DNA of 64,000 bases from Kordiimonas laminariae (GTDB taxonomy: Bacteria; Pseudomonadota; Alphaproteobacteria; Sphingomonadales; Kordiimonadaceae), in contig NZ_JAKQZA010000010.1 of NCBI RefSeq assembly GCF_023008165.1, positions 1 through 64,000 on the forward strand, written 5' to 3'. The notes beneath the pieces are model-generated. The model did no database searches. It saw only the letters and a list, made by a program, of their open reading frames with translations, and was not told the DNA's origin. Both the position numbers and the translations under genes were made by a program. Shown in pieces: positions 1 to 64,000 of the stretch. The stretch's first letter is position 1. The number at the start of each line of letters is the position of its first letter.

Positions 1-10
1 CAAGCAAAGC

Positions 11-87
11 GCGGGTGTAGCTCAGTTGGTTAGAGTATCGGCCTGTCACGCCGAGGGTCGCGGGTTCGAGTCCCGTCACTCGCGCCA
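11..87 (+). tRNA. tRNA-Asp (GTC)
   Basis: The sequence folds as a complete 77-nt cloverleaf. The acceptor stem pairs 11-17 with 77-83 (one G-U pair), followed by discriminator G84 and an encoded CCA at 85-87. The T arm contains GGTTCGAGTCC, and the anticodon GTC is at 45-47 in the loop CTGTCAC. It therefore reads aspartate codons GAC and GAU. It is a single tRNA gene followed by its own terminator, so it is transcribed apart from the nuo operon downstream. Confidence 0.97.
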
Positions 88-100
88 CTTGTTTGTTTGG

Positions 101-134
101 AAAACGCATCGCTGTATAGTGATGCGTTTTTTTC
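101..134 (+). terminator. Rho-independent terminator of tRNA-Asp
   Basis: A 13-bp stem (101-113 with 118-130, one G-U pair) closes a 4-nt loop and runs into a T-rich tail at 127-133. The A-run on the left side of the stem could let it also work on the other strand, but no leftward gene ends here. It separates the tRNA from the nuo operon. Confidence 0.9.
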
Positions 135-322
135 GTTTTATAGCAATAAAACCCATTACAATCCGGTCTCGTAAAATTCCGTAAAAGCGGAATGTAAGCT
201 TTTCTTTACTAAAAAGAGGGCATAAACTTATTTCTGTGTTCAATGAGGCAAAATTCTCTCTTTACTGATTGGGTTAACCCCATTAAAAGAGCGCTGTAAT
301 TTAGGGCCAATAAACAAAAAGG

Positions 323-337
323 GACTCCCATGGAGTC
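323..337 (+). promoter_or_regulatory. inverted repeat over the nuoA start codon
   Basis: GACTCC (323-328) and GGAGTC (332-337) form a perfect 6-bp inverted repeat with CAT between them. Its right arm starts inside the nuoA ATG (330-332). In the mRNA this would hide the start codon of the first complex I gene in a small hairpin just after the Shine-Dalgarno-like AGGGA at about 319-323. The repeat is directly visible; a role in translational control is inference. The 131-322 stretch upstream must hold the nuo promoter, but I could not pick a convincing -35/-10 pair. It also holds a small hairpin at 176-193 and a palindrome GGGTTAACCC at 271-280. Confidence 0.45.
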
Positions 338-695
338 GTTGCTCATCCAATATCTTCCGATCCTTATCTTTCTAGGGATCGCTATCGTATTTTCATTAGT
401 CTTCGTGGGCGCTGCTGTGCTTATTGCACGCCAGAACCCTGATGAAGAAAAGCTGTCAGCGTACGAATGTGGATTTGAAGCATTCGAAGATAGCCGTCAT
501 CAGTTTGATGTACGTTTCTATCTCGTTGCTATCCTCTTCATTATTTTCGACCTTGAAGTGGCATTCTTATTCCCGTGGGCGGTAGCTCTCGGTTCAATCG
601 GTGTGTTCGGTTTCTGGTCAATGATGATCTTCCTCGGAGTGCTGACTGTTGGTTTCGTGTATGAATGGAACAAAGGAGCGCTGGAATGGGAGTAG
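330..695 (+). CDS. nuoA: NADH-quinone oxidoreductase subunit A
   Basis: NuoA is a small membrane subunit of respiratory complex I at the junction of the membrane and peripheral arms. The 121-residue protein has three predicted membrane helices (about 9-33, 63-85, 92-112). The conserved loop motif YECGFEAF contains Cys47, and [12 protein letters not shown] (acidic residues D74 and E76) lies in helix 2. This is the usual length. It is the first gene of a 14-gene nuo operon and its last ten bases overlap nuoB. The start codon lies in a short inverted repeat. Confidence 0.97.
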
Positions 696-1237
696 TACAA
701 TCCAGTCATCCTGCTGTTGCAGAGGGTGGTAAGAACCCGGCAGAAACAGAATTTTTCCAAGGTCTTAATGACGAACTTCAGGATAAGGGGTTCGTTGTTG
801 CCAATTTGGAAGATCTTATTGCCTGGGCCCGTACCGGCTCTCTTTGGTGGATGACCTTCGGTTTGGCATGTTGTGCTGTTGAAATGATGCACTCGAGCAT
901 GCCTCGTTATGACGTTGAACGTTTCGGTTTTGCTCCACGTGGTAGCCCGCGCCAGAGTGATGTGATGATCGTTGCGGGTACGCTCACTAATAAGATGGCG
1001 CCAGCGATGCGTAAGGTTTATGACCAGATGCCTGAACCGCGCTACGTTATTTCTATGGGTAGCTGTGCGAATGGTGGTGGATATTACCACTATTCTTATT
1101 CAGTAGTTCGCGGTTGTGATCGTATTGTACCGGTAGATATTTATGTGCCGGGCTGTCCTCCAACTGCTGAAGCACTCATCTACGGAATTTTGCAGCTGCA
1201 GCGCAAAATTCGCCGTATTAGTACTCTCGAAAGATAA
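686..1237 (+). CDS. nuoB: NADH-quinone oxidoreductase subunit B
   Basis: NuoB carries the terminal [4Fe-4S] cluster N2, which passes electrons to quinone. With the ATG at 686 the protein has 183 residues and all four N2 ligands: the adjacent pair Cys62-Cys63 (LACCAVEMM), Cys127 ([11 protein letters not shown]) and Cys157 ([10 protein letters not shown]). A longer reading from 665 is possible, but AAGGAG at 673-678 is well spaced for 686, and that start gives the expected N terminus. It overlaps nuoA by 10 nt. A strong hairpin follows before nuoC. Confidence 0.97.
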
Positions 1238-1244
1238 CATCATA

Positions 1245-1270
1245 GCCGACCCGGTATTCTCCGGGTCGGC
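1245..1270 (+). other. GC-rich hairpin between nuoB and nuoC
   Basis: A perfect 10-bp stem (GCCGACCCGG at 1245-1254 with CCGGGTCGGC at 1261-1270) closes a 6-nt loop. No T-run follows, so it is not a classic terminator. A second small GC palindrome lies at 1284-1296. Its place inside an otherwise tightly packed operon suggests an mRNA processing or stability element. That is inference. Confidence 0.55.
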
Positions 1271-1323
1271 CTCATGTATGTGTGGCCCGTCGGGCCGCTT
1301 ATGTAAGAGGAGCGCGCGAGCGC

Positions 1324-1938
1324 ATGACCGATAAAGCATTGATAGATTTGGGCGAGGCAATCGCGACCAGTCTGGAAAATGACGTAATCTCCACGAGCGT
1401 TTCGTTCGGGGAGCTTACTATTACTGTCCGTGCTGATCACATTAAGAAGGTGCTTACCTATCTTCGTGATAACCCGGACTGTTGTTTTAAACAGCTGATT
1501 GATCTAACGGCGGTAGACTATCCAGAGCGCTCCAAGCGCTTTGATGTGGTTTATCACCTTCTTAGCATTCAGTTTAACCAGCGTATCCGCGTGAAAGTGG
1601 AAACGGATGAAGATACTCCAGTGCCTAGCGCTGTTGAGGTTTATCCGGCAGCAAACTGGTTCGAGCGTGAAGCTTGGGATATGTACGGTATTTTCTTCTC
1701 AGATCACCCAGATCTGCGTCGTATGCTGTCTGATTATGGCTTCCAAGGCTTCCCGCTTCGTAAAGATTTCCCTGTTATGGGTTATGTTGAGTGTCGTTAT
1801 TCTGAAGAAGAGGGGCGTGTTATTTACGAACCAACCCAGCTTACTCAGGAAAACCGTAACTTCGATTTCATGAGCCCATGGGAAACAGCCAAATATGTAT
1901 TGCCTGGTGATGAAAAAGCTGAGGCGGAGAAGAAATAA
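1324..1938 (+). CDS. nuoC: NADH-quinone oxidoreductase subunit C
   Basis: NuoC is a peripheral-arm subunit of complex I that packs against NuoD and NuoB. The protein is about 204 residues. It carries the family signature near [11 protein letters not shown] and the conserved stretch [20 protein letters not shown] in its second half. A GTG at 1282 in the same frame would add 14 residues of arginine-rich sequence encoded by the intergenic palindrome. The ATG at 1324 behind GAGGAG (1307-1312) is preferred. The stop overlaps the nuoD start (TAATG), so the two are translationally coupled. NuoC and NuoD are separate here, not fused as in Escherichia coli. Confidence 0.95.
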
Positions 1939-3116
1939 TGGCTGATGTAGATATTAAAAACTATTGCCTGAACTTCGGCCCACAGCACCCAGCAGCACAC
2001 GGCGTACTTCGTATGGTTATGGAGCTGGATGGTGAGATCGTTGAACGGGTAGATCCGCATATTGGTCTTCTGCACCGTGGTACAGAAAAGCTGATTGAGC
2101 AGAAACAGTATCTTCAGGCGATGCCGTATTTTGATCGTCTTGATTATGTTGCGCCAATGAACCAGGAACACGCGTTTGTTCTTGCTGTTGAAAAGCTGCT
2201 TGACGCTGAAGTACCGATCCGCGGCCAGTATATTCGTGTATTGTTTAGTGAGATCGGCCGCGTGCTGAACCACATTCTGAACATTACCACGCACGCGATG
2301 GACGTTGGTGCGCTTACGCCAATTCTTTGGCTTTTTGAAGAGCGTGAGAAGCTGATGGAATTCTACGAGCGCATTTGTGGTGCTCGTCTTCACGCAGCTT
2401 TCTTCCGCCCAGGCGGTGTTCACCAGGATATGCCAGCGGGTATGGCAGAGGATATCCTGAAGTGGGCTGATGAGTATGAGCAGGTTCAGCAGGACGTTGA
2501 AACACTCCTTATCGATAACCGTATCTTCAAACAGCGTAACGTGAATATCGGTGTTGCAGATGCAGAAACAGCGCTGGCGTGGGGTTGGACTGGCCCAATG
2601 CTTCGCAGTACTGGTCTTGCATGGGATCTGCGTAAATCTCAGCCATATGAAGTTTATGATAAGATGGACTTTAAAGTGGTTGTTGGTAACGCAGGTGATT
2701 GTTACGACCGCTTCATGATGCGTCTTGCTGAAATTCGCGAAAGTATCAAAATTATTCGTCAGTGTATCGAGCAGATGCCTGAAGGACCGGTTATGTCTCT
2801 AGACAATAAGATCGCTCCTCCGCGCCGTGCTGATATGAAGACGTCTATGGAATCTCTAATTCACCACTTTAAGCTCTATACAGAAGGCTTCCGCGTGCCG
2901 GAAGGCGAGGCTTATGCAGCTGTTGAAGCGCCTAAGGGTGAGTTTGGTGTGTATCTGGTATCAGACGGTTCCAACCGTCCGTACCGCTGTAAAATTCGTG
3001 CTCCTGGGTTTGTGCACCTTCAGTCTATGGATCTGCTATGTCGCGGCCATATGCTTGCTGATGCACCTGCTGTTCTTGGTGCTATGGATATTGTATTTGG
3101 TGAGGTTGACCGATGA
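1938..3116 (+). CDS. nuoD: NADH-quinone oxidoreductase subunit D
   Basis: NuoD is the 49-kDa-type subunit, which forms the quinone-binding cavity with NuoB. The protein has 392 residues, the normal length. [11 protein letters not shown] near residues 12-22 includes the conserved His17 and His21 of the quinone site, and [10 protein letters not shown] and the C-terminal DIVFGEVDR, the family ending, are also present. It shares bases with nuoC upstream (TAATG) and with nuoE downstream (ATGA). Family assignment is not in doubt. Confidence 0.97.
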
Positions 3117-3709
3117 GTGCGGCTTCAAAAGCATTTGCGTGGACGTCTGAAAATGAGGCGGTAGCGCAAAAACACATCGCTAAATATCCTGAAGGTAAGC
3201 AGCAATCTGCTGTTATGCCTCTGCTGGATTTGGCGCAGCGCCAGAATGGTGGCCATGTGACACAGGAAATTATGGAGTATATCGGGAAGTATCTTGATAT
3301 GCCACCAATCCGTGTTCAGGAAGTGGCGACATTCTACTCTATGTATAATCACAAGCCGATTGGTAAACACCATGTACAGGTTTGTGGCACAACACCATGT
3401 TGGTTGCGCGGTTCGGATGACATCATGAGCGCTTGTAAGAAGCGCCTTGGCATCACGAAAGGCCAAACAACAGAAGACGGTATGTTCACACTTTCAGAAG
3501 TTGAATGTGCTGGTGCTTGTGTGAACGCACCTGTTGTTGCGATTGATGACGATTACTACGAAGACCTTTCCCCAGAAAGCGTTGTCGATATTCTCGATAA
3601 GCTCGCTAAAGGAGATGCGGTTAAGCCAGGGCCACAGGTTGATCGTCAGACAAGTGCTCCAGTAGGCGGCGCTACGACGCTTAAAGGTGATAAAGAGGGA
3701 GATGCATAA
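3113..3709 (+). CDS. nuoE: NADH-quinone oxidoreductase subunit E
   Basis: NuoE is the 24-kDa-type subunit, a thioredoxin-like [2Fe-2S] protein of the NADH dehydrogenase module. The 198-residue protein has the four cluster ligands Cys91, Cys96, Cys132 and Cys136 (CGTTPCW and [10 protein letters not shown]). After the cluster domain there is a hydrophilic tail of some 40 residues, making it a little longer than the E. coli protein. The start overlaps the nuoD stop, and the stop overlaps the nuoF start. Confidence 0.96.
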
Positions 3710-4989
3710 TGCTTGCTGATAAGGATCGCATCTTTACTAACCTTTACGGCGATGAAAGCGCTGATATTGATGCAGCGATGAAACGCGGCGATTGGCAGGG
3801 TACAAAAGACTTTATCGCCAAAGGCCAAGACTGGATTATTGAGCAAATCAAAGAATCTGGTCTTCGTGGTCGTGGTGGTGCGGGGTTCCCTACAGGCCTT
3901 AAATGGTCATTCATGCCGAAGGAATCAGATGGTCGCCCATCTTACCTTGTTGTGAATGCCGATGAAGGCGAGCCAGGTACGTGTAAAGACCGTGATATGA
4001 TGCGTCACGACCCTCATAAGCTTATTGAAGGTTGTTTGATCGCTGGTTTCGCTATGCGTGCCGTTGCGGCTTATATTTATATTCGTGGTGAATTTTTCCG
4101 TGAAGCTGAAGCGCTTGAAAAAGCGATTGAAGAAGCACGCGCGAAGGGTTTCCTTGGTAAAAACGCTTGTGGTTCCGGATATGATTTCGACGTATTCGTT
4201 CACCGCGGAGCAGGGGCTTATATTTGTGGTGAAGAAACCGCACTTATCGAAAGTCTTGAAGGAAAGAAAGGCCAGCCTCGCCTGAAGCCTCCTTTCCCAG
4301 CGAACGTTGGTGTGTGGGGCTGCCCAACTACCGTAAACAATGTTGAATCTATCGCAGTTGTTCCAACAATTCTGCGTCGTGGTGCTTCATGGTTTGCGGG
4401 TCTTGGTCGTCCGAACAACACAGGTACCAAAGTATTCTGTATTTCTGGTCACGTTAACAATCCTTGTAACGTGGAAGAAGAAATGGGAATTCCACTGAAA
4501 GAACTTATCGAAAAGCACGCGGGCGGTGTTCGTGGCGGCTGGGATAATCTTCTTGCAGTTATTCCTGGTGGTTCTTCTGTACCAGTTCTACCAAAAGAAA
4601 TTTGTGACACAGTGTTGATGGATTTCGATAGCCTTCGTGATGTGCAGTCTGGCCTTGGTACAGCTGCAATTATCGTGATGGACAAATCCACTGATATTGT
4701 GAAAGCGATTGCTCGTCTCTCTGAATTCTATAAGCACGAAAGCTGCGGTCAATGTACGCCTTGCCGTGAAGGTACTGGCTGGATGTGGCGCGTTATGGAA
4801 CGCCTTGTAGAAGGTAGAGCTGACAAATCAGAAATTGATACCCTTCTTGATGTTACTAAACAGATTGAAGGCCATACAATTTGTGCACTTGGTGATGCTG
4901 CTGCTTGGCCAATTCAGGGATTGATGCGCCACTTCCGTGATGAAGTGGAAGCTCGTATCGATGCCTACCAAGCAAAAGCTGCTGAGTAA
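3709..4989 (+). CDS. nuoF: NADH-quinone oxidoreductase subunit F
   Basis: NuoF oxidises NADH with bound FMN and passes electrons to cluster N3. The protein has 426 residues. The glycine-rich nucleotide site [10 protein letters not shown] is at 54-63, the FMN-site motif [14 protein letters not shown] follows near 86, and the N3 ligands are Cys346, Cys349 and Cys352 ([10 protein letters not shown]) with Cys392 (HTICALGD). It is coupled to nuoE through TAATG. Every residue expected for an active subunit is present. Confidence 0.97.
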
Positions 4990-5012
4990 GAGCGCGAGGC
5001 CAGGAGAATTCA

Positions 5013-7037
5013 ATGCCCACGCTAACTATTGATGGTAATGAAATTACCGTAGATGCCGGGACAACAGTCCTTCAGGCGTGTGAGAAGTTAGGAATTGAGG
5101 TTCCGCGCTTCTGTTATCACGAACGCCTGTCGATTGCCGGTAACTGCCGCATGTGTCTTGTTGACATGGAGCGTTCGCCTAAGCCGATCGCAAGCTGTGC
5201 AATGCCTGCGGGTGATGGCATGGTAATCCACACAAATACTGAACGTGTTAAGAAAGCACGTGAAGGTGTGATGGAATTCCTGCTGATTAACCACCCACTT
5301 GATTGCCCAATTTGTGACCAGGGCGGCGAATGTGAGCTTCAAGACCAATCTGTTGCCTTTGGTGCAGGTAATGCTCGTTTTGATGAAAACAAGCGTGCGG
5401 TTGAAGATAAAAACATGGGGCCGCTTATTGCGACCACAATGACACGCTGTATTCACTGTATGCGCTGTGTGCGTTTCAGCGATGAAATCGGCGGCGTTGA
5501 TGACATGGGTGCGTTAGGCCGTGGTGAAAACGCGGAAGTGGTAACTTACCTTGATGGCCTTCTGGATACAGAGCTATCTGGTAACGTAATTGACTTGTGT
5601 CCGGTTGGTGCGTTGACCAGCAAACCTTATGCGTTTACTGCACGTTCTTGGGAGCTATCCTCCACGCCGTCAATCGATGTGATGGATGCGGTTGGCTCTA
5701 ACATCAATATTGATACACGGGACGGCTACGTTATGCGCGTTCTGCCTCGTATCCATGATGATGTGAACGAAGAGTGGATCTCAGATAAAACTCGCTTTGC
5801 TTATGATGGTCTGAAAAAGCGCCGTCTGGATCGCCCATATGTACGTAAGGGTGATAAGCTAGAGCCAGCCTCATGGAATGATGCATTTGCTGCTATCAAA
5901 ACTGGTGTTGCTGGAGCTAAAGGCGCTGAAGTAGCTGGTGTTGTTGGTGATCTCGCTGACATGGAGAGCATGTTTGCTCTTAAAGGCCTTCTAGGCTCAC
6001 TTGGTTCTGACCGCATTGAAGCGCGTCAGGACGATGCAGCGCTTGATGCATCTGTTCGCTCAGGCTACATCATGAATACCGGTATTGCAGGTATTGAAGA
6101 CGCTGATCTTATTCTTCTCGTAGGCACAAACCCTCGTACAGAAGCGCCGCTTGTTAATGCACGTATTCGTAAGACAGTTCGCAAAGGTGGCTTGAAAGTT
6201 CTGAATATCGGCCCTTCCGTAGATCTCACATATGATGTTGAAGACTTTGGTGACGATGCGAGCCTTCTTAAATCAGCAAAAGGCGGTCGCCATGCGATTT
6301 CCAAACTGCTGAAAGCAGCAGAAAAACCAATGATTATCGTTGGTCAGGCTGCTCTTCGCGGTGAAAACGGCTCTGCTGTGCTTAAAATGGCGCGTGATGT
6401 TGCTGACAAATACTGCATCAAGGAAGGCTGGAACGGCTTTGGCGTACTTCACACAGCTGCAAGCCGTGTTGGTGCCCTTGATCTTGGTCTGACAACAGAA
6501 GGCGGCGTGAAATCAATTCTTGCGGACGCTGAAGCGGGCAAGCTTAAAGCTGCTTTCCTTCTTGGCGCTGATGAGTTTGATACAGCTGCTCTTAAAGATG
6601 TTTTCACTGTTTACGTGGGTACACACGGTGACGAGGGCGTTAAAAACGCTGATGTTATCTTGCCTGCAGCTGCTTACAGCGAAAAAGCCGGTACATATAT
6701 CAACACTGAAGGTCGTGTTCAGAAAGCTGCTAAGGCGGCCAATGCTCCGGGTGATGCCCGCGAAGATTGGACAATCCTTCGTGCGCTTAGCGATATAATC
6801 GGTGAAACACTGCCATTTAATTCAGCATCTGATCTTCAGGCAAAACTTGTGGAAGCTGTTCCACATGTTGCAACTGTTGATACGCTACCAACAGAAGAGT
6901 GGGGCGACTTTGGTGTTGAGGGTGAACTTGGTAAAGATGGATTTGTTCTTTCAACAACAAACTTCTATCAAACCAACCCAATCGCGCGGGCTAGCTCTAT
7001 AATGTCAGAGTGCATTGACGCTCGTCAGGAGGCTTAG
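5013..7037 (+). CDS. nuoG: NADH-quinone oxidoreductase subunit G
   Basis: NuoG is the 75-kDa-type subunit and relays electrons through several iron-sulfur clusters. The 674-residue protein begins with a ferredoxin-like domain whose [2Fe-2S] ligands are Cys34, Cys45, Cys48 and Cys62. Next comes the His-Cys region (DCPICDQGGECELQD) and a 4Fe-4S motif (TRCIHCMRCVRF, later DLCPVGAL). The remainder is a molybdopterin-oxidoreductase-like domain without cofactor, as is usual. AGGAG lies ahead of the ATG. The length matches alphaproteobacterial NuoG, which is shorter than the E. coli protein. Confidence 0.97.
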   Translation: MPTLTIDGNEITVDAGTTVLQACEKLGIEVPRFCYHERLSIAGNCRMCLVDMERSPKPIASCAMPAGDGMVIHTNTERVKKAREGVMEFLLINHPLDCPICDQGGECELQDQSVAFGAGNARFDENKRAVEDKNMGPLIATTMTRCIHCMRCVRFSDEIGGVDDMGALGRGENAEVVTYLDGLLDTELSGNVIDLCPVGALTSKPYAFTARSWELSSTPSIDVMDAVGSNINIDTRDGYVMRVLPRIHDDVNEEWISDKTRFAYDGLKKRRLDRPYVRKGDKLEPASWNDAFAAIKTGVAGAKGAEVAGVVGDLADMESMFALKGLLGSLGSDRIEARQDDAALDASVRSGYIMNTGIAGIEDADLILLVGTNPRTEAPLVNARIRKTVRKGGLKVLNIGPSVDLTYDVEDFGDDASLLKSAKGGRHAISKLLKAAEKPMIIVGQAALRGENGSAVLKMARDVADKYCIKEGWNGFGVLHTAASRVGALDLGLTTEGGVKSILADAEAGKLKAAFLLGADEFDTAALKDVFTVYVGTHGDEGVKNADVILPAAAYSEKAGTYINTEGRVQKAAKAANAPGDAREDWTILRALSDIIGETLPFNSASDLQAKLVEAVPHVATVDTLPTEEWGDFGVEGELGKDGFVLSTTNFYQTNPIARASSIMSECIDARQEA

Positions 7038-7043
7038 GGACCA

Positions 7044-8108
7044 ATGGTTGAAGCATTTTTTGAATGGTTCCCTACTACTTGGTTAGGGATGTTACTCGGA
7101 GTGGAGCAAACTGGTTTGTTCTATTTCGTGACGATTGTCGCAATTATTCTCGCGATTGTGTTCCCACTGCTTATCGCAGTTGCTTTCGCAGTTTATTTCG
7201 ACCGCAAGATTTGGGCTTCTGTGCAGCTGCGCCGTGGTCCGAACGTGGTTGGCCCGTTTGGTCTTCTCCAGTCATTTGCTGATGGCTTTAAGTTGTTCCT
7301 GAAGGAAACAGTTATTCCGACAGGCGCAAACAAAGCGATCTTCCTGATGGCACCGATGATTACATTCGTACTTGCGCTTATCTCCTGGGCGGTTATCCCA
7401 TTCGGTGATGGTATGGCGCTTGCTAATCTGAATGTTGGTATCCTATACATTCTGGCGGTTTCGAGCCTTGGTGTATACGGTATTATCATGTCAGGTTGGG
7501 CTTCAAACAGCCGTTATGCGTTCCTCGGGTCGCTTCGTTCCGCTGCTCAGATGGTATCGTATGAAGTATCCATTGGTTTCGTGCTTGTATGTGTTCTTCT
7601 CGCTGTGGGTTCCTTGAACCTTAACGATGTAGTGCTTGCGCAAGAAGGTGGTATTCACCGCTGGTATTTCATTCCATTCGCACCTGTGTTCTTGATCTTC
7701 TATATTTCAGCACTTGCTGAGACTAACCGCCCTCCGTTCGACCTTCCTGAAGCGGAAGCTGAGCTCGTGGCTGGTTATCAGGTAGAATACAGCTCTATGG
7801 CGTTCGCACTCTTCTTCCTTGGTGAGTATGCAAACATCCTTCTGATGTCTGCTGTGATGGCAATCCTGTTCTTTGGCGGTTGGTATGCGCCAATTCCAGC
7901 ACTTGATTTCATCCCAGGCTTCTTCTGGTTGTTTATCAAGATTTGTTTCTTCTTCTGGACATTTGCCATGGTGAAGGCGTTTGTACCGCGTTACCGCTAT
8001 GACCAGTTGATGCGCCTTGGTTGGAAAGTATTCCTGCCATTATCATTATTCCTCGTAGTGTTCTACGCCGGCTTCATGGTCGCGTTTGACCTGCTGCCTG
8101 GTCAATAG
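7044..8108 (+). CDS. nuoH: NADH-quinone oxidoreductase subunit H
   Basis: NuoH is the membrane subunit that builds the entry to the quinone chamber. The 354-residue protein has about eight hydrophobic helices and carries the two family signatures: [19 protein letters not shown] near residues 59-77 and [21 protein letters not shown] in the middle. These acidic loop residues are thought to couple quinone chemistry to proton movement. It starts 6 nt after nuoG. Confidence 0.97.
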
Positions 8109-8121
8109 GAGGGCTGATTAG

Positions 8122-8610
8122 ATGTCTGCTATTGCACAAACAGTTAAAAGCCTGATCTTGAAAGAGTTCTTCGCGGCTTTCTGGCTTTCTATTAAATATA
8201 TGTTCAAGCCAAAGGCTACGATCAACTATCCATACGAGAAAGGCCCGCTAAGCCCACGCTTCCGTGGTGAACATGCTCTTCGCCGTTATCCAAACGGTGA
8301 AGAACGCTGTATCGCCTGTAAACTGTGTGAAGCGATTTGCCCGGCTCAGGCTATTACGATTGAAGCTGAGCCTCGTGAAGATGGTTCTCGCCGTACAACA
8401 CGCTACGATATTGACATGACCAAGTGTATTTACTGTGGTTTCTGTCAGGAAGCGTGCCCAGTTGATGCGATTGTTGAAGGTCCGAACTTTGAGTTCGCAA
8501 CAGAAACACGCGCAGAACTGCTGTACAGCAAAGAAAAACTACTGGCTAACGGTGAGCGTTGGGAGCGTGAGATCGCTCAGAACATCGCGGCCGATGCGCC
8601 GTACCGCTAA
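8122..8610 (+). CDS. nuoI: NADH-quinone oxidoreductase subunit I
   Basis: NuoI carries clusters N6a and N6b, which relay electrons toward N2. The protein has 162 residues and two 4Fe-4S ferredoxin motifs: Cys63, 66, 69, 73 ([12 protein letters not shown]) and Cys102, 105, 108, 112 ([12 protein letters not shown]). An amphipathic N-terminal segment of about 30 residues probably lies on the membrane. AGGAGG lies upstream of the ATG. Confidence 0.97.
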
Positions 8611-8625
8611 GGAAGGAATAGATTA

Positions 8626-9270
8626 ATGCTTAGCCTTAGCTTAACTGAATTAGCCTTTTACTTATTTGCCTTTGTTACTGTGGCAGCTGGCGCGCTCGTG
8701 ATTTCCGCGAAAAACCCGGTACACAGTGTTCTTTGGCTTATTCTGGCTTTCTTCAGCTCCGCAGGACTGTTTGTTCTGATGGGTGCTGAGTTCCTCGCGA
8801 TGCTGCTTGTGATCGTATACGTAGGGGCGGTAGCGGTGCTCTTCCTCTTCGTGGTGATGATGCTCGATATCAACTTTGTTGAACTGCGTCAGGGCTTCTT
8901 GCAGTATTTGCCGATTGGTGCGCTTATTGGTGCCATCCTTGCAATCGAACTGGTTGTTCTTGGTTCTGCTTGGCATTTTGGCCCGGATGTGGCTTCAAAT
9001 ATTGCGGCGCAGGCGCCTGCGGCTACTGAAGTGGAAAACACTAAAGCGCTCGGTCAGATTATTTACACTGATTATATTTTCATCTTCCAGACAGCTGGTT
9101 TGATCCTGCTTGTGGCAATGATTGGTGCGATTGTTCTTACACACCGTACACGTCCTGGCGTGAAGCGTCAGAATATTGCTGAGCAGGTGGCTCGTCGTCC
9201 TGAAGATGCATTTGAACTTGTTGATGTAGAAGTTGGTAAAGGTGTTCCTATGCCAACGAAGAAAGGGTAG
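8626..9270 (+). CDS. nuoJ: NADH-quinone oxidoreductase subunit J
   Basis: NuoJ is a hydrophobic membrane-arm subunit. The 214-residue protein has five predicted helices, with the family core (VHSVLWLILAFF, MLLVIVYVGAVAVLFLFV) in the first 90 residues and a longer loop before the last helix. The hydrophilic C-terminal tail of about 40 residues is longer than in E. coli, as in many alphaproteobacteria. GGAAGGA precedes the ATG and nuoK follows after 12 nt. Confidence 0.95.
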   Translation: MLSLSLTELAFYLFAFVTVAAGALVISAKNPVHSVLWLILAFFSSAGLFVLMGAEFLAMLLVIVYVGAVAVLFLFVVMMLDINFVELRQGFLQYLPIGALIGAILAIELVVLGSAWHFGPDVASNIAAQAPAATEVENTKALGQIIYTDYIFIFQTAGLILLVAMIGAIVLTHRTRPGVKRQNIAEQVARRPEDAFELVDVEVGKGVPMPTKKG

Positions 9271-9282
9271 GGCCAGAAGTCC

Positions 9283-9591
9283 ATGACAATTGGGTTAGGA
9301 CATTATCTGACGGTCGCCGCAATCCTGTTTGTATTCGGGGTTTTCGGTATCTTTCTAAACAGAAAGAACGTCATCATTATTTTGATGTCTGTAGAGCTTA
9401 TGCTTCTTGCAGTTAACATCAACCTGGTAGCCTTCTCTACATATCTGAATGATTTGGTTGGTCAGGTATTCGCCATGTTCGTTTTGACAGTTGCTGCAGC
9501 TGAAGCCGCGATTGGTCTAGCGATCCTTGTAGTTTACTTCCGTAACCGCGGTTCGATTGCGGTTGAAGATATCAACCAGATGAAGGGGTAA
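9283..9591 (+). CDS. nuoK: NADH-quinone oxidoreductase subunit K
   Basis: NuoK is a small membrane-arm subunit related to MrpC of cation/proton antiporters and takes part in proton translocation. The 102-residue protein has three helices. The conserved [17 protein letters not shown] in helix 2 and [15 protein letters not shown] in helix 3 supply the buried glutamates. Size and gene order (J-K-L) are normal. Confidence 0.97.
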
Positions 9592-9597
9592 GGGACA

Positions 9598-11577
9598 ATG
9601 GAATTTGCCATTAAAACTCTTGTTTTCTTGCCGCTTATCGGCTTCTTAATTGCTGGTATCTTCGGCTCAAAAATCGGCGATAAAGCCAGCCAGATTGTTA
9701 CAACTGGTTTACTCTTTATCTCTGCAGCGCTTTCTTGGATGGTGTTCCTGGATGTTGCCCTTGACGGTAACAAATATCCGGTAACTCTATTTAACTGGGT
9801 TACATCAGGCACACTTTCCTTCGATTGGTCAGTAAGTGTTGATGCACTCACAGCTGTGATGCTTGTTGTTGTGAACTCAGTTTCTGCACTGGTTCACCTA
9901 TATTCAACGAGCTACATGGAAGAAGACCCGCACAAACCACGCTTCTTTGCGTATCTGTCGCTCTTCACATTCATGATGTTGATGCTTGTTACATCTGACA
10001 ACCTGGTTCAAATGTTCTTTGGTTGGGAAGGTGTTGGTGTAGCTTCTTATCTGCTTATTGGCTTCTGGTTCAAGAAACCAACAGCAAATGCGGCTGCTAT
10101 CAAAGCGTTTGTTGTAAACCGTGTTGGTGACTTTGGTTTTGCTCTGGGTATTTACGCAACATTCCTTCTTTTCGGATCAGTAGAATTCGATGTGATCTTC
10201 GCGAATGTTGGCCAATATAAAGACGCAACAATGAGCTTCCTAGGCCATGACTATCATGCGCTCACAGTTGTTTGTTTGCTGCTCTTTGTTGGTGCAATGG
10301 GTAAATCTGCTCAGCTTGGTCTACACACATGGTTACCTGACGCGATGGAAGGTCCGACACCTGTATCAGCGCTTATTCACGCTGCTACAATGGTAACAGC
10401 GGGCGTATTCCTTGTTGCTCGCTTTAGTCCTGTGTTTGTAGAAGCGCCGGACGCCATGGCTGTTGTAACTGTTGTTGGTGCTCTAACGGCGTTCTTCGCA
10501 GCGACTGTTGGCCTTGTTCAGAATGATATCAAGCGTGTGATCGCTTATTCAACTTGTTCGCAGCTTGGTTACATGTTTGTGGCACTTGGTGTTGGGGCGT
10601 TTGGCGGCGGTGTATTCCACCTCTTCACACACGCTTTCTTCAAGGCACTTCTATTCCTGGGTGCTGGTTCGGTGATCCACGCAATGCATCATGAACAAGA
10701 TATGCGTAACATGGGTGGCCTTCTTAAGAAGATCCCATTCACTGCAACAGTAATGTTCATTGGTAATCTGGCTATTACGGGTGTACCGCTTCTATCCGGT
10801 TACTATTCAAAAGACCTGATTATTGAAGCGGCGTTTGCAGCACATTCTGGTGTTGGTGAATTTGCCTTCTTCATGACTGTGGTTGCGGCACTTATGACAA
10901 GCTTCTACAGCTGGCGTCTATGGTTCATGACATTCCTTGGTGAAAGCCGTGCGGATGCTCATACATATGATCATGCCCATGAAGGCCCGATGTTCCAGAT
11001 GCGCTTCCCACTTGCAGCACTTGCTGTTGGTGCCCTAGCTGCAGGTTGGACATTTAAAGAAGCGTTTATTGGTCATGACGTAGCTGGTTTCTGGAATGGT
11101 GCGATTGACCTTTCTGTGAAAGTAATGTCTCACGGTGAAAGCCTACCTATCATGGAAGCTGCTCACCACGTTCCTGGTGCTGTAAAGCTCGCGCCGATGA
11201 TTGCGATGATCGTTGGTCTTTTGCTTGCTGCTTGGTTCTACGCACGTAAAACTGATCTGCCGCAACGCACTGCTAAAACATTCAACCTGCTTTACGATTT
11301 CCTACTTAATAAGTGGTATTTCGATGAGCTGTATGACTTCCTGTTCGTGAAGCCTAGCTTTGCTCTTGGCCGTATCTTCTGGAAACGCGGTGATGAGCAA
11401 ACCATTGATGGTTTTGGTCCGAACGGCGTGTCTGCTGCAGTTGCAATGGTTGCTGCCAAGGTACGCAAGCTTCAAACCGGATATGTTTATCACTATGCAT
11501 TTGCCATGATTGTTGGCCTTGCTGCTATCGTGACCTGGTTTATGGCCAGCGGCATAAGCAGTGGCGCCGGGCATTAA
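9598..11577 (+). CDS. nuoL: NADH-quinone oxidoreductase subunit L
   Basis: NuoL is the distal antiporter-like proton channel, with the long lateral helix of the membrane arm. The 659-residue protein carries the family signatures [19 protein letters not shown] (key glutamate at the quinone-arm-facing half channel), [24 protein letters not shown] and the lysine-containing segment around [19 protein letters not shown]. Hydrophobic helices run the full length, including the C-terminal anchor. It starts 6 nt after nuoK. Confidence 0.97.
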
Positions 11578-11595
11578 GGGCAGGGGAATAGACAA

Positions 11596-13125
11596 ATGTT
11601 ATTTATTGAAAATCACCTGCTCAGCTTCATGATGATTATCCCGCTCATTGGCGCGGCGATCATCATGATGATTAAGCATCAGGATAAAGAAATTGAGAAG
11701 CGGAACATCCGTCAGGTTGCTCTGTGGACGACAGTTGCTACGTTCCTGCTCAGTATTCTACTTTGGGCTGGCTTCGATAGCACAACGGCAGATTTCCAGT
11801 TTGTTGAGAAATATAACTGGGTTGGCGAAGACATTAAATATTACGTGGGTGTGGATGGTATTTCCATGCTGTTCGTCGTGCTTTCAGCCTTCCTTATGCC
11901 AATCGTTGTTCTGGCAAGTTGGGATAGCGTTCAGAACCGCGTAGCGGAATATATGATTGCCTTCTTGGTGCTAGAGACACTGATGATCGGTGTATTCTCT
12001 GCACTTGATATCTTCCTTTTCTATGTGTTCTTCGAGGGCGGCCTGATCCCAATGTACCTTCTTATCGGGGTGTGGGGCGGTGCAAACCGTGTATATGCGA
12101 GCTTTAAGTTCTTCTTATATACGCTTCTAGGCTCTGTAGTGATGCTTGTCGCTGTGCTCTATATGTTCATTGAAACAGGTACGACTGAAATCCCAGCGCT
12201 GATGACACATGGTTTTGATACCGATGTGCAAAACTGGCTATGGCTGGCATTCTTTGCTTCATTCGCGGTGAAAATGCCGATGTGGCCGGTTCACACGTGG
12301 CTACCGGACGCGCACGTACAGGCACCCACTGGTGGTTCTGTAATCCTTGCGGGTGTTCTTCTGAAAATGGGTGGTTACGGCTTCCTGCGTTTCAGTCTTC
12401 CAATGTTCCCGGAAGCGACAGAGCATTTTGCTTGGCTTGTGTTCGCACTGTCAATTGTAGCGATTGTTTATACATCACTTGTCGCGCTCGTTCAGGAAGA
12501 TATTAAAAAGCTGATTGCTTATTCTTCTGTCGCTCACATGGGTTTTGTAACAATTGGTATTTTCCTTCTGAATCCAAACGGTATCGAAGGTGCTATCTTC
12601 ACTATGCTTAGCCACGGTATTGTATCTGGCGCACTCTTTCTGTGTGTTGGTGTGATTTATGATCGCCTTCATACACGTGAAATCGCTCGTTACGGTGGCC
12701 TTGCTATTAATATGAAGATGTATGCAGCTACATTCGTAATCTTCACGATGGCTTCTGTTGGCCTTCCTGGTACAAGTGGTTTTGTGGGTGAATTCCTTGT
12801 TCTTAATGGTGCTTATACTGTGAACACTTGGGTGGCCTTCGGTGCAACAACTGGGGTGATTCTTGGTGCTGCTTACATGCTTTATCTTGTTCGCCGTGTT
12901 ATCTTCGGTGAGCTTGATAAAGACGATGTGAAAGCAATGCCTGATCTAAATCTACGTGAAAAGATCATCATGGCACCGCTGATTGCTATCGTTATCTGGA
13001 TGGGTGTGTATCCGAACAGCTTCCTTGAGCCAATCCACACATCTGTTAACAGCTTGATTGAAACTCATTTCTCAGCAAACACTGAGCATGCTGCGGCACC
13101 TGCGCCGCAGTCTGCTGCACGCTAA
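11596..13125 (+). CDS. nuoM: NADH-quinone oxidoreductase subunit M
   Basis: NuoM is the second antiporter-like proton channel of the membrane arm. The 509-residue protein shows about 14 helices, with FFEGGLIPMYLLIGVWGG, PMWPVHTWLPDAHVQAPTGGSV and the EDIKKLIAYSSVAHMG segment, all conserved in the family. A short Ala/Pro-rich tail ends the protein. A GGGG-rich Shine-Dalgarno lies upstream of the ATG at 11596. Confidence 0.97.
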   Translation: MLFIENHLLSFMMIIPLIGAAIIMMIKHQDKEIEKRNIRQVALWTTVATFLLSILLWAGFDSTTADFQFVEKYNWVGEDIKYYVGVDGISMLFVVLSAFLMPIVVLASWDSVQNRVAEYMIAFLVLETLMIGVFSALDIFLFYVFFEGGLIPMYLLIGVWGGANRVYASFKFFLYTLLGSVVMLVAVLYMFIETGTTEIPALMTHGFDTDVQNWLWLAFFASFAVKMPMWPVHTWLPDAHVQAPTGGSVILAGVLLKMGGYGFLRFSLPMFPEATEHFAWLVFALSIVAIVYTSLVALVQEDIKKLIAYSSVAHMGFVTIGIFLLNPNGIEGAIFTMLSHGIVSGALFLCVGVIYDRLHTREIARYGGLAINMKMYAATFVIFTMASVGLPGTSGFVGEFLVLNGAYTVNTWVAFGATTGVILGAAYMLYLVRRVIFGELDKDDVKAMPDLNLREKIIMAPLIAIVIWMGVYPNSFLEPIHTSVNSLIETHFSANTEHAAAPAPQSAAR

Positions 13126-13139
13126 GGAGCCTTTGACCG

Positions 13140-14591
13140 ATGAACGGTGAATTAAATCTATTCGTTGCTTTGCCAGAAATTATCATGGCAGTTTGGGCGA
13201 TGGCTCTTTTGATGCTGGGTGTATTCCAGGGCGATAAGAGCTATAACCAGATTTCTAATCTAACAATCGTAGGCTTTATTGTGTGTGCGATTGTGATGCT
13301 GGTGAATGTAGGCGGTGAACGTCAGGTTGCTTTTGGTGGCATGTTTATCTCTGATGCATTTGCGGTGTTTATGAAAACGCTGGTATATGCTGGCGGCGCG
13401 GTTGTGCTTCTGATCTCAACCACATACCTGAAAGATCATAAGATCGCCCGTTTTGAATTCCCAATTCTAGTGATGCTTGCGTCTCTCGGTATGCTGCTGA
13501 TGATTTCGGCAAACAGCCTTATGTCTCTTTACGTAGGCCTAGAGCTTCAGTCTCTATCTCTCTATGTATTGGCGGCAATGAACCGTGACCGTACGCGTTC
13601 TACAGAGGCGGGTCTTAAGTACTTCCTTCTTGGTGCACTAAGCTCAGGTATGCTGCTTTATGGTATCTCGCTGATTTACGGCTTTACTGGTACAGTAGAT
13701 TTTGATGTTCTTGCTCAGGTTCTGAAAACAGAAGGTGCATCTAATATTGGTGCGGTTATTGGCATCGTGTTTATGCTGGCTGGTCTTGCATTCAAAGTAT
13801 CTGCAGTTCCGTTCCATATGTGGACGCCAGATGTTTATGAAGGTTCTCCAACACCTGTTACAGCATTCTTTGCTGCAGCGCCTAAGGTAGCAGCACTCGC
13901 GCTCTTCATCCGTGTGATGGTTGGTGCATTCCCTGGTCTTATGCATGAGTGGCAACAGATTGTGATCTTTATCTCAATCGCTTCTATGCTTGTTGGTGCT
14001 TTCATTGCGCTTGTTCAAACAAACATTAAGCGTCTGCTTGCCTATTCTTCTATCGGCCATATTGGCTATGCCCTTGTTGGTTTGGCGGCAGGTACACAAG
14101 CTGGTGTTGAAAGCGTGCTGATCTATATCGCAATCTATCTAACCATGACGCTAGGTACTTTCGCATCAGTACTTACTATGCGCCGCAGCGAAGGTATGGT
14201 TGAGAATATCTCTGACCTTGCCGGTCTGTCTCGTAACAACCTGCCGATGGCAGTGGCACTCGCGATTTTTATGTTCTCACTTGCAGGTATCCCGCTCCTC
14301 GCTGGTTTCTGGGGTAAGTGGTATGTGTTCCTTGCAGCTGTAGAAGCAGGCCTGTGGCCAGTGGCTCTGATTGGTCTCCTCGCTAGTGTGGTAAGTGCAT
14401 TCTACTATCTGCGCGTTGTTAAGATCATGTTCTTTGATGAACCAGCTGCGAGCTTTGATGGCAACCACGGTCGCTCTGTATCGTTTGTGATTGGTGTGTC
14501 TGCGCTGATTAACTCACCAGTGAGTTATATTCTGCTTGTTGCACCGCTAATTACAGCGGCTGGTTGGGCGTCTAAGGCGCTGTTGTTCTAG
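13140..14591 (+). CDS. nuoN: NADH-quinone oxidoreductase subunit N
   Basis: NuoN is the antiporter-like subunit nearest the quinone site. The 483-residue protein carries the family segments GLELQSLSLYVLAAMNR, PFHMWTPDVYEGSPTPVTAFF and the lysine-bearing TNIKRLLAYSSIGHIGYAL. It completes the nuoA-N set in canonical order with no gene inserted and no subunit missing. Its stop overlaps a GTG in the birA frame. Confidence 0.97.
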   Translation: MNGELNLFVALPEIIMAVWAMALLMLGVFQGDKSYNQISNLTIVGFIVCAIVMLVNVGGERQVAFGGMFISDAFAVFMKTLVYAGGAVVLLISTTYLKDHKIARFEFPILVMLASLGMLLMISANSLMSLYVGLELQSLSLYVLAAMNRDRTRSTEAGLKYFLLGALSSGMLLYGISLIYGFTGTVDFDVLAQVLKTEGASNIGAVIGIVFMLAGLAFKVSAVPFHMWTPDVYEGSPTPVTAFFAAAPKVAALALFIRVMVGAFPGLMHEWQQIVIFISIASMLVGAFIALVQTNIKRLLAYSSIGHIGYALVGLAAGTQAGVESVLIYIAIYLTMTLGTFASVLTMRRSEGMVENISDLAGLSRNNLPMAVALAIFMFSLAGIPLLAGFWGKWYVFLAAVEAGLWPVALIGLLASVVSAFYYLRVVKIMFFDEPAASFDGNHGRSVSFVIGVSALINSPVSYILLVAPLITAAGWASKALLF

Positions 14592-14626
14592 TGAACATAC
14601 CATCTTTTGAAAATTGGGGAGCCTCG

Positions 14627-15376
14627 ATGCCGCATGGTGTCGGGGCTCGCTTTTTTAATAGCTTAGATAGCACGAATATTAAGGCGACGGAGCTAGCAAC
14701 TACTGGTGATAAAGGCCCAGTATGGCTTGTTGCTGGTACGCAAGATGCTGGCAGAGGGCGTCAGGGTAGGGTTTGGACATCAAAGCCCGGTAATCTATAC
14801 ACTTCCTTACTGTTCGCACCACATATCAAGCCTGTAGATGCTGGTGCATTGCCGTTTATCACTGCTCTTGTTGTACGAGAGACATTCGTCGGTCTGGGGC
14901 TTGAAAACGAGCAAGTGCAGTGTAAATGGCCAAATGACATCCTGATTAATCACAAAAAGGCCAGCGGTATTTTGATTGAAAGTTCTGCCGGAAGTAATGG
15001 CTATCTCGATCATGTGATTATCGGCATTGGTATGAATTTGTTACATAGCCCGACGGACGCTGCTTTTAAAGCTACCTCGTTTTTTGAAGAGACGAAGAAA
15101 ACTGTTGAAGTAAGAGATGCGCTTCAGCTCCTCGCTCATAATATGAAAAAACGATTAGATAGCTGGATAGTAGGCCAGTTTGAATCTATTGGGCGAGAAT
15201 GGACTGAAAATGCCTGGGGTTTAGGCGAAAAGAGAGAGATTAGAACCACTAGAGATACATTTGAGGGCACACTTTTGGGCCTTGATAGCCATGGTGGTTT
15301 AAAAATTTCAGTTCCAACTGGTGAAGAACAGACTATATATGCGGCTGATATTTTCCCAAGTTTATCTGGTAATTAG
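14627..15376 (+). CDS. birA: biotin--[acetyl-CoA-carboxylase] ligase
   Basis: BirA attaches biotin to the carboxyl-carrier lysine of biotin enzymes. Family motifs are present: SLDSTN near the N terminus, GRGRQGRVW (biotinyl-AMP loop), KWPNDILI and GIGMNL. There is no N-terminal helix-turn-helix, so this is a monofunctional ligase rather than the E. coli repressor type. I chose the ATG at 14627, which has GGGGAG at 14616-14621 and places the STN motif at the usual distance. A GTG at 14591 overlapping the nuoN stop would add 12 residues and cannot be excluded. The position after nuoN is a conserved alphaproteobacterial order. Confidence 0.93.
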   Translation: MPHGVGARFFNSLDSTNIKATELATTGDKGPVWLVAGTQDAGRGRQGRVWTSKPGNLYTSLLFAPHIKPVDAGALPFITALVVRETFVGLGLENEQVQCKWPNDILINHKKASGILIESSAGSNGYLDHVIIGIGMNLLHSPTDAAFKATSFFEETKKTVEVRDALQLLAHNMKKRLDSWIVGQFESIGREWTENAWGLGEKREIRTTRDTFEGTLLGLDSHGGLKISVPTGEEQTIYAADIFPSLSGN

Positions 15377-15387
15377 AGGGTAGAGTT

Positions 15388-16164
15388 ATGCTGCTAACCA
15401 TTGATGTAGGAAATACCAACACTGTTTTTGCTTTGCTTGAAGACGAGAAGACAGTGGAATTCTGGCGTTTATCTACAGTGGACCAGCGGACTGTGGAGGA
15501 ATATATGGTTTGGATCAGCCACTTGATGGCTCTCCATGATCGTTCTCCTAAAGATGTGCACGGTGCCATCATCGCCAGTGTGGTACCGCAGGTGGTAAGG
15601 CCACTAAAGCAGCTTTGCGAGAAGTATTTTGATACTTCACCTCTTGTGGTGGGTGATCCTGGCGTTGATATCGGTGTTGAGGTTGATGTAACCAATCCAG
15701 GTGAGGTTGGTGCTGACAGGCTCGTGAATGCAGTAGCAGCCAATGATATGTATGGTGGGCCGCTTGTTGTGGTAGATTTTGGTACGGCAACAACTTTTGA
15801 TGTGGTCGGCGAAACAGGCGCCTATCTTGGAGGCCTAATCTGCCCAGGTATCAATCTTTCTCTTTCTGCTCTTCATCAGGCCGCCGCAAAACTCCCTCGG
15901 ATTGCTGTAACTGCGCCAGAAGATGATCGCTGTACGGGCAAAACTACGCTGGAAGCTATGCAGTATGGTATTTTCTGGGGCTATATTGGGATGATTGAAG
16001 GTATTGTAAAGCGCCTGAAGAAAGAGCACTCCGAAGATATGAAAGTGCTTGCGACAGGGGGCTTAGCACCTGTTTTCGCTGACTGGACCAACGCCATTGA
16101 TGAAGTTAGTAGTGACCTGACCCTCGAAGGTCTTCGTATAATTTTTGATAATAACAATAAATAA
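15388..16164 (+). CDS. coaX: type III pantothenate kinase
   Basis: CoaX phosphorylates pantothenate in the first step of coenzyme A synthesis. The 258-residue protein shows the ASKHA-fold motifs of type III kinases: TIDVGNTNT (phosphate-1 loop), GADRLVNA and VDFGTATTFDVV. The gene lies 11 nt after birA and 6 nt before the RNase J gene, in the same transcript as the nuo genes unless an internal promoter exists. Confidence 0.95.
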   Translation: MLLTIDVGNTNTVFALLEDEKTVEFWRLSTVDQRTVEEYMVWISHLMALHDRSPKDVHGAIIASVVPQVVRPLKQLCEKYFDTSPLVVGDPGVDIGVEVDVTNPGEVGADRLVNAVAANDMYGGPLVVVDFGTATTFDVVGETGAYLGGLICPGINLSLSALHQAAAKLPRIAVTAPEDDRCTGKTTLEAMQYGIFWGYIGMIEGIVKRLKKEHSEDMKVLATGGLAPVFADWTNAIDEVSSDLTLEGLRIIFDNNNK

Positions 16165-16170
16165 GCATAT

Positions 16171-17850
16171 ATGGCCTACCTAAAACCAAAAGATAAAAGC
16201 CTTTATTTCCTGCCGCTTGGTGGTTCAGGAGAGATTGGAATGAACCTCAACTTATATGGCCATAAAGGCAAATGGTTGATGGTAGACTGCGGTATGATGT
16301 TTGGGGGGGAATATACCCCAGGTGTTGACCTTATTTTCCCTGATCCTGCCTTTATTGAGGACGAGAAAAAGCATATCTCCGGTTTGGTATTAACCCACGG
16401 ACATGAAGATCATATTGGGGCGGTACCTTATTTATGGGGTCGGTTCCGTTGTCCAGTTTATGCTACAGCTTTCACTGCTGAGCTAGTTAAAGACAAGTTG
16501 AATGAAGTGGGCCTTCTTGATGAAGTCGAGCTGATAATTGTTGAGCCATCTCAGGCATATGATATTGGGCCATTTGGTGTGACTTATGTTCCTCTTGCGC
16601 ATTCCATTGCGGAAGGGCACGGCATTGTTATACGTACAGAAAGTGGTACGATTTTCCATACAGGTGATTGGAAACTTGATGCTAACCCAATTATTGGGCC
16701 TGCATGCCCAGCTGATACACTTACTCAGCTAGGTCAAGAAGGTGTTCTGGCCCTTGTTGGGGATAGTACAAATGTCTTTAATCCTGAAAGTTCAGGTTCT
16801 GAAGCAGATGTTCAGAAAAATCTGATTGAAGTAGCAAAAGAGCAAAAGAACAGGGTGGTGATTACCACGTTTGCCTCTAACGTTGCGCGGTTGGAAACAA
16901 TTGGTGCAGTTGCCAAGGCTACAGGCCGCAGCTTAGCTCTAATGGGGCGTTCTATGCACCGTGTTTATAATGCGGGTAAAGCAACTGGCTACTTTAAAGA
17001 TTTTCCGCCACTTGTTGACGAAGAACATATATCGGATATCCCGCGTGATCGTATTTTGATTGCTTGTACTGGATGCCAAGGCGAACCGAGGGCAGCAATT
17101 GCCCGTATTGCCCGTGATGAGCACAAGAATGTTCATCTAAGCCCAGATGACACGGTTATCTTCTCCTCCAAAATTATTCCTGGTAATGAACTGGTTTTGG
17201 GAAGTTTGTTTAATAATTTATCATCAAAAAAGATCAATGTTATCACAGAGAAAGATGCCTTTATTCATGTATCAGGTCATCCAGGGCAGGCTGACCTGAA
17301 GCAGATGTATGAATGGGTGAAACCGCAAACAGCTATTCCTGTGCACGGTGAAGCACGGCATTTGATACGTCACGCAAAGTTCGCTCGTGAAATGGGTGTG
17401 AAGCATACATGTGTGCCAAAGAATGGTGATATCTTTGAGATTACAGTGGACGGTATTCATCTGGTTGATGAAGTGCCAGTTGGTCGCTTGGCGCTAGACG
17501 GGAAATATATTTCGTCAGTTGACGATAACGCGATTGTTGAGCGCCGTAGGGCTGCTGTGAGCGGGTTTATTACTGTTAGTCTTATACTGGATGATGATGG
17601 GGTGCTGTTGGCGGAACCAGCTGTTGCTATGCTTGGGATTCCAAAGGGGTATGATCCGGTTTTTCAGGATACAATAATAGACGCCGTTGAAACAGCGATC
17701 GAACGCCTGAATGCCAGAGGCTTAAAATCAAATAGAGATATTGAAGAAACTTGCAGAATTACCATTAGAAGGTTCTGCCGCACTGAAATAGGGAAAAACC
17801 CAGGCGTAGCCACGTTGATTACCTACGAACGAGATATGGATTTAGAATAG
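16171..17850 (+). CDS. rnj: ribonuclease J
   Basis: This is a metallo-beta-lactamase/beta-CASP ribonuclease that combines 5'-exonuclease and endonuclease activity in RNA decay and rRNA processing. In 559 residues the metal site THGHEDHIG gives His76, His78, Asp80 and His81; LPLGGSGEIG is at 15-24, and the beta-CASP and C-terminal domains follow. The length is typical of RNase J. No clear Shine-Dalgarno precedes the ATG, so translation probably relies on coupling to coaX 6 nt upstream. Confidence 0.95.
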   Translation: MAYLKPKDKSLYFLPLGGSGEIGMNLNLYGHKGKWLMVDCGMMFGGEYTPGVDLIFPDPAFIEDEKKHISGLVLTHGHEDHIGAVPYLWGRFRCPVYATAFTAELVKDKLNEVGLLDEVELIIVEPSQAYDIGPFGVTYVPLAHSIAEGHGIVIRTESGTIFHTGDWKLDANPIIGPACPADTLTQLGQEGVLALVGDSTNVFNPESSGSEADVQKNLIEVAKEQKNRVVITTFASNVARLETIGAVAKATGRSLALMGRSMHRVYNAGKATGYFKDFPPLVDEEHISDIPRDRILIACTGCQGEPRAAIARIARDEHKNVHLSPDDTVIFSSKIIPGNELVLGSLFNNLSSKKINVITEKDAFIHVSGHPGQADLKQMYEWVKPQTAIPVHGEARHLIRHAKFAREMGVKHTCVPKNGDIFEITVDGIHLVDEVPVGRLALDGKYISSVDDNAIVERRRAAVSGFITVSLILDDDGVLLAEPAVAMLGIPKGYDPVFQDTIIDAVETAIERLNARGLKSNRDIEETCRITIRRFCRTEIGKNPGVATLITYERDMDLE

Positions 17851-17861
17851 AGGATGGGCCA

Positions 17862-18266
17862 ATGATTGGACGATTAAATCATGTAGCAATAGCTGTTCCA
17901 GATTTGGATGCTGCTGTTAAACAGTACAGAGATGTACTTGGCGCAAATGTTTCAGAACCGCTCGATTTGCCTGATCATGGTGTTACAACGGTTTTTGTAA
18001 ATTTACCAAATACCAAGATTGAGCTTCTGTTGCCGCTTGGCGACGATAGCCCAATTGCTAATTATCTGGTGAAAAACCCTTCAGGTGGCATGCATCATAT
18101 ATGTTATGAGGTGGAAGATATTATGGCTGCACGTGATAAATTGGTGGAAGAGGGCGCTCGTGTTTTGGGATCTGGTGAACCTAAAATTGGAGCACATGGT
18201 AAGCCGGTACTATTCCTTCACCCAAAGGATTTTAGTGGAACATTGGTGGAAATTGAACAGGTCTAG
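17862..18266 (+). CDS. mce: methylmalonyl-CoA epimerase
   Basis: The enzyme interconverts the (R) and (S) forms of methylmalonyl-CoA in propionate metabolism. The 134-residue protein is a vicinal-oxygen-chelate fold with two beta-alpha-beta-beta-beta halves. His7 (RLNHVAIAV), the histidines in GGMHHICYEV and the glutamate near the C terminus (LVEIEQV) are the expected metal ligands. GAGG precedes the ATG. The mce-DUF1467-proS order is common in alphaproteobacteria. Confidence 0.93.
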   Translation: MIGRLNHVAIAVPDLDAAVKQYRDVLGANVSEPLDLPDHGVTTVFVNLPNTKIELLLPLGDDSPIANYLVKNPSGGMHHICYEVEDIMAARDKLVEEGARVLGSGEPKIGAHGKPVLFLHPKDFSGTLVEIEQV

Positions 18267-18272
18267 AAACTG

Positions 18273-18530
18273 ATGAACATAGCGACAATTATATTGGTGT
18301 TTGTTATTTCCTGGTGGATGGTCTTTTTTGCTGCGCTGCCTATTGGCGTGAGGGCACAAGACGAAACTGATGAGGAAATAACAGAAGGTACTGTACCAAG
18401 TGCTCCTTCCAATCCAAATCTGAAGAAGAAAATGTTCTGGACCACCATCGTAGCTATCCTGGTGACAATTGGGTATTATTACTTGGCAACGTCAGGACTG
18501 ATTAGCTTTAGGGGCATGAAGCCTTCATAA
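18273..18530 (+). CDS. DUF1467 family small membrane protein
   Basis: This 85-residue protein has two membrane helices (about 4-23 and 50-70). The motif WWMVFFAALPIGVR in the first helix is typical of DUF1467 proteins, and a short acidic linker separates the helices. The function of the family is unknown. It sits 6 nt after mce and is the last gene before a strong terminator, the position such genes usually take in alphaproteobacteria. There is no clear Shine-Dalgarno, so coupling to mce is likely. Confidence 0.85.
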   Translation: MNIATIILVFVISWWMVFFAALPIGVRAQDETDEEITEGTVPSAPSNPNLKKKMFWTTIVAILVTIGYYYLATSGLISFRGMKPS

Positions 18531-18552
18531 GGGCTGAAATCTTAACCAAATA

Positions 18553-18587
18553 AAAAAAAGCGAAGCAATGAAGCTTCGCTTTTTTTG
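18553..18587 (+). terminator. Rho-independent terminator after the DUF1467 gene
   Basis: AGCGAAGC (18559-18566) pairs with GCTTCGCT (18573-18580). The preceding A-run extends the stem against a T-run at 18580-18586. This ends the transcript that begins with the nuo operon or an internal promoter. The A-run means the hairpin could also terminate leftward transcription. Confidence 0.92.
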
Positions 18588-18930
18588 TTGGACCTGCTCA
18601 TTGGCAGCTCTCAATCTATTTTCCTCCCTGAGCGTGGGCCACTATGATGTGTCCTCTATCGAACTCAGTGGCAAGAACTTATGTCAGCCAGCGCAAGTTT
18701 GTCATTAAGCTTAATGAAAAATTAAGGTTCTCGCTCATGTGCTTTTTTAGTAGTGAGGCAATTTTGCAACAGGTTTTAGCAGGAGGTAGCAGTTTCTTTT
18801 CATGAAAGGCAGTTTTCTTGGGCTTTTTTCTAATTCCCAAAGATTCTATTTGCCAATTGAACTGCATAACGGCAAAAGAAACAAAAGGCTTTCGCCACAT
18901 TGTTTCATTGTAATTAAGAGAAGTAAGGTC
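18588..18930 (+). other. intergenic region upstream of proS, no gene recognised
   Basis: I see no convincing gene in this 340-nt stretch. It contains a possible 6-bp hairpin GCCACT/AGTGGC (about 18639-18672) and a perfect 14-nt palindrome CATTAAGCTTAATG (18703-18716) whose right half can also pair with ATTAAG at 18721-18726. An orphan AGGAGG lies at 18781-18786, too far (15 nt) from the next ATG at 18802 for normal initiation. That ATG is in frame with proS, but the 43 extra codons look non-coding. The region must hold the proS promoter and could hold a small RNA. Neither can be pinned down by eye. Confidence 0.4.
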
Positions 18931-20244
18931 ATGCGTTTAAGTCGCTATTTTTTGCCGACCATCAAGGAAAACCCTTCTGAGGCTCAAATCGCTTCCCACA
19001 GATTAATGCTACGTGCGGGCATGATCCGCCAGGGTGCCGCAGGGATCTATTCTTGGCTGCCTCTGGGCTTACGTGTTCTTAAAAAAATCGAAAATATTGT
19101 TCGTGAAGAGCAAAACCGCGCCGGCGCTCTTGAAGTGTTGATGCCGACCATCCAGTCCTCAGAACTTTGGGAAGAAAGCGGTCGTTATGATGATTACGGA
19201 AAAGAAATGCTCCGCATCGAAGACCGTCATGGCCGCAATATGCTGTTTGGCCCGACAAACGAAGAGATGATCACAGATATCTTCCGCCGTGAAATTCACA
19301 GTTATAAAGACCTTCCAAAGAATCTTTATCATATTCAGTGGAAATTCCGTGATGAGATCCGTCCGCGTTTCGGTGTTATGCGTGGTCGTGAATTCCTGAT
19401 GAAAGATGCGTATAGCTTTGATCTGACACCGGAAGAGGGCGTTAACAGTTATAATGCGATGTTCGTAGCCTATCTGCGTACATTTGCACGGCTCGGACTT
19501 AAAGCCATTCCTATGCGTGCAGATACTGGCCCAATTGGCGGTGATCTATCTCATGAGTTCCTGGTGATAGCCGAAACGGGTGAAAGCGAAGTATTCTTCC
19601 ATAAAGATTTTGAAGGTATGGAATCTCTTGTCGATTTTCCTGCTGATGCTGAGGGCCTTCAGGCAATCGTTAATGAGTGGACGACACCATACGCGGCTAC
19701 AGAAGAAATGCACAGCGAAGATGATTGCCCAGTTGAAGGGAATAATCTAATCCGCGGTCGCGGTATTGAAGTTGGGCATATTTTCTTCTTCGGCGATAAA
19801 TACTCCAAGCCTATGAAAGCAAGTGTTCAGGGGCCAGAAGGGGAAATGCTGAATGTGCAGATGGGATCATACGGCGTTGGTGTGTCTCGTCTTGTAGGCG
19901 GTATTATTGAAGCATGCCATGATGAAAATGGTATCGTGTGGCCTGAAGCCGTTGCACCATTTAAAATTGGCCTGATGAACCTCGGTGCCAAGAATGAAGA
20001 ATGTACAGCTTTCTGTGATGTCTTGTATGCAGAGCTTGAAGAAGCAGGTATCGAAGTGCTGTTTGATGACACGAAAGACGGTGCTGGCGCCAAGTTTAAG
20101 AATATGGACCTTATTGGTTTGCCTTGGCAGGTTGCTGTTGGACCACGCGGCCTTAAAAATGGCGTAGTTGAGCTGAAAAATCGCAAAACAGGTGAAAAAG
20201 AAGAGCTTACTAAAGAAGCGCTTCTCGCTAAATTTACAGCGTAG
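18931..20244 (+). CDS. proS: proline--tRNA ligase
   Basis: ProRS charges tRNA-Pro. The 437-residue class II synthetase begins [13 protein letters not shown] and has motif 2 ([25 protein letters not shown]) and motif 3 ([14 protein letters not shown]). Only about 75 residues separate the catalytic halves, so the large editing insertion of E. coli ProRS is reduced to a remnant. This short form is typical of alphaproteobacteria, where misacylated tRNA is cleared by separate proteins. AAGTAAGG at 18921-18928 supports the ATG at 18931 over an upstream in-frame ATG at 18802. Confidence 0.96.
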
Positions 20245-20258
20245 TTCGGAGAAAATAA

Positions 20259-21506
20259 TTGCTGCAGAGAGGATTTGAATGGGGTGTTGCAAAGCGGTAT
20301 TTACTGCGTCCACCGAAAGATGGCTACATCTCCCTTAATACAATTCTCTCTGTAATTGCCATTATGCTTGCGGTCACGGCACTGATTGTTGTGATGTCTG
20401 TAATGAATGGTTTCCGCGCTGGTCTCATAGAAAGCATCCTTGGCTATCAAGGGCATGCCGTCGTGCAGGGGTACGGTGGTCGCCTTTCTGGTTATAATGA
20501 TATTTATAATAAATCTAAGGCATTACCTGGCGTTGTTAAAGTAAAGTATTACACGGAACATCAAGTGATGCTTACTCGCGACGGGCGTTCAACGGGGGCT
20601 ATCGTTCGTGGTTTGCCGCCTGAGCAACTGACTGAAGATGGCCTTGGCGACGTCAAGGTTCTTACAGGTCAACTAAACAATGACGCTGATACTCCTGGAC
20701 TAGTTCTAGGTTTCAGGCTCGCTCGTAAATTAGGCGTTACTGTTGGTGATACAGTTACTGTTGTTAGCCCCAATACAGTTTCCACACCTTTTGGCTCAAC
20801 ACTAAGATACCTTGGTTACCGGGTTGATGCTTTGGTTGAAATTGGCCTTTTCCAGTTTGATGATAGTTTTGTAGGGATGCCACTGGATGAAGCTCAACGG
20901 TTTTTCCAGATGGGTGAAGCTATTTCTAAGATGGATATCTATATCGAAGATCCTGATCAGATAGATGGTTTCTTACCTTTGCTAGAACAAGCTGTGGGCG
21001 GTAAGGCCTATGTGTTCGGGTGGCGTTCCTTTAACCCATCACTTCTTGAGGCGCTGAAGACAGAACGTATCGCTATGTTCTTGATTTTATGCCTTATCAT
21101 TGTTGTTGCAGTGTTCAATGTTTCATCAAGCCTCGTTATGCTCGTGAAAGATAAATCCGGTGATATAGCTATCATGAGGACAATGGGAGCACGGCAAGGT
21201 TCTATCCGGAAAATATTCCTTATTGTTGGCCTTTCCGTAGGTGCGTTTGGTGTATTGTTAGGTGGAGCTTTAGCGGCGCTTATCATTGAGAACATAGTTG
21301 GTATTAAAGAATTTATCGAATGGGCATTCGGATTTAATGCTTGGGACCCGGCAACCCGCTGGATTTCTGAAATTCGGGCAGATGTTGATTGGACAGAAAC
21401 TATCCTGATCATTGTAGTGGCTTTGGTGCTCTCATTCCTTGCTACAATATTGCCTGCGTTCCGTGCTTCACGCCTTGATCCTGTTACTATTCTTCGACAT
21501 GAGTAG
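20259..21506 (+). CDS. lolC: lipoprotein-releasing ABC transporter permease LolC/LolE
   Basis: This is the inner-membrane permease of the Lol system, which releases outer-membrane lipoproteins to the periplasmic carrier. The 415-residue protein has one N-terminal helix (about 25-48, followed by VMSVMNGFRAG), a large periplasmic domain (about 50-265) and three C-terminal helices, the MacB/FtsX-type layout. The start is a TTG at 20259 behind CGGAG (20247-20251). The family N terminus (FEWGVAKRYL) begins within a few residues of it, so no ATG start fits. A single permease paired with LolD suggests a homodimer (LolF-like) rather than a LolC/LolE pair, unless a second copy exists elsewhere. Confidence 0.93.
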   Translation: MLQRGFEWGVAKRYLLRPPKDGYISLNTILSVIAIMLAVTALIVVMSVMNGFRAGLIESILGYQGHAVVQGYGGRLSGYNDIYNKSKALPGVVKVKYYTEHQVMLTRDGRSTGAIVRGLPPEQLTEDGLGDVKVLTGQLNNDADTPGLVLGFRLARKLGVTVGDTVTVVSPNTVSTPFGSTLRYLGYRVDALVEIGLFQFDDSFVGMPLDEAQRFFQMGEAISKMDIYIEDPDQIDGFLPLLEQAVGGKAYVFGWRSFNPSLLEALKTERIAMFLILCLIIVVAVFNVSSSLVMLVKDKSGDIAIMRTMGARQGSIRKIFLIVGLSVGAFGVLLGGALAALIIENIVGIKEFIEWAFGFNAWDPATRWISEIRADVDWTETILIIVVALVLSFLATILPAFRASRLDPVTILRHE

Positions 21507-22188
21507 AAAAATGACGTCTGCGCTTAGCCTTAAAAATATTAATCGTTCTTTTGTACAGGGACATAAAAAAATTGACGTCCTTAAAGGCATTAATCTTGAA
21601 GTGAAACAGGGCGAACTGGTTGCTCTTCTGGGCTCATCTGGTTCTGGTAAATCAACTTTGCTGCAGATTGCAGGCTTGCTTGATAGTGAGTTCAAAGGTT
21701 CGTTGGAGATTGGTGGAGCTGCGGTAGAAGCAAAATCTGATGATATGCGCAGTGCGCTGCGGAGAGAAAAACTGGGCTTTATTTACCAATTCCACCACCT
21801 GCTACCCGATTTCTCTGCCCTGGAAAATGTTGCTATGGGGCTCCGCGTGGCTGGGGTGGGAGCTAAAGAAGCTAGCAAAAAAGCAGAAGAGCTTTTAGCT
21901 CGTTTAGGGCTTGCTGAGAGGCTTGATCATTTGCCTTCTAAGTTATCAGGAGGAGAGCAACAACGTGTTGCTATCGCGCGTGCGGTCGCGACTGATCCGG
22001 TATTGTTGCTGGCAGATGAACCGACAGGAAACCTCGATGAGGAAACCGCCGACCGGGTTCTTACACTACTTTTAGAAACAGTAAGGGAACGAGGGTTAGC
22101 AGCGGTGATCGCAACACATGATAAGAAACTGGCAGAAAAGCTTGACCGCAAAGTATATTTACATGATGGAATGCTAACACCTGCTTGA
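21499..22188 (+). CDS. lolD: lipoprotein-releasing system ATP-binding protein
   Basis: LolD powers the lipoprotein extraction done by the LolC-type permease. From the ATG at 21499 it has 229 residues. Walker A is GSSGSGKST at 45-53, the ABC signature is LSGGEQQRVAIARA, Walker B is LLADEPTGNLDE, and the H-loop histidine is in IATHD. This ATG lies inside the last codons of lolC (8-nt overlap). The ATG at 21511 is an equally possible start, since neither has a strong Shine-Dalgarno. An upstream reading from 21439 would run through lolC and is unlikely. Confidence 0.94.
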   Translation: MSRKMTSALSLKNINRSFVQGHKKIDVLKGINLEVKQGELVALLGSSGSGKSTLLQIAGLLDSEFKGSLEIGGAAVEAKSDDMRSALRREKLGFIYQFHHLLPDFSALENVAMGLRVAGVGAKEASKKAEELLARLGLAERLDHLPSKLSGGEQQRVAIARAVATDPVLLLADEPTGNLDEETADRVLTLLLETVRERGLAAVIATHDKKLAEKLDRKVYLHDGMLTPA

Positions 22189-22238
22189 GTGTTGGAAGGT
22201 TAATAGGTACTCTTTCCTAAATCTCGGGAGGAAACATC

Positions 22239-22664
22239 ATGATCGATCTTAATCTGGATACAATTAACTGGCTAACTGTTCTTGTTGGCGCTGTAATCTA
22301 TATGTTCGTAGGTGGGTTATGGTATGGCCCTGTCGCTGGTAAAGCCTGGATGAATGAGATGGGCCTGACGGAAGAAGACTTGAAGGAAGGGTCAAGCCCT
22401 GCTGTGGCAATGGGTAAGAGTTTTATTGCTGCCATCGTGATGAGTTTTGGTCTTGCTTGGTTGATGTCCCAATCGTCCTTTGCTGAACTTACCGTTGCCG
22501 GTGGTGCTGTACTCGGTGCAGTTGTTTCTCTTGTGCTTGTTGGTGGGGCGACGTTTCCGAATTATGCTTTTGAAGATAAAAGCTTAAAGCATTTTCTTAT
22601 TCATATGGGCAATGTTACCATTGCAATGGCGCTTATCGGCGCCATGATGGCTGTTTGGCGTTAA
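22239..22664 (+). CDS. DUF1761 family membrane protein
   Basis: This 141-residue protein has four hydrophobic helices (about 10-30, 55-75, 82-103, 118-140). The stretch with GGLWYGPVAGKAWM after the first helix is the DUF1761 signature. The family has no established function. A good GGGAGG ribosome site precedes the ATG. The gene sits alone between lolD and dnaE with small gaps on both sides. No catalytic residues are obvious. Confidence 0.85.
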   Translation: MIDLNLDTINWLTVLVGAVIYMFVGGLWYGPVAGKAWMNEMGLTEEDLKEGSSPAVAMGKSFIAAIVMSFGLAWLMSQSSFAELTVAGGAVLGAVVSLVLVGGATFPNYAFEDKSLKHFLIHMGNVTIAMALIGAMMAVWR

Positions 22665-22686
22665 TCTTACCGCGTTTGGAGTTATT

Positions 22687-25600
22687 ATGAACTACGCAGA
22701 CTTTGTTCATTTGCGTGTGCACACCGCTTATTCGCTTTCAGAAGGTGCAATCCATGTAAAGGATTTGGTGAAGCAGTGTGTAGGGCATAAAATGCCTGCG
22801 GTAGCCATGACTGACACCAACAACATGTTTGCAGCGCTCGAGTTTTCAAGCGCTGGGACTGGTATGGGTATTCAGCCGATTATCGGTGTTACACTTACTG
22901 TTAAAAACCCATATCGGGAAAATAAGAAGGGTGGCAAAGTTAAGGAGCAGCCAGAGGCATTGGTGCTGCTTGCGCAAAACGAAGAGGGATATCAAAACCT
23001 AATGAAAATCGTTTCCAAGGCGCACTTGGAAAGTGATGTTCAGGTAGGGGTACAGTTCCCTGTTAGTGGTTTTAAAGGATTTTCAGAGGGTATTATCTGT
23101 CTTACCGGCGGAGCAAATGGCCCTATTGGTCGTCTTATTCGTGATGGTAAAAATGAAGATGCCGAAAACTTACTTCTCCAGTTGAAAGAATATTTCGGTG
23201 ACCGCCTGTATGTCGAGCTTCAGCGGCACGGTGAAGAATTTGAAGAAGAAACGGAAGAAGTCTTTCTTGATCTGGCTTATGAACACAATGTTCCTATTGT
23301 GGCAACAAACCAGCCGTATTTTGCCGGACCAGACATGTATCAGCCCCATGATGCACTTCTCTGTATGGCAGATAGTACCTATGTTGCAGTAACAGACCGA
23401 CGTAAGCTGAACGCCGAATACCGTTTTAAAACAGCGGAGGAGATGAAGGAATTATTTAAAGATCTTCCAGAAGCTTATGAAAATACAGTAAATATTGCCA
23501 AGCGGTGCCGTATTAAAATTGATCCTATCGATCCGCTTTTGCCTAACTTTACTCAAGGTATGGATGTGTCTGAGGCTGATATGCTCAGGCAGGAATCCGA
23601 GGTTGGTCTTCGTGAAAGGCTAGACTTTAAAGCCAAAGAGGAGGGTTTAACGTCGGGCAAAGATCAAGAATGGGAAAAAGAATATTGGGAACGGCTCGAT
23701 TTCGAGCTTGGCATTATCAACCAAATGGGGTTCCCTGGATACTTCCTTATCGTTGCTGATTTTATTCAATGGGCAAAAGATCATGATATCCCGGTTGGCC
23801 CCGGGCGTGGCTCCGGCGCGGGCTCGGTGGTTGCTTGGGTATTAAAAATTACAGATCTGGATCCGCTTCGTTTTTCACTGCTGTTCGAACGGTTCCTTAA
23901 CCCTGAACGTGTTTCTATGCCTGATTTCGATATCGATTTCTGTCAGGATAAACGTGAACTTGTTATCAGGTATGTGCAGGAAAAATATGGGGCCGACCGC
24001 GTAGCGCAAATTATTACTTTTGGTAAGCTGCAGGCTAGAATGGTTGTGAAATCATGCGGGCGTGTATTGCAGCAGCACCATGGTGCTACTGACAGACTTT
24101 CCAAAATGATCCCGAATGATCCCGGTAATGCAATGACATTGCAGGAAGCTTTGGATAGTGAACCTCGATTGCAGCGGGAAGTGGATAGTGATGAACTTAC
24201 CGCTAAGGTTATTGAACGCGCACTGAAGCTAGAGGGCTTTTATGCCCATTCATCAACGCACGCAGCGGGGGTGGTGATTGGCGATAGGCCTTTGGATCAA
24301 CTGGTACCGCTTTACCGTGATCCTAAGTCAGATATGCCTGTGACCCAGTTTAATATGAAATGGGTAGAGCTTGCGGGCCTCGTGAAGTTTGACTTCCTTG
24401 GTTTGAAAACACTTACGGTGCTTGATCGCGCTGTAAAATATATCAGAGCGCGTGATATTCATATTGACCTAGCAGAAGTGCCGCTTACCGACGGCCCCGC
24501 ATATGAGCTATTGCAAGCAGGCGAGAGTGCTGGCGTGTTCCAGCTTGAGAGTACAGGTATGCGTGCCGTACTTAAAGGTCTGAAGCCTGATAAATTTGAA
24601 GATATCATCGCGATTGTGGCGCTATATCGCCCCGGACCTATGGATAATATCCCTACATATGTGGACCGTAAACACGGCCGGTTAGAAGTAGAATACCCAC
24701 ATCCAATTCTGGAAGATATCCTCGGTGAGACATACGGCGTAATCATCTATCAGGAACAAGTGATGCAGATCGCACAGGTGATGTCAGGCTACAGCCTTGG
24801 CGAGGCGGATATCCTGCGCCGTGCGATGGGTAAAAAAATTAAAGAAGAAATGGATAAGCAGCGAGGCCGTTTCTGTGAAGGAGCCGTTGAGCGCGGTATC
24901 GATTACGAAAAAGCCAGCTATATCTTTGATCTCGTAACCAAGTTCGCATCATACGGCTTTAACAAATCGCACGCAGCTGCTTATGCGCTTGTTTCCTACC
25001 ATACGGCATATTTGAAGGCGAATTTCCCTGTTGAGTTTATGGCGGCGATCATGACGCTGGATATGGGGAATACGGATAAGCTTGCGGCCTTCAAAATGGA
25101 ATTGCAGCGGATGGAAATTCCGCTCCTTCTACCAGACATCAACCATTCTGATGTACCGTTTACTGTGGAAGCCGCGCCGGAAGTTTACTGTGAAGGCGGT
25201 GAAGACCCTCGGCATAACCTAGCGGTTCGCTATGCGCTCGGCGCCATCAAAGGGGTTGGTGAGAAGGCTATGGAAGCTATCGTTGAAGAGCGAAAAGCCA
25301 ATGGCCCGTATAAGGATATGTTTGATTTCGCTGAACGTATTGACCCGAAATTGGTGAATAAACGCCAGATGGAGCGTTTGGCCGCGGCTGGCGCGTTTGA
25401 TGGTTTATTACCTAATCGTGCGCAGGCGCATGCTGCAGCTGAAATTTTGATGCGTACAGCTCAAATGGAAGCTAAAGAGCGAGAAAGCAGTCAGGTAAGC
25501 CTGTTCGGTGGTGATTTGGCAGCAACGGTTGAGCGGCCAACGCTTCCGATCGTGAAGAGTTGGACTGATACCGAGCAGCTTGATGAAGAACGTAAAGCCA

Positions 25601-26199
25601 TTGGGTTCTATATATCAGCGCATCCGCTGGATACGTACGAAACAGTACTTGAGCGCGAACGTATTGTGCCAGCGAAGGAAGTTTATACTGATCCGGGCTT
25701 GATTACGCAGACCGTGCGGATGGCTGGTGCTATTCTTGGGTATCGTGAAGGCATGACAAAGCGTGGTAATAAGTTTGGTCGCCTGACGCTTTCTGATCGA
25801 ACAGATGCGTTTGAACTTATGGCCTTTGAGGATGATCTGGACCGTATGCGCCAGCTCGTAGAAGAGGGCGCCCCTATGGTGGTTTCTGTTCAGATCCGTA
25901 AGCGTGATGATGATGATAGTATTGGTCTTTCCTGTCGCGGTATGGAATCACTGGAGCATGTAGCATCGCAATCATCTAAGGGCCTATTTATTGAAGTTGA
26001 AGAAGCGAATGCCTTTCCTTCCATTAAAGCTGCCCTAGATCGTAAAGCAGGGGGGAAAGGTGCTGTTACAGTTCGTGTGCCTGTTGCTGAAGATAAGCGT
26101 TTTGCTGAATTCAGGCTTACAGGTAAATATAAGGTCACACCGGAATTGAAACAGGCCATTGCCGCTGAAATGGGGGTTCTTTCAGTAGAGGAAATCTAA
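22687..26199 (+). CDS. dnaE: DNA polymerase III subunit alpha
   Basis: DnaE is the replicative polymerase. In order, its 1170 residues hold an N-terminal PHP domain, the palm/thumb/finger domains, a helix-hairpin-helix region and an OB fold (about 1015-1090, VRMAGAILGYREG). The catalytic aspartates are Asp415 and Asp417 in PDFDIDF, with Asp569 in KFDFLGL. The PHP motif reads HLRVHT, with Arg in place of the first metal-binding His, as in E. coli, so this domain is probably not a working exonuclease and proofreading would come from a DnaQ protein. GGAG precedes the ATG. The stop overlaps the NUDIX gene start (TAATG). Confidence 0.97.
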   Translation: MNYADFVHLRVHTAYSLSEGAIHVKDLVKQCVGHKMPAVAMTDTNNMFAALEFSSAGTGMGIQPIIGVTLTVKNPYRENKKGGKVKEQPEALVLLAQNEEGYQNLMKIVSKAHLESDVQVGVQFPVSGFKGFSEGIICLTGGANGPIGRLIRDGKNEDAENLLLQLKEYFGDRLYVELQRHGEEFEEETEEVFLDLAYEHNVPIVATNQPYFAGPDMYQPHDALLCMADSTYVAVTDRRKLNAEYRFKTAEEMKELFKDLPEAYENTVNIAKRCRIKIDPIDPLLPNFTQGMDVSEADMLRQESEVGLRERLDFKAKEEGLTSGKDQEWEKEYWERLDFELGIINQMGFPGYFLIVADFIQWAKDHDIPVGPGRGSGAGSVVAWVLKITDLDPLRFSLLFERFLNPERVSMPDFDIDFCQDKRELVIRYVQEKYGADRVAQIITFGKLQARMVVKSCGRVLQQHHGATDRLSKMIPNDPGNAMTLQEALDSEPRLQREVDSDELTAKVIERALKLEGFYAHSSTHAAGVVIGDRPLDQLVPLYRDPKSDMPVTQFNMKWVELAGLVKFDFLGLKTLTVLDRAVKYIRARDIHIDLAEVPLTDGPAYELLQAGESAGVFQLESTGMRAVLKGLKPDKFEDIIAIVALYRPGPMDNIPTYVDRKHGRLEVEYPHPILEDILGETYGVIIYQEQVMQIAQVMSGYSLGEADILRRAMGKKIKEEMDKQRGRFCEGAVERGIDYEKASYIFDLVTKFASYGFNKSHAAAYALVSYHTAYLKANFPVEFMAAIMTLDMGNTDKLAAFKMELQRMEIPLLLPDINHSDVPFTVEAAPEVYCEGGEDPRHNLAVRYALGAIKGVGEKAMEAIVEERKANGPYKDMFDFAERIDPKLVNKRQMERLAAAGAFDGLLPNRAQAHAAAEILMRTAQMEAKERESSQVSLFGGDLAATVERPTLPIVKSWTDTEQLDEERKAIGFYISAHPLDTYETVLERERIVPAKEVYTDPGLITQTVRMAGAILGYREGMTKRGNKFGRLTLSDRTDAFELMAFEDDLDRMRQLVEEGAPMVVSVQIRKRDDDDSIGLSCRGMESLEHVASQSSKGLFIEVEEANAFPSIKAALDRKAGGKGAVTVRVPVAEDKRFAEFRLTGKYKVTPELKQAIAAEMGVLSVEEI

Positions 26200-26951
26200 T
26201 GGCTAATGGTCAGAAAATAGTAACGCCGCTTCCTGCAGCATCTGTTTTACTTGTTCGAGACGGTGAAGCCGGGCTCGAAGTTTTAATGACAGAGCGCGCT
26301 AAAACCATGAAGTTTGCACCGGGAGCATTTGTATTCCCTGGCGGTAAAGTAGATGTGGCAGATAGCGAGCCAGAGTTTGTTGAACGTTATACAGATAGTG
26401 AGACCAGTGAACAGGATGTTGCGTTCAAGGTTGCTGTTTTAAGAGAGCTTTATGAAGAAGCAGGTATTTATTATTCGGTAGCCGAGAGAGATACACAGCC
26501 ATCTGGTAGGAAACTCGTAGAGTTACTCTCTGAAAATGGAGATCAACTGGCTACTTCAAAGCTTGTGCATTTCGCCCACTGGGTAACACCTGAGCCAATT
26601 CCGCGCCGTTTTGATACACATTTTTACATTGTTCCTCATAACGGACAAACAGCTAAGCATGATGGTAATGAGGCGATTTCACTTCGCTGGGTAAGCCCTC
26701 GTGCTATTCTAGATGAGTGGGATCATGATAAAGTACCACTTATGTTCCCGACTCGTTTGAATCTTATGAAACTTGCTCGGGCTAATTCTGTTTATGAAGC
26801 GCTGAAGCAAGCCAAGGATGCTGAAGTCGTTCGTACGCTCCCGGTAATTGGTATGGATGAAAATGGCATGAAATTGACCATTTCTGAAGAATGCGGATAC
26901 GGCGTTACACAGGCCACCATGAAAGAGATGGCTGTAGAAGCTGTAAAATAA
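26199..26951 (+). CDS. NUDIX hydrolase
   Basis: This 250-residue NUDIX protein probably hydrolyses a nucleoside diphosphate derivative or CoA-type substrate. The NUDIX box is split: FPGGKVDVADSE is followed by an insertion of about 25 residues before AVLRELYEEAGI, which holds the REXXEE metal ligands. Such an insertion is seen in the NUDT8/NUDT19-like group, whose members act on CoA derivatives in animals. The substrate here cannot be told from sequence. The start overlaps the dnaE stop, so the two are coupled. Confidence 0.85.
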   Translation: MANGQKIVTPLPAASVLLVRDGEAGLEVLMTERAKTMKFAPGAFVFPGGKVDVADSEPEFVERYTDSETSEQDVAFKVAVLRELYEEAGIYYSVAERDTQPSGRKLVELLSENGDQLATSKLVHFAHWVTPEPIPRRFDTHFYIVPHNGQTAKHDGNEAISLRWVSPRAILDEWDHDKVPLMFPTRLNLMKLARANSVYEALKQAKDAEVVRTLPVIGMDENGMKLTISEECGYGVTQATMKEMAVEAVK

Positions 26952-26962
26952 GCAGAAAACAC

Positions 26963-26991
26963 TTGATCTTTATATAATACCGGCCTATATG
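26963..26991 (+). promoter_or_regulatory. predicted sigma-70 promoter of rpsB-tsf
   Basis: TTGATC (26963-26968) and TATATG (26986-26991) are separated by 17 bp. Transcription would start near 26998, giving a leader of about 108 nt before rpsB. A TATAAT at 26973-26978 lacks a matching -35. The assignment is by pattern only. Confidence 0.6.
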
Positions 26992-27006
26992 GGCCGCGAC
27001 TTCACA

Positions 27007-27076
27007 CGTAGGGAAGGCAGTTCTTCGAGTTGTTGATCGGCCATCCGGTGTCTCAAAGATGAGGCGCATCCCTACG
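27007..27076 (+). promoter_or_regulatory. structured 5' leader of rpsB, possible S2-binding regulator
   Basis: An 8-bp perfect long-range pairing (CGTAGGGA at 27007-27014 with TCCCTACG at 27069-27076) encloses about 54 nt that can form smaller hairpins. It ends just before the rpsB ribosome site AAGGAG (27092-27097). Leaders of rpsB-tsf operons are known sites of autoregulation by S2 in other proteobacteria. That this element does the same is inference. Confidence 0.5.
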
Positions 27077-27105
27077 GAGGCTTAACCGGAAAAGGAGTAT
27101 ATAGC

Positions 27106-27900
27106 ATGGCAATGCCAGTAGTCGATATGCGCGCCCTTCTAGAAGCAGGCGTACACTTTGGTCACCAGAAACACCGTTGGAATCCTAAGATGGCTCCGTT
27201 CATCTTTGGCGAGCGCAACGGCATTCATATCATTGACCTTTCTCAAACAGTTCCATACCTGACACGCGCGCTTCAAGCTGTTCGCGATAAAGTATCAGGT
27301 GGTGGTCGCGTTCTTTTCGTTGGTACAAAGCGTCAGGCTTCTCCAATCGTTGCAGAAGCTGCACAGCGTTGTGGCCAATACTATGTAAATCACCGTTGGC
27401 TCGGTGGTATGCTTACGAACTGGCAGACAATCAGTCAGTCTATTAAGCGCCTTAAAGAGCTAAACGAAGTTCTTAGCCAAGAGCACACAGGCCTGACTAA
27501 GAAAGAAACTCTTCAGATGACTCGCCAGCGCGACAAGCTAGAGCTTTCTCTTGGCGGTATCCAGGATATGGGCGGCCTTCCAGACATTATCGTTGTTGTT
27601 GACACTAACCGTGATGATATTGCGATTGCTGAAGCTAAGCGCCTTGGTATTCCAGTTGTTGGTGTTATCGATACGAACTCTAAGCCAGATGGCATTGATT
27701 ACCCAGTTCCTGGTAACGACGATGCAACACGCGCTATTCGTCTTTACACTGATCTGATCTCTGACGCTGTTCTAGACGGCATTCAGGCGGACCTTGCTGC
27801 ACAGGGCGTTGACCTTGGTGCTGCAGAAGAATCTGCTGAAGAAGTTGCTGAAGAAGCAGCTCCTGCGGAAGAAGCAGCTACTGAAGAAGCAACAGCATAA
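27106..27900 (+). CDS. rpsB: 30S ribosomal protein S2
   Basis: S2 joins the 30S subunit late and is needed for S1 binding. The 264-residue protein has the family N terminus ([20 protein letters not shown]) and the conserved [22 protein letters not shown]. It ends in an acidic, alanine-rich tail of about 35 residues (repeats of EE and AEEA) beyond the E. coli length, as in several alphaproteobacteria. AAGGAG is well placed for the ATG. It is in an operon with tsf. Confidence 0.97.
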
Positions 27901-27924
27901 TTCAGTAACAATTCTATTGTATCC

Positions 27925-27953
27925 GCTCCGGGTGGCTGGTTATAGCCCGGAGC
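27925..27953 (+). other. hairpin between rpsB and tsf
   Basis: GCTCCGGG (27925-27932) pairs with CCCGGAGC (27946-27953) around a 13-nt loop. No T-run follows, so full termination is unlikely. It may protect the rpsB message or lower tsf expression. The role is inference. Confidence 0.55.
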
Positions 27954-27998
27954 ACTTATCTAATTACACTGAGTGTGAGATCTTGAAGGGGAACTCCA

Positions 27999-28928
27999 AT
28001 GGCAAAAATTACTGCCGCTCTCGTTAAAGAACTGCGTGAACAATCTGGCGCAGGCATGATGGATTGTAAAAAAGCACTAGCTGAAACAGACGGTGACCTA
28101 CAGGCTGCTGTTGATTGGCTGCGTACTAAGGGGCTTTCTGCTGCTGCAAAGAAATCTAGCCGTGTTGCTGCTGAAGGTCTTGTAGCTATGAAAGCTGCTG
28201 GCGCTAAAGCTGCTGTTATTGAAGTAAACTCTGAGACTGACTTCGTTGCTCGTAACGAACAGTTCCAGAGCTTTGTTGCTGACCTTGCTGGTGTTGTTCT
28301 TGAAACTGGCGCTACAGACGCTGAAGCAATTAAAGATGCTGCTTACCCTGGTGCTGATAAAAAAGTTGGTGAAGTACTAACTGATAACATCGCAACTATT
28401 GGTGAGAACATGAACATCCGCCGCGCTGCAACTCTTGAAGTTGAAGAAGGCATGGTTGCTTCTTATATTCACGGTGCTGTTGCAGACGGCATGGGTAAAA
28501 TTGCTGTACTAGTTGGTCTTAAATCTTCTGCATCTGCAGATGTTCTTGCACCACTTGGTAAACAGCTTGCAATGCACATCGCAGCTGCAAACCCAGCGTC
28601 TCTTTCTGAAGACGATCTAGACCCAACAATTCTAGAGCGTGAAAAGCAAGTTCAGATGGATAAGGCTCGCGAGTCTGGTAAGCCAGAGAATATCATCGAA
28701 AAGATGATTGTTGGCCGTATGCGTAAGTACCTTGAAGAAATCGTTCTTCTGCACCAAACATTCGTAATTGATGGCGAAACTAAAATCGCTGACGTTGTGA
28801 AGGCTGCTGCTAAAGAAGCTGGTACAGATATTGAGCTAGTTTCATACGTTCGTATGGAAGTAGGCGATGGTATCGAGAAAAAAGAAGAAGATTTCGCTGC
28901 GGAAGTTGCTGCTGTAGCAGGCGCATAA
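27999..28928 (+). CDS. tsf: translation elongation factor Ts
   Basis: EF-Ts regenerates EF-Tu-GTP. The 309-residue protein opens with a UBA-like domain ([26 protein letters not shown]) and contains the EF-Tu contact motif [14 protein letters not shown]. The two core subdomains are complete. Codon use is strongly biased, as expected for a highly expressed gene. It is followed by a strong terminator that closes the rpsB-tsf operon. Confidence 0.97.
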
Positions 28929-28952
28929 TATTCGTGCAAATCAATAAAAAAG

Positions 28953-28982
28953 ACCCAGGGGACTTTCCTCTGGGTTTTTTTT
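28953..28982 (+). terminator. Rho-independent terminator of rpsB-tsf
   Basis: ACCCAGGGG (28953-28961) pairs with CCTCTGGGT (28967-28975) with one G-U pair and a 5-nt loop, followed by eight T (28975-28982). It separates the rpsB-tsf transcript from pyrH. Confidence 0.93.
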
Positions 28983-29068
28983 GACCTCTACATCGTTTGT
29001 TGGGCTCAAGCGATTAAAAATAAAGATGAAAACTTAACTAGCCAACAACATTAGTTGAGGCTAAGCTG

Positions 29069-29085
29069 CCAACAGCCTATGTTGG
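29069..29085 (+). promoter_or_regulatory. small hairpin in the pyrH leader
   Basis: CCAACA (29069-29074) and TGTTGG (29080-29085) form a 6-bp stem with a 5-nt loop, ending 5 nt before the G-rich ribosome site (29090-29096) of pyrH. It may modulate translation. No convincing promoter was found in 28983-29068, although one is needed after the tsf terminator. Confidence 0.35.
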
Positions 29086-29102
29086 TGTCAGGGGGGACAA
29101 TT

Positions 29103-29825
29103 ATGTCTACAGAACCAAAATATAAACGCGTTCTACTTAAGCTTTCGGGCGAAGCGCTTATGGGCAATGGCTCATATGGTATCGACCCTGAAACTGCTGC
29201 CCGTGTATCTGGTGAAATTCAGCAAGCGCGCGAAATTGGAACAGAAGTATGTGTTGTTGTAGGCGGCGGTAATATCTTCCGTGGCCTCAAGGGCGCAGCT
29301 GAAGGCCTTGATCGTTCCACAGCGGATTATATGGGCATGTTAGCGACAGTTATGAATGCACTGGCGCTTCAGAATGCTCTTGAGAAAATCGGTGTTGATA
29401 CACGTGTTCTCTCTGCTATTCCGATGGCAAGTGTAAGCGAGCCATATATTCGCCGTCGTGCCATTCGTCATCTTGAAAAGGGCCGGGTAGTGATCTTTGC
29501 TGCGGGTACCGGTAACCCGTTTTTCACGACCGATACAGCTGCTGCTCTAAGAGCTGCTGAAATGAACTGTAATGCCCTTCTTAAAGGTACGCAGGTGGAT
29601 GGTGTTTATAATGCCGATCCTAAGAAAGATCCGAACGCTGTTCGCTATGAGAATTTGAGCTATATGGATGTGTTGAAGCAAGACCTGAAGGTAATGGATG
29701 CTTCTGCGATTTCCCTTAGCCGTGAAAATAATATTCCAATTGTTGTCTTTTCTATTCATGCCCAAGATGAACTTGTAAATGTGCTGCAGGGTGGTGGTAC
29801 ATGTACAGTCGTGGGTGAGGAGTAA
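29103..29825 (+). CDS. pyrH: UMP kinase
   Basis: PyrH phosphorylates UMP to UDP. The 240-residue protein belongs to the amino-acid kinase fold, with KLSGEALMG near residue 13, [10 protein letters not shown] and the C-terminal GTCTVVG. The ATG at 29103 directly follows a strong AGGGGGG and gives the usual N terminus; an upstream in-frame ATG at 29055 would add 16 residues from the leader. The stop codon overlaps the ribosome site of frr, and pyrH-frr-uppS-cdsA-dxr-rseP is the standard bacterial order. Confidence 0.96.
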
Positions 29826-29831
29826 AAATAA

Positions 29832-30389
29832 ATGAGCGATATTGATCTAGACGATATTGAGCGCCGCATGAACGGTGCGACTGAATCACTGAAAAGCGAA
29901 TTTGCTGGCCTTCGTACAGGCCGTGCGAGCACAAGCCTTCTTGATACTGTGGTTGTAGATGTATACGGCGCCAATATGCCTATTAATCAGGTTGGTACTG
30001 TATCTGTTCCAGAGCCACGTATGCTTTCGGTACAGGTTTGGGATAAAGCAAACGCTTCAGCTGTTGAAAAAGCTATTCGTAATGCAGGCCTTGGTTTGAA
30101 TCCAATGCTAGACGGACAGCTTGTTCGTGTGCCAATTCCTGAACTTAACCAGGAACGCCGTGCAGAACTGGCGAAAGTTGCAGCTAAATATGCTGAACAA
30201 GCTCGTATCGCTATCCGTAACGTACGCCGCGACGGTATGGATACGTTAAAGAAAGCTGAAAAAGATAAGACTATCAGCGAAGATGATCATAAAATGTACG
30301 CTGATGAAGTTCAGGACCTAACCAACAAGTTTGTTGGGCAGGTTGATGAAATGCTTGGCGTAAAAGAAAAAGAGATCATGCAGGTTTAG
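29832..30389 (+). CDS. frr: ribosome recycling factor
   Basis: RRF splits post-termination ribosomes together with EF-G. The 185-residue protein has the conserved [10 protein letters not shown] and VRDGMD-type motif ([13 protein letters not shown]) of the three-helix-bundle domain, and normal length. GAGGAG of the pyrH stop region serves as its ribosome site. Confidence 0.97.
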
Positions 30390-30390
30390 C

Positions 30391-31131
30391 ATGGCTTTTT
30401 CTGCTTCTCCAATTACCGAAACGGGTCAATCATCAGCGCCCAAGCATGTTGCCATCATTATGGATGGCAATGGGCGCTGGGCCCAAAAACGTAAGCTTCC
30501 CAGAGCATTAGGCCATAAACGTGGTGCGGAAGCTGTAAGAGAAGCTATCGAAGGGGCACTAGAGACTGGTGTAGAGTTTCTAACCATTTATGCTTTTTCA
30601 TCTGAGAACTGGAACCGTTCAGCGGAAGAGGTAAGCGATTTAATGGGGTTGCTGAAACTATACCTGTCTAAAGAAGTTAAATCGCTTCATAAGGAAAATA
30701 TCAGACTTAATGTTATTGGTAACCGTAGCCGACTTTCTGATGATATTAAGAAAAGAATCCTTCAGGCCGAAGAACTGACTGCTAACAATACGAGACTTAC
30801 TTTTACCATTGCGCTTAGCTATGGGAGCCGTGAGGAAATCGTTGAGGCTAGCAAGGAGCTTGCTGTGATGGTGCAAAATGGCGCCATTAAACCTGAAGAG
30901 ATTAATGAAAATACCCTGAATTCACTTATGTTTACATCAGATCTACCTGATCCCGATCTGATGATTAGAACAAGTGGTGAGATGAGGCTTTCTAATTTCC
31001 TTCTTTGGCAGAGTGCTTATACAGAGTTTCTATTCCTTGATACATTATGGCCTGATTTTACTAAACAGCATTTTAGTGAAGCTGTAGAAACCTTTCTTTC
31101 AAGAGATCGCCGTTATGGCGGCAGGCCGTAA
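30391..31131 (+). CDS. uppS: (di-trans,poly-cis)-undecaprenyl-diphosphate synthase
   Basis: UppS makes the C55 lipid carrier for peptidoglycan and other polymers. The 246-residue protein has all family motifs: IIMDGNGRWAQKR (catalytic Asp), YAFSSENWNRS, and DLMIRTSGEMRLSNFLLWQSAY close to the C terminus. It begins one base after the frr stop, so translation is coupled. Confidence 0.96.
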   Translation: MAFSASPITETGQSSAPKHVAIIMDGNGRWAQKRKLPRALGHKRGAEAVREAIEGALETGVEFLTIYAFSSENWNRSAEEVSDLMGLLKLYLSKEVKSLHKENIRLNVIGNRSRLSDDIKKRILQAEELTANNTRLTFTIALSYGSREEIVEASKELAVMVQNGAIKPEEINENTLNSLMFTSDLPDPDLMIRTSGEMRLSNFLLWQSAYTEFLFLDTLWPDFTKQHFSEAVETFLSRDRRYGGRP

Positions 31132-31143
31132 AGACACTCCACA

Positions 31144-31956
31144 ATGCCTCTAGGACTTTCAGATAATCTTTTTAAAAGAGTGGTTTCAGCTGTCTCGCTG
31201 CTCCCAATAGTATTGGGTGTCATTTATCTGGGTGGCTGGTGGTTCTATGGGTTCCTTGTACTTGGCGGCGTTTTAATGTCGCTTGAGTGGAATAAAATGA
31301 CGGATAATAATTCGTTACTTTCTCATGGGATTTTAATTGCAGTAACCCTTTTTGCGCCAGCAATAGCTATATCGACTGAAATAACTTGGCATGGATACGC
31401 GGAGGAGATTATTAGCCTGATAGTGGTTTGTTTCTTGGCTATTGGGTTAATCCGTCCTGTTGAGGGAGCTAAAAGTAAAGCTACGTTTATTGGTGCTATC
31501 TATTTGTTTGTGGCGCTGTTCAGTATTGCTCTACTGCGTATGCAGGATGCGCATGGATTGCTTGTATTTTGGGTGTTTATTTCGGTTTGGGCTATGGATG
31601 TTGGCGGCTATTTCGCGGGCAAATCCATTGGCGGTCCTAAACTAGCCCCCAAGGTTAGCCCCAAGAAAACCTGGGCGGGACTTATTGGAGGCATGCTATT
31701 AGCTGCTTTAGTATCTGCTGTGATCTCATGGGCTTTTGCTTGGAATGATATTTATCTTCTTTCCTTCGCAGGGTTTGTACTGGCATTTATTGCTCAGATT
31801 GGTGACTTATACGAGAGTGCAATTAAACGCCGTTTTGGCGTTAAAGATTCTGGTGCCTTAATCCCTGGCCATGGTGGTATCCTTGATCGAGTTGATGGCT
31901 TGGTATTTGCTGCACCCGCTGCAGTTATCGCTCTTAATTATCTGTCTGTGAGTTAA
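31144..31956 (+). CDS. cdsA: phosphatidate cytidylyltransferase
   Basis: CdsA makes CDP-diacylglycerol for all phospholipids. The 270-residue polytopic membrane protein has seven or eight helices. It carries the C-terminal CDS signature, beginning with SPKKTWAGLIGG and ending in LIPGHGGILDRVDGLVFAAP. Codon bias is weaker than in the neighbouring translation genes. It sits 12 nt after uppS. Confidence 0.95.
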   Translation: MPLGLSDNLFKRVVSAVSLLPIVLGVIYLGGWWFYGFLVLGGVLMSLEWNKMTDNNSLLSHGILIAVTLFAPAIAISTEITWHGYAEEIISLIVVCFLAIGLIRPVEGAKSKATFIGAIYLFVALFSIALLRMQDAHGLLVFWVFISVWAMDVGGYFAGKSIGGPKLAPKVSPKKTWAGLIGGMLLAALVSAVISWAFAWNDIYLLSFAGFVLAFIAQIGDLYESAIKRRFGVKDSGALIPGHGGILDRVDGLVFAAPAAVIALNYLSVS

Positions 31957-31967
31957 GGCGAAGAACA

Positions 31968-33128
31968 ATGACAAAAACGATAAGTTTATTGGGAGCTACT
32001 GGTTCAGTAGGACAAAGCACACTGGAACTTATCCGCGAGCACCCAGGTAAATTTGAAGTACAGGCATTAACCGCGTTTAGCAGGGTAGCGGAACTTGCTG
32101 CTCTGGCATTGGAATTTAACGCTAACCTTGCAGTGATTGGTGATGAAACTAAATTAGCTGAGCTTAAAGAGCGCCTTCAAGGTTCAGGTATAGAAGTCGC
32201 AGCTGGCGAACAGGGGTTGCTAGAGGCTGCAGCTTATCCTTCAGATATGGTTGTGGCTGCAATTGTTGGAGCAGCTGGTCTACGACCAACACTTACAGCA
32301 GTAAGGCGCGGGGCGACTATTGCCCTTGCCAATAAAGAATGCCTTGTGTGTGCGGGCGAATTGATGATGAAAGAGTTGGAAGCTCATAATTCCACGCTTT
32401 TACCAGTAGATAGCGAGCATAATGCGATCTTTCAGGTGTTTGATGCAGAACACACACAAACAGTATCTCGATTGATCCTGACTGCGTCTGGTGGCCCTTT
32501 CTTAAACAGGGAATTGGCTGAGCTGAAAAACATTACACCGGCTCAAGCAGTTGCTCATCCAAATTGGGATATGGGCGCTAAAATTTCAGTAGATTCGGCT
32601 ACTATGATGAACAAGGGCCTAGAAGTAATTGAGGCTTATCACTTGTTCCCCGTAGATAAAGAGCAGATTGACGTGCTTGTTCACCCTCAATCCGTTATTC
32701 ATTCGATGGTTGAATATATTGATGGTAGCACGTTGGCTCAGCTTGGCTCTCCAGATATGGTTGTGCCTATTGCATCATGTCTTGCTTGGCCAGACCGTAT
32801 CTCTACACCTGCAAAAAAGCTGAATTTAGCGGAAATAGGCCAATTGACATTCCTGGAGCCGGATTATGATAAATTCCGCTGTTTGGCACTAGCAAAAGAA
32901 GCTTTATATATTGGTGGTGCAGCTACTACAGTTCTAAACGCAGCAAATGAGGTGGCCGTAGATGCTTTCCTCAAAGAAAATATACCGTTTCTTGCAGTTC
33001 CAGAGCTTGTTTCAAGGACCCTTGAGAAATCTGACATGAAAGCGCCACATTCCCTGACGAATGTGTTTGAAATTGATCAGGAAGCTAGGAGGTTAGCCTC
33101 TTCGTTTCTTGATGTATATGCCAAGTAA
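31968..33128 (+). CDS. dxr: 1-deoxy-D-xylulose 5-phosphate reductoisomerase
   Basis: Dxr converts DXP to methylerythritol 4-phosphate, the committed step of the MEP isoprenoid pathway. The 386-residue protein has the NADPH motif GATGSVGQSTL at about 8-18, LANKECLV, the metal site PVDSEHNAIFQ, SVDSATMMNKGLEVIEA and VHPQSVIHSMVEY. All catalytic residues are present. It feeds UppS two genes upstream. Confidence 0.97.
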   Translation: MTKTISLLGATGSVGQSTLELIREHPGKFEVQALTAFSRVAELAALALEFNANLAVIGDETKLAELKERLQGSGIEVAAGEQGLLEAAAYPSDMVVAAIVGAAGLRPTLTAVRRGATIALANKECLVCAGELMMKELEAHNSTLLPVDSEHNAIFQVFDAEHTQTVSRLILTASGGPFLNRELAELKNITPAQAVAHPNWDMGAKISVDSATMMNKGLEVIEAYHLFPVDKEQIDVLVHPQSVIHSMVEYIDGSTLAQLGSPDMVVPIASCLAWPDRISTPAKKLNLAEIGQLTFLEPDYDKFRCLALAKEALYIGGAATTVLNAANEVAVDAFLKENIPFLAVPELVSRTLEKSDMKAPHSLTNVFEIDQEARRLASSFLDVYAK

Positions 33129-33140
33129 TCCGAGGAAAGC

Positions 33141-34250
33141 ATGGAAACTGAAGGTCCTGGTTTGTTTTTAACTATTATCGCTTTCCTTGGCGGCTTTAGC
33201 GTATTGGTCTTTATCCATGAATGGGGCCATTATTCTGTAGCGCGTTTTTTCGGTATTCGTGTTGATACTTTTTCTATCGGTATGGGGAAAGAGATATGGG
33301 GCCGAACTGCAAAATCAGGCACTCGTTGGCGTATTAGTGCTATACCGCTTGGTGGGTATGTAAAGTTTTTTGGTGATGCGTCAGCTGCCAGTAACCCCGG
33401 TGATACTCCTGAAGGGCTTGCAGAAAAAGAAAAAGCTGAATGCTTCCATTATAAGCCAGTTTGGCAACGTGCTTTAGTTGTATTTGCTGGACCAGCGGTT
33501 AATTTAATTGCTGCTGTGCTTGTATATGCGGCTTTCTCTTATGGATATGGTATTAGAATTGCCGAGCCTGTGATTAATCAAATTCAGGCTGAATCTGCAG
33601 CCGAAAAAGCAGGTTTGCTGCCAGGTGATCGTATTCTGTCTGTCAACGGCTCCTCTATAGGCCGGTTTAGCGATATTCAAGACCAAGTGAGATTAAATCC
33701 CGGAAGAACTATTGAAGTGATTGTTGATCGGAATGGTCAGCAAACGGCAATTCCTGTCTTGCTTGATATTACCTACATGGAAGATCGGTTTGGAAACAGG
33801 TATCCGCTTGGTCGACTTGGAGTTAGTTCGAACCAGCTGAAAGTTTTGGATTTAGGTCTGGTGGGTGCATTGGGTGAGGGCGTTCGTCAAACTGTTTCAA
33901 CAGCTGATATGATGCTTACTTCAATGGGGCAGATGATTCTCGGCATCCGATCAGTAAAAGAGATGGGCGGGCCAGCCAGAATAGCGAATATGGTAGGTGA
34001 GGCAGCTGCTATTAGTTGGGAGCGGTTTATTCTAATTCTTGCCTTATTATCGCTTAATTTAGGCATTGTTAATTTGTTACCGATTCCGGTGCTAGACGGC
34101 GGACATCTGGTGTTTTATGGGTTGGAGGCGATTAAGGGTTCGCCTCTTAGCAAGAAGGCTCAAGAGGCAAGTTTTATTGCCGGAATGGCCTTAATGCTAA
34201 TTTTTATGGTGTTTGTGACACTGAATGACTTGCAATCTATGGCGCTCTAG
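33141..34250 (+). CDS. rseP: RIP metalloprotease RseP
   Basis: RseP is the site-2 intramembrane protease that clips anti-sigma factors and remnant signal peptides. The 369-residue protein has the zinc motif HEWGH (His26, Glu27, His30) in the first helix, one PDZ domain (about 130-205) where E. coli has two, and the LDG motif at Asp319 (PIPVLDGGHL) in a C-terminal helix. Gene order dxr-rseP-bamA is conserved. Confidence 0.95.
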   Translation: METEGPGLFLTIIAFLGGFSVLVFIHEWGHYSVARFFGIRVDTFSIGMGKEIWGRTAKSGTRWRISAIPLGGYVKFFGDASAASNPGDTPEGLAEKEKAECFHYKPVWQRALVVFAGPAVNLIAAVLVYAAFSYGYGIRIAEPVINQIQAESAAEKAGLLPGDRILSVNGSSIGRFSDIQDQVRLNPGRTIEVIVDRNGQQTAIPVLLDITYMEDRFGNRYPLGRLGVSSNQLKVLDLGLVGALGEGVRQTVSTADMMLTSMGQMILGIRSVKEMGGPARIANMVGEAAAISWERFILILALLSLNLGIVNLLPIPVLDGGHLVFYGLEAIKGSPLSKKAQEASFIAGMALMLIFMVFVTLNDLQSMAL

Positions 34251-34317
34251 GCCAATTTCTCCGCCGGGGTTCCATGAAGTATGTTGTTTGTGCCAAGAAT
34301 AAGAATAGGCTGAAACG

Positions 34318-36936
34318 TTGCGTTTAAATATTTTGCGTTTGATACAGAGCTGTAGTTTAGCTCTGATTCTCGGGGGAGTAACACTAAGTGGGCAAGCATT
34401 TGCTCAACAACAGCCTGTTGCTCAACAACTTCCTGTTATTCGTCAGATTAGTGTATCTGGTAACGAACGGGTAGAACCTGAAACGATTGGATCTTATCTC
34501 ACAGTTAAAGTTGGAGATCGTTTTGATCCTACGCAGCTTGATATCAGCCTGAAAAACCTGTTTGCTACAGGGCTGTTCTCTGACGTTGATTTCCAAGAGC
34601 AAAATGGCGCGTTGATTGTGCGGGTTGTAGAGAACCCTATCATCAACCGTGTTATCTTTGAGGGTAACAAAAAACTCGATAACGAGGAGCTTGCGGAAGA
34701 ATCCCGTCTTCGTCCACGTACTGTATTTACTCGTGCGAAAGTTCGTTCTGATGTAAAGCGTATGCTGGAGCTATACCGAAATAAAGGTCGTTTCGCGGCT
34801 ATCATTGAACCGAAAGTTGTTCAGTTAGAGCAAAACCGTGTGGATCTTGTTTTTGAAATTCAGGAAGGCCCCAAAACTAAGGTAAGCCGTATTAATTTCA
34901 TTGGTAACAAGGTGTTTGGTGACGGTGACCTGCGTGATGTAATGGCAACGAAAGAAAGCCGTTGGTGGAAGATTTTTACATCCCACGATACATTTGACCC
35001 AGATCGTCTGGCGTATGACCAGCAAGTACTACGCAATCATTATCTGAATGAGGGTTATGCTGATTTCCGTATTGTATCAGCTGTTTCAGAGCTGACCTCG
35101 GATCGTGAAGACTTTTTCATTACGTTCTCTGTTGAAGAGGGCGAGATATACACTTTCGGTGAAATTAAGGTTGAAAGTGAAATCCGCGATATTGACACCA
35201 ATCTGTTCCGGCTATTTGTTCGGATGCGTGAGGGCGGTACTTATAACGCCGAAGCGATTGAGCAATCTATCGAATCTCTTACAGATGCAGCTGGTCGCCT
35301 TGGTTATGCTTTTGTAGATATTCGCCCGCAAATTAATCGTAGCCGCGCTGATCGTACGATTTCTATCACATTTAAAATTCTTGATGCACCTAGAGTGTAT
35401 GTTGAGCGGATTAACGTGCATGGTAACGTAACTACTCTCGATAGGGTAATTCGCCGTGAGTTTCGCCTGCAGGAGGGCGATGCCTTCAACTCAGCTCGTG
35501 TGACACGTTCAGAAAATCGTTTGAAACGCCTGAACTTCTTCCGTGATGCGACGATTGAACGTTCTCAAGGCTCTAAGCCAGATCGTATTGTCCTTGATGT
35601 TAATGTAGAAGAACAAGCCACTGGTGAACTTAACGTTGGCGCCGGTTTCTCAAGTATTGAAAACTTTATTTTTGACTTCTCTATTCGTCAAAGAAACCTA
35701 TTTGGTAAGGGGCAAGACCTTCGCCTTGGACTGCGGCTTTCAAGCCGGAGCCAAGAGATTGACCTAGGCTTTACCGAACCTTACTTCTTGGGGCGTAGAA
35801 TCAGTGCAGGTTTTGATATCTTTGCCCGTAGATTTGATAACTCAAGATTTGGTGCAGCGTTTAACCAGGATTCTATTGGTTTCTCACTTCGTGCTGGTAT
35901 GGCTATCAACGAGTTTTGGACACTTTCCACCCGCTACACTCTACGTAGAGATAATGTAGATTTGGTAGACTCGTTTGTTACCAACAATAATAACAATGGT
36001 ATCTTCGATACCTTTTTCTCTGGAATTCAGAACGAGTTTGCAAACGCTGATGCCATTGAGCGTCAAGAGCTTCTCGATCTTTATGATACGAACCAATCAA
36101 ATACTATTGAGATTGAAGATTTCAGTGCGGACGGGCTGTCTACACCAACGACAGAGGAACTAGCTCGCGCGGTACCTACGCTATCTCGTGCTTTCATTGA
36201 TAGTTTGGGCTCACGTTTCCAATCTATCATTGGCTATTCCGTTGGTTTCGATACGCGTAACCATATCATTAGACCGACACGTGGTAGCTCGTTCTACTTC
36301 CACCAGGATTTCGCTGGTTTGGGCGGGGATGTACGTTACTTAAGAAACCGGGTAAACTTCGATAATTACTGGACACCATGGCAGGGCTGGACCTTCCGTC
36401 TGGGTGGTGAAGGTGGTTTCATCACTGGTCTTGGTCAAACAGTTCGTGTGAATGATAAATTCTATATTGGTGGCCCGCGTATTCGTGGTTTCGATAACTC
36501 TGGTATTGGCCCAAGAAACTTCAATGGTGGTAATGCCAATACTGCATCGTCACTTGGTGGTACTGCATTCTATATTGGCCGAGGGGAACTATTCTTCCCG
36601 CTGGGTGATCTAGCACTAGAAAGTGGTATCAATGCGTCAGCCTTTATTGATGTAGGGTCGTTGTTCAGAGCACAAGAAGAGCTAGCGGAATGTACGTTCT
36701 CGCGTGCTGACTTTGAGGCTTTCCAGCTTGCTCGCGAACAAGATCCAACAGTAACATTTGGTCAAGATACAGTTTGTCTGTCTGGTAATTCACCATCACC
36801 ACGTATTTCTATTGGTGTAGGTGTTTCCTGGCAGTCGCCTTTTGGTCCGTTCCGAATTGATTTAGCTAAGACAATTAAGCAGCAACTTGGTGACAGACCA
36901 CAAACACTACAGTTTAACGTTGGTACAACGTTCTAA
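34318..36936 (+). CDS. bamA: outer membrane protein assembly factor BamA
   Basis: BamA inserts beta-barrel proteins into the outer membrane. The 872-residue protein has a signal peptide (1-29, cut after AFA), five POTRA domains (about 35-430) and a C-terminal 16-strand barrel ending in the aromatic NVGTTF. IRPTRGSSFYF is the family barrel motif, and the lid-loop motif appears as IRGF. The start is a TTG at 34318 with only a weak AGG upstream; no ATG in frame lies nearby and the signal peptide begins there. Residues about 551-625 form an insertion between barrel strands with an Asn run (556-560) and an EF-hand-like loop (590-601), unusual for the family. Confidence 0.95.
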   Translation: MRLNILRLIQSCSLALILGGVTLSGQAFAQQQPVAQQLPVIRQISVSGNERVEPETIGSYLTVKVGDRFDPTQLDISLKNLFATGLFSDVDFQEQNGALIVRVVENPIINRVIFEGNKKLDNEELAEESRLRPRTVFTRAKVRSDVKRMLELYRNKGRFAAIIEPKVVQLEQNRVDLVFEIQEGPKTKVSRINFIGNKVFGDGDLRDVMATKESRWWKIFTSHDTFDPDRLAYDQQVLRNHYLNEGYADFRIVSAVSELTSDREDFFITFSVEEGEIYTFGEIKVESEIRDIDTNLFRLFVRMREGGTYNAEAIEQSIESLTDAAGRLGYAFVDIRPQINRSRADRTISITFKILDAPRVYVERINVHGNVTTLDRVIRREFRLQEGDAFNSARVTRSENRLKRLNFFRDATIERSQGSKPDRIVLDVNVEEQATGELNVGAGFSSIENFIFDFSIRQRNLFGKGQDLRLGLRLSSRSQEIDLGFTEPYFLGRRISAGFDIFARRFDNSRFGAAFNQDSIGFSLRAGMAINEFWTLSTRYTLRRDNVDLVDSFVTNNNNNGIFDTFFSGIQNEFANADAIERQELLDLYDTNQSNTIEIEDFSADGLSTPTTEELARAVPTLSRAFIDSLGSRFQSIIGYSVGFDTRNHIIRPTRGSSFYFHQDFAGLGGDVRYLRNRVNFDNYWTPWQGWTFRLGGEGGFITGLGQTVRVNDKFYIGGPRIRGFDNSGIGPRNFNGGNANTASSLGGTAFYIGRGELFFPLGDLALESGINASAFIDVGSLFRAQEELAECTFSRADFEAFQLAREQDPTVTFGQDTVCLSGNSPSPRISIGVGVSWQSPFGPFRIDLAKTIKQQLGDRPQTLQFNVGTTF

Positions 36937-36966
36937 TAAGCTCATAGGGAAAATGGGAATAATAAG

Positions 36967-37554
36967 ATGACATTCATCAAAACACTAAAACTTGCAGTTC
37001 TTGGAGCTATTACAGCCGCTGGACTAACCGTAGCGGCGACTGCACAAACATTTATCATTGATAATGAGCGTGTTGAAAAAGATGCCGCTGCATATAAAGA
37101 TTTCAACCTACAGACAACTGATCTTCGTCAGAATATTCTACAGTTGCGTCAATATATTTCACGTGGTGGTGCTGCTGAACAGCAGATGGCTGAACTGGAA
37201 AAGCAAAAGGCAATTATCGGTAACGATAAGTATGAAGAAGAAAAGAAGAAAATTGAGCAAACATATGTAGCCGCTCAACAGAACCTTCAGGCGTATGAGT
37301 ATCTATTTGATCAGGTTCGTCAAGAAGCTCTTGTTCAGGTTGAACGAGCACGTCAGCCTGTTATTCGTCAGATTTTAAAGGATCGTAAAGCGCAGTTGAT
37401 TTTGCCTAAGCGCCTCGTTCTAGGTAGCGCTCCAGGTCTTGATGTAACGACAGAGTTTATTGAGCTGCTTGATGCAGAGCTACCATCTGTTACACTAACA
37501 AAATTGCCACCAAAGCAAGCGCCGACAACTACGCCTGCACCAGCGCAGCAGTAA
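36967..37554 (+). CDS. skp: OmpH/Skp family periplasmic chaperone
   Basis: Skp holds unfolded outer-membrane proteins on their way to BamA. The 195-residue protein has a signal peptide (1-26, cut after ATA) and a long charged helical section (about 55-135) that would form the coiled-coil tentacles. A Pro/Thr-rich tail follows. Sequence identity in this family is low, so the call rests on length, architecture and the position directly after bamA. It is likely co-transcribed with bamA. Confidence 0.88.
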   Translation: MTFIKTLKLAVLGAITAAGLTVAATAQTFIIDNERVEKDAAAYKDFNLQTTDLRQNILQLRQYISRGGAAEQQMAELEKQKAIIGNDKYEEEKKKIEQTYVAAQQNLQAYEYLFDQVRQEALVQVERARQPVIRQILKDRKAQLILPKRLVLGSAPGLDVTTEFIELLDAELPSVTLTKLPPKQAPTTTPAPAQQ

Positions 37555-37581
37555 TCTCTAATTTAGGGTAGAGTGTAAGCA

Positions 37582-38025
37582 ATGGAATTCGATATTGCTA
37601 AAATTATGGAAGCGATACCTCATAGGTATCCCTTCCTTTTGGTTGATAAGATCATTGATGTAGTGCCTGGTGAAAGCGCTGTAGGCATTAAGAATGTTAC
37701 TATCAATGAAAACTTTTTTCAGGGGCACTTTCCGCAGAAACCAGTTATGCCAGGCGTTCTTATTTTAGAAGCGATGGCACAGACAGCTGGTGTTATTGCG
37801 ATCGATGTACTTGGAGATGATGCTAAAGGTAAGGTGGTTTACTTTATGGGTATTGATGGTGTGAAATTCCGTCGCCCAGTTGGACCAGGTGATCAATTGC
37901 ACCTTAAGCTTAACAAGACCCGTGGCGGACCTGGAAAAAGCGTTTGGAAGTTTGATGCAGTAGCTGAGGTTGAAGGCGATGTAGCTGCAACAGCTAGTCT
38001 AACAGCGATGCTTTCTGCTGAATAA
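37582..38025 (+). CDS. fabZ: 3-hydroxyacyl-[acyl-carrier-protein] dehydratase FabZ
   Basis: FabZ dehydrates 3-hydroxyacyl-ACP in fatty-acid elongation. The 147-residue hot-dog-fold protein has HRYPFLLVD at 14-22 and catalytic His49 and Glu63 in [11 protein letters not shown] and LEAMAQ. In most proteobacteria lpxD precedes and lpxA-lpxB follow fabZ in this cluster. Here fabZ follows skp directly and is followed by a terminator. Confidence 0.96.
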
Positions 38026-38048
38026 GCTTTACAAAAATGAACTGTTTT

Positions 38049-38077
38049 AAAAGCCCGGCATTTGCTGGGCTTTTTTG
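38049..38077 (+). terminator. Rho-independent terminator after fabZ
   Basis: AAGCCCGGC (38051-38059) pairs with GCTGGGCTT (38064-38072) with one G-U pair and a 4-nt loop, followed by a T-run to 38076. It closes the long pyrH-to-fabZ gene block. Confidence 0.92.
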
Positions 38078-38111
38078 TTGCTTTAGTATTCTTGGTGTGA
38101 ACAGTAGAAAT

Positions 38112-38137
38112 AAAAAAAGGGCTGGAAAACCAGCCCC
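38112..38137 (-). terminator. Rho-independent terminator of gltA
   Basis: On the minus strand, GGGCTGG (38136-38130 side) pairs with CCAGCCC around a TTTT loop, followed by seven T. It lies 28 nt beyond the gltA stop, back to back with the fabZ terminator, so each convergent transcript has its own signal. Confidence 0.92.
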
Positions 38138-38165
38138 TCTAATTTGATTGAATGCTCTATGTAGC

Positions 38166-39452
38166 TTAACGTTTATCAACTGGAACATAGTCACGCTTTG
38201 GAGCGCCAGTGAATAGCTGACGAGGGCGGCCAATCTTCTGTGTTGGGTCCTCAATCATTTCGTTCCACTGTGAAATCCAGCCAGATGTGCGCGCCAGAGC
38301 AAACAGCACAGTAAACATGCTGGTTGGGAAGCCCATAGCTTTCAGGATGATGCCTGAGTAGAAGTCTACATTCGGGTAAAGCTTCTTCTCAACGAAGTAT
38401 GGATCTTCAAGAGCGATTTTCTCAAGCTCCATAGCAACATCGAAGAGAGGATCATCAACGCCAAGTTCTTCAAGCACTTTGTGTGCTGTTTCACGCATTA
38501 CAGTTGCACGCGGGTCAAAGTTCTTATAAACGCGGTGACCAAAGCCCATTAGACGGAATGGGTCCGCTTTATCTTTCGCGCGGGCAATGAATTCAGGAAT
38601 ACGGTCTACTGTGCCGATTTCTTCAAGCATGTTCAGGCATGCTTCGTTAGCGCCACCGTGAGCAGGGCCCCATAGACATGCAATACCAGCAGCAATACAT
38701 GCGAACGGGTTCGCACCAGAGGAACCTGCTAGACGTACCGTAGATGTTGAAGCATTCTGTTCGTGGTCAGCATGCAGGATAAAGATAAGATCCATTGCTT
38801 TCTCAAGCGTTGGGCTCACTTTATATTCCGCAGCAGGAACGGAGAACATCATCTTCAGGAAGTTACCAGCGTATGAAAGATCATTCTCTGGGTAAACAAA
38901 TGGCTGACCAACAGAATATTTATAAGCCATTGCAGCAATTGTTGGGATTTTTGCAATTAAGCGGTAGCTGGCAACCATACGCTGATGAGGATCATCAATG
39001 TCAGTGCTGTCATGATAGAAAGCAGCAAGAGCACCAACAACACCAACCATAATAGCCATTGGGTGTGCGTCACGGCGGAAGCCGCTGAAGAAGCGGTGAA
39101 GCTGCTCGTGCACCATAGTGTGGTGTGTAATATCGTGCTCGAACTTTGCTTTTTCTTCTTTAGTCGGAAGCTCACCAAAGAGAAGCAGATAGCAAACTTC
39201 CATATAGTCGCTGTGTTCTGCTAGTTGCTCAATTGGATAACCACGGTACTGAAGCTCACCTTTGTTACCATCGATGTAGGTAATTTTAGATTCGCAGCTT
39301 GCCGTAGAGGTGAACCCCGGGTCAAAAGTAAACATGTCTGACTGAGCATACAGTTTACGGATATCAATGACCTTCGGACCCACTGACCCTTCCATAACCG
39401 GTAGATCAACGTCTAGCCCTTCGCCGGTTAGCTTGAGAGTGTCATTTGACAT
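38166..39452 (-). CDS. gltA: citrate synthase
   Basis: Citrate synthase condenses acetyl-CoA and oxaloacetate at the entry to the TCA cycle. The 428-residue protein is the hexameric type I form, with an N-terminal domain (about 1-65) before the core. The catalytic histidine region [14 protein letters not shown] and the conserved [16 protein letters not shown] and [11 protein letters not shown] are present. AAGGAG precedes the ATG on the minus strand. It follows gltX, a frequent alphaproteobacterial neighbour. Confidence 0.96.
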
Positions 39453-39503
39453 GGTCCTTACTCCTTCATAAAAATTAACAACTCGCCCGGAGGCAAATTG
39501 GGG

Positions 39504-40919
39504 TTACGCAGCAACCACATCGCGCAAACGCGCAACAGTTTCTTCCTGGCCCAAAATTTCCAGGGTTTCAGCAAGATCACCTGACTGTTTTCCTCCAGTC
39601 ACGGCAGCTCTTACAGGTTGCATTACTTTACCCAGTTTTAGTTCTTCTGCCTCAGCAAAAGAAACGATTGCAGCTTTGATATCATCAGCATTCCACTGTG
39701 ACACCTTCTCTAAAACAGGTGTTAGCGAGCCAAGCATTGGCACTGTGTCGCCAGAAAGTTGCTTCGCTGCTTTGTCTGTCAGACTTAGCGGACGAGTGTT
39801 ACAGAAAAGAGAAGCCCCTTCATGTAGGTCCGGTAGTCTTTTTGCTCTTTCTGCAAGGCTTGGGAGCGCTTTGGTTACGCGCTCAACTTCAGTTGCATCA
39901 AGGGCATGTCCCACTTGTTCTTCTAGGTCGGATTGCACATAAGGCAAGAGTTCTGACCCATTTAATTCTTTCATATAGTAGCTGTTCACAAAGTCCAACT
40001 TGTCAAAGTCGAAGCGAGAAGGGCTTTTGCCTACATTCTCAAGTGTAAACCACTCAATTGCTTTTGCAGTTGGGATGATTTCTTCGTCACCATGGCTCCA
40101 GCCAAGGCGCAGCAGATAATTACGCATCGCTTCTGGTAGGAAGCCCATCTCTTCATAACCTTCCACTCCCAGTGCACCATGCCGTTTTGACAGTTTCTTA
40201 CCGTCAGGGCCGTGGATAAGCGGAATATGAGCGTATGTAGGAATATCCCATTCCAGTGCTTTATAGATAGGGATCTGGCGGAATGCATTATTGAGATGAT
40301 CATCACCACGTACAACGTGGGTTACTCCCATATCATGGTCATCTACTACCACAGCCAACATATAGGTTGGCGTGCCGTCTGAACGCATGATAATCATGTC
40401 ATCTAGTTCCGCGTTCTGAACTTCTACGCGCCCTTGAACTTGATCATCAATGGCGTGAGAACCTTCGCGTGGCATCTTGATACGAATTGAATACGGTGTA
40501 TTCGCAGGCGCTTGATCTTGCTTTTCGCGCCACATGTCTCCACGGAAAGGTTTACCTTCAGCACGAGCAGCGTCGCGAAGCTCAGCTGTTTCTTCTGGTG
40601 AAGAGAAACATTTATATGCATGACCACTAGCGAGCATGGCTTCCGCAACTTCACGGTGGCGGTCGGCACGGTCAAACTGGCTGATGGCGTCGCCATCCCA
40701 GTCCAATCCCATCCATTTCATACCATTTAATATCGCTTCAATCGCTTCGTCTGTTGAACGTTTGCGGTCTGTATCTTCAATTCTTAGAAGAAATTTACCA
40801 TTATTCGCACGGGCAAGAAGCCAATTATATAGTGCAGTACGAGCACCACCGATGTGAAGAAAACCAGTCGGGGAGGGTGCGAAACGCGTTACAACAGTTT
40901 CGGGCATGTTTTTAGTCAC
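39504..40919 (-). CDS. gltX: glutamate--tRNA ligase
   Basis: GluRS charges tRNA-Glu, and in many alphaproteobacteria also tRNA-Gln with glutamate. The 471-residue class I synthetase has the HIGH-type motif HIGG at about 22-25 after RFAPSPTG and the KLSKRHG loop. The frame opens with GTG at 40919; an ATG four codons in (40907) is the alternative start and gives MPETVVTRFAPS. AGG lies 8 nt before the GTG. The two differ by only four residues. Confidence 0.95.
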   Translation of the reverse strand: MTKNMPETVVTRFAPSPTGFLHIGGARTALYNWLLARANNGKFLLRIEDTDRKRSTDEAIEAILNGMKWMGLDWDGDAISQFDRADRHREVAEAMLASGHAYKCFSSPEETAELRDAARAEGKPFRGDMWREKQDQAPANTPYSIRIKMPREGSHAIDDQVQGRVEVQNAELDDMIIMRSDGTPTYMLAVVVDDHDMGVTHVVRGDDHLNNAFRQIPIYKALEWDIPTYAHIPLIHGPDGKKLSKRHGALGVEGYEEMGFLPEAMRNYLLRLGWSHGDEEIIPTAKAIEWFTLENVGKSPSRFDFDKLDFVNSYYMKELNGSELLPYVQSDLEEQVGHALDATEVERVTKALPSLAERAKRLPDLHEGASLFCNTRPLSLTDKAAKQLSGDTVPMLGSLTPVLEKVSQWNADDIKAAIVSFAEAEELKLGKVMQPVRAAVTGGKQSGDLAETLEILGQEETVARLRDVVAA

Positions 40920-41130
40920 GCTCAGAGCCTAAACCTTTTTAAATTTACAAAATGTCAGCAGAAATACGGGGGAGCTGACGTCCAAGATTTGTGAGGCTTG
41001 TAACATATGTTTTTCCAGAACACAAATGTGCAGTGCAGCAAAATACGCCCAGATTTTGTTAAAAAGCTCGCATAAGATGTTTAATGCGTTATTAAAATGA
41101 ATAGCTTTTCTGTTTTTAGAGGCGGTTTTA

Positions 41131-43125
41131 TTGAACTTAAGCAGGTTTGAAACGTATGTGCACCCAGAATGGCGGCTAATTGTCGCTGCCATGATGCTTG
41201 GGGCAGCCTGTTACCTTCCTATTGGCGGCAATATTACGCAGTATCACGTTATCTTTATCGGCATTCTGGTTCTCGTGATGCAGCTCCTGAAGCAAATATA
41301 TCTAGCCGGGCTATTGCTGATTGTTATGTTGGGTTTGCTGAATAGCCAGGTAAACGTGGAACCTAGGCTTAATGATACCCTGATAAAAGATGGTAAGTTT
41401 TATAATCTTGTCGGCACTGCAATTCAGGTGGAAGAAAGGGTAGATAGTAGCCTTCGTCTTACTATAGAAAATGATAGCCCTCAATTTGTTGCAAGGGTCA
41501 CTATTCGGAATGGTAAAACTATCTCAATCAAACAGGGGCAGCGCCTAAAAATCTCGGCTATTTTATCGAGGCCAACAGGCCCGGCTGTTCCATACGGTTA
41601 TAATTTTTCCAGAGACGCCTTCTTTAAAGGGATTGATGCACAAGGCTTTGCTGTTTCTCCAGTGCAGATAGACGATACTATCAACGCGAAGTACAGTATA
41701 GATGCTTTCAGACAACAAACAGCCAAGTTACTCTATGAGAGTGTAGGAGGGCAAAATGGTGCTGTTGCTGCAGCACTTTTAGTAGGCGAGAAATCATATC
41801 TGTCTGAAGAGACTAAAGAGAATTTAAGGAAGGCAGGGTTGGCGCATTTGCTTGCAATCTCTGGCTTACATATAGGCCTAGTTGCAGCTATTGGTTTCTT
41901 TGTTTTTGAGTATATTTTTGCCCTTATTCCGGCATTGGCTTTTCGTGTTATGCCTCGGAAGCTTGCGGTGCTTCCTACCTTCCTGCTTGTTGTTATATAT
42001 CTAATGATAAGCGGTGCGAGTGTTGCCACCATTCGTGCTGTCATCATGATATCGGTGGCAATGATGGCATTATTAACTGATCGCCGCGTAATTTCACTGA
42101 GAAGTGTGGCCATAGCTGCAATAGTCATCCTGCTTATCTGGCCAGAGAATATAGTTAGTATCAGTTTTCAACTTTCTTTTGCAGCAACTGCTTCGCTGGT
42201 TGCCTTTTACGAATGGTTTTCCCGTTCTGAACTTTGGCGAAGATGGCAAAGCCAACAGAATTTATGGCGAAAGCTTCTTACGGCTGTCTTTGCCGTAATG
42301 CTAACAAGTCTGATTTCCCAGATGGGTATTTTACCATTTGCCTTGTATCATTTTCAGGAAATCTCAGTAATTGCGCTAATATCTAATGTGCTTGTCTTGC
42401 CACTTGTTTCATTTCTTGTAATGCCACTATTGCTGTGTGTCTTGGTGGGGTGGACGCTGTTTGGAATAATGGCGTTTACCATTCCGCTTGGTCTATCTAT
42501 TGGGGTTATTCGCGATATCGCTGCATGGTCTGCTTCTTTTAGTTGGGCTACAGCACAAACCTATCAGCTTACAGATATAGGGTTCGTAATCTTAACTTTG
42601 ATTTTTATGGGAATGCTTTTAGTGAGAGAACCTAGAGTATTTTTCGCTTTGCTCATTGTAGTGCCTGGCGTCTTTTTACTCAGTTTTCGCAAACCTGTAG
42701 ATATACTTATAGATAGAAACGCCAGTTTTATTGCCGTACACGATAATGATAAGATGGCTATTTCGTCTAAATATAGAGATAATTTCAGAAACAAGATTTG
42801 GTTGAAATATTGGGCCACATCTAAAGATGATATCGTTCAATTAAAACGTAGCTGTGATCAAGATGCATGCCTTTATGAGCTTAAAGGTGATAGGTACTTG
42901 GGTATTATAAAGATGATTGATGCAGTTAGACCAGTTTGCAATATTGCCGATATCATCATAATACCAACTAAATACAAAAGGCTTTGTAGAACAAGTGCAT
43001 TAATTATAACCAATACCGACTTACAAAAAAGAGGCCCGTTGGGCCTCTCTTATCGAGAAAATTCAACAACTCCCGTTATGAAATGGAGCGTATCCGAACA
43101 TCAAACCAAGCCTTGGAAAGAATGA
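41131..43125 (+). CDS. comEC: ComEC/Rec2-family competence membrane protein
   Basis: ComEC forms the inner-membrane channel for single-stranded DNA in transformation; many carriers are not known to be competent. The 664-residue protein has N-terminal helices, a DUF4131-like beta domain (about 85-170), and the Competence domain with the signature AISGLHIG near residue 250 and about ten helices. The C-terminal 150 residues lack a metallo-beta-lactamase motif and instead hold a small domain with paired cysteines (CDQDAC and a later pair). The start is a TTG at 41131 behind AGAGG (41118-41122). Its stop abuts that of lexA with no base between. Confidence 0.9.
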   Translation: MNLSRFETYVHPEWRLIVAAMMLGAACYLPIGGNITQYHVIFIGILVLVMQLLKQIYLAGLLLIVMLGLLNSQVNVEPRLNDTLIKDGKFYNLVGTAIQVEERVDSSLRLTIENDSPQFVARVTIRNGKTISIKQGQRLKISAILSRPTGPAVPYGYNFSRDAFFKGIDAQGFAVSPVQIDDTINAKYSIDAFRQQTAKLLYESVGGQNGAVAAALLVGEKSYLSEETKENLRKAGLAHLLAISGLHIGLVAAIGFFVFEYIFALIPALAFRVMPRKLAVLPTFLLVVIYLMISGASVATIRAVIMISVAMMALLTDRRVISLRSVAIAAIVILLIWPENIVSISFQLSFAATASLVAFYEWFSRSELWRRWQSQQNLWRKLLTAVFAVMLTSLISQMGILPFALYHFQEISVIALISNVLVLPLVSFLVMPLLLCVLVGWTLFGIMAFTIPLGLSIGVIRDIAAWSASFSWATAQTYQLTDIGFVILTLIFMGMLLVREPRVFFALLIVVPGVFLLSFRKPVDILIDRNASFIAVHDNDKMAISSKYRDNFRNKIWLKYWATSKDDIVQLKRSCDQDACLYELKGDRYLGIIKMIDAVRPVCNIADIIIIPTKYKRLCRTSALIITNTDLQKRGPLGLSYRENSTTPVMKWSVSEHQTKPWKE

Positions 43126-43797
43126 TTAATGATACTGTCGCATCAGGCTGACAAGTCTGCCTTGAACCTGTACGCGATCTGCTGAATATACTTGGGTCTC
43201 ATAATCACGGTTCGCAGGAATAAGAGCTACATCCCTGCCTTGTCGTTGAATGGTTTTAAGTGTTGCTTCTTCGCGATCAACAAGAGCTACAACCACTTCG
43301 CCATCACGGGCTGTATCGGCACTTTCAATAATAATAGTATCACCATCCATAATGCCCATCTCAATCATAGAATCACCAGATACTTCAAGTGCATAGCAAT
43401 TGCCACGGCCAATCATGCCTGCAGGCACGGAAACAAAGCTATCCTGATTTTCAAGCGCTTCAATAGGGGTACCAGCAGCAATGCGGCCATGCATTGGAAT
43501 ATCAAGGGTTTCAGGCTCTGATGGTGCAGGGGGCGCTTTACCAAAATTACCCGCCACTACATTAGAAGGCGTCTCTTGCTGGCCTTCTGGCATCTTGAGA
43601 ATTTCAAGTGCACGAGCTCGGTTTGCCATACGGCGAATGAAGCCTCGTTCTTCAAGAGCGTTAATCAAACGGTGAACACCGGATTTGGATTTAAGGCCAA
43701 GCGCGTCTTTCATTTCATCAAAGGACGGAGAAACGCCTGCCTCTGCGAGTTTGTCCGAAATAAAGAGCAAAAGCTGATGCTGTTTTGCTGTAAGCAT
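43126..43797 (-). CDS. lexA: SOS response repressor LexA
   Basis: LexA represses DNA-damage genes and cleaves itself when RecA is activated. The 223-residue protein has an N-terminal winged helix (1-65), the Ala108-Gly109 cleavage site (GRIAAGTP), catalytic Ser143 (GDSMIE) and Lys181 (ATLKTI). GGAG precedes the ATG. A GTTC-N7-GTTC operator lies 32 bp upstream, so it regulates itself. It is convergent with comEC without a spacer. Confidence 0.97.
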
Positions 43798-43828
43798 GCT
43801 TGGTCTCCAACCATTTTGTTTTCTATAT

Positions 43829-43843
43829 GTTCTCTTTTAGTTC
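43829..43843 (-). promoter_or_regulatory. alphaproteobacterial SOS box of lexA
   Basis: The + strand reads GTTC (43829-43832), seven bases, then GTTC (43840-43843), the direct-repeat operator known for alphaproteobacterial LexA. It lies 32 bp upstream of the lexA ATG in the 75-nt gap after moeA, so LexA probably controls its own gene here. The match is exact at all eight defined bases. Confidence 0.85.
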
Positions 43844-43872
43844 ACCTTTTGGTTGGCGTCAAGAACATTAGA

Positions 43873-45066
43873 TTAAAACGGCAGGAAGGGGACCAATTCA
43901 CCAGCTTTAACGGCATCGGCATTTGGAGCCCGCACAATAAGGCCATCGGAGTTAGCTAGAACGCTGGTGTGCCCACTATCCTGAGATACTGCGGGGTCAA
44001 CATGCCTGTCACCAGCTTCACCAATTAAACGAGCACGCATATAGTCTTGACGTGTACCACTAGCCGGTAGGTCTGTTGCCACTGGTAACATTACACCAGT
44101 TGGAAGGGGAGCAGGACGCCCCATCAAACGGTCAATAAGTGGGCGCAGATAGAGATAAGCGCATACAAAAGCAGATACAGGGTTTCCGGGCAGGCCCAAA
44201 ACATGCTGCTTACCATTCTTGCCGTAAATAAGTGGCTTGCCTGGGCGCATTGCTACCTTCCAGAAATCAAGTGCCATGCCTTCTTCCGCGAGAGCTTGTT
44301 GCATGAAATCACGGTCACCAACAGAGGCCCCTCCAATAGTCACCAGTACATCTGCCTTCTTACCTTTTTGAAGAGCGGCCTTTAGGCTTTCGATGCTGTC
44401 ACCAGCATGGCCTAAATCTAGCACTTCAGCGCCGATATCTTTTATAAAGGCATTCAGCTGCGGTGAGATACTGTTCACTGTTTGATAATCTTCAAACTTA
44501 TGAGTATCTGGGCTGGCTAGTTCGTCACCTGTCGCAAGGATAGCGACGGTTGGAGCTTTATAAACCATAAGGGAACCATGTCCTGCACTCGCCGCAAGGC
44601 CAATACTCTTTGGTGTCATAAAGGTGCCAGCTTCAAGTACAATCTGTCCTTCAGAAAAGTCATATCCTTTCATGCGGATATGCTTGCCAACATTAGGGCT
44701 ATCATCGGTGAATATGCCACCTTCTGCAGGGCCTGTGTTTTCCTGAATAACTACTTGGTCAGCACCGGCTGGAACAGGCGCACCAGTAAATATACGAACA
44801 GTTTCACCTTTTCTTACGGTGCCTTTGAAAGGCTCCCCAGCGGCGCTTGTGCCTGCAAGTTTGAACGTAACCTCAGAACCGGTGAGGTCGCTGCTGTTTA
44901 CAGCATAACCATCCATTGCAGATACATCGGATGCTGGCTGAGAACGGCGTGCTTTAATTGCCCCGACAAGAACTCGGCCAGAAGCATCCTGAAGGCTTAC
45001 TTTTTCTGTCGTCAACAAATCAGCAGATGTGACGATGCGTGTGAATGCTTCTTCAACAGAGATCAT
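43873..45066 (-). CDS. moeA: molybdopterin molybdenumtransferase MoeA
   Basis: MoeA inserts molybdate into adenylylated molybdopterin. The 397-residue protein has SAMDGYAV near residue 50, [17 protein letters not shown], the MoCF-like [10 protein letters not shown] and the [10 protein letters not shown] motif. The four domains are complete. Its start overlaps the moaC stop by 4 nt. The link of moaC-moeA with trpC and lexA is a conserved alphaproteobacterial order. Confidence 0.96.
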
Positions 45067-45539
45067 ACCTCAGCCTCATATTTTCCTGATTTGCCACCTT
45101 CCTTTAGAAGAAGGCGGGTGCCGCTAATAACCATAGCTTTATCAACCGCTTTAGCCATATCATAAAGGGTAAGGGCAGCCACGCTTGAAGCGGTCAAAGC
45201 TTCCATTTCAACGCCGGTCTGTCCTGATACTTTCACACGGCTTTCTATGCGAATTTGTGTATCGCCAACAGGTTCTATCTCAACCTTCACACTCGTGATG
45301 GGAAGAGGGTGGCAGAGTGGGATGAGGTCACTGGTTTTCTTGGCAGCCATAATACCAGCAAGACGAACAGCAGCGATAACATCACCTTTGGGGAGGTCGC
45401 CACCCAAGATCAGCTTTTGGGTTTCTGCTTCCATAGTGACAAAGGTTTCAGCGATGGCAATACGGGAAGTAACAGTTTTCTCACCCACATCAACCATGTG
45501 GGCGGCGCCTTTTTCATCAATATGAGTTAACCTGCTCAT
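45063..45539 (-). CDS. moaC: cyclic pyranopterin monophosphate synthase MoaC
   Basis: MoaC makes cyclic pyranopterin phosphate, the first step specific to molybdenum cofactor. The 158-residue protein has the family N terminus ([15 protein letters not shown]), LIPLCHPL and GVEMEALTA. It overlaps trpC and moeA by 4 nt on each side, so the three are translationally coupled. Confidence 0.96.
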
Positions 45540-46336
45540 GCTGCACCTTTCTGGAGGTTTCTTACTGCAGCACCAACATCATCTTGGCGCATAAAGGTTT
45601 CGCCGATAAGGAAGGTGGATGCACCTACGGCATCACACTGCGCTAGATCTTCAGTTGTACGAAGGCCTGACTCCGCTACAGCAATGCGGTCAGTCGCGTA
45701 TTTAGGCGCTAAAGATAGCGTATTATCAAGCGACACTTCCATGGTTTTAAGGTTGCGATTGTTCACACCAATAAGTTTTGATTTTAACTTAAGGGCGCGA
45801 TCAAGTTCTTCCTGGTTATGTACCTCTATAAGGGCATCCATACCCCATTCGTGTGCAGCTGTTTCCATTTCGGCAGCGAGGGTATCATCAAGCGCGGCCA
45901 TAATAATGAGGATACAGTCTGCTCCGAGGGCGCGTGCTTCAGGAACCTGATATAGATCAACCATAAAATCCTTGCGAAGTGCAGGGATACTTACGGCGTT
46001 TCTGGCTTGAACCAGATATTGATCATCACCTTGGAAGTAAGGGATATCTGTAAGGACAGACAAACAAGCAGCACCACCTTCTTCATAAGCTTTTGCAAGT
46101 GTTGCCGGATCAAAATCATTAGGGCGGATAAGGCCTTTGGAAGGACTTGCTTTTTTGATTTCACAAATAAAACCGTATTCGCCAGCTGTTTTCTTGGCCT
46201 CTAGTGCATTGATAAAACCGCGTGGCGCAGAAGCTTCTTTTGCACGTGTTTCTTGCTCAGCTAAGCTTAGTTTAGATTTAACCGAAGCAACATGCTCGCG
46301 TTTACGGTCACAAATTTCTGCGAGAATATCAGCCAT
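45536..46336 (-). CDS. trpC: indole-3-glycerol phosphate synthase
   Basis: TrpC closes the indole ring in tryptophan synthesis. The 266-residue TIM barrel starts [16 protein letters not shown] and has [40 protein letters not shown] and AESGL, giving the usual catalytic Lys and Glu residues. GAGG lies 7 nt before the ATG at 46336; the frame remains open upstream into trpD, but that extension is not family sequence. It overlaps trpD by 8 nt and moaC by 4 nt. Confidence 0.96.
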
Positions 46337-47366
46337 TATTGTCCTCTGGGCGGAATTTATTAGTGTAGGCAACCCACTGTTCAAGGGTTTGTAAGGCTTT
46401 ACCTGAATCAACTGCATTAGCGGCGAGTTTTAAGCCCAAGGCAAAATCAGGCGCGACATCAGATACAACAAGTGCAGCGGCGGTGTTCATCAACACAATG
46501 TCCCGGTACGCTGATTTCTGGCCTGCAAGCAAATCTTTGATCGCTGCAGCGTTTACATCAGCGTCGCCGCCTTTCAGGTCTTCAATTGAAGCTGTTTCCA
46601 AACCATAATCATTTGGGTGGATGTCAAATTCAGTAATTACACCCCCTTTAAGCTCAGCTACTGATGTGGTTGTTGTGTTAGTGATTTCATCAAGGCCATC
46701 ATGACCGTGAACCACCCAAACATGTTCGCTTCCAAGTTTTAATAGTACTTCAGCCATCGGGCGTAACCACTTGCGGTCAAATACACCAAGTACCTGGCGT
46801 TTCGTTTGCGCTGGGTTCGCAAGCGGGCCGAGAAGATTAAAGATTGTTCTTAGCTGTAATGAACCACGAGCAGGTGCCACATGTCGCATTGCCTTGTGAT
46901 GGGCAGGGGCAAACATGAAGGCATAGTTATTTTCTTCAAGGCTTTGCTCATTAGCTGCTTTATCAAGTTCCAGATAAGCACCGAATGACATGAGAACATC
47001 AGCTGAACCGGACTTTGAAGAAACTGAACGGTTCCCGTGCTTCGCAACGATAGCGCCCGCCGCAGCTGCAACAAACGCGGAAGCGGTTGAGATATTATAG
47101 GTACCGTGGCCGTCACCACCGGTGCCGCATGTATCAACGGATAATAGAGGAGCCTCCAGCTTTTCAGCTTTGGCTCTGAGCACTTTTGCTCCGCCAACGA
47201 TTTCGTCTACGGTCTCGCCGCGCACACGTAGAGCCATAATGAAAGCAGCCATTTGTGCAAGGTCGGCGTTGCCAGACATGATTGTATCGAATGCTGCCGT
47301 ACTTTCTTCTACTGATAACCTGTGGCCATCAGCGAGTTGAGCAAGTATGGGACGAAGATCTGCCAT
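46329..47366 (-). CDS. trpD: anthranilate phosphoribosyltransferase
   Basis: TrpD joins anthranilate to PRPP. The 345-residue protein has [16 protein letters not shown] (PRPP loop), [16 protein letters not shown] and [16 protein letters not shown]. The ATG at 47366 is preferred over an upstream in-frame TTG at 47375 that would overlap trpG; GAGG precedes it. It is a separate protein from TrpG, not the fused form of E. coli. Confidence 0.96.
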
Positions 47367-47371
47367 AAGGA

Positions 47372-47950
47372 TCAAGCCTCTGCTTTACAGATATCAAGGA
47401 AGTTCTTGAGTAGTGTATGCCCGTGTTCAGACGCTATACTTTCCGGGTGGAACTGTACACCGTGAAGAGAATATTCTTTGTGCTGAAGCCCCATAATCAA
47501 ACCATCTTCAGTTTCGGCAGTGATTTGAAGGCAATCTGGAAGCGTTTCTCTTTCTACAAGTAGGGAGTGATAGCGTGTTGCAGTGTAAGGAGATGGGATA
47601 TCCTTGAAGATGCCTGTGCCGTCATGAGAAATAGGGCTTGTTTTGCCGTGCATAACATAAGGAGCGCGTTTCACTTCGCCTCCAAAAATCTGTCCAAGCG
47701 ATTGATGACCAAGGCAGACCCCTAACAGTGGAGTTTTGCCTTTAACAGCATCAATCAAGGCCATGCATATACCTGCTTCATTCGGTGTGCATGGACCTGG
47801 GCTGAGGATGATGCCTTCTGGCTCTTTCTCCAGAACTTCTTCAACGGTGATCTGATCATTACGGTGCACTTCAATTTCAGCACCAAGATCGGTTAGATAA
47901 TGATACAAATTGTAAGTAAAGCTGTCGTAATTATCGATCAAGATATACAT
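47372..47950 (-). CDS. trpG: anthranilate synthase glutaminase component
   Basis: TrpG supplies ammonia from glutamine to TrpE. The 192-residue class I amidotransferase starts [15 protein letters not shown] and has SPGPCTP, the catalytic cysteine in LGVCLGHQ, and the His-Glu pair in VQFHPES. An ATG at 47971 would add seven residues, but neither start has a clear ribosome site, and the shorter form fits the family. It is the first gene of trpGDC-moaC-moeA. Its partner trpE lies beyond an opposing gene. Confidence 0.95.
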
Positions 47951-48063
47951 TGGGATAGTCCGCTGATTCATAACAAAGTTTGGACAATGCTTTTTTCATC
48001 TGGAAAGTCAATGCCAGAGAACACTATAAGGCATAAAAATACTAAACAAAGAAGTGAGTTTCC

Positions 48064-49107
48064 GTGAAGTTGCAGAGTTTTTCATATATAGCCAAAATTA
48101 CTTCTGTTTTCACGGATACAGAAAAACGCAGAAAACTTGGCATGATTGCTGGTTTTTTTTATGCCTGTGTAGTGCTAGCTATTGTTTATGCGATGGTTGA
48201 CATCCTTCAAAATGGGCAAGAGGCCGTTGAAATTGAAGAAAAGGTTGCTCAACCAATTATAGAGCAAGCCAGCAGCTCCATTCAAATTACAGTCCCATCG
48301 TTACCTGAGGTTAAACCTGAACAAGGTTTGCCAGAGACACGGGAGGTGCCCTCAAAATCTGCCTGGCGGCAGAATGCGGCAGTTTGGACAGAGACCAATT
48401 TACCCAAAATTGCCATTGTTATTGATGATTTGGGCCTAGATGAAGAAGCCAGCATAAAACTTGCTGAACTTAAAGGACCTCTAACCCTTGCTTATTTGCC
48501 GTATGCAGAAGGATTAAAATGGCAAACGGAAGCGGTTAGAAAGGCAGGGCATGAGCTTATGGTGCACCTACCTATGCAGCCTCATAATGCAGCCGCTGAT
48601 CCGGGCCCAAACGCCCTGATTGATGGTTTGGTATTACAGGAATTTGAACGTCGAATAGATTGGAATTTGCATCAATTCGAAGGATTTGTTGGTGTAAATA
48701 ATCATATGGGCAGTAAGCTTACTGAAGATCCGGCTCTCATGGTTCGCGTTATGGCGCATCTTCAAAATGGTGGTTGGGTGTTTTTAGATAGCCTCACATC
48801 ACCAAAAACAGTAGCAGAAAGAGCTGCAAAAGCGAGTGGCGTACCTACGATTGCCCGTGATGTTTTCCTGGATAACGATAGAGATGAACAGTTAATCTGG
48901 GAACAGATGCTGAGAGCTGAACGTATCGCTAAACATAGAGGATATGCTGTGGTTATTGGTCATCCATATCCTGAAACCATGGCTGTATTAAAACGGTGGA
49001 CGGCAGATATTGAACAGCGAGGAATTGCGCTGGTGCCAGTCAGCCAGTTGATAGCTGAAAAAGAAGGTGTCGCGCATCTAGCGGACACCTCCACAAAATT
49101 TAATTAG
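48064..49107 (+). CDS. divergent polysaccharide deacetylase family protein
   Basis: The 347-residue protein has an N-terminal anchor helix (about 28-46), a linker rich in Glu, Pro and Val, and a C-terminal NodB-like domain of the divergent type (DUF610/YibQ). Motifs are IAIVIDDLGLD with Asp121-Asp122, MVHLPMQP, NNHMGSKLT and IGHPYPET. It is probably a periplasmic, membrane-tethered hydrolase; the substrate of the family is not established. The start is a GTG at 48064. It is divergent from trpG (113-nt gap) and convergent with trpE (9-nt gap), with a 7-bp hairpin at 49065-49090 inside its 3' end. Confidence 0.87.
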   Translation: MKLQSFSYIAKITSVFTDTEKRRKLGMIAGFFYACVVLAIVYAMVDILQNGQEAVEIEEKVAQPIIEQASSSIQITVPSLPEVKPEQGLPETREVPSKSAWRQNAAVWTETNLPKIAIVIDDLGLDEEASIKLAELKGPLTLAYLPYAEGLKWQTEAVRKAGHELMVHLPMQPHNAAADPGPNALIDGLVLQEFERRIDWNLHQFEGFVGVNNHMGSKLTEDPALMVRVMAHLQNGGWVFLDSLTSPKTVAERAAKASGVPTIARDVFLDNDRDEQLIWEQMLRAERIAKHRGYAVVIGHPYPETMAVLKRWTADIEQRGIALVPVSQLIAEKEGVAHLADTSTKFN

Positions 49108-49116
49108 TGTTTATTT

Positions 49117-50607
49117 TTAGCCGCGATTGGAGCGAGCAAACCTGATAGCTTCTTTTGCAGCTACTACCAGTGCACGCGCTTTATTATGGCATTCTTGATA
49201 TTCAGATTCAGGATCACTGTCTGCTACAACACCAGCGCCTGCTTGCACATGCATTTTGCCGTCTTTTACAACTGCCGTTCTAAGAACAATACATGTGTCC
49301 ATCATGCCGTTGGCGCTAAAGTAACCAACACTGCCGGCGTAGGGGCCTCGAGCATCAACTTCAAGCTCGTCAATGATTTCCATGGCACGAACTTTTGGTG
49401 CGCCTGAAACTGTACCGGCAGGGAAGCCAGCAGATAGGGCATCAATTGCATCATATTTAGGGTCAAGTACACCCACCACATTGGAAACAATATGCATTAC
49501 GTGAGAATAGAGTTCGATAGTGTTGCGGGAAGTTACCTCTACTGAACCAGGCTTAGAAACGCGGCCAACGTCATTACGGCCTAAATCCAGAAGCATCAAA
49601 TGCTCTGAAAGTTCTTTCTGATCTGCTAGCAGGTCAGCTGCCAAAGTATCATCTTCTTCCGGCGTCATGCCGCGTTTCCGCGTGCCGGCGATGGGCCGAA
49701 TGGTTACTTCCTCATCCCGTAATCTTACGAGGATTTCTGGGCTTGAACCTACAATTGCGAAATCATCAAAAGCCAGATGATACATAAATGGTGATGGATT
49801 TGTTCTACGGAGTGCACGGTATAGTGCAAATGGAGGCAACTCAAACGGCATGGTAAAACGCTGGCTGAGAACTACCTGAAATATATCACCTGCTAGAATA
49901 TATTCCTGAGCCTTCGCTACCATTTCATGGAATTGATCTCGGCTGGTATTAGAAACAGCGTCTTGTTCAGAAATGTCAGCACCATTTGCCATGAGAGGAA
50001 GTGGTGCATCAAGGCGGTCCAACATTGCATCAATACGTGCTTCCGCTCGTGCTAATGCCTCATCCGCGGAAATACCATTTTTCGGGCGTACCGGTGTAAC
50101 TAACGTTACAAGGTTTGTAACACTATCAAACACCGCCATAACCGTTGGGCGAACAAAGATGGAGGTAGACATACCAAGTGGATCGGGTTTGGCGGTGCCG
50201 ATATCTTCCATCTGGCGTACCATGTCATATCCCATATGGCCAACGAGGCCAGCGGCCATTGGGGGCAGGGGATGTGGTAGGTCAATAAGGCTTTCTGCCA
50301 AAATTTCACGTAGGCATTGAAGGGGGTGCCCTTGCATTGGTTCAAACGTGTTTTCACCCGGTTCGTCTGCATTTCTACAAACCTCAGTATCTGAGCCATC
50401 GTTTCGCCAGATAAGGTCGGGTTTAAGGCCGATAATAGAATAACGACCACGTGTTTCGCCGCCCTCTACGGATTCAAGAAGGAAGCTGTGTTTTACATTT
50501 TGGGAAAGCTTAATATAAGCAGAAACCGGTGTATCAAGATCAGCCACAAGAGTGTTGAACACTACTTGTGGCTGGCCATCATTGTATCGTTTTTTAAAAT
50601 CAGACAT
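49117..50607 (-). CDS. trpE: anthranilate synthase component I
   Basis: TrpE makes anthranilate from chorismate. The 496-residue protein has the N-terminal tryptophan-binding region (LLESVEGGETRGRYS) and the chorismate domain with FQVVLSQRF, PIAGTRKRG, DLGRNDVGRVS and GTVSGAPKVRAMEI. It follows ppiD by 10 nt and is likely co-transcribed with it. I saw no leader peptide with tandem Trp codons, so a classic attenuator is unlikely at this point. Confidence 0.96.
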   Translation of the reverse strand: MSDFKKRYNDGQPQVVFNTLVADLDTPVSAYIKLSQNVKHSFLLESVEGGETRGRYSIIGLKPDLIWRNDGSDTEVCRNADEPGENTFEPMQGHPLQCLREILAESLIDLPHPLPPMAAGLVGHMGYDMVRQMEDIGTAKPDPLGMSTSIFVRPTVMAVFDSVTNLVTLVTPVRPKNGISADEALARAEARIDAMLDRLDAPLPLMANGADISEQDAVSNTSRDQFHEMVAKAQEYILAGDIFQVVLSQRFTMPFELPPFALYRALRRTNPSPFMYHLAFDDFAIVGSSPEILVRLRDEEVTIRPIAGTRKRGMTPEEDDTLAADLLADQKELSEHLMLLDLGRNDVGRVSKPGSVEVTSRNTIELYSHVMHIVSNVVGVLDPKYDAIDALSAGFPAGTVSGAPKVRAMEIIDELEVDARGPYAGSVGYFSANGMMDTCIVLRTAVVKDGKMHVQAGAGVVADSDPESEYQECHNKARALVVAAKEAIRFARSNRG

Positions 50608-50617
50608 GCCTAAACAT

Positions 50618-52546
50618 TTACTGAATTGGTTGGTCGTTGAACAGCTGTTGTTTCAGTTGATTGTTCACAGTTGGTTTATATTCGTTGAGCAGATAAGCCT
50701 GATACTGTGCAAAAATCTCATTTGTCATCGCAGCGTTTAGCTCAGTAACAATAGCTGCTACTTGTGTAGGGCGTTCCTCAGGGTTTCCTGGGCGCACTTC
50801 ATCAACTCGAACCACAACATAGCCTGCGTTACCCGCAGAGCGTTCAAAATCAATCTGACCCTTTGGTAGGTCAAAAATTAGCGTACGGATATTTTGTGAG
50901 AGGTTAGAATTAGCGTCAGCAGTACGAGCTACATTCTTAGCGTCAAAGGAAATACCGTTAAGCTCTTCAGCAACCTTGATCGCATCATCACCTTGTTCAA
51001 GACGAGCTTTCGCCTGTTCCGCTAGTTCACCAGCCTTTTCCAGTTTACGAGCCGCAATCATTGTTGTGTTGATTTCAGCTTTCATATCTTCAAAGGAGCG
51101 CTGCTCAGGAGCTTTTATCTCAGTTAATTCCGCAAGGAAGATACCTTTGTCACTATCACGAGGATCAATATCCATGATTTCTGGTTCATCGCCAAGTTCG
51201 CGTTTTGTAATGTCTGAAAGAACAGCATATTCTTCAGCGGTTGTTACAGCTGCTAAGCCGTTTTCACCCAAACCACGAGCGTCAATGTTTGTTACTTGAG
51301 CCAAGTTGAGACCAAACTTTTCTGCGAGGGCATCAAGGTTTGGTTCTTCGTCCAGTTCGATATCCAGATCTTTCTGGAAATCATACATCAAATCAATCGC
51401 GCGTTCTTTTTGGTAAGTCTCAGCGAGTTCTGCTTTTACGTCTTCAAAAGAACGGGAGTTAGCAGGAACAACTTCTGAAACTTTATAAATGCTATAGCCA
51501 CCAATACCCTGGAGAGGGCGGCTTACGCCTTGGTCCGACAAAGTGAATACTTCTTCAGCGGTTGTTGGGTTATAGAATGATGCAAGGTCTTCTTTGGTAA
51601 ATTCACCAAGGTTAATTTCTTCGGCAGTAAACTCTGTAACAGAGGCTCCAGCCTCAACAAAGTCTGTACCTGCGTTTACAACAGCGAGAAACGCATTGGC
51701 TGCGGCTTCATCACTAAAAGTTACTTGTTGAAGTTTGCGCTTCTCAGGCTGCACGAATTCATTAATGCGGGCATTATAATCTTGCTGAAGAGCCTCATCA
51801 TTAACTTCTACATGGTCAGCAAATGTATTTGGTGTTGCAAGGATATAACGATAAGAGCGGCGCTCCGGTGTCATATATCCTGCTTTATTATCTTCATAAT
51901 ATTGCTGAAGCTCTTCATCTGTCGGTGCTGAAAAGTCAGTGATATCTTCAGCATTGAAGTTAATCATCGTAGCTTTACGGCGTTCTGCGCGCCAAGTGTA
52001 TAGCGCTTTGGCAGCATTTGAAGTCGCCATTTTTTCATTAGTTAGACTATTGAGCAGGTAACCACGAGAAATGCCATCACGAATATCATTAAGCAGTTCT
52101 TGCTCAGTTACGCCGGCTTGACGGAGCGCTTGATCCATCAAGTCACGGTTAAAACTACCATCGGGAAGGGTAAAGGCATCAATCGCCAGAAGCTCTTTGG
52201 CTACCTGTTCATTTGTCGCGCGCATGCCCAGATCTTTCATGTGCTGCGTAACAGCAGCTTGAGCAATAAGTTGCTGCAAGACCTGATCATCAAGGCGCAT
52301 CATAGTGATGATTTCATTAGAGCTAAACTGTCCACCAAACTGTTGCTGCATCGTTTGTGCACGATTTTGAACTTCGTTGAATAGACGTTGAGCGGAAACA
52401 TCTGTTTCACCAACAGTTGCTACATTTTGGTTTCCAACGTTCAACATACTTGGGCCGATACCCCAGATAGCGAAGGCAGCGATCAAAAGACCAAGAAGAA
52501 TTTTAATAACAATGGAATCCAACCCACCACGAAATTTGAGCAGCAT
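50618..52546 (-). CDS. ppiD: peptidylprolyl isomerase / SurA_N-PpiD family chaperone
   Basis: PpiD is an inner-membrane-anchored periplasmic folding factor near the Sec exit. The 642-residue protein has a short cytoplasmic N terminus, one helix (about 11-31, KILLGLLIAAFAIWGIGP), a SurA_N-like domain, one PPIC-type parvulin domain in the middle (about 240-370) and a C-terminal helical part. I start it at the ATG at 52546, with AGGAG 8 nt upstream. The frame stays open to 52573. The ppiD-trpE order is common in alphaproteobacteria. Confidence 0.92.
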   Translation of the reverse strand: MLLKFRGGLDSIVIKILLGLLIAAFAIWGIGPSMLNVGNQNVATVGETDVSAQRLFNEVQNRAQTMQQQFGGQFSSNEIITMMRLDDQVLQQLIAQAAVTQHMKDLGMRATNEQVAKELLAIDAFTLPDGSFNRDLMDQALRQAGVTEQELLNDIRDGISRGYLLNSLTNEKMATSNAAKALYTWRAERRKATMINFNAEDITDFSAPTDEELQQYYEDNKAGYMTPERRSYRYILATPNTFADHVEVNDEALQQDYNARINEFVQPEKRKLQQVTFSDEAAANAFLAVVNAGTDFVEAGASVTEFTAEEINLGEFTKEDLASFYNPTTAEEVFTLSDQGVSRPLQGIGGYSIYKVSEVVPANSRSFEDVKAELAETYQKERAIDLMYDFQKDLDIELDEEPNLDALAEKFGLNLAQVTNIDARGLGENGLAAVTTAEEYAVLSDITKRELGDEPEIMDIDPRDSDKGIFLAELTEIKAPEQRSFEDMKAEINTTMIAARKLEKAGELAEQAKARLEQGDDAIKVAEELNGISFDAKNVARTADANSNLSQNIRTLIFDLPKGQIDFERSAGNAGYVVVRVDEVRPGNPEERPTQVAAIVTELNAAMTNEIFAQYQAYLLNEYKPTVNNQLKQQLFNDQPIQ

Positions 52547-52581
52547 TTGCCCAGCTCCTGTCGATAACATCAATATAATTT

Positions 52582-52629
52582 ATACACTATGTGTATGCCA
52601 CATAGGGCGCGCATCATAAGCATGCTTAT
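52582..52629. promoter_or_regulatory. two palindromes in the ppiD-tpiA divergent spacer
   Basis: ATACAC-TAT-GTGTAT (52582-52596) is a perfect inverted repeat, and ATAAGCATGCTTAT (52616-52629) is a perfect 14-nt palindrome. Both lie 36-83 nt upstream of the ppiD start within the 218-nt divergent spacer and could bind a dimeric regulator. On the minus strand the first overlaps an AT-rich stretch (TATAAA) that could be the ppiD -10. Function is inference. Confidence 0.4.
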
Positions 52630-52764
52630 CAAAAGCCGCAACTCTCTTAATGAGAATAACAAAAACAGTTGAATTTTAAGTGTGCTAGGGCTGGTGAAAT
52701 GGGAATATATTTGTTAAGCAGCAGAAAATCATAATAACCAATAAATATATTAAGAGAGACCCCA

Positions 52765-53520
52765 ATGACTACACCTACACCACTGGTCGCCGGAAACTGG
52801 AAGATGAACGGGCTTTCTTCCAGTTTAGCAGAATTTGAAGCGCTGGAAACTTTTGTTAAAGAACAGGCAGAAGCCTCTTGTGAGTTATTGATTTGTCCAC
52901 CATTTACGCTTGTAGCGGCTATGGCCGTAAAAGCTGGAGGAAATGTGAAGGTTGGTGCTCAGGATTGCCATTTTAATAAATCTGGTGCTCATACAGGTGA
53001 TATCTCTGCTGAAATGTTGAAGGACATTGGTGCTGAGTATATTATTGTTGGTCACTCTGAGCGCCGTGCAGATCACGAAGAAACCAGTGATACGATTAAT
53101 GCGAAAGCTGCAGCTATTCATGGCGAAGGTCTTTCGGCTATTGTATGTGTTGGCGAAACAGAAGAAGAACGCGATGCGGGGCAAACTGAAACAGTGGTTC
53201 TTGGGCAGCTTCTGGTTTCTGTACCTGATAGCGCCGCACCAACAAATACCGTGATTGCCTATGAGCCAGTTTGGGCCATCGGTACTGGTAAAACGCCTAC
53301 AGTTGCTGACGTAGCTGAAACTCATACAGCAATCCGCGGCGCTCTTGTTGAGCGATTCGGTGAAGCTGGCAAAGAGTTCCGTATTTTATATGGTGGTTCA
53401 GTTAAGCCATCAAATGCTGATGAGTTAATGGCGGCGGATAATGTAAATGGTGCCCTTGTGGGAGGCGCTAGTTTAAAGGCTTCTGACTTCAACGGTATTA
53501 TTGACGCGTACAGATCGTAA
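52765..53520 (+). CDS. tpiA: triosephosphate isomerase
   Basis: TpiA interconverts the glycolytic triose phosphates. The 251-residue TIM barrel has Asn11 and Lys13 (GNWKMN), His97 (VGHSERR) and Glu167 ([11 protein letters not shown]), the full catalytic set, and the phosphate loop [15 protein letters not shown] ribosome site precedes the ATG. The tpiA-secG-pyrG-eno order is well known in alphaproteobacteria. Confidence 0.97.
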
Positions 53521-53533
53521 AATAATACTTGGC

Positions 53534-53567
53534 AAGCGGGGTTGCTTTGGTTTAGAAACCCCGCTTT
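53534..53567 (+). terminator. probable weak terminator or attenuator after tpiA
   Basis: AAGCGGGGTT (53534-53543) pairs perfectly with AACCCCGCTT (53557-53566) around a 13-nt loop. Only three T follow, so termination may be partial and some transcripts may read into secG. Confidence 0.6.
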
Positions 53568-53628
53568 GAAACAGGTTGGATATTATGTATCCTGCTTTAC
53601 GTCAGTTTAAATGTTTTAGGACAGGTTA

Positions 53629-53952
53629 ATGCAAACAGTTTTGCTGAGCATCCATTTGATTGTTGCACTTGCGCTTGTAGTTACAATTCTTCTTCAGCGT
53701 TCTGAAGGTGGCGCACTTGGTATTGGCGGCGGTCAAGGTGGTATGATGACTGCGCGTGGCGCGGGCGATCTGTTGACTAAAACAACAAAATGGTTGGCAA
53801 TCGTATTTTTAGCAAATTCACTACTTCTTGGCTGGTATGCAGCTAATAAGCAAAGTGAAGCTGATGCGGTGGTGGAAGCGGCTGAAGAACAGCCGGTTGA
53901 AAAACCAGCTGACCAACTCCCTGAAATACCTACCGTTCCAAACGGCGGGTAA
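53629..53952 (+). CDS. secG: preprotein translocase subunit SecG
   Basis: SecG assists SecYE in protein export. The 107-residue protein has two membrane helices (about 2-20 and 53-71) joined by the glycine-rich loop GGALGIGGGQGG, the family hallmark, and an acidic Pro-rich tail of about 30 residues, common in alphaproteobacteria. GGACAGG lies just ahead of the ATG. It is followed by a strong terminator. Confidence 0.94.
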   Translation: MQTVLLSIHLIVALALVVTILLQRSEGGALGIGGGQGGMMTARGAGDLLTKTTKWLAIVFLANSLLLGWYAANKQSEADAVVEAAEEQPVEKPADQLPEIPTVPNGG

Positions 53953-53967
53953 GACAAAGAGACTTTA

Positions 53968-54000
53968 AAGCGGGGGCCAAGAGCCCCCGTTTCTCTTTTT
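53968..54000 (+). terminator. Rho-independent terminator after secG
   Basis: CGGGGGC (53971-53977) pairs with GCCCCCG (53983-53989) around a 5-nt loop, with A/T extension of the stem and a T-rich tail to 54000. Confidence 0.92.
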
Positions 54001-54066
54001 GTAGAAGCGTAATTCATCTGTCTGCCAGTGCTTGGCGGACATAAAGTGTTGTTTAAGAGAGGCGAT

Positions 54067-55698
54067 ATGACACGCTATATTTTCATTACTGGTGGTGTGG
54101 TAAGTTCACTTGGAAAAGGTTTGCTTTCTGCATCTTTGGGCGCGTTGCTTCAAGCACGTGGTTATTCCGTTCGTTTGCGTAAGCTGGATCCGTATCTGAA
54201 CGTTGATCCAGGAACAATGAGCCCATACCAGCACGGTGAAGTATTTGTAACTGATGATGGCGCAGAAACCGACCTTGATCTTGGCCACTATGAGCGTTTC
54301 ACTGGCGTTGCCTCACGCCAGAGCGATAATGTGACATCTGGCCGTATCTATTCGCAGATCATTCAAAAAGAGCGTCGTGGTGATTATCTGGGTGGTACAG
54401 TACAAGTTATCCCGCATGTAACAGATGCCATTAAGGATTTTGCCCTTGCAGAGCAGGACGGTATTGATTTCATGCTTTGTGAAATTGGCGGTACCGCGGG
54501 TGATATCGAAGCAGCTCCATTTATGGAAGCTATTCGTCAGCTATCTATTGAACTTGGTCGTGGCCGTTCAATTTTCACACACCTAACACTTGTGCCTTAT
54601 CTTGCTGCGGCGGGTGAGTTGAAAACTAAACCTACACAGCATAGTGTGCGGGACCTTCGTTCTATTGGTATCCAGCCAGATATTCTCGTTTGTCGTTCTG
54701 AGCATCCGATCCCGGATAGCGACCGTCGTAAGATGTCACTTTACTGCAACGTAGCAGAAACAGCCGTTATTCCAGCGCTTGACGTAAGCACAATCTATGA
54801 AGTGCCGATCTCTTACCATAAAGAAGGTCTTGATAATGAAGTATTAAAGGCTTTTGGTCTCGCGCATTCAGAAAAACCAGATCTATCTCGTTGGGAAGAT
54901 ATTGTTGACCGTATCAAAAAGCCTGAAGGTGAGGTAACGGTTGCTGTTGTTGGAAAATATACCGGCCTGCCAGATGCTTATAAGTCACTAAACGAAGCGA
55001 TTATCCACGGCGGTATCGCAAATCGTGTGAAAGTAAATATCAAGTGGTTCGAATCTGAAATCTTCGAAAGTGAAGATGCGATGGAAAAACTTGAGAATGT
55101 GAACGCTATCCTTGTGCCAGGCGGTTTTGGTAAGCGTGGAACAGAGGGTAAAATCGCAGCTGCTAAATTCGCACGTGAGCACAATGTACCTTACTTTGGT
55201 ATTTGTCTGGGTATGCAGATGGCAACTGTTGAAGCAGCGCGTAATATGGCGGGTGTAAAAGATGCCGGTTCTACAGAGTTTGGCGAACAAGCTAATCCGC
55301 TAGTAGGCTTAATCACTGAGTGGGTGCGTGAAGACGGTAGTGTTGAGCAGCGTACCGAAGACACAGATCTTGGCGGCACAATGCGCCTTGGTGCATATCC
55401 TGCTGTTCTGAAAGAAGGCTCTAAGGTAGCTGAGATTTACGGCAAAACTGAAATTGAGGAACGTCACCGTCACCGCTACGAGGTGAATATTGGTTATGTT
55501 ACGCAGTTAGAAGAAGCAGGCGTGCTATTTTCGGGTATGTCACCGGATGGTGAACTTCCTGAAATTATCGAGCTTCCGGATCATCCTTGGTATATTGGCG
55601 TACAGTTCCACCCTGAACTTAAGTCGAAACCATTTGATCCGCATCCGCTATTTGCAAGCTTCATTGAAGCAGCACTAAAGCAGAGCCGTCTGGTTTAA
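54067..55698 (+). CDS. pyrG: CTP synthase
   Basis: PyrG makes CTP from UTP and glutamine. The 543-residue protein starts [18 protein letters not shown], with the synthase domain followed by a class I glutaminase domain whose nucleophile is Cys380 (GICLGMQ) and whose HPE triad part is in VQFHPEL. The ATG at 54067 has GAGAGG just upstream. An in-frame ATG at 54028 would add 13 residues ahead of the family N terminus and is rejected. It has terminators on both sides, so it needs its own promoter in 54001-54066. Confidence 0.97.
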
Positions 55699-55722
55699 GT
55701 ATTAAGACAAAATTATTTCTTT

Positions 55723-55749
55723 AAAAGGAGGCTTTTAGGCCTCCTTTTT
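55723..55749 (+). terminator. Rho-independent terminator after pyrG
   Basis: AAAAGGAGGC (55723-55732) pairs with GCCTCCTTTT (55739-55748) around a 6-nt loop, ending in a T-run at 55745-55749. Confidence 0.93.
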
Positions 55750-55801
55750 GCATTATAAAGCCTAGGTTCCTATGATAGCGATATCTACAGAGGGTAAAAG
55801 A

Positions 55802-56590
55802 ATGCTGAGATTAGTTGTTGCGATATTATTGTCCATTTGCATTAGTTGGGGTGTAAGTGCAGATAAAGACAAAGAAAAATCTATTGAAGCATTAAATGTA
55901 GTAACTGAATTGGTTGTGCAGCATTCAGGCGAAAACAATCCTGTCACCCTGAAAAAACTATCAACCGACATTGAGCGTGCTTGGCGAGAGTTCGGCAAAT
56001 ATTACCCTGACGATCATATCTTGATGGCACGCTTTAGCCTGTTACGTGCAAGGAGCCTTTACGCCTCAGGTAAGCTTCAAAAGGCAGTTGCGGCTTGGCA
56101 GTTTGCACTTCAAAGTCAGCCTCCCGGGACGGAGCCATCTATTCGTATTCAACTTCTAACAGAGGCGGCTTCCGCAAGTACTGAAGCTGGCAGTTTTGAA
56201 AAGGCTGCTGAGTATTTCGCAGCTTCGCGCGCTGTAGCAGTGCAGCGAGGTAAAGAAGTTGCTCATTCTCAGCTGTATCTTCGGCTTAAGGAGTTGGATA
56301 CAATCGGGCAGGGGCTGGAGTGGCGTCGTTTGAATGATGCGCTACTTGATCTCAGGAAATTCTCTCAGCAATTTGTGATATGGTCATCGCCGCGGCTTGA
56401 TGCTCTTTTGGGGGAAGCCGAGCTTCGCTTCCAGCTTCAGCCTAATACGGATGAAAAACGCTTGGACCTTGCTGCTCTTAAGGCACAAATTGAGTTATCA
56501 CAAAAAGGTCTTGGCGATAATATTGGCCCCATGCAGCTTGAACGGTTACGCACACTTTTCTATGCGTTAGAAGACCATTGGCAGCTATAA
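55802..56590 (+). CDS. unrecognised exported protein with TPR-like helical repeats
   Basis: I do not recognise this 262-residue protein. It has a signal peptide (1-20, cut after VSA) and then mostly amphipathic helix. Residues about 75-150 resemble paired TPR-type helices (LLRARSLYASGKLQKAVAAWQFAL, then AAEYFAASRAVAV, separated by about 35-40 residues). There is no cysteine pair, lipobox or catalytic motif. The ATG at 55802 follows GAGGG (55792-55796); the ATG at 55772 would bury the signal peptide and is less likely. It stands between the pyrG terminator and eno, where most alphaproteobacteria have kdsA or nothing. Codon use resembles its neighbours. Confidence 0.8.
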   Translation: MLRLVVAILLSICISWGVSADKDKEKSIEALNVVTELVVQHSGENNPVTLKKLSTDIERAWREFGKYYPDDHILMARFSLLRARSLYASGKLQKAVAAWQFALQSQPPGTEPSIRIQLLTEAASASTEAGSFEKAAEYFAASRAVAVQRGKEVAHSQLYLRLKELDTIGQGLEWRRLNDALLDLRKFSQQFVIWSSPRLDALLGEAELRFQLQPNTDEKRLDLAALKAQIELSQKGLGDNIGPMQLERLRTLFYALEDHWQL

Positions 56591-56653
56591 CCAGTTAAAT
56601 CTACACTGGATTCTTCTCAATACTTGCGATTTTGGCGGAATGTGGGTATTTAA

Positions 56654-57976
<1,323 letters not shown>

Positions 57977-57988
57977 GCTTAGATTTTA

Positions 57989-58035
57989 AAAAATGCTGCC
58001 ACTAGAATCACTTGCGAATCTAGTGGCATTTTTTT
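57989..58035 (+). terminator. Rho-independent terminator after eno
   Basis: CCACTAGA (57999-58006) pairs with TCTAGTGG (58019-58026). Below a 3-nt bulge AAATG pairs with CATTT, and the tail is a run of seven T (58029-58035). The A-run on the left could serve the opposite strand, though no gene ends there. Confidence 0.88.
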
Positions 58036-58103
58036 ATCAAAAAACCTTTGAATTTATTGATTTTTTTCTTGCATGCCCGAGTCGCTTATGAGATGATTCG
58101 TTT

Positions 58104-58415
58104 ATGAAGAAGATCATGCACATATCAAAGAATATCAGCCAAGCCTGGGCTACCGGTTTATGGTTTTTCCTGATTGCTTATTTTGCAATTCATGCATTTC
58201 AAGGCGAGAGTTCCTTGTCTGCACTGAAAGAGCTTGAGCAGCAGGAATTTGCACTTAAGCAGCAGGCACAAGATATTGCCGCTGTTCGTTATGCTTTGGA
58301 AATGCGTACAGAGAAAATGGGCGGTCAAACGGTTGATCCTGATCTTCTTGAAGAACAGGTGAGGGCGCGTCTTGGCTTTGCACATCAGGATGAAGTTATT
58401 CTGTTTCTAGAATAA
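58104..58415 (+). CDS. ftsB: FtsB/DivIC-like septum formation initiator
   Basis: This is a small bitopic division protein thought to act with FtsL and FtsQ. The 103-residue protein has a membrane helix (about 16-32), a periplasmic coiled coil (about 38-75, rich in Leu, Gln and Glu) and the conserved tail LEEQVRARLGFAHQDEVILF. The eno-ftsB-pdhA neighbourhood is standard in alphaproteobacteria. An in-frame ATG at 58116 is a possible alternative start. Confidence 0.9.
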   Translation: MKKIMHISKNISQAWATGLWFFLIAYFAIHAFQGESSLSALKELEQQEFALKQQAQDIAAVRYALEMRTEKMGGQTVDPDLLEEQVRARLGFAHQDEVILFLE

Positions 58416-58424
58416 TTGAATACA

Positions 58425-58451
58425 TTAATTAACTAAAAATAAGTTAATTAA
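58425..58451 (+). promoter_or_regulatory. perfect inverted repeat upstream of the pdh promoter
   Basis: TTAATTAACT (58425-58434) and AGTTAATTAA (58442-58451) are perfect 10-bp arms around a 7-nt A/T spacer, ending 34 nt before the predicted pdh -35. The size and symmetry suit a dimeric DNA-binding protein. No T-run follows, so it is unlikely to be the ftsB terminator. The regulator is unknown. Confidence 0.55.
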
Positions 58452-58485
58452 GTAAAATCTATATATTTCAGTAACTTATACCCCC

Positions 58486-58514
58486 TTGCAAAAGACCTTC
58501 TAGAGGGTTATCTA
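58486..58514 (+). promoter_or_regulatory. predicted promoter of the pdh operon
   Basis: TTGCAA (58486-58491), a 17-bp spacer and TATCTA (58509-58514) resemble a sigma-70 promoter. The start would be near 58521, giving a leader of about 52 nt. In that leader ATAGG/CCTAT and TTCCT/AGGAA (58551-58555 with 58561-58565) form two small hairpins. The second covers the AGGAAGG ribosome site (58561-58567) of pdhA, which hints at translational control. Confidence 0.55.
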
Positions 58515-58572
58515 TTGTGACGAAGTGAAGTTCGATAGGTATTCTCCTATTTCCTTTCTCAGGAAGGTCTAA

Positions 58573-59604
58573 ATGACTACAAAAAAGACATCTACAAAAG
58601 CTGCAGCCTCCCCAAAACGCCGCAGCAGTAAAACAGCTCTCTATAAACCTACCAATGATGAGCTAGTTGATTTTTATAAAGACATGTTGTTGATCCGTCG
58701 CTTTGAGGAAAAAGCGGGTCAAATGTACGGTATGGGCCTTATTGGTGGTTTCTGTCACCTCTATATTGGTCAGGAAGCCGTGGTTGTTGGTGTTCAAACA
58801 GCATTGAAAAAAGGCGATAGCGTTATCACTGGTTACCGCGAGCATGGTCATATGCTTGTTGCGGGTACAGATGCTAAAGCTGTTATGGCTGAACTTACTG
58901 GTCGCTCAGGTGGCTGCTCTAAGGGTAAGGGCGGTTCGATGCATATGTTTGACCCTGAGAATGGTTTCTACGGTGGCCATGGTATTGTAGGTGCACAGGT
59001 TTCTCTTGGTACAGGTCTCGCGTTTGCTGCTAAATACAAGAAAACTGACAATGTTGGTGTTGCTTACTTTGGTGACGGTGCCGCGAACCAGGGGCAGGTT
59101 TACGAGAGCTTCAATATGGCTCAGATCTGGAACCTCCCGGTGATTTATATCATTGAAAACAACCAATATGCGATGGGGACAAGTGTAAGCCGTTCTAGCT
59201 CTGAAATTGAGCTGTATCGCCGCGGTGAAAGCTTCCGTATTCCTGGCGAGCAAGTTGATGGTATGAACGTACTGGCTGTTCGCGCCGCTATGGACAAAGC
59301 TGTAAAGCACTGCCGTGAAGGCAAAGGTCCATATATCCTTGAGATGAAAACATATCGCTATCGTGGCCACTCAATGTCTGATCCAGCGAAATACCGCTCT
59401 AAGGAAGAAGTGCAAAAAATGCGTTCTGATCATGATGCTATTGATCAGATCAAGAACATGATTCTTGATGCAGGTATTATGGATGAAGCGGCACTGAAAG
59501 GCATTGATAAAGAAGTGAAAGCAGTTGTTGCTGAAGCAGCAGCGTTCGCTCAGGAATGCCCAGAGCCTGATCTTTCTGAACTATACACTGATGTGCTTGC
59601 TTAA
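58573..59604 (+). CDS. pdhA: pyruvate dehydrogenase E1 component subunit alpha
   Basis: PdhA and PdhB form the thiamine-diphosphate E1 enzyme that decarboxylates pyruvate. The 343-residue protein has a Lys/Ser/Ala-rich N-terminal extension (1-24), the ThDP motif GDGAANQGQVYESFNMAQIW ending in ENN, and the loop YRYRGHSMSDPAKYRS. AGGAAGG lies 5 nt from the ATG. It is the first gene of pdhA-pdhB-pdhC-cupin-lpd. Confidence 0.97.
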   Translation: MTTKKTSTKAAASPKRRSSKTALYKPTNDELVDFYKDMLLIRRFEEKAGQMYGMGLIGGFCHLYIGQEAVVVGVQTALKKGDSVITGYREHGHMLVAGTDAKAVMAELTGRSGGCSKGKGGSMHMFDPENGFYGGHGIVGAQVSLGTGLAFAAKYKKTDNVGVAYFGDGAANQGQVYESFNMAQIWNLPVIYIIENNQYAMGTSVSRSSSEIELYRRGESFRIPGEQVDGMNVLAVRAAMDKAVKHCREGKGPYILEMKTYRYRGHSMSDPAKYRSKEEVQKMRSDHDAIDQIKNMILDAGIMDEAALKGIDKEVKAVVAEAAAFAQECPEPDLSELYTDVLA

Positions 59605-59617
59605 GGGGTTTTGAATA

Positions 59618-60997
59618 ATGGCTATTGAAATTACTATGCCTGCACTTTCCCCAACGATGGAGAAAGGCACACTAGCAAAATGGCTTGTGAAAGAAGGCGA
59701 TACAATTGAAAGCGGTGATGTAATCGCTGAAATCGAAACTGATAAAGCTACGATGGAAGTTGAAGCGGTTGATGAAGGTACAGTCGCTAAAATTTACATT
59801 GAAGAAGGCGCTGAAGATGTGGCTGTTGGCACACTCATCGCCATGCTTGCTGAAGAAGATGAAGATGTTGCCAGCGTTGCAGCGGGCGGCGCTGCTGCTC
59901 TGGCACCAACGGTTACAGCTACTGTACCTGCTCAGGAAGAGGTTTTCGTGGCACCAGCTGGCCCAGTTGCCGTAGCAGTAGCTGAAGATCCTGAAATTCC
60001 TGAAGGTACAGCAATGATCAACCAGACAGTTCGCGAGAGCCTTCGTGATGCTATGGCTGAAGAAATGCGCAAAGACCCAGACGTGTTCGTTATGGGTGAA
60101 GAAGTTGCTGAATATCAGGGTGCCTATAAGGTTACTCAAGGCCTTCTAGATGAATTTGGCCCAGATAGGGTAATTGATACACCGATTACAGAACACGGCT
60201 TTGCTGGTCTTGGTGCTGGCGCAGCGTTTGCCGGCCTTAAGCCAGTGATTGAGTTCATGACGTTCAATTTCGCTATGCAGGCGATTGATCACATCATCAA
60301 CTCAGCGGCAAAAACACGGTATATGTCTGGCGGTGTTGTTGAATGTCCTATCGTATTCCGCGGCCCGAACGGTGCGGCGTCCCGTGTAGGCGCTCAGCAC
60401 AGCCAAAACTATGCGGCATGGTATGCGAATGTTCCTGGTCTCAAGGTTATTGCGCCGTATGACGCACGTGATAATAAAGCGCTTCTAAAAGCGGCAATTC
60501 AGGATCCGAACCCGGTGGTATTCCTTGAGAACGAGCTGATGTATGGTGAAACATTCGATGTTCCTGATTTGCCTGATTATACAGCGCCGATCGGTAAGGC
60601 TCGTATTTTCACTGAAGGTACAGACGTAACAATCGTTTCATACTCAATCACGGTTGGTGAAGCCATCAAGGCGGCTGAAATGCTGGCTGAAGAAGGTATC
60701 AGCGCAGAAGTGATTGATCTCCGTACAATTCGCCCCCTTGATCTTGATACGCTGATTGAAAGTGTGAAGAAAACAAACCGCTGCGTTGTTGCGGAAGAAG
60801 GTTGGCCACAGTGTTCTGTAGCAAGCGATGTTTCTGCACAGCTTATGGAGCAGGCGTTCGATTATCTGGATGCGCCGGTTACACGAGTGAACAGTGTTGA
60901 TGTACCGCTTCCATACGCTAACAACCTTGAAAAAGCAGCAGTTGTTAGCGCAGAGGATATCGTAAAAGCAGCTAAAGCTGTTTGTTACACAGATTAA
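59618..60997 (+). CDS. pdhB: pyruvate dehydrogenase E1 component subunit beta, lipoyl-domain fused
   Basis: This is the beta subunit of E1. The 459-residue protein carries an N-terminal lipoyl domain (1-80, lipoyl Lys43 in [10 protein letters not shown]), an Ala/Val/Pro-rich linker (about 85-130) and the transketolase-like beta core ([34 protein letters not shown]). The fused lipoyl domain is a known alphaproteobacterial feature. Over residues 3-49 it differs from the PdhC lipoyl domain at only two of 47 positions. A strong hairpin separates it from pdhC. Confidence 0.97.
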
Positions 60998-61006
60998 GAA
61001 TTGGTT

Positions 61007-61037
61007 GAAAGGAAGGGCAATGCTCTTCCTTTCCCGT
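61007..61037 (+). terminator. terminator-like hairpin between pdhB and pdhC
   Basis: GAAAGGAAGGGC (61007-61018) pairs with GCTCTTCCTTTC (61022-61033), 12 bp with one G-U pair and a 3-nt loop, followed by CCGTTTT. It could end part of the pdhAB transcript or block 3' decay. The 110-nt gap is far larger than others in this operon and may also hold a promoter for pdhC. Confidence 0.6.
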
Positions 61038-61107
61038 TTTAGATAAGAATTCAAAAAAGGCGCTGCCGGGTACGGCGGGTTAAGCCCCAAATCAAGGGAT
61101 AAGCCAA

Positions 61108-62400
61108 ATGTCTATTGAGATTTTCATGCCAGCTCTTTCTCCAACAATGGAAAAAGGTACGCTTGCAAAATGGCTCGTTAAAGAAGGCGATACAGTTGAA
61201 AGCGGCGATGTGATCGCTGAAATCGAAACCGATAAGGCGACGATGGAAGTTGAAAGCATTGATGATGGTACTGTAGCAAAAATTCTGGTTGCTGAAGGTA
61301 CAGATGATGTGCCGGTAGGCCAGATTATTGCTGTGCTCGCAGAAGATGGTGAAGAAGTTGGTGATGTAGATGTCTCTGCTGCTCCAGCGGCATCGCCTGC
61401 ACCTGTTGCTGAAGCACCAAAAGCGTTAGATACTCCTGCACCAACAACACCAGTTGCTGCACCAGCTGCTGCTCCGGCACCGTCAACAGGCGATCGCGTA
61501 AAAGCGTCGCCGCTTGCAAAACGCATTGCGAAGCAGGCTGGTCTTGATATTGCGACTGTTGCAGGCACAGGCCCGCATGGCCGTATCATCAAGCGCGATG
61601 TTGAGGCTGCGATGGCGGCTCCTCCAGCTGCAGTTCCTGCGGCAACGGCAACTACTCCAGTAACACCCGCTGCAGTGGCAGAAGCTCCAACATATGGTCC
61701 ACATGACGATATTCCATTCCGCGAAGAACGTCTGTCTGGTATGCGCAAAACTATTGCCAAACGCCTCACAGAATCTAAGACAACTGTGCCGCACTTCTAT
61801 CTCACAATTGAATGCGAGATGGATAAATTGATGGTGCAGCGCAAAGAGCTAAACAACCGCTTGGCGGACGAAGGAGTGAAACTTTCTGTGAATGACTTCA
61901 TCATCCGTGCGACAGCTCTTGCGCTTAAGAAAGTACCTGCTGCAAACGTTCAGTTCGCTGGCGACAAGATGTATTGGTATGAGCGTGCTGATATTTCAGT
62001 AGCTGTCGCTGTTGATGGTGGCCTTGTAACGCCTGTTGTTCGCAGCGCTGATAACAAGGGTCTCGCAGATATTTCCCGTGATGTGAAAGAGCTAGCTACG
62101 AAAGCACGTGACGGCAAACTAATGCCTGAAGATTATGCTGGTGGCACATTCTCTATTTCTAACCTCGGCATGTACGGCATCAAGGAATTTGGTGCAGTGA
62201 TTAATCCGCCACAGGGCGCAATCATGGCAGTTGGTGTTGGTGAACAGCGTCCGGTTGTGAAAGATGGTGCTCTTGCAGTAGCAACAGTGATGAGCTGTAC
62301 GCTTTCGTGTGATCACCGTGCAATTGACGGTGCTGTTGGTGCGGAATTCCTTGCAGCCTTCAAAGGTTACATCGAAGACCCAATCACAATGCTTCTCTAG
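61108..62400 (+). CDS. pdhC: dihydrolipoamide acetyltransferase (E2) of pyruvate dehydrogenase
   Basis: E2 forms the core of the complex and moves the acetyl group to CoA. The 430-residue protein has one lipoyl domain (1-77, Lys43), a Pro/Ala linker, the E1/E3-binding domain (about 130-170, ASPLAKRIAKQAG), a second linker, and the acyltransferase domain with His403 and Asp407 in DHRAIDGAVG. A single lipoyl domain on E2 plus one on PdhB gives two per E1/E2 pair. Confidence 0.97.
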   Translation: MSIEIFMPALSPTMEKGTLAKWLVKEGDTVESGDVIAEIETDKATMEVESIDDGTVAKILVAEGTDDVPVGQIIAVLAEDGEEVGDVDVSAAPAASPAPVAEAPKALDTPAPTTPVAAPAAAPAPSTGDRVKASPLAKRIAKQAGLDIATVAGTGPHGRIIKRDVEAAMAAPPAAVPAATATTPVTPAAVAEAPTYGPHDDIPFREERLSGMRKTIAKRLTESKTTVPHFYLTIECEMDKLMVQRKELNNRLADEGVKLSVNDFIIRATALALKKVPAANVQFAGDKMYWYERADISVAVAVDGGLVTPVVRSADNKGLADISRDVKELATKARDGKLMPEDYAGGTFSISNLGMYGIKEFGAVINPPQGAIMAVGVGEQRPVVKDGALAVATVMSCTLSCDHRAIDGAVGAEFLAAFKGYIEDPITMLL

Positions 62401-62412
62401 GAGAACCTTGCG

Positions 62413-62772
62413 ATGAACCCGGTTAATCTTGCAGAAAAACTTAAAAGTTTTAATGATCACTGGTCTCCAAAACATATTGGAGACCTTGACGGCTACCATG
62501 TGAAGCTTGCCAAAATCGAAGGGGATTTTGTTTGGCATGCACATGAAGAAGAAGATGAATTCTTCCTTGTAGTGAATGGTCGCTTCCGCATGGATTACCG
62601 GGATAAGCAGGTTTGGATTGAAGAGGGTGATATGGTTGTGGTGCCAAAAGGCGTGGAACACAAACCATTTGCCCCTGAAGAATGCAGTATCTTGTTGATC
62701 GAAAAAGCAACCACTGACCATACCGGTGGTGTTGACGATCCAAGACGTGTTGAAAATCCCGAAAGGATTTAA
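62413..62772 (+). CDS. cupin domain protein in the pdh operon
   Basis: The 119-residue protein is a single cupin barrel with both motifs intact: His42, His44 and Glu49 followed by Gly56 (WHAHEEEDEF...NG), and Gly72, Pro78, Gly80 and His83 (GDMVVVPKGVEH). It should bind a divalent metal. The substrate is unknown. It sits 12 nt after pdhC and 2 nt before lpd, so it is made together with the complex. The gene is complete, and its sequence style matches its neighbours. Confidence 0.88.
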   Translation: MNPVNLAEKLKSFNDHWSPKHIGDLDGYHVKLAKIEGDFVWHAHEEEDEFFLVVNGRFRMDYRDKQVWIEEGDMVVVPKGVEHKPFAPEECSILLIEKATTDHTGGVDDPRRVENPERI

Positions 62773-62774
62773 AA

Positions 62775-64000
62775 ATGGCGAATGCTTTTGATCTTGTTGT
62801 TATTGGCGGCGGCCCTGGTGGCTATGTTGCCGCAATCCGTGCAGCACAACTTGGTATGAATGTAGCGTGTGTTGAACGTGAGCACCTTGGTGGTATTTGT
62901 TTGAACTGGGGCTGTATCCCTACAAAAGCGCTACTTCGCTCTGCTGAAGTGTATCATTTGGCAAAGAATGCTGAACAATTTGGCCTGAAGGTTGATAATG
63001 TTCAGTTCGATCTTGATGCGATCGTAAAACGTTCACGTGGCGTTTCCGCTCAGATGAATAGCGGTATTGGCATGCTGTTGAAAAAGAATAAAGTTACTCA
63101 TATCGAAGGTGAAGCAAAGATCCTTGCTAAAGGTAAACTAGCTGTAACTGGTAAAGACGGTAAAGTAACTGAGCTTTCTGCGAAGAACACAATTATCGCA
63201 ACTGGTGCTCGTGCTCGCGAACTACCGCACTTGAAGGCGGACGGTAAACTTGTTTGGACATACAAGCACGCGCTTGCACCAAACACAATGCCGAAGAAGC
63301 TTCTAGTGATTGGTTCTGGCGCGATCGGTATCGAATTCGCCAGCTTCTTTAATGAGCTGGGTTCTGATGTGACAGTTGTTGAGATGATGGACCGAGTTCT
63401 TCCAGTAGAAGATGCTGACATCTCAAAGTTCGCAGAGAAATCCTTCAAGAAGCAGGGCATGACAATTAAAACAAATGCCTCTGTTACAGAACTTAAGCCT
63501 GGCAAAGATAGCGTAACATGCGTTGTAGAGCAAAAAGGCAAGAAGGAAGAAATCACCGTAGACCGAGTGATTATCGCAATCGGTATTCAAGGTAATACTG
63601 AAAATATCGGCCTTGAAAGCGTTGGTATTAAAACAGATCGCGGCCATATTGTTACAGATGAATACGGCTTCACTGGTGTAGATGGTTTTTGGGCTATTGG
63701 TGATGTAACCGGTGCGCCGTGGCTTGCACATAAAGCATCGCATGAGGGTGTTATCGCTGCCGAAAAAATTGGTGGCGTTAAAGGTGTTCACCCAATGGAT
63801 AAAGGTAATATCCCTGGCTGTACATACTGCCGTCCGCAGGTAGCATCTGTTGGTCTTACTGAAGCAAAAGCTAAAGAAGCAGGATATGAAATCAATGTTG
63901 GTTCATTCCCGTTCATTGGTAACGGTAAAGCTGTGGCTCTTGGCGAGCCTGAAGGTCTTGTGAAAACAATCTTTGATAAGAAAACAGGTGAACTGCTGGG
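62775..64000 (+). CDS. lpd: dihydrolipoyl dehydrogenase (partial, cut by window end)
   Basis: This flavoprotein reoxidises the lipoyl groups of the pyruvate dehydrogenase complex, using NAD+. The first 408 residues are visible; family members have about 465. The FAD motif GGGPGGYVAA is at 11-20, the redox disulfide is Cys42 and Cys47 (GGICLNWGCIPTK), the NAD site is IGSGAIGIEFASFF, and AIGDVTGAPWLAHKA is the second FAD motif. The reading frame is open to the last base. The ATG lies 2 nt after the cupin stop. Confidence 0.96.
   Translation, partial: MANAFDLVVIGGGPGGYVAAIRAAQLGMNVACVEREHLGGICLNWGCIPTKALLRSAEVYHLAKNAEQFGLKVDNVQFDLDAIVKRSRGVSAQMNSGIGMLLKKNKVTHIEGEAKILAKGKLAVTGKDGKVTELSAKNTIIATGARARELPHLKADGKLVWTYKHALAPNTMPKKLLVIGSGAIGIEFASFFNELGSDVTVVEMMDRVLPVEDADISKFAEKSFKKQGMTIKTNASVTELKPGKDSVTCVVEQKGKKEEITVDRVIIAIGIQGNTENIGLESVGIKTDRGHIVTDEYGFTGVDGFWAIGDVTGAPWLAHKASHEGVIAAEKIGGVKGVHPMDKGNIPGCTYCRPQVASVGLTEAKAKEAGYEINVGSFPFIGNGKAVALGEPEGLVKTIFDKKTGELL

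Follow-up and report, generated by a model that had tools for sequence, protein, structure and literature searches.

A candidate EF-hand-type calcium loop in extracellular loop 4 of BamA in the Kordiimonadaceae

The bamA locus and its eL4 insertion

BamA is an essential protein that has mostly been studied in E. coli, and its topology is established, with the POTRA domains on the periplasmic side. In the window (the whole stretch of 64,000 nucleotides analysed here), the open reading frame at 34318-36936 scores 728 bits against the BamA model TIGR03303, well above the cut-off of 297, and belongs to that family. A domain scan of its product recovered POTRA in five stretches together with an Omp85 barrel at 212.9 bits. 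The gene order at 33141-38025, which differs from that of E. coli, is rseP-bamA-(ompH/skp-like)-fabZ, with no lpxD in between; the names rseP, ompH and fabZ are presumptive, having been assigned by reading, without a family search. The features of the window that are discussed below are as follows.

34318-36936, forward strand: bamA, 872 amino acids, with five POTRA domains and an Omp85 barrel
35968-36183, forward strand: eL4 insertion, residues 551-622, of about 60-70 residues, short or absent in other families
35983-36018, forward strand: N-run NNNNNGIFDTFF, residues 556-567, with no conserved calcium motif
36001-36045, forward strand: predicted helix, residues 562-576 (model residues 136-150)
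36052-36084, forward strand: predicted entering helix of loop 1, residues 579-589 (model residues 153-163)
36085-36120, forward strand: EF-hand-type loop 1 DTNQSNTIEIED, residues 590-601, with ligand columns conserved in the family
36124-36159, forward strand: degenerate loop 2 SADGLSTPTTEE, residues 603-614, a loop whose ligand head is retained in 21 of the 27 family members
36151-36171, forward strand: predicted exiting helix, residues 612-618 (model residues 186-192)

The first-pass annotation had described a polar insertion between barrel strands, likely forming an outer-surface loop; the insertion is confirmed, and its surface position is supported. Alignment and structure model agree in placing the insertion between strands 7 and 8 of the barrel. 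AlphaFold2, run on residues 427-872 with 20 sequences (mean pLDDT 71.8), makes the strands at 534-549 and 631-645 the seventh and eighth, with three helices between them, and a Foldseek search with the resulting model matched the barrels of E. coli BamA (9cs2_A, E 1.7e-21). As the POTRA domains are periplasmic, the loop between strands 7 and 8 should be extracellular. When aligned to E. coli K-12 BamA, the insert falls between E. coli residues ~539 and ~549, a position in extracellular loop 4 (eL4). The eL4 of E. coli BamA is not known to have a metal site.

The length of the insertion sets the family apart. The alignment columns 535-645, which cover eL4 and its flanks, hold 96-120 amino acids (median 102) in 27 BamAs of Kordiimonadaceae, as against a median of 43 (40-75) in 39 BamAs from other families of the order and 53-71 (median 60) in the 38 BamAs of one further family, f5, which is counted separately throughout. 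A median of 43 (40-66) was also obtained for 63 BamAs from other orders of the class, although rates in those orders are rough because these BamAs, taken from 122 genomes, were chosen partly in favour of long matches (20 were taken by top score and the others partly for length). For the other families of the order, 39 of the 41 genomes with a BamA were used (G048 and G198 were left out), while all 38 f5 genomes were counted. Among the BamAs sampled, then, this segment differs from the ordinary loop of alphaproteobacteria, so that the first-pass annotation withstands the first of its own refuting checks.

Within the family, 27 of 29 genomes contain a full-length or nearly full-length match to a profile of the segment; the remaining two (G022 and G024) gave no BamA and were excluded from the counts. 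A scan of contigs returned 19 loci, from Kordiimonas aquimaris, K. gwangyangensis, K. marina, K. sediminis, Pseudokordiimonas caeni, Eilatimonas milleporae and related metagenome genomes. Some of these loops are identical to loops of the family genomes analysed here, for example that of L059 (K. aquimaris) to L009, that of L066 to L017 and that of L068 to L018. As L009, L017 and L018 are from the genus of the window, the family is probably Kordiimonadaceae and the genus Kordiimonas.

Calcium-type loops and their conservation

Residues 590-601, DTNQSNTIEIED, follow the 1-3-5-7-9-12 pattern of an EF-hand loop, as had been read directly from the sequence at the outset. Judged by the PROSITE pattern PS00018, the window's copy has oxygen ligands at positions 1, 3, 5 and 12 (D590, N592, S594 and D601) and a hydrophobic residue at position 8 (I597). 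It retains Asp1, Asn3, Ser5, Ile8 and Asp12, but position 5 is without the Asp of other copies, and the glycine of position 6, which 20 of the 24 distinct family members have, is replaced by asparagine (Asn595). No other match to the pattern exists in the 23,162 residues of the window's frames (stop to stop, at least 150 amino acids), and when the 75-residue insert is shuffled, 0.37% of the shuffled versions contain one.

The ligand pattern of loop 1 is retained in 25 of the 27 family BamAs. A second loop begins 13 residues after the start of the first, as in the insert of L008, FDRNGDGTVTEVDFDTNDDGVFQDTE; its ligand head (positions 1, 3 and 5) is intact in 21 of the 27, and 20 combine it with the pattern of loop 1. 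The exceptions include L026, which retains loop 2 only, and L027, which retains neither. A PS00018-type pattern anywhere in the loop is likewise found in 25 of the 27, compared with 1 of 38 f5 BamAs (L222), 0 of 39 from other families and 0 of 63 from other orders. The two sets of 25 are not the same, since PS00018 fails in L022 and L027 and the loop-1 ligand pattern in L026 and L027.

For column statistics, the near-duplicates L002, L012 and L020 were removed from the 27 rows, leaving 24 distinct ones; the entropy test scored the 64 columns that had 12 gaps or fewer. The columns of lowest entropy in the insert (590, 601, 614, 608, 594, 603, 592, 595, 597, 602 and 605) are the ligand and core positions of EF-hand loops. 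Mean entropy is 0.89 bits over the eight ligand columns and 2.50 bits over the rest outside the core; 100,000 random draws of eight scored columns produced no set as low. At position 12 of loop 1, 22 of the 24 distinct members carry Asp, not Glu, a replacement that may weaken the selectivity of an EF-hand for Ca2+. The EF-hand-type loop is a trait of the Kordiimonadaceae at large, of which the window's copy is a diverged member.

The N-run at residues 556-567 had also been singled out beside the EF-hand-like loop, but as a calcium motif it does not stand: a 5-residue stretch within NNNNNGIFDTFF occurs in 3 of the 24 distinct members, and DxDxDG is absent there. Members without the stretch read NSLGSGVFD and NSSGVGTFD at that place, and the run itself is a local expansion.

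As for the window's own lineage, a tree built without the insert places its BamA within a group of six rows (L001-L005 and L022), four of which (L001, L002, L004 and L022) have lost loop 2 and kept the ligand pattern of loop 1. In the window's species, SADGLSTPTTEE stands in place of loop 2, and loop 1 is kept. Compared with the nearest relative, L002, the insert shows 18 synonymous differences, of which 1 falls in core codons and 17 elsewhere, and a single nonsynonymous one, a ratio that leads us to reject decay of the insert in this species; the insert is under purifying selection. Flanking DNA differs between the two at 96 and 136 of 1200 bases.

Codons that differ between the window's species and L002 are concentrated at residues 545-630 (35950-36207): 20 of 86 differ there, against 81 of 789 in the remainder of bamA (Fisher p 0.001), and almost all of the differences are synonymous. 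A similar excess is seen between L019 and L020 (p 0.004), not between L011 and L012 (p 0.17). Swapping of loop alleles is possible on this pattern.

Profile searches, structure models and known calcium loops

Pfam EF-hand_6 matches 21 of the 24 distinct family segments, and the best Pfam EF-hand E-value among the 24 is 8.6e-7 (EF-hand_5). The window's segment stays below the gathering cut-off (15.1 versus 25.4 bits), as does that of L003 (18 versus 25.9 bits). The 97-residue segment of the window, taken alone, reaches an EF-hand E of 0.016; a scan of the whole protein gave no EF-hand model at E up to 10. EF-hand models matched none of the 38 f5 segments, and for 102 other alphaproteobacterial segments no EF-hand model occurs among the 25 of 28 matched families in the matches listed. 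Searched against the PDB, a profile restricted to the loops picks up calmodulin and centrin at E ~1e-7. Taken with the conserved ligand columns, the Pfam and calmodulin/centrin matches support the reading of residues 590-601 as a putative calcium loop. A search for a donor in five family genomes returned, besides BamA, weak matches only for the same loop (E 0.004 or worse).

In the structure model, residues 567-616 are predicted to form a helix, a loop, a short turn, a loop and a helix (pLDDT ~78-90). The entering helix (579-589) is predicted, but loop 1 is followed by no more than a single turn (599-602), and the exiting helix (612-618) lies where loop 2 ends. A separate model of the L058 loop (20 sequences, mean pLDDT 73.5) contains a helix at 37-43 that corresponds to the predicted entering helix. 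With this model, the best Foldseek match has an E of 7.8 and an EF-hand protein (2opo_D) appears at E 9.9 with a probability of 0.04, and all VIA-align Z scores against the 10 top Foldseek chains stayed below 2. No EF-hand fold match was thus obtained for the L058 model, although a missing match does not prove that the folds differ.

A standard packed pair of EF-hands needs more room than a 13-residue spacing of the loops allows; this spacing and the absent fold match led us to reject a complete EF-hand pair. Because of these two results and the score below the cut-off, we speak of an EF-hand-type loop rather than of a member of the EF-hand domain family, like which it probably works without belonging to it.

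Among known systems, the whole protein is that of BamA/YaeT (TIGR03303), with POTRA domains and barrel, and bears its insert where E. coli has eL4; other sampled BamAs are far shorter there and are without two EF-hand-type loops. With the EF-hands of calmodulin and centrin (PF00036, PF13202 and PF13405) the loops share the 12-residue ligand pattern, the hydrophobic residue at position 8 and an entering helix. However, the hands of those proteins are separate and packed, while here the second loop follows 13 residues on and no fold match was found. Dockerins carry Asp at loop position 12, as most family members do, and the dockerin type I model (PF00404) weakly matches 8 of the 24 family segments at E up to 1 (best 0.00019); it is absent from the Pfam matches of the window's segment, and the two ~22-residue repeats with a linker that characterise dockerins are not seen in the Kordiimonadaceae alignment. 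In thrombospondin type 3 repeats, DxDxDG-type loops follow one another at ~13 residues, as they do here, but the Kordiimonadaceae loops keep ligand 12 and hydrophobic 8 of the EF-hand, and the TSP3 model is not among the 14 Pfam families matched by the family segments.

Possible roles and the lipopolysaccharide setting

Taken together, these data make it fairly probable that the eL4 of Kordiimonadaceae contains a helical insertion with an EF-hand-type calcium loop at its core, which acts as a structural staple and is joined in most members by a second such loop. A structural Ca2+ site that orders eL4 is the most likely function. In such a site, an extracellular divalent cation, most likely Ca2+, would be held by D590, N592, S594, the backbone carbonyl of residue 596, E598 (perhaps through a water molecule) and D601. 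The bound ion would tie the entering helix to the segment that runs back into strand 8, and eL4 would thereby become a rigid cap beside the barrel opening on the outer face. The loop-2 site would add a second ion in most members, and the window's species would keep site 1 alone.

A precedent exists in BtuB, an outer-membrane barrel in which Ca2+ in an aspartate cage restricts the motion of an extracellular loop (PMC7360065). BtuB is an unrelated barrel; its site is not described there as an EF-hand, and calcium tunes substrate affinity (PMC7360065). Among the literature matches listed, part of whose text was available, no EF-hand-type loop in BamA is described, subscription journals and preprints being outside the scope of the search. 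A family-wide calcium-type loop on the outer face of BamA would add to a drug target a new element, stabilising or regulatory. The antibody MAB1 is said to bind BamA at eL4. MAB1 is an inhibitory antibody against E. coli BamA (PMC6287456). A calcium-type eL4 would offer a ready test of the function of this loop.

Several other explanations have to be weighed against a structural staple. Chance resemblance within a polar loop draws some support from the modest E-value of the window's isolated segment and from the empty whole-protein scan, but the rarity of the pattern in shuffled inserts and, above all, its distribution (25 of 27 in the family against 1 of 38, 0 of 39 and 0 of 63 elsewhere) in effect refute it at the level of the family, and we regard it as scarcely credible. 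The loop could also be a surface that diversifies to escape phages or predators, with the acidic motif as solvent-exposed filler. Outside the motif, the insert is indeed free to vary in length and sequence, and codon differences from L002 are denser in and beside it (20 of 86 versus 81 of 789). Nevertheless, the most conserved columns are exactly the EF-hand ligand positions and the extra differences in the window's lineage are almost all synonymous, so that this explanation seems unlikely. Alternatively, a partly filled site might act as a calcium sensor or gate whose occupancy alters Bam activity and couples insertion to external calcium. It would be well placed, as eL4 faces the extracellular side of an essential insertase, and the tandem loops of 20 of the 27 members could make binding steep. 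Seawater calcium, however, is always plentiful, high and nearly constant, so a sensor would find little to sense, and the window's species has lost loop 2 with no visible decay of the insert; we consider a sensor quite improbable, and the site would serve as a structural staple rather than as a switch.

The remaining alternative concerns the membrane itself. A search for LpxC in 59 genomes of the order, that of the window included, gave no match, and its control recovered the protein in 4 of 14 known genomes, E. coli and Caulobacter among them; given this result, the outer membranes of the order probably have neither lipopolysaccharide (LPS) nor lipid A. In an LPS-free outer membrane, Ca2+ or Mg2+ bound by the loop might bridge eL4 to anionic lipid head groups or to a surface polysaccharide, and this idea gains from the absence of LpxC as well as from DxDxDG motifs in the eL4 of 20 of 38 f5 BamAs of the same order. 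Yet LpxC is likewise missing from the other families of the order covered by the search, and DxDxDG occurs in the eL4 of 0 of their 39 BamAs, a count that speaks against the bridge and leads us to reject loss of LPS as a full explanation of the loop. We give such a bridge only a slim chance. A calcium-type eL4 would nonetheless bear on how Bam acts in outer membranes that are probably without LPS.

The motif of f5, which is probably Sphingomonadaceae, is a different one, with DxDxDG (in those 20 of 38) followed by two nearly invariant cysteines, as in the example L053, FFSDFDGDGVRECEPLLAGRYLC.

L053:1724-2023: f5 eL4 motif example, with the same region in 37 other f5 BamAs

From its sequence, the eL4 of f5 is likely closed by a disulfide, perhaps binds calcium and probably has a separate origin. 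In the BamA tree, the window's family and f5 each form one group and are not sisters: f5 groups with L035, and the window's family with other families in which the motif is missing, this second fork being supported at 82/96. Because the two groups are not sisters, independent origin of their motifs is the simplest reading; one gain followed by several losses is a less simple alternative. A broader proposal, that several alphaproteobacterial lineages independently built calcium sites in eL4, that protein insertion or the closure of the BamA cap thereby came to depend on external calcium, and that such a calcium-controlled insertase suits LPS-free outer membranes, strikes us as rather doubtful.

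Two observations concern eL4 outside these families. The sole f3 BamA, L035, the closest to f5 by tree position, has an acidic, glycine-rich eL4 within a 75-residue region, and this eL4 contains no DxDxDG. Among the 63 BamAs of other orders, two (L145 and L152, of family f10) carry a DxDxDG-like run in eL4.
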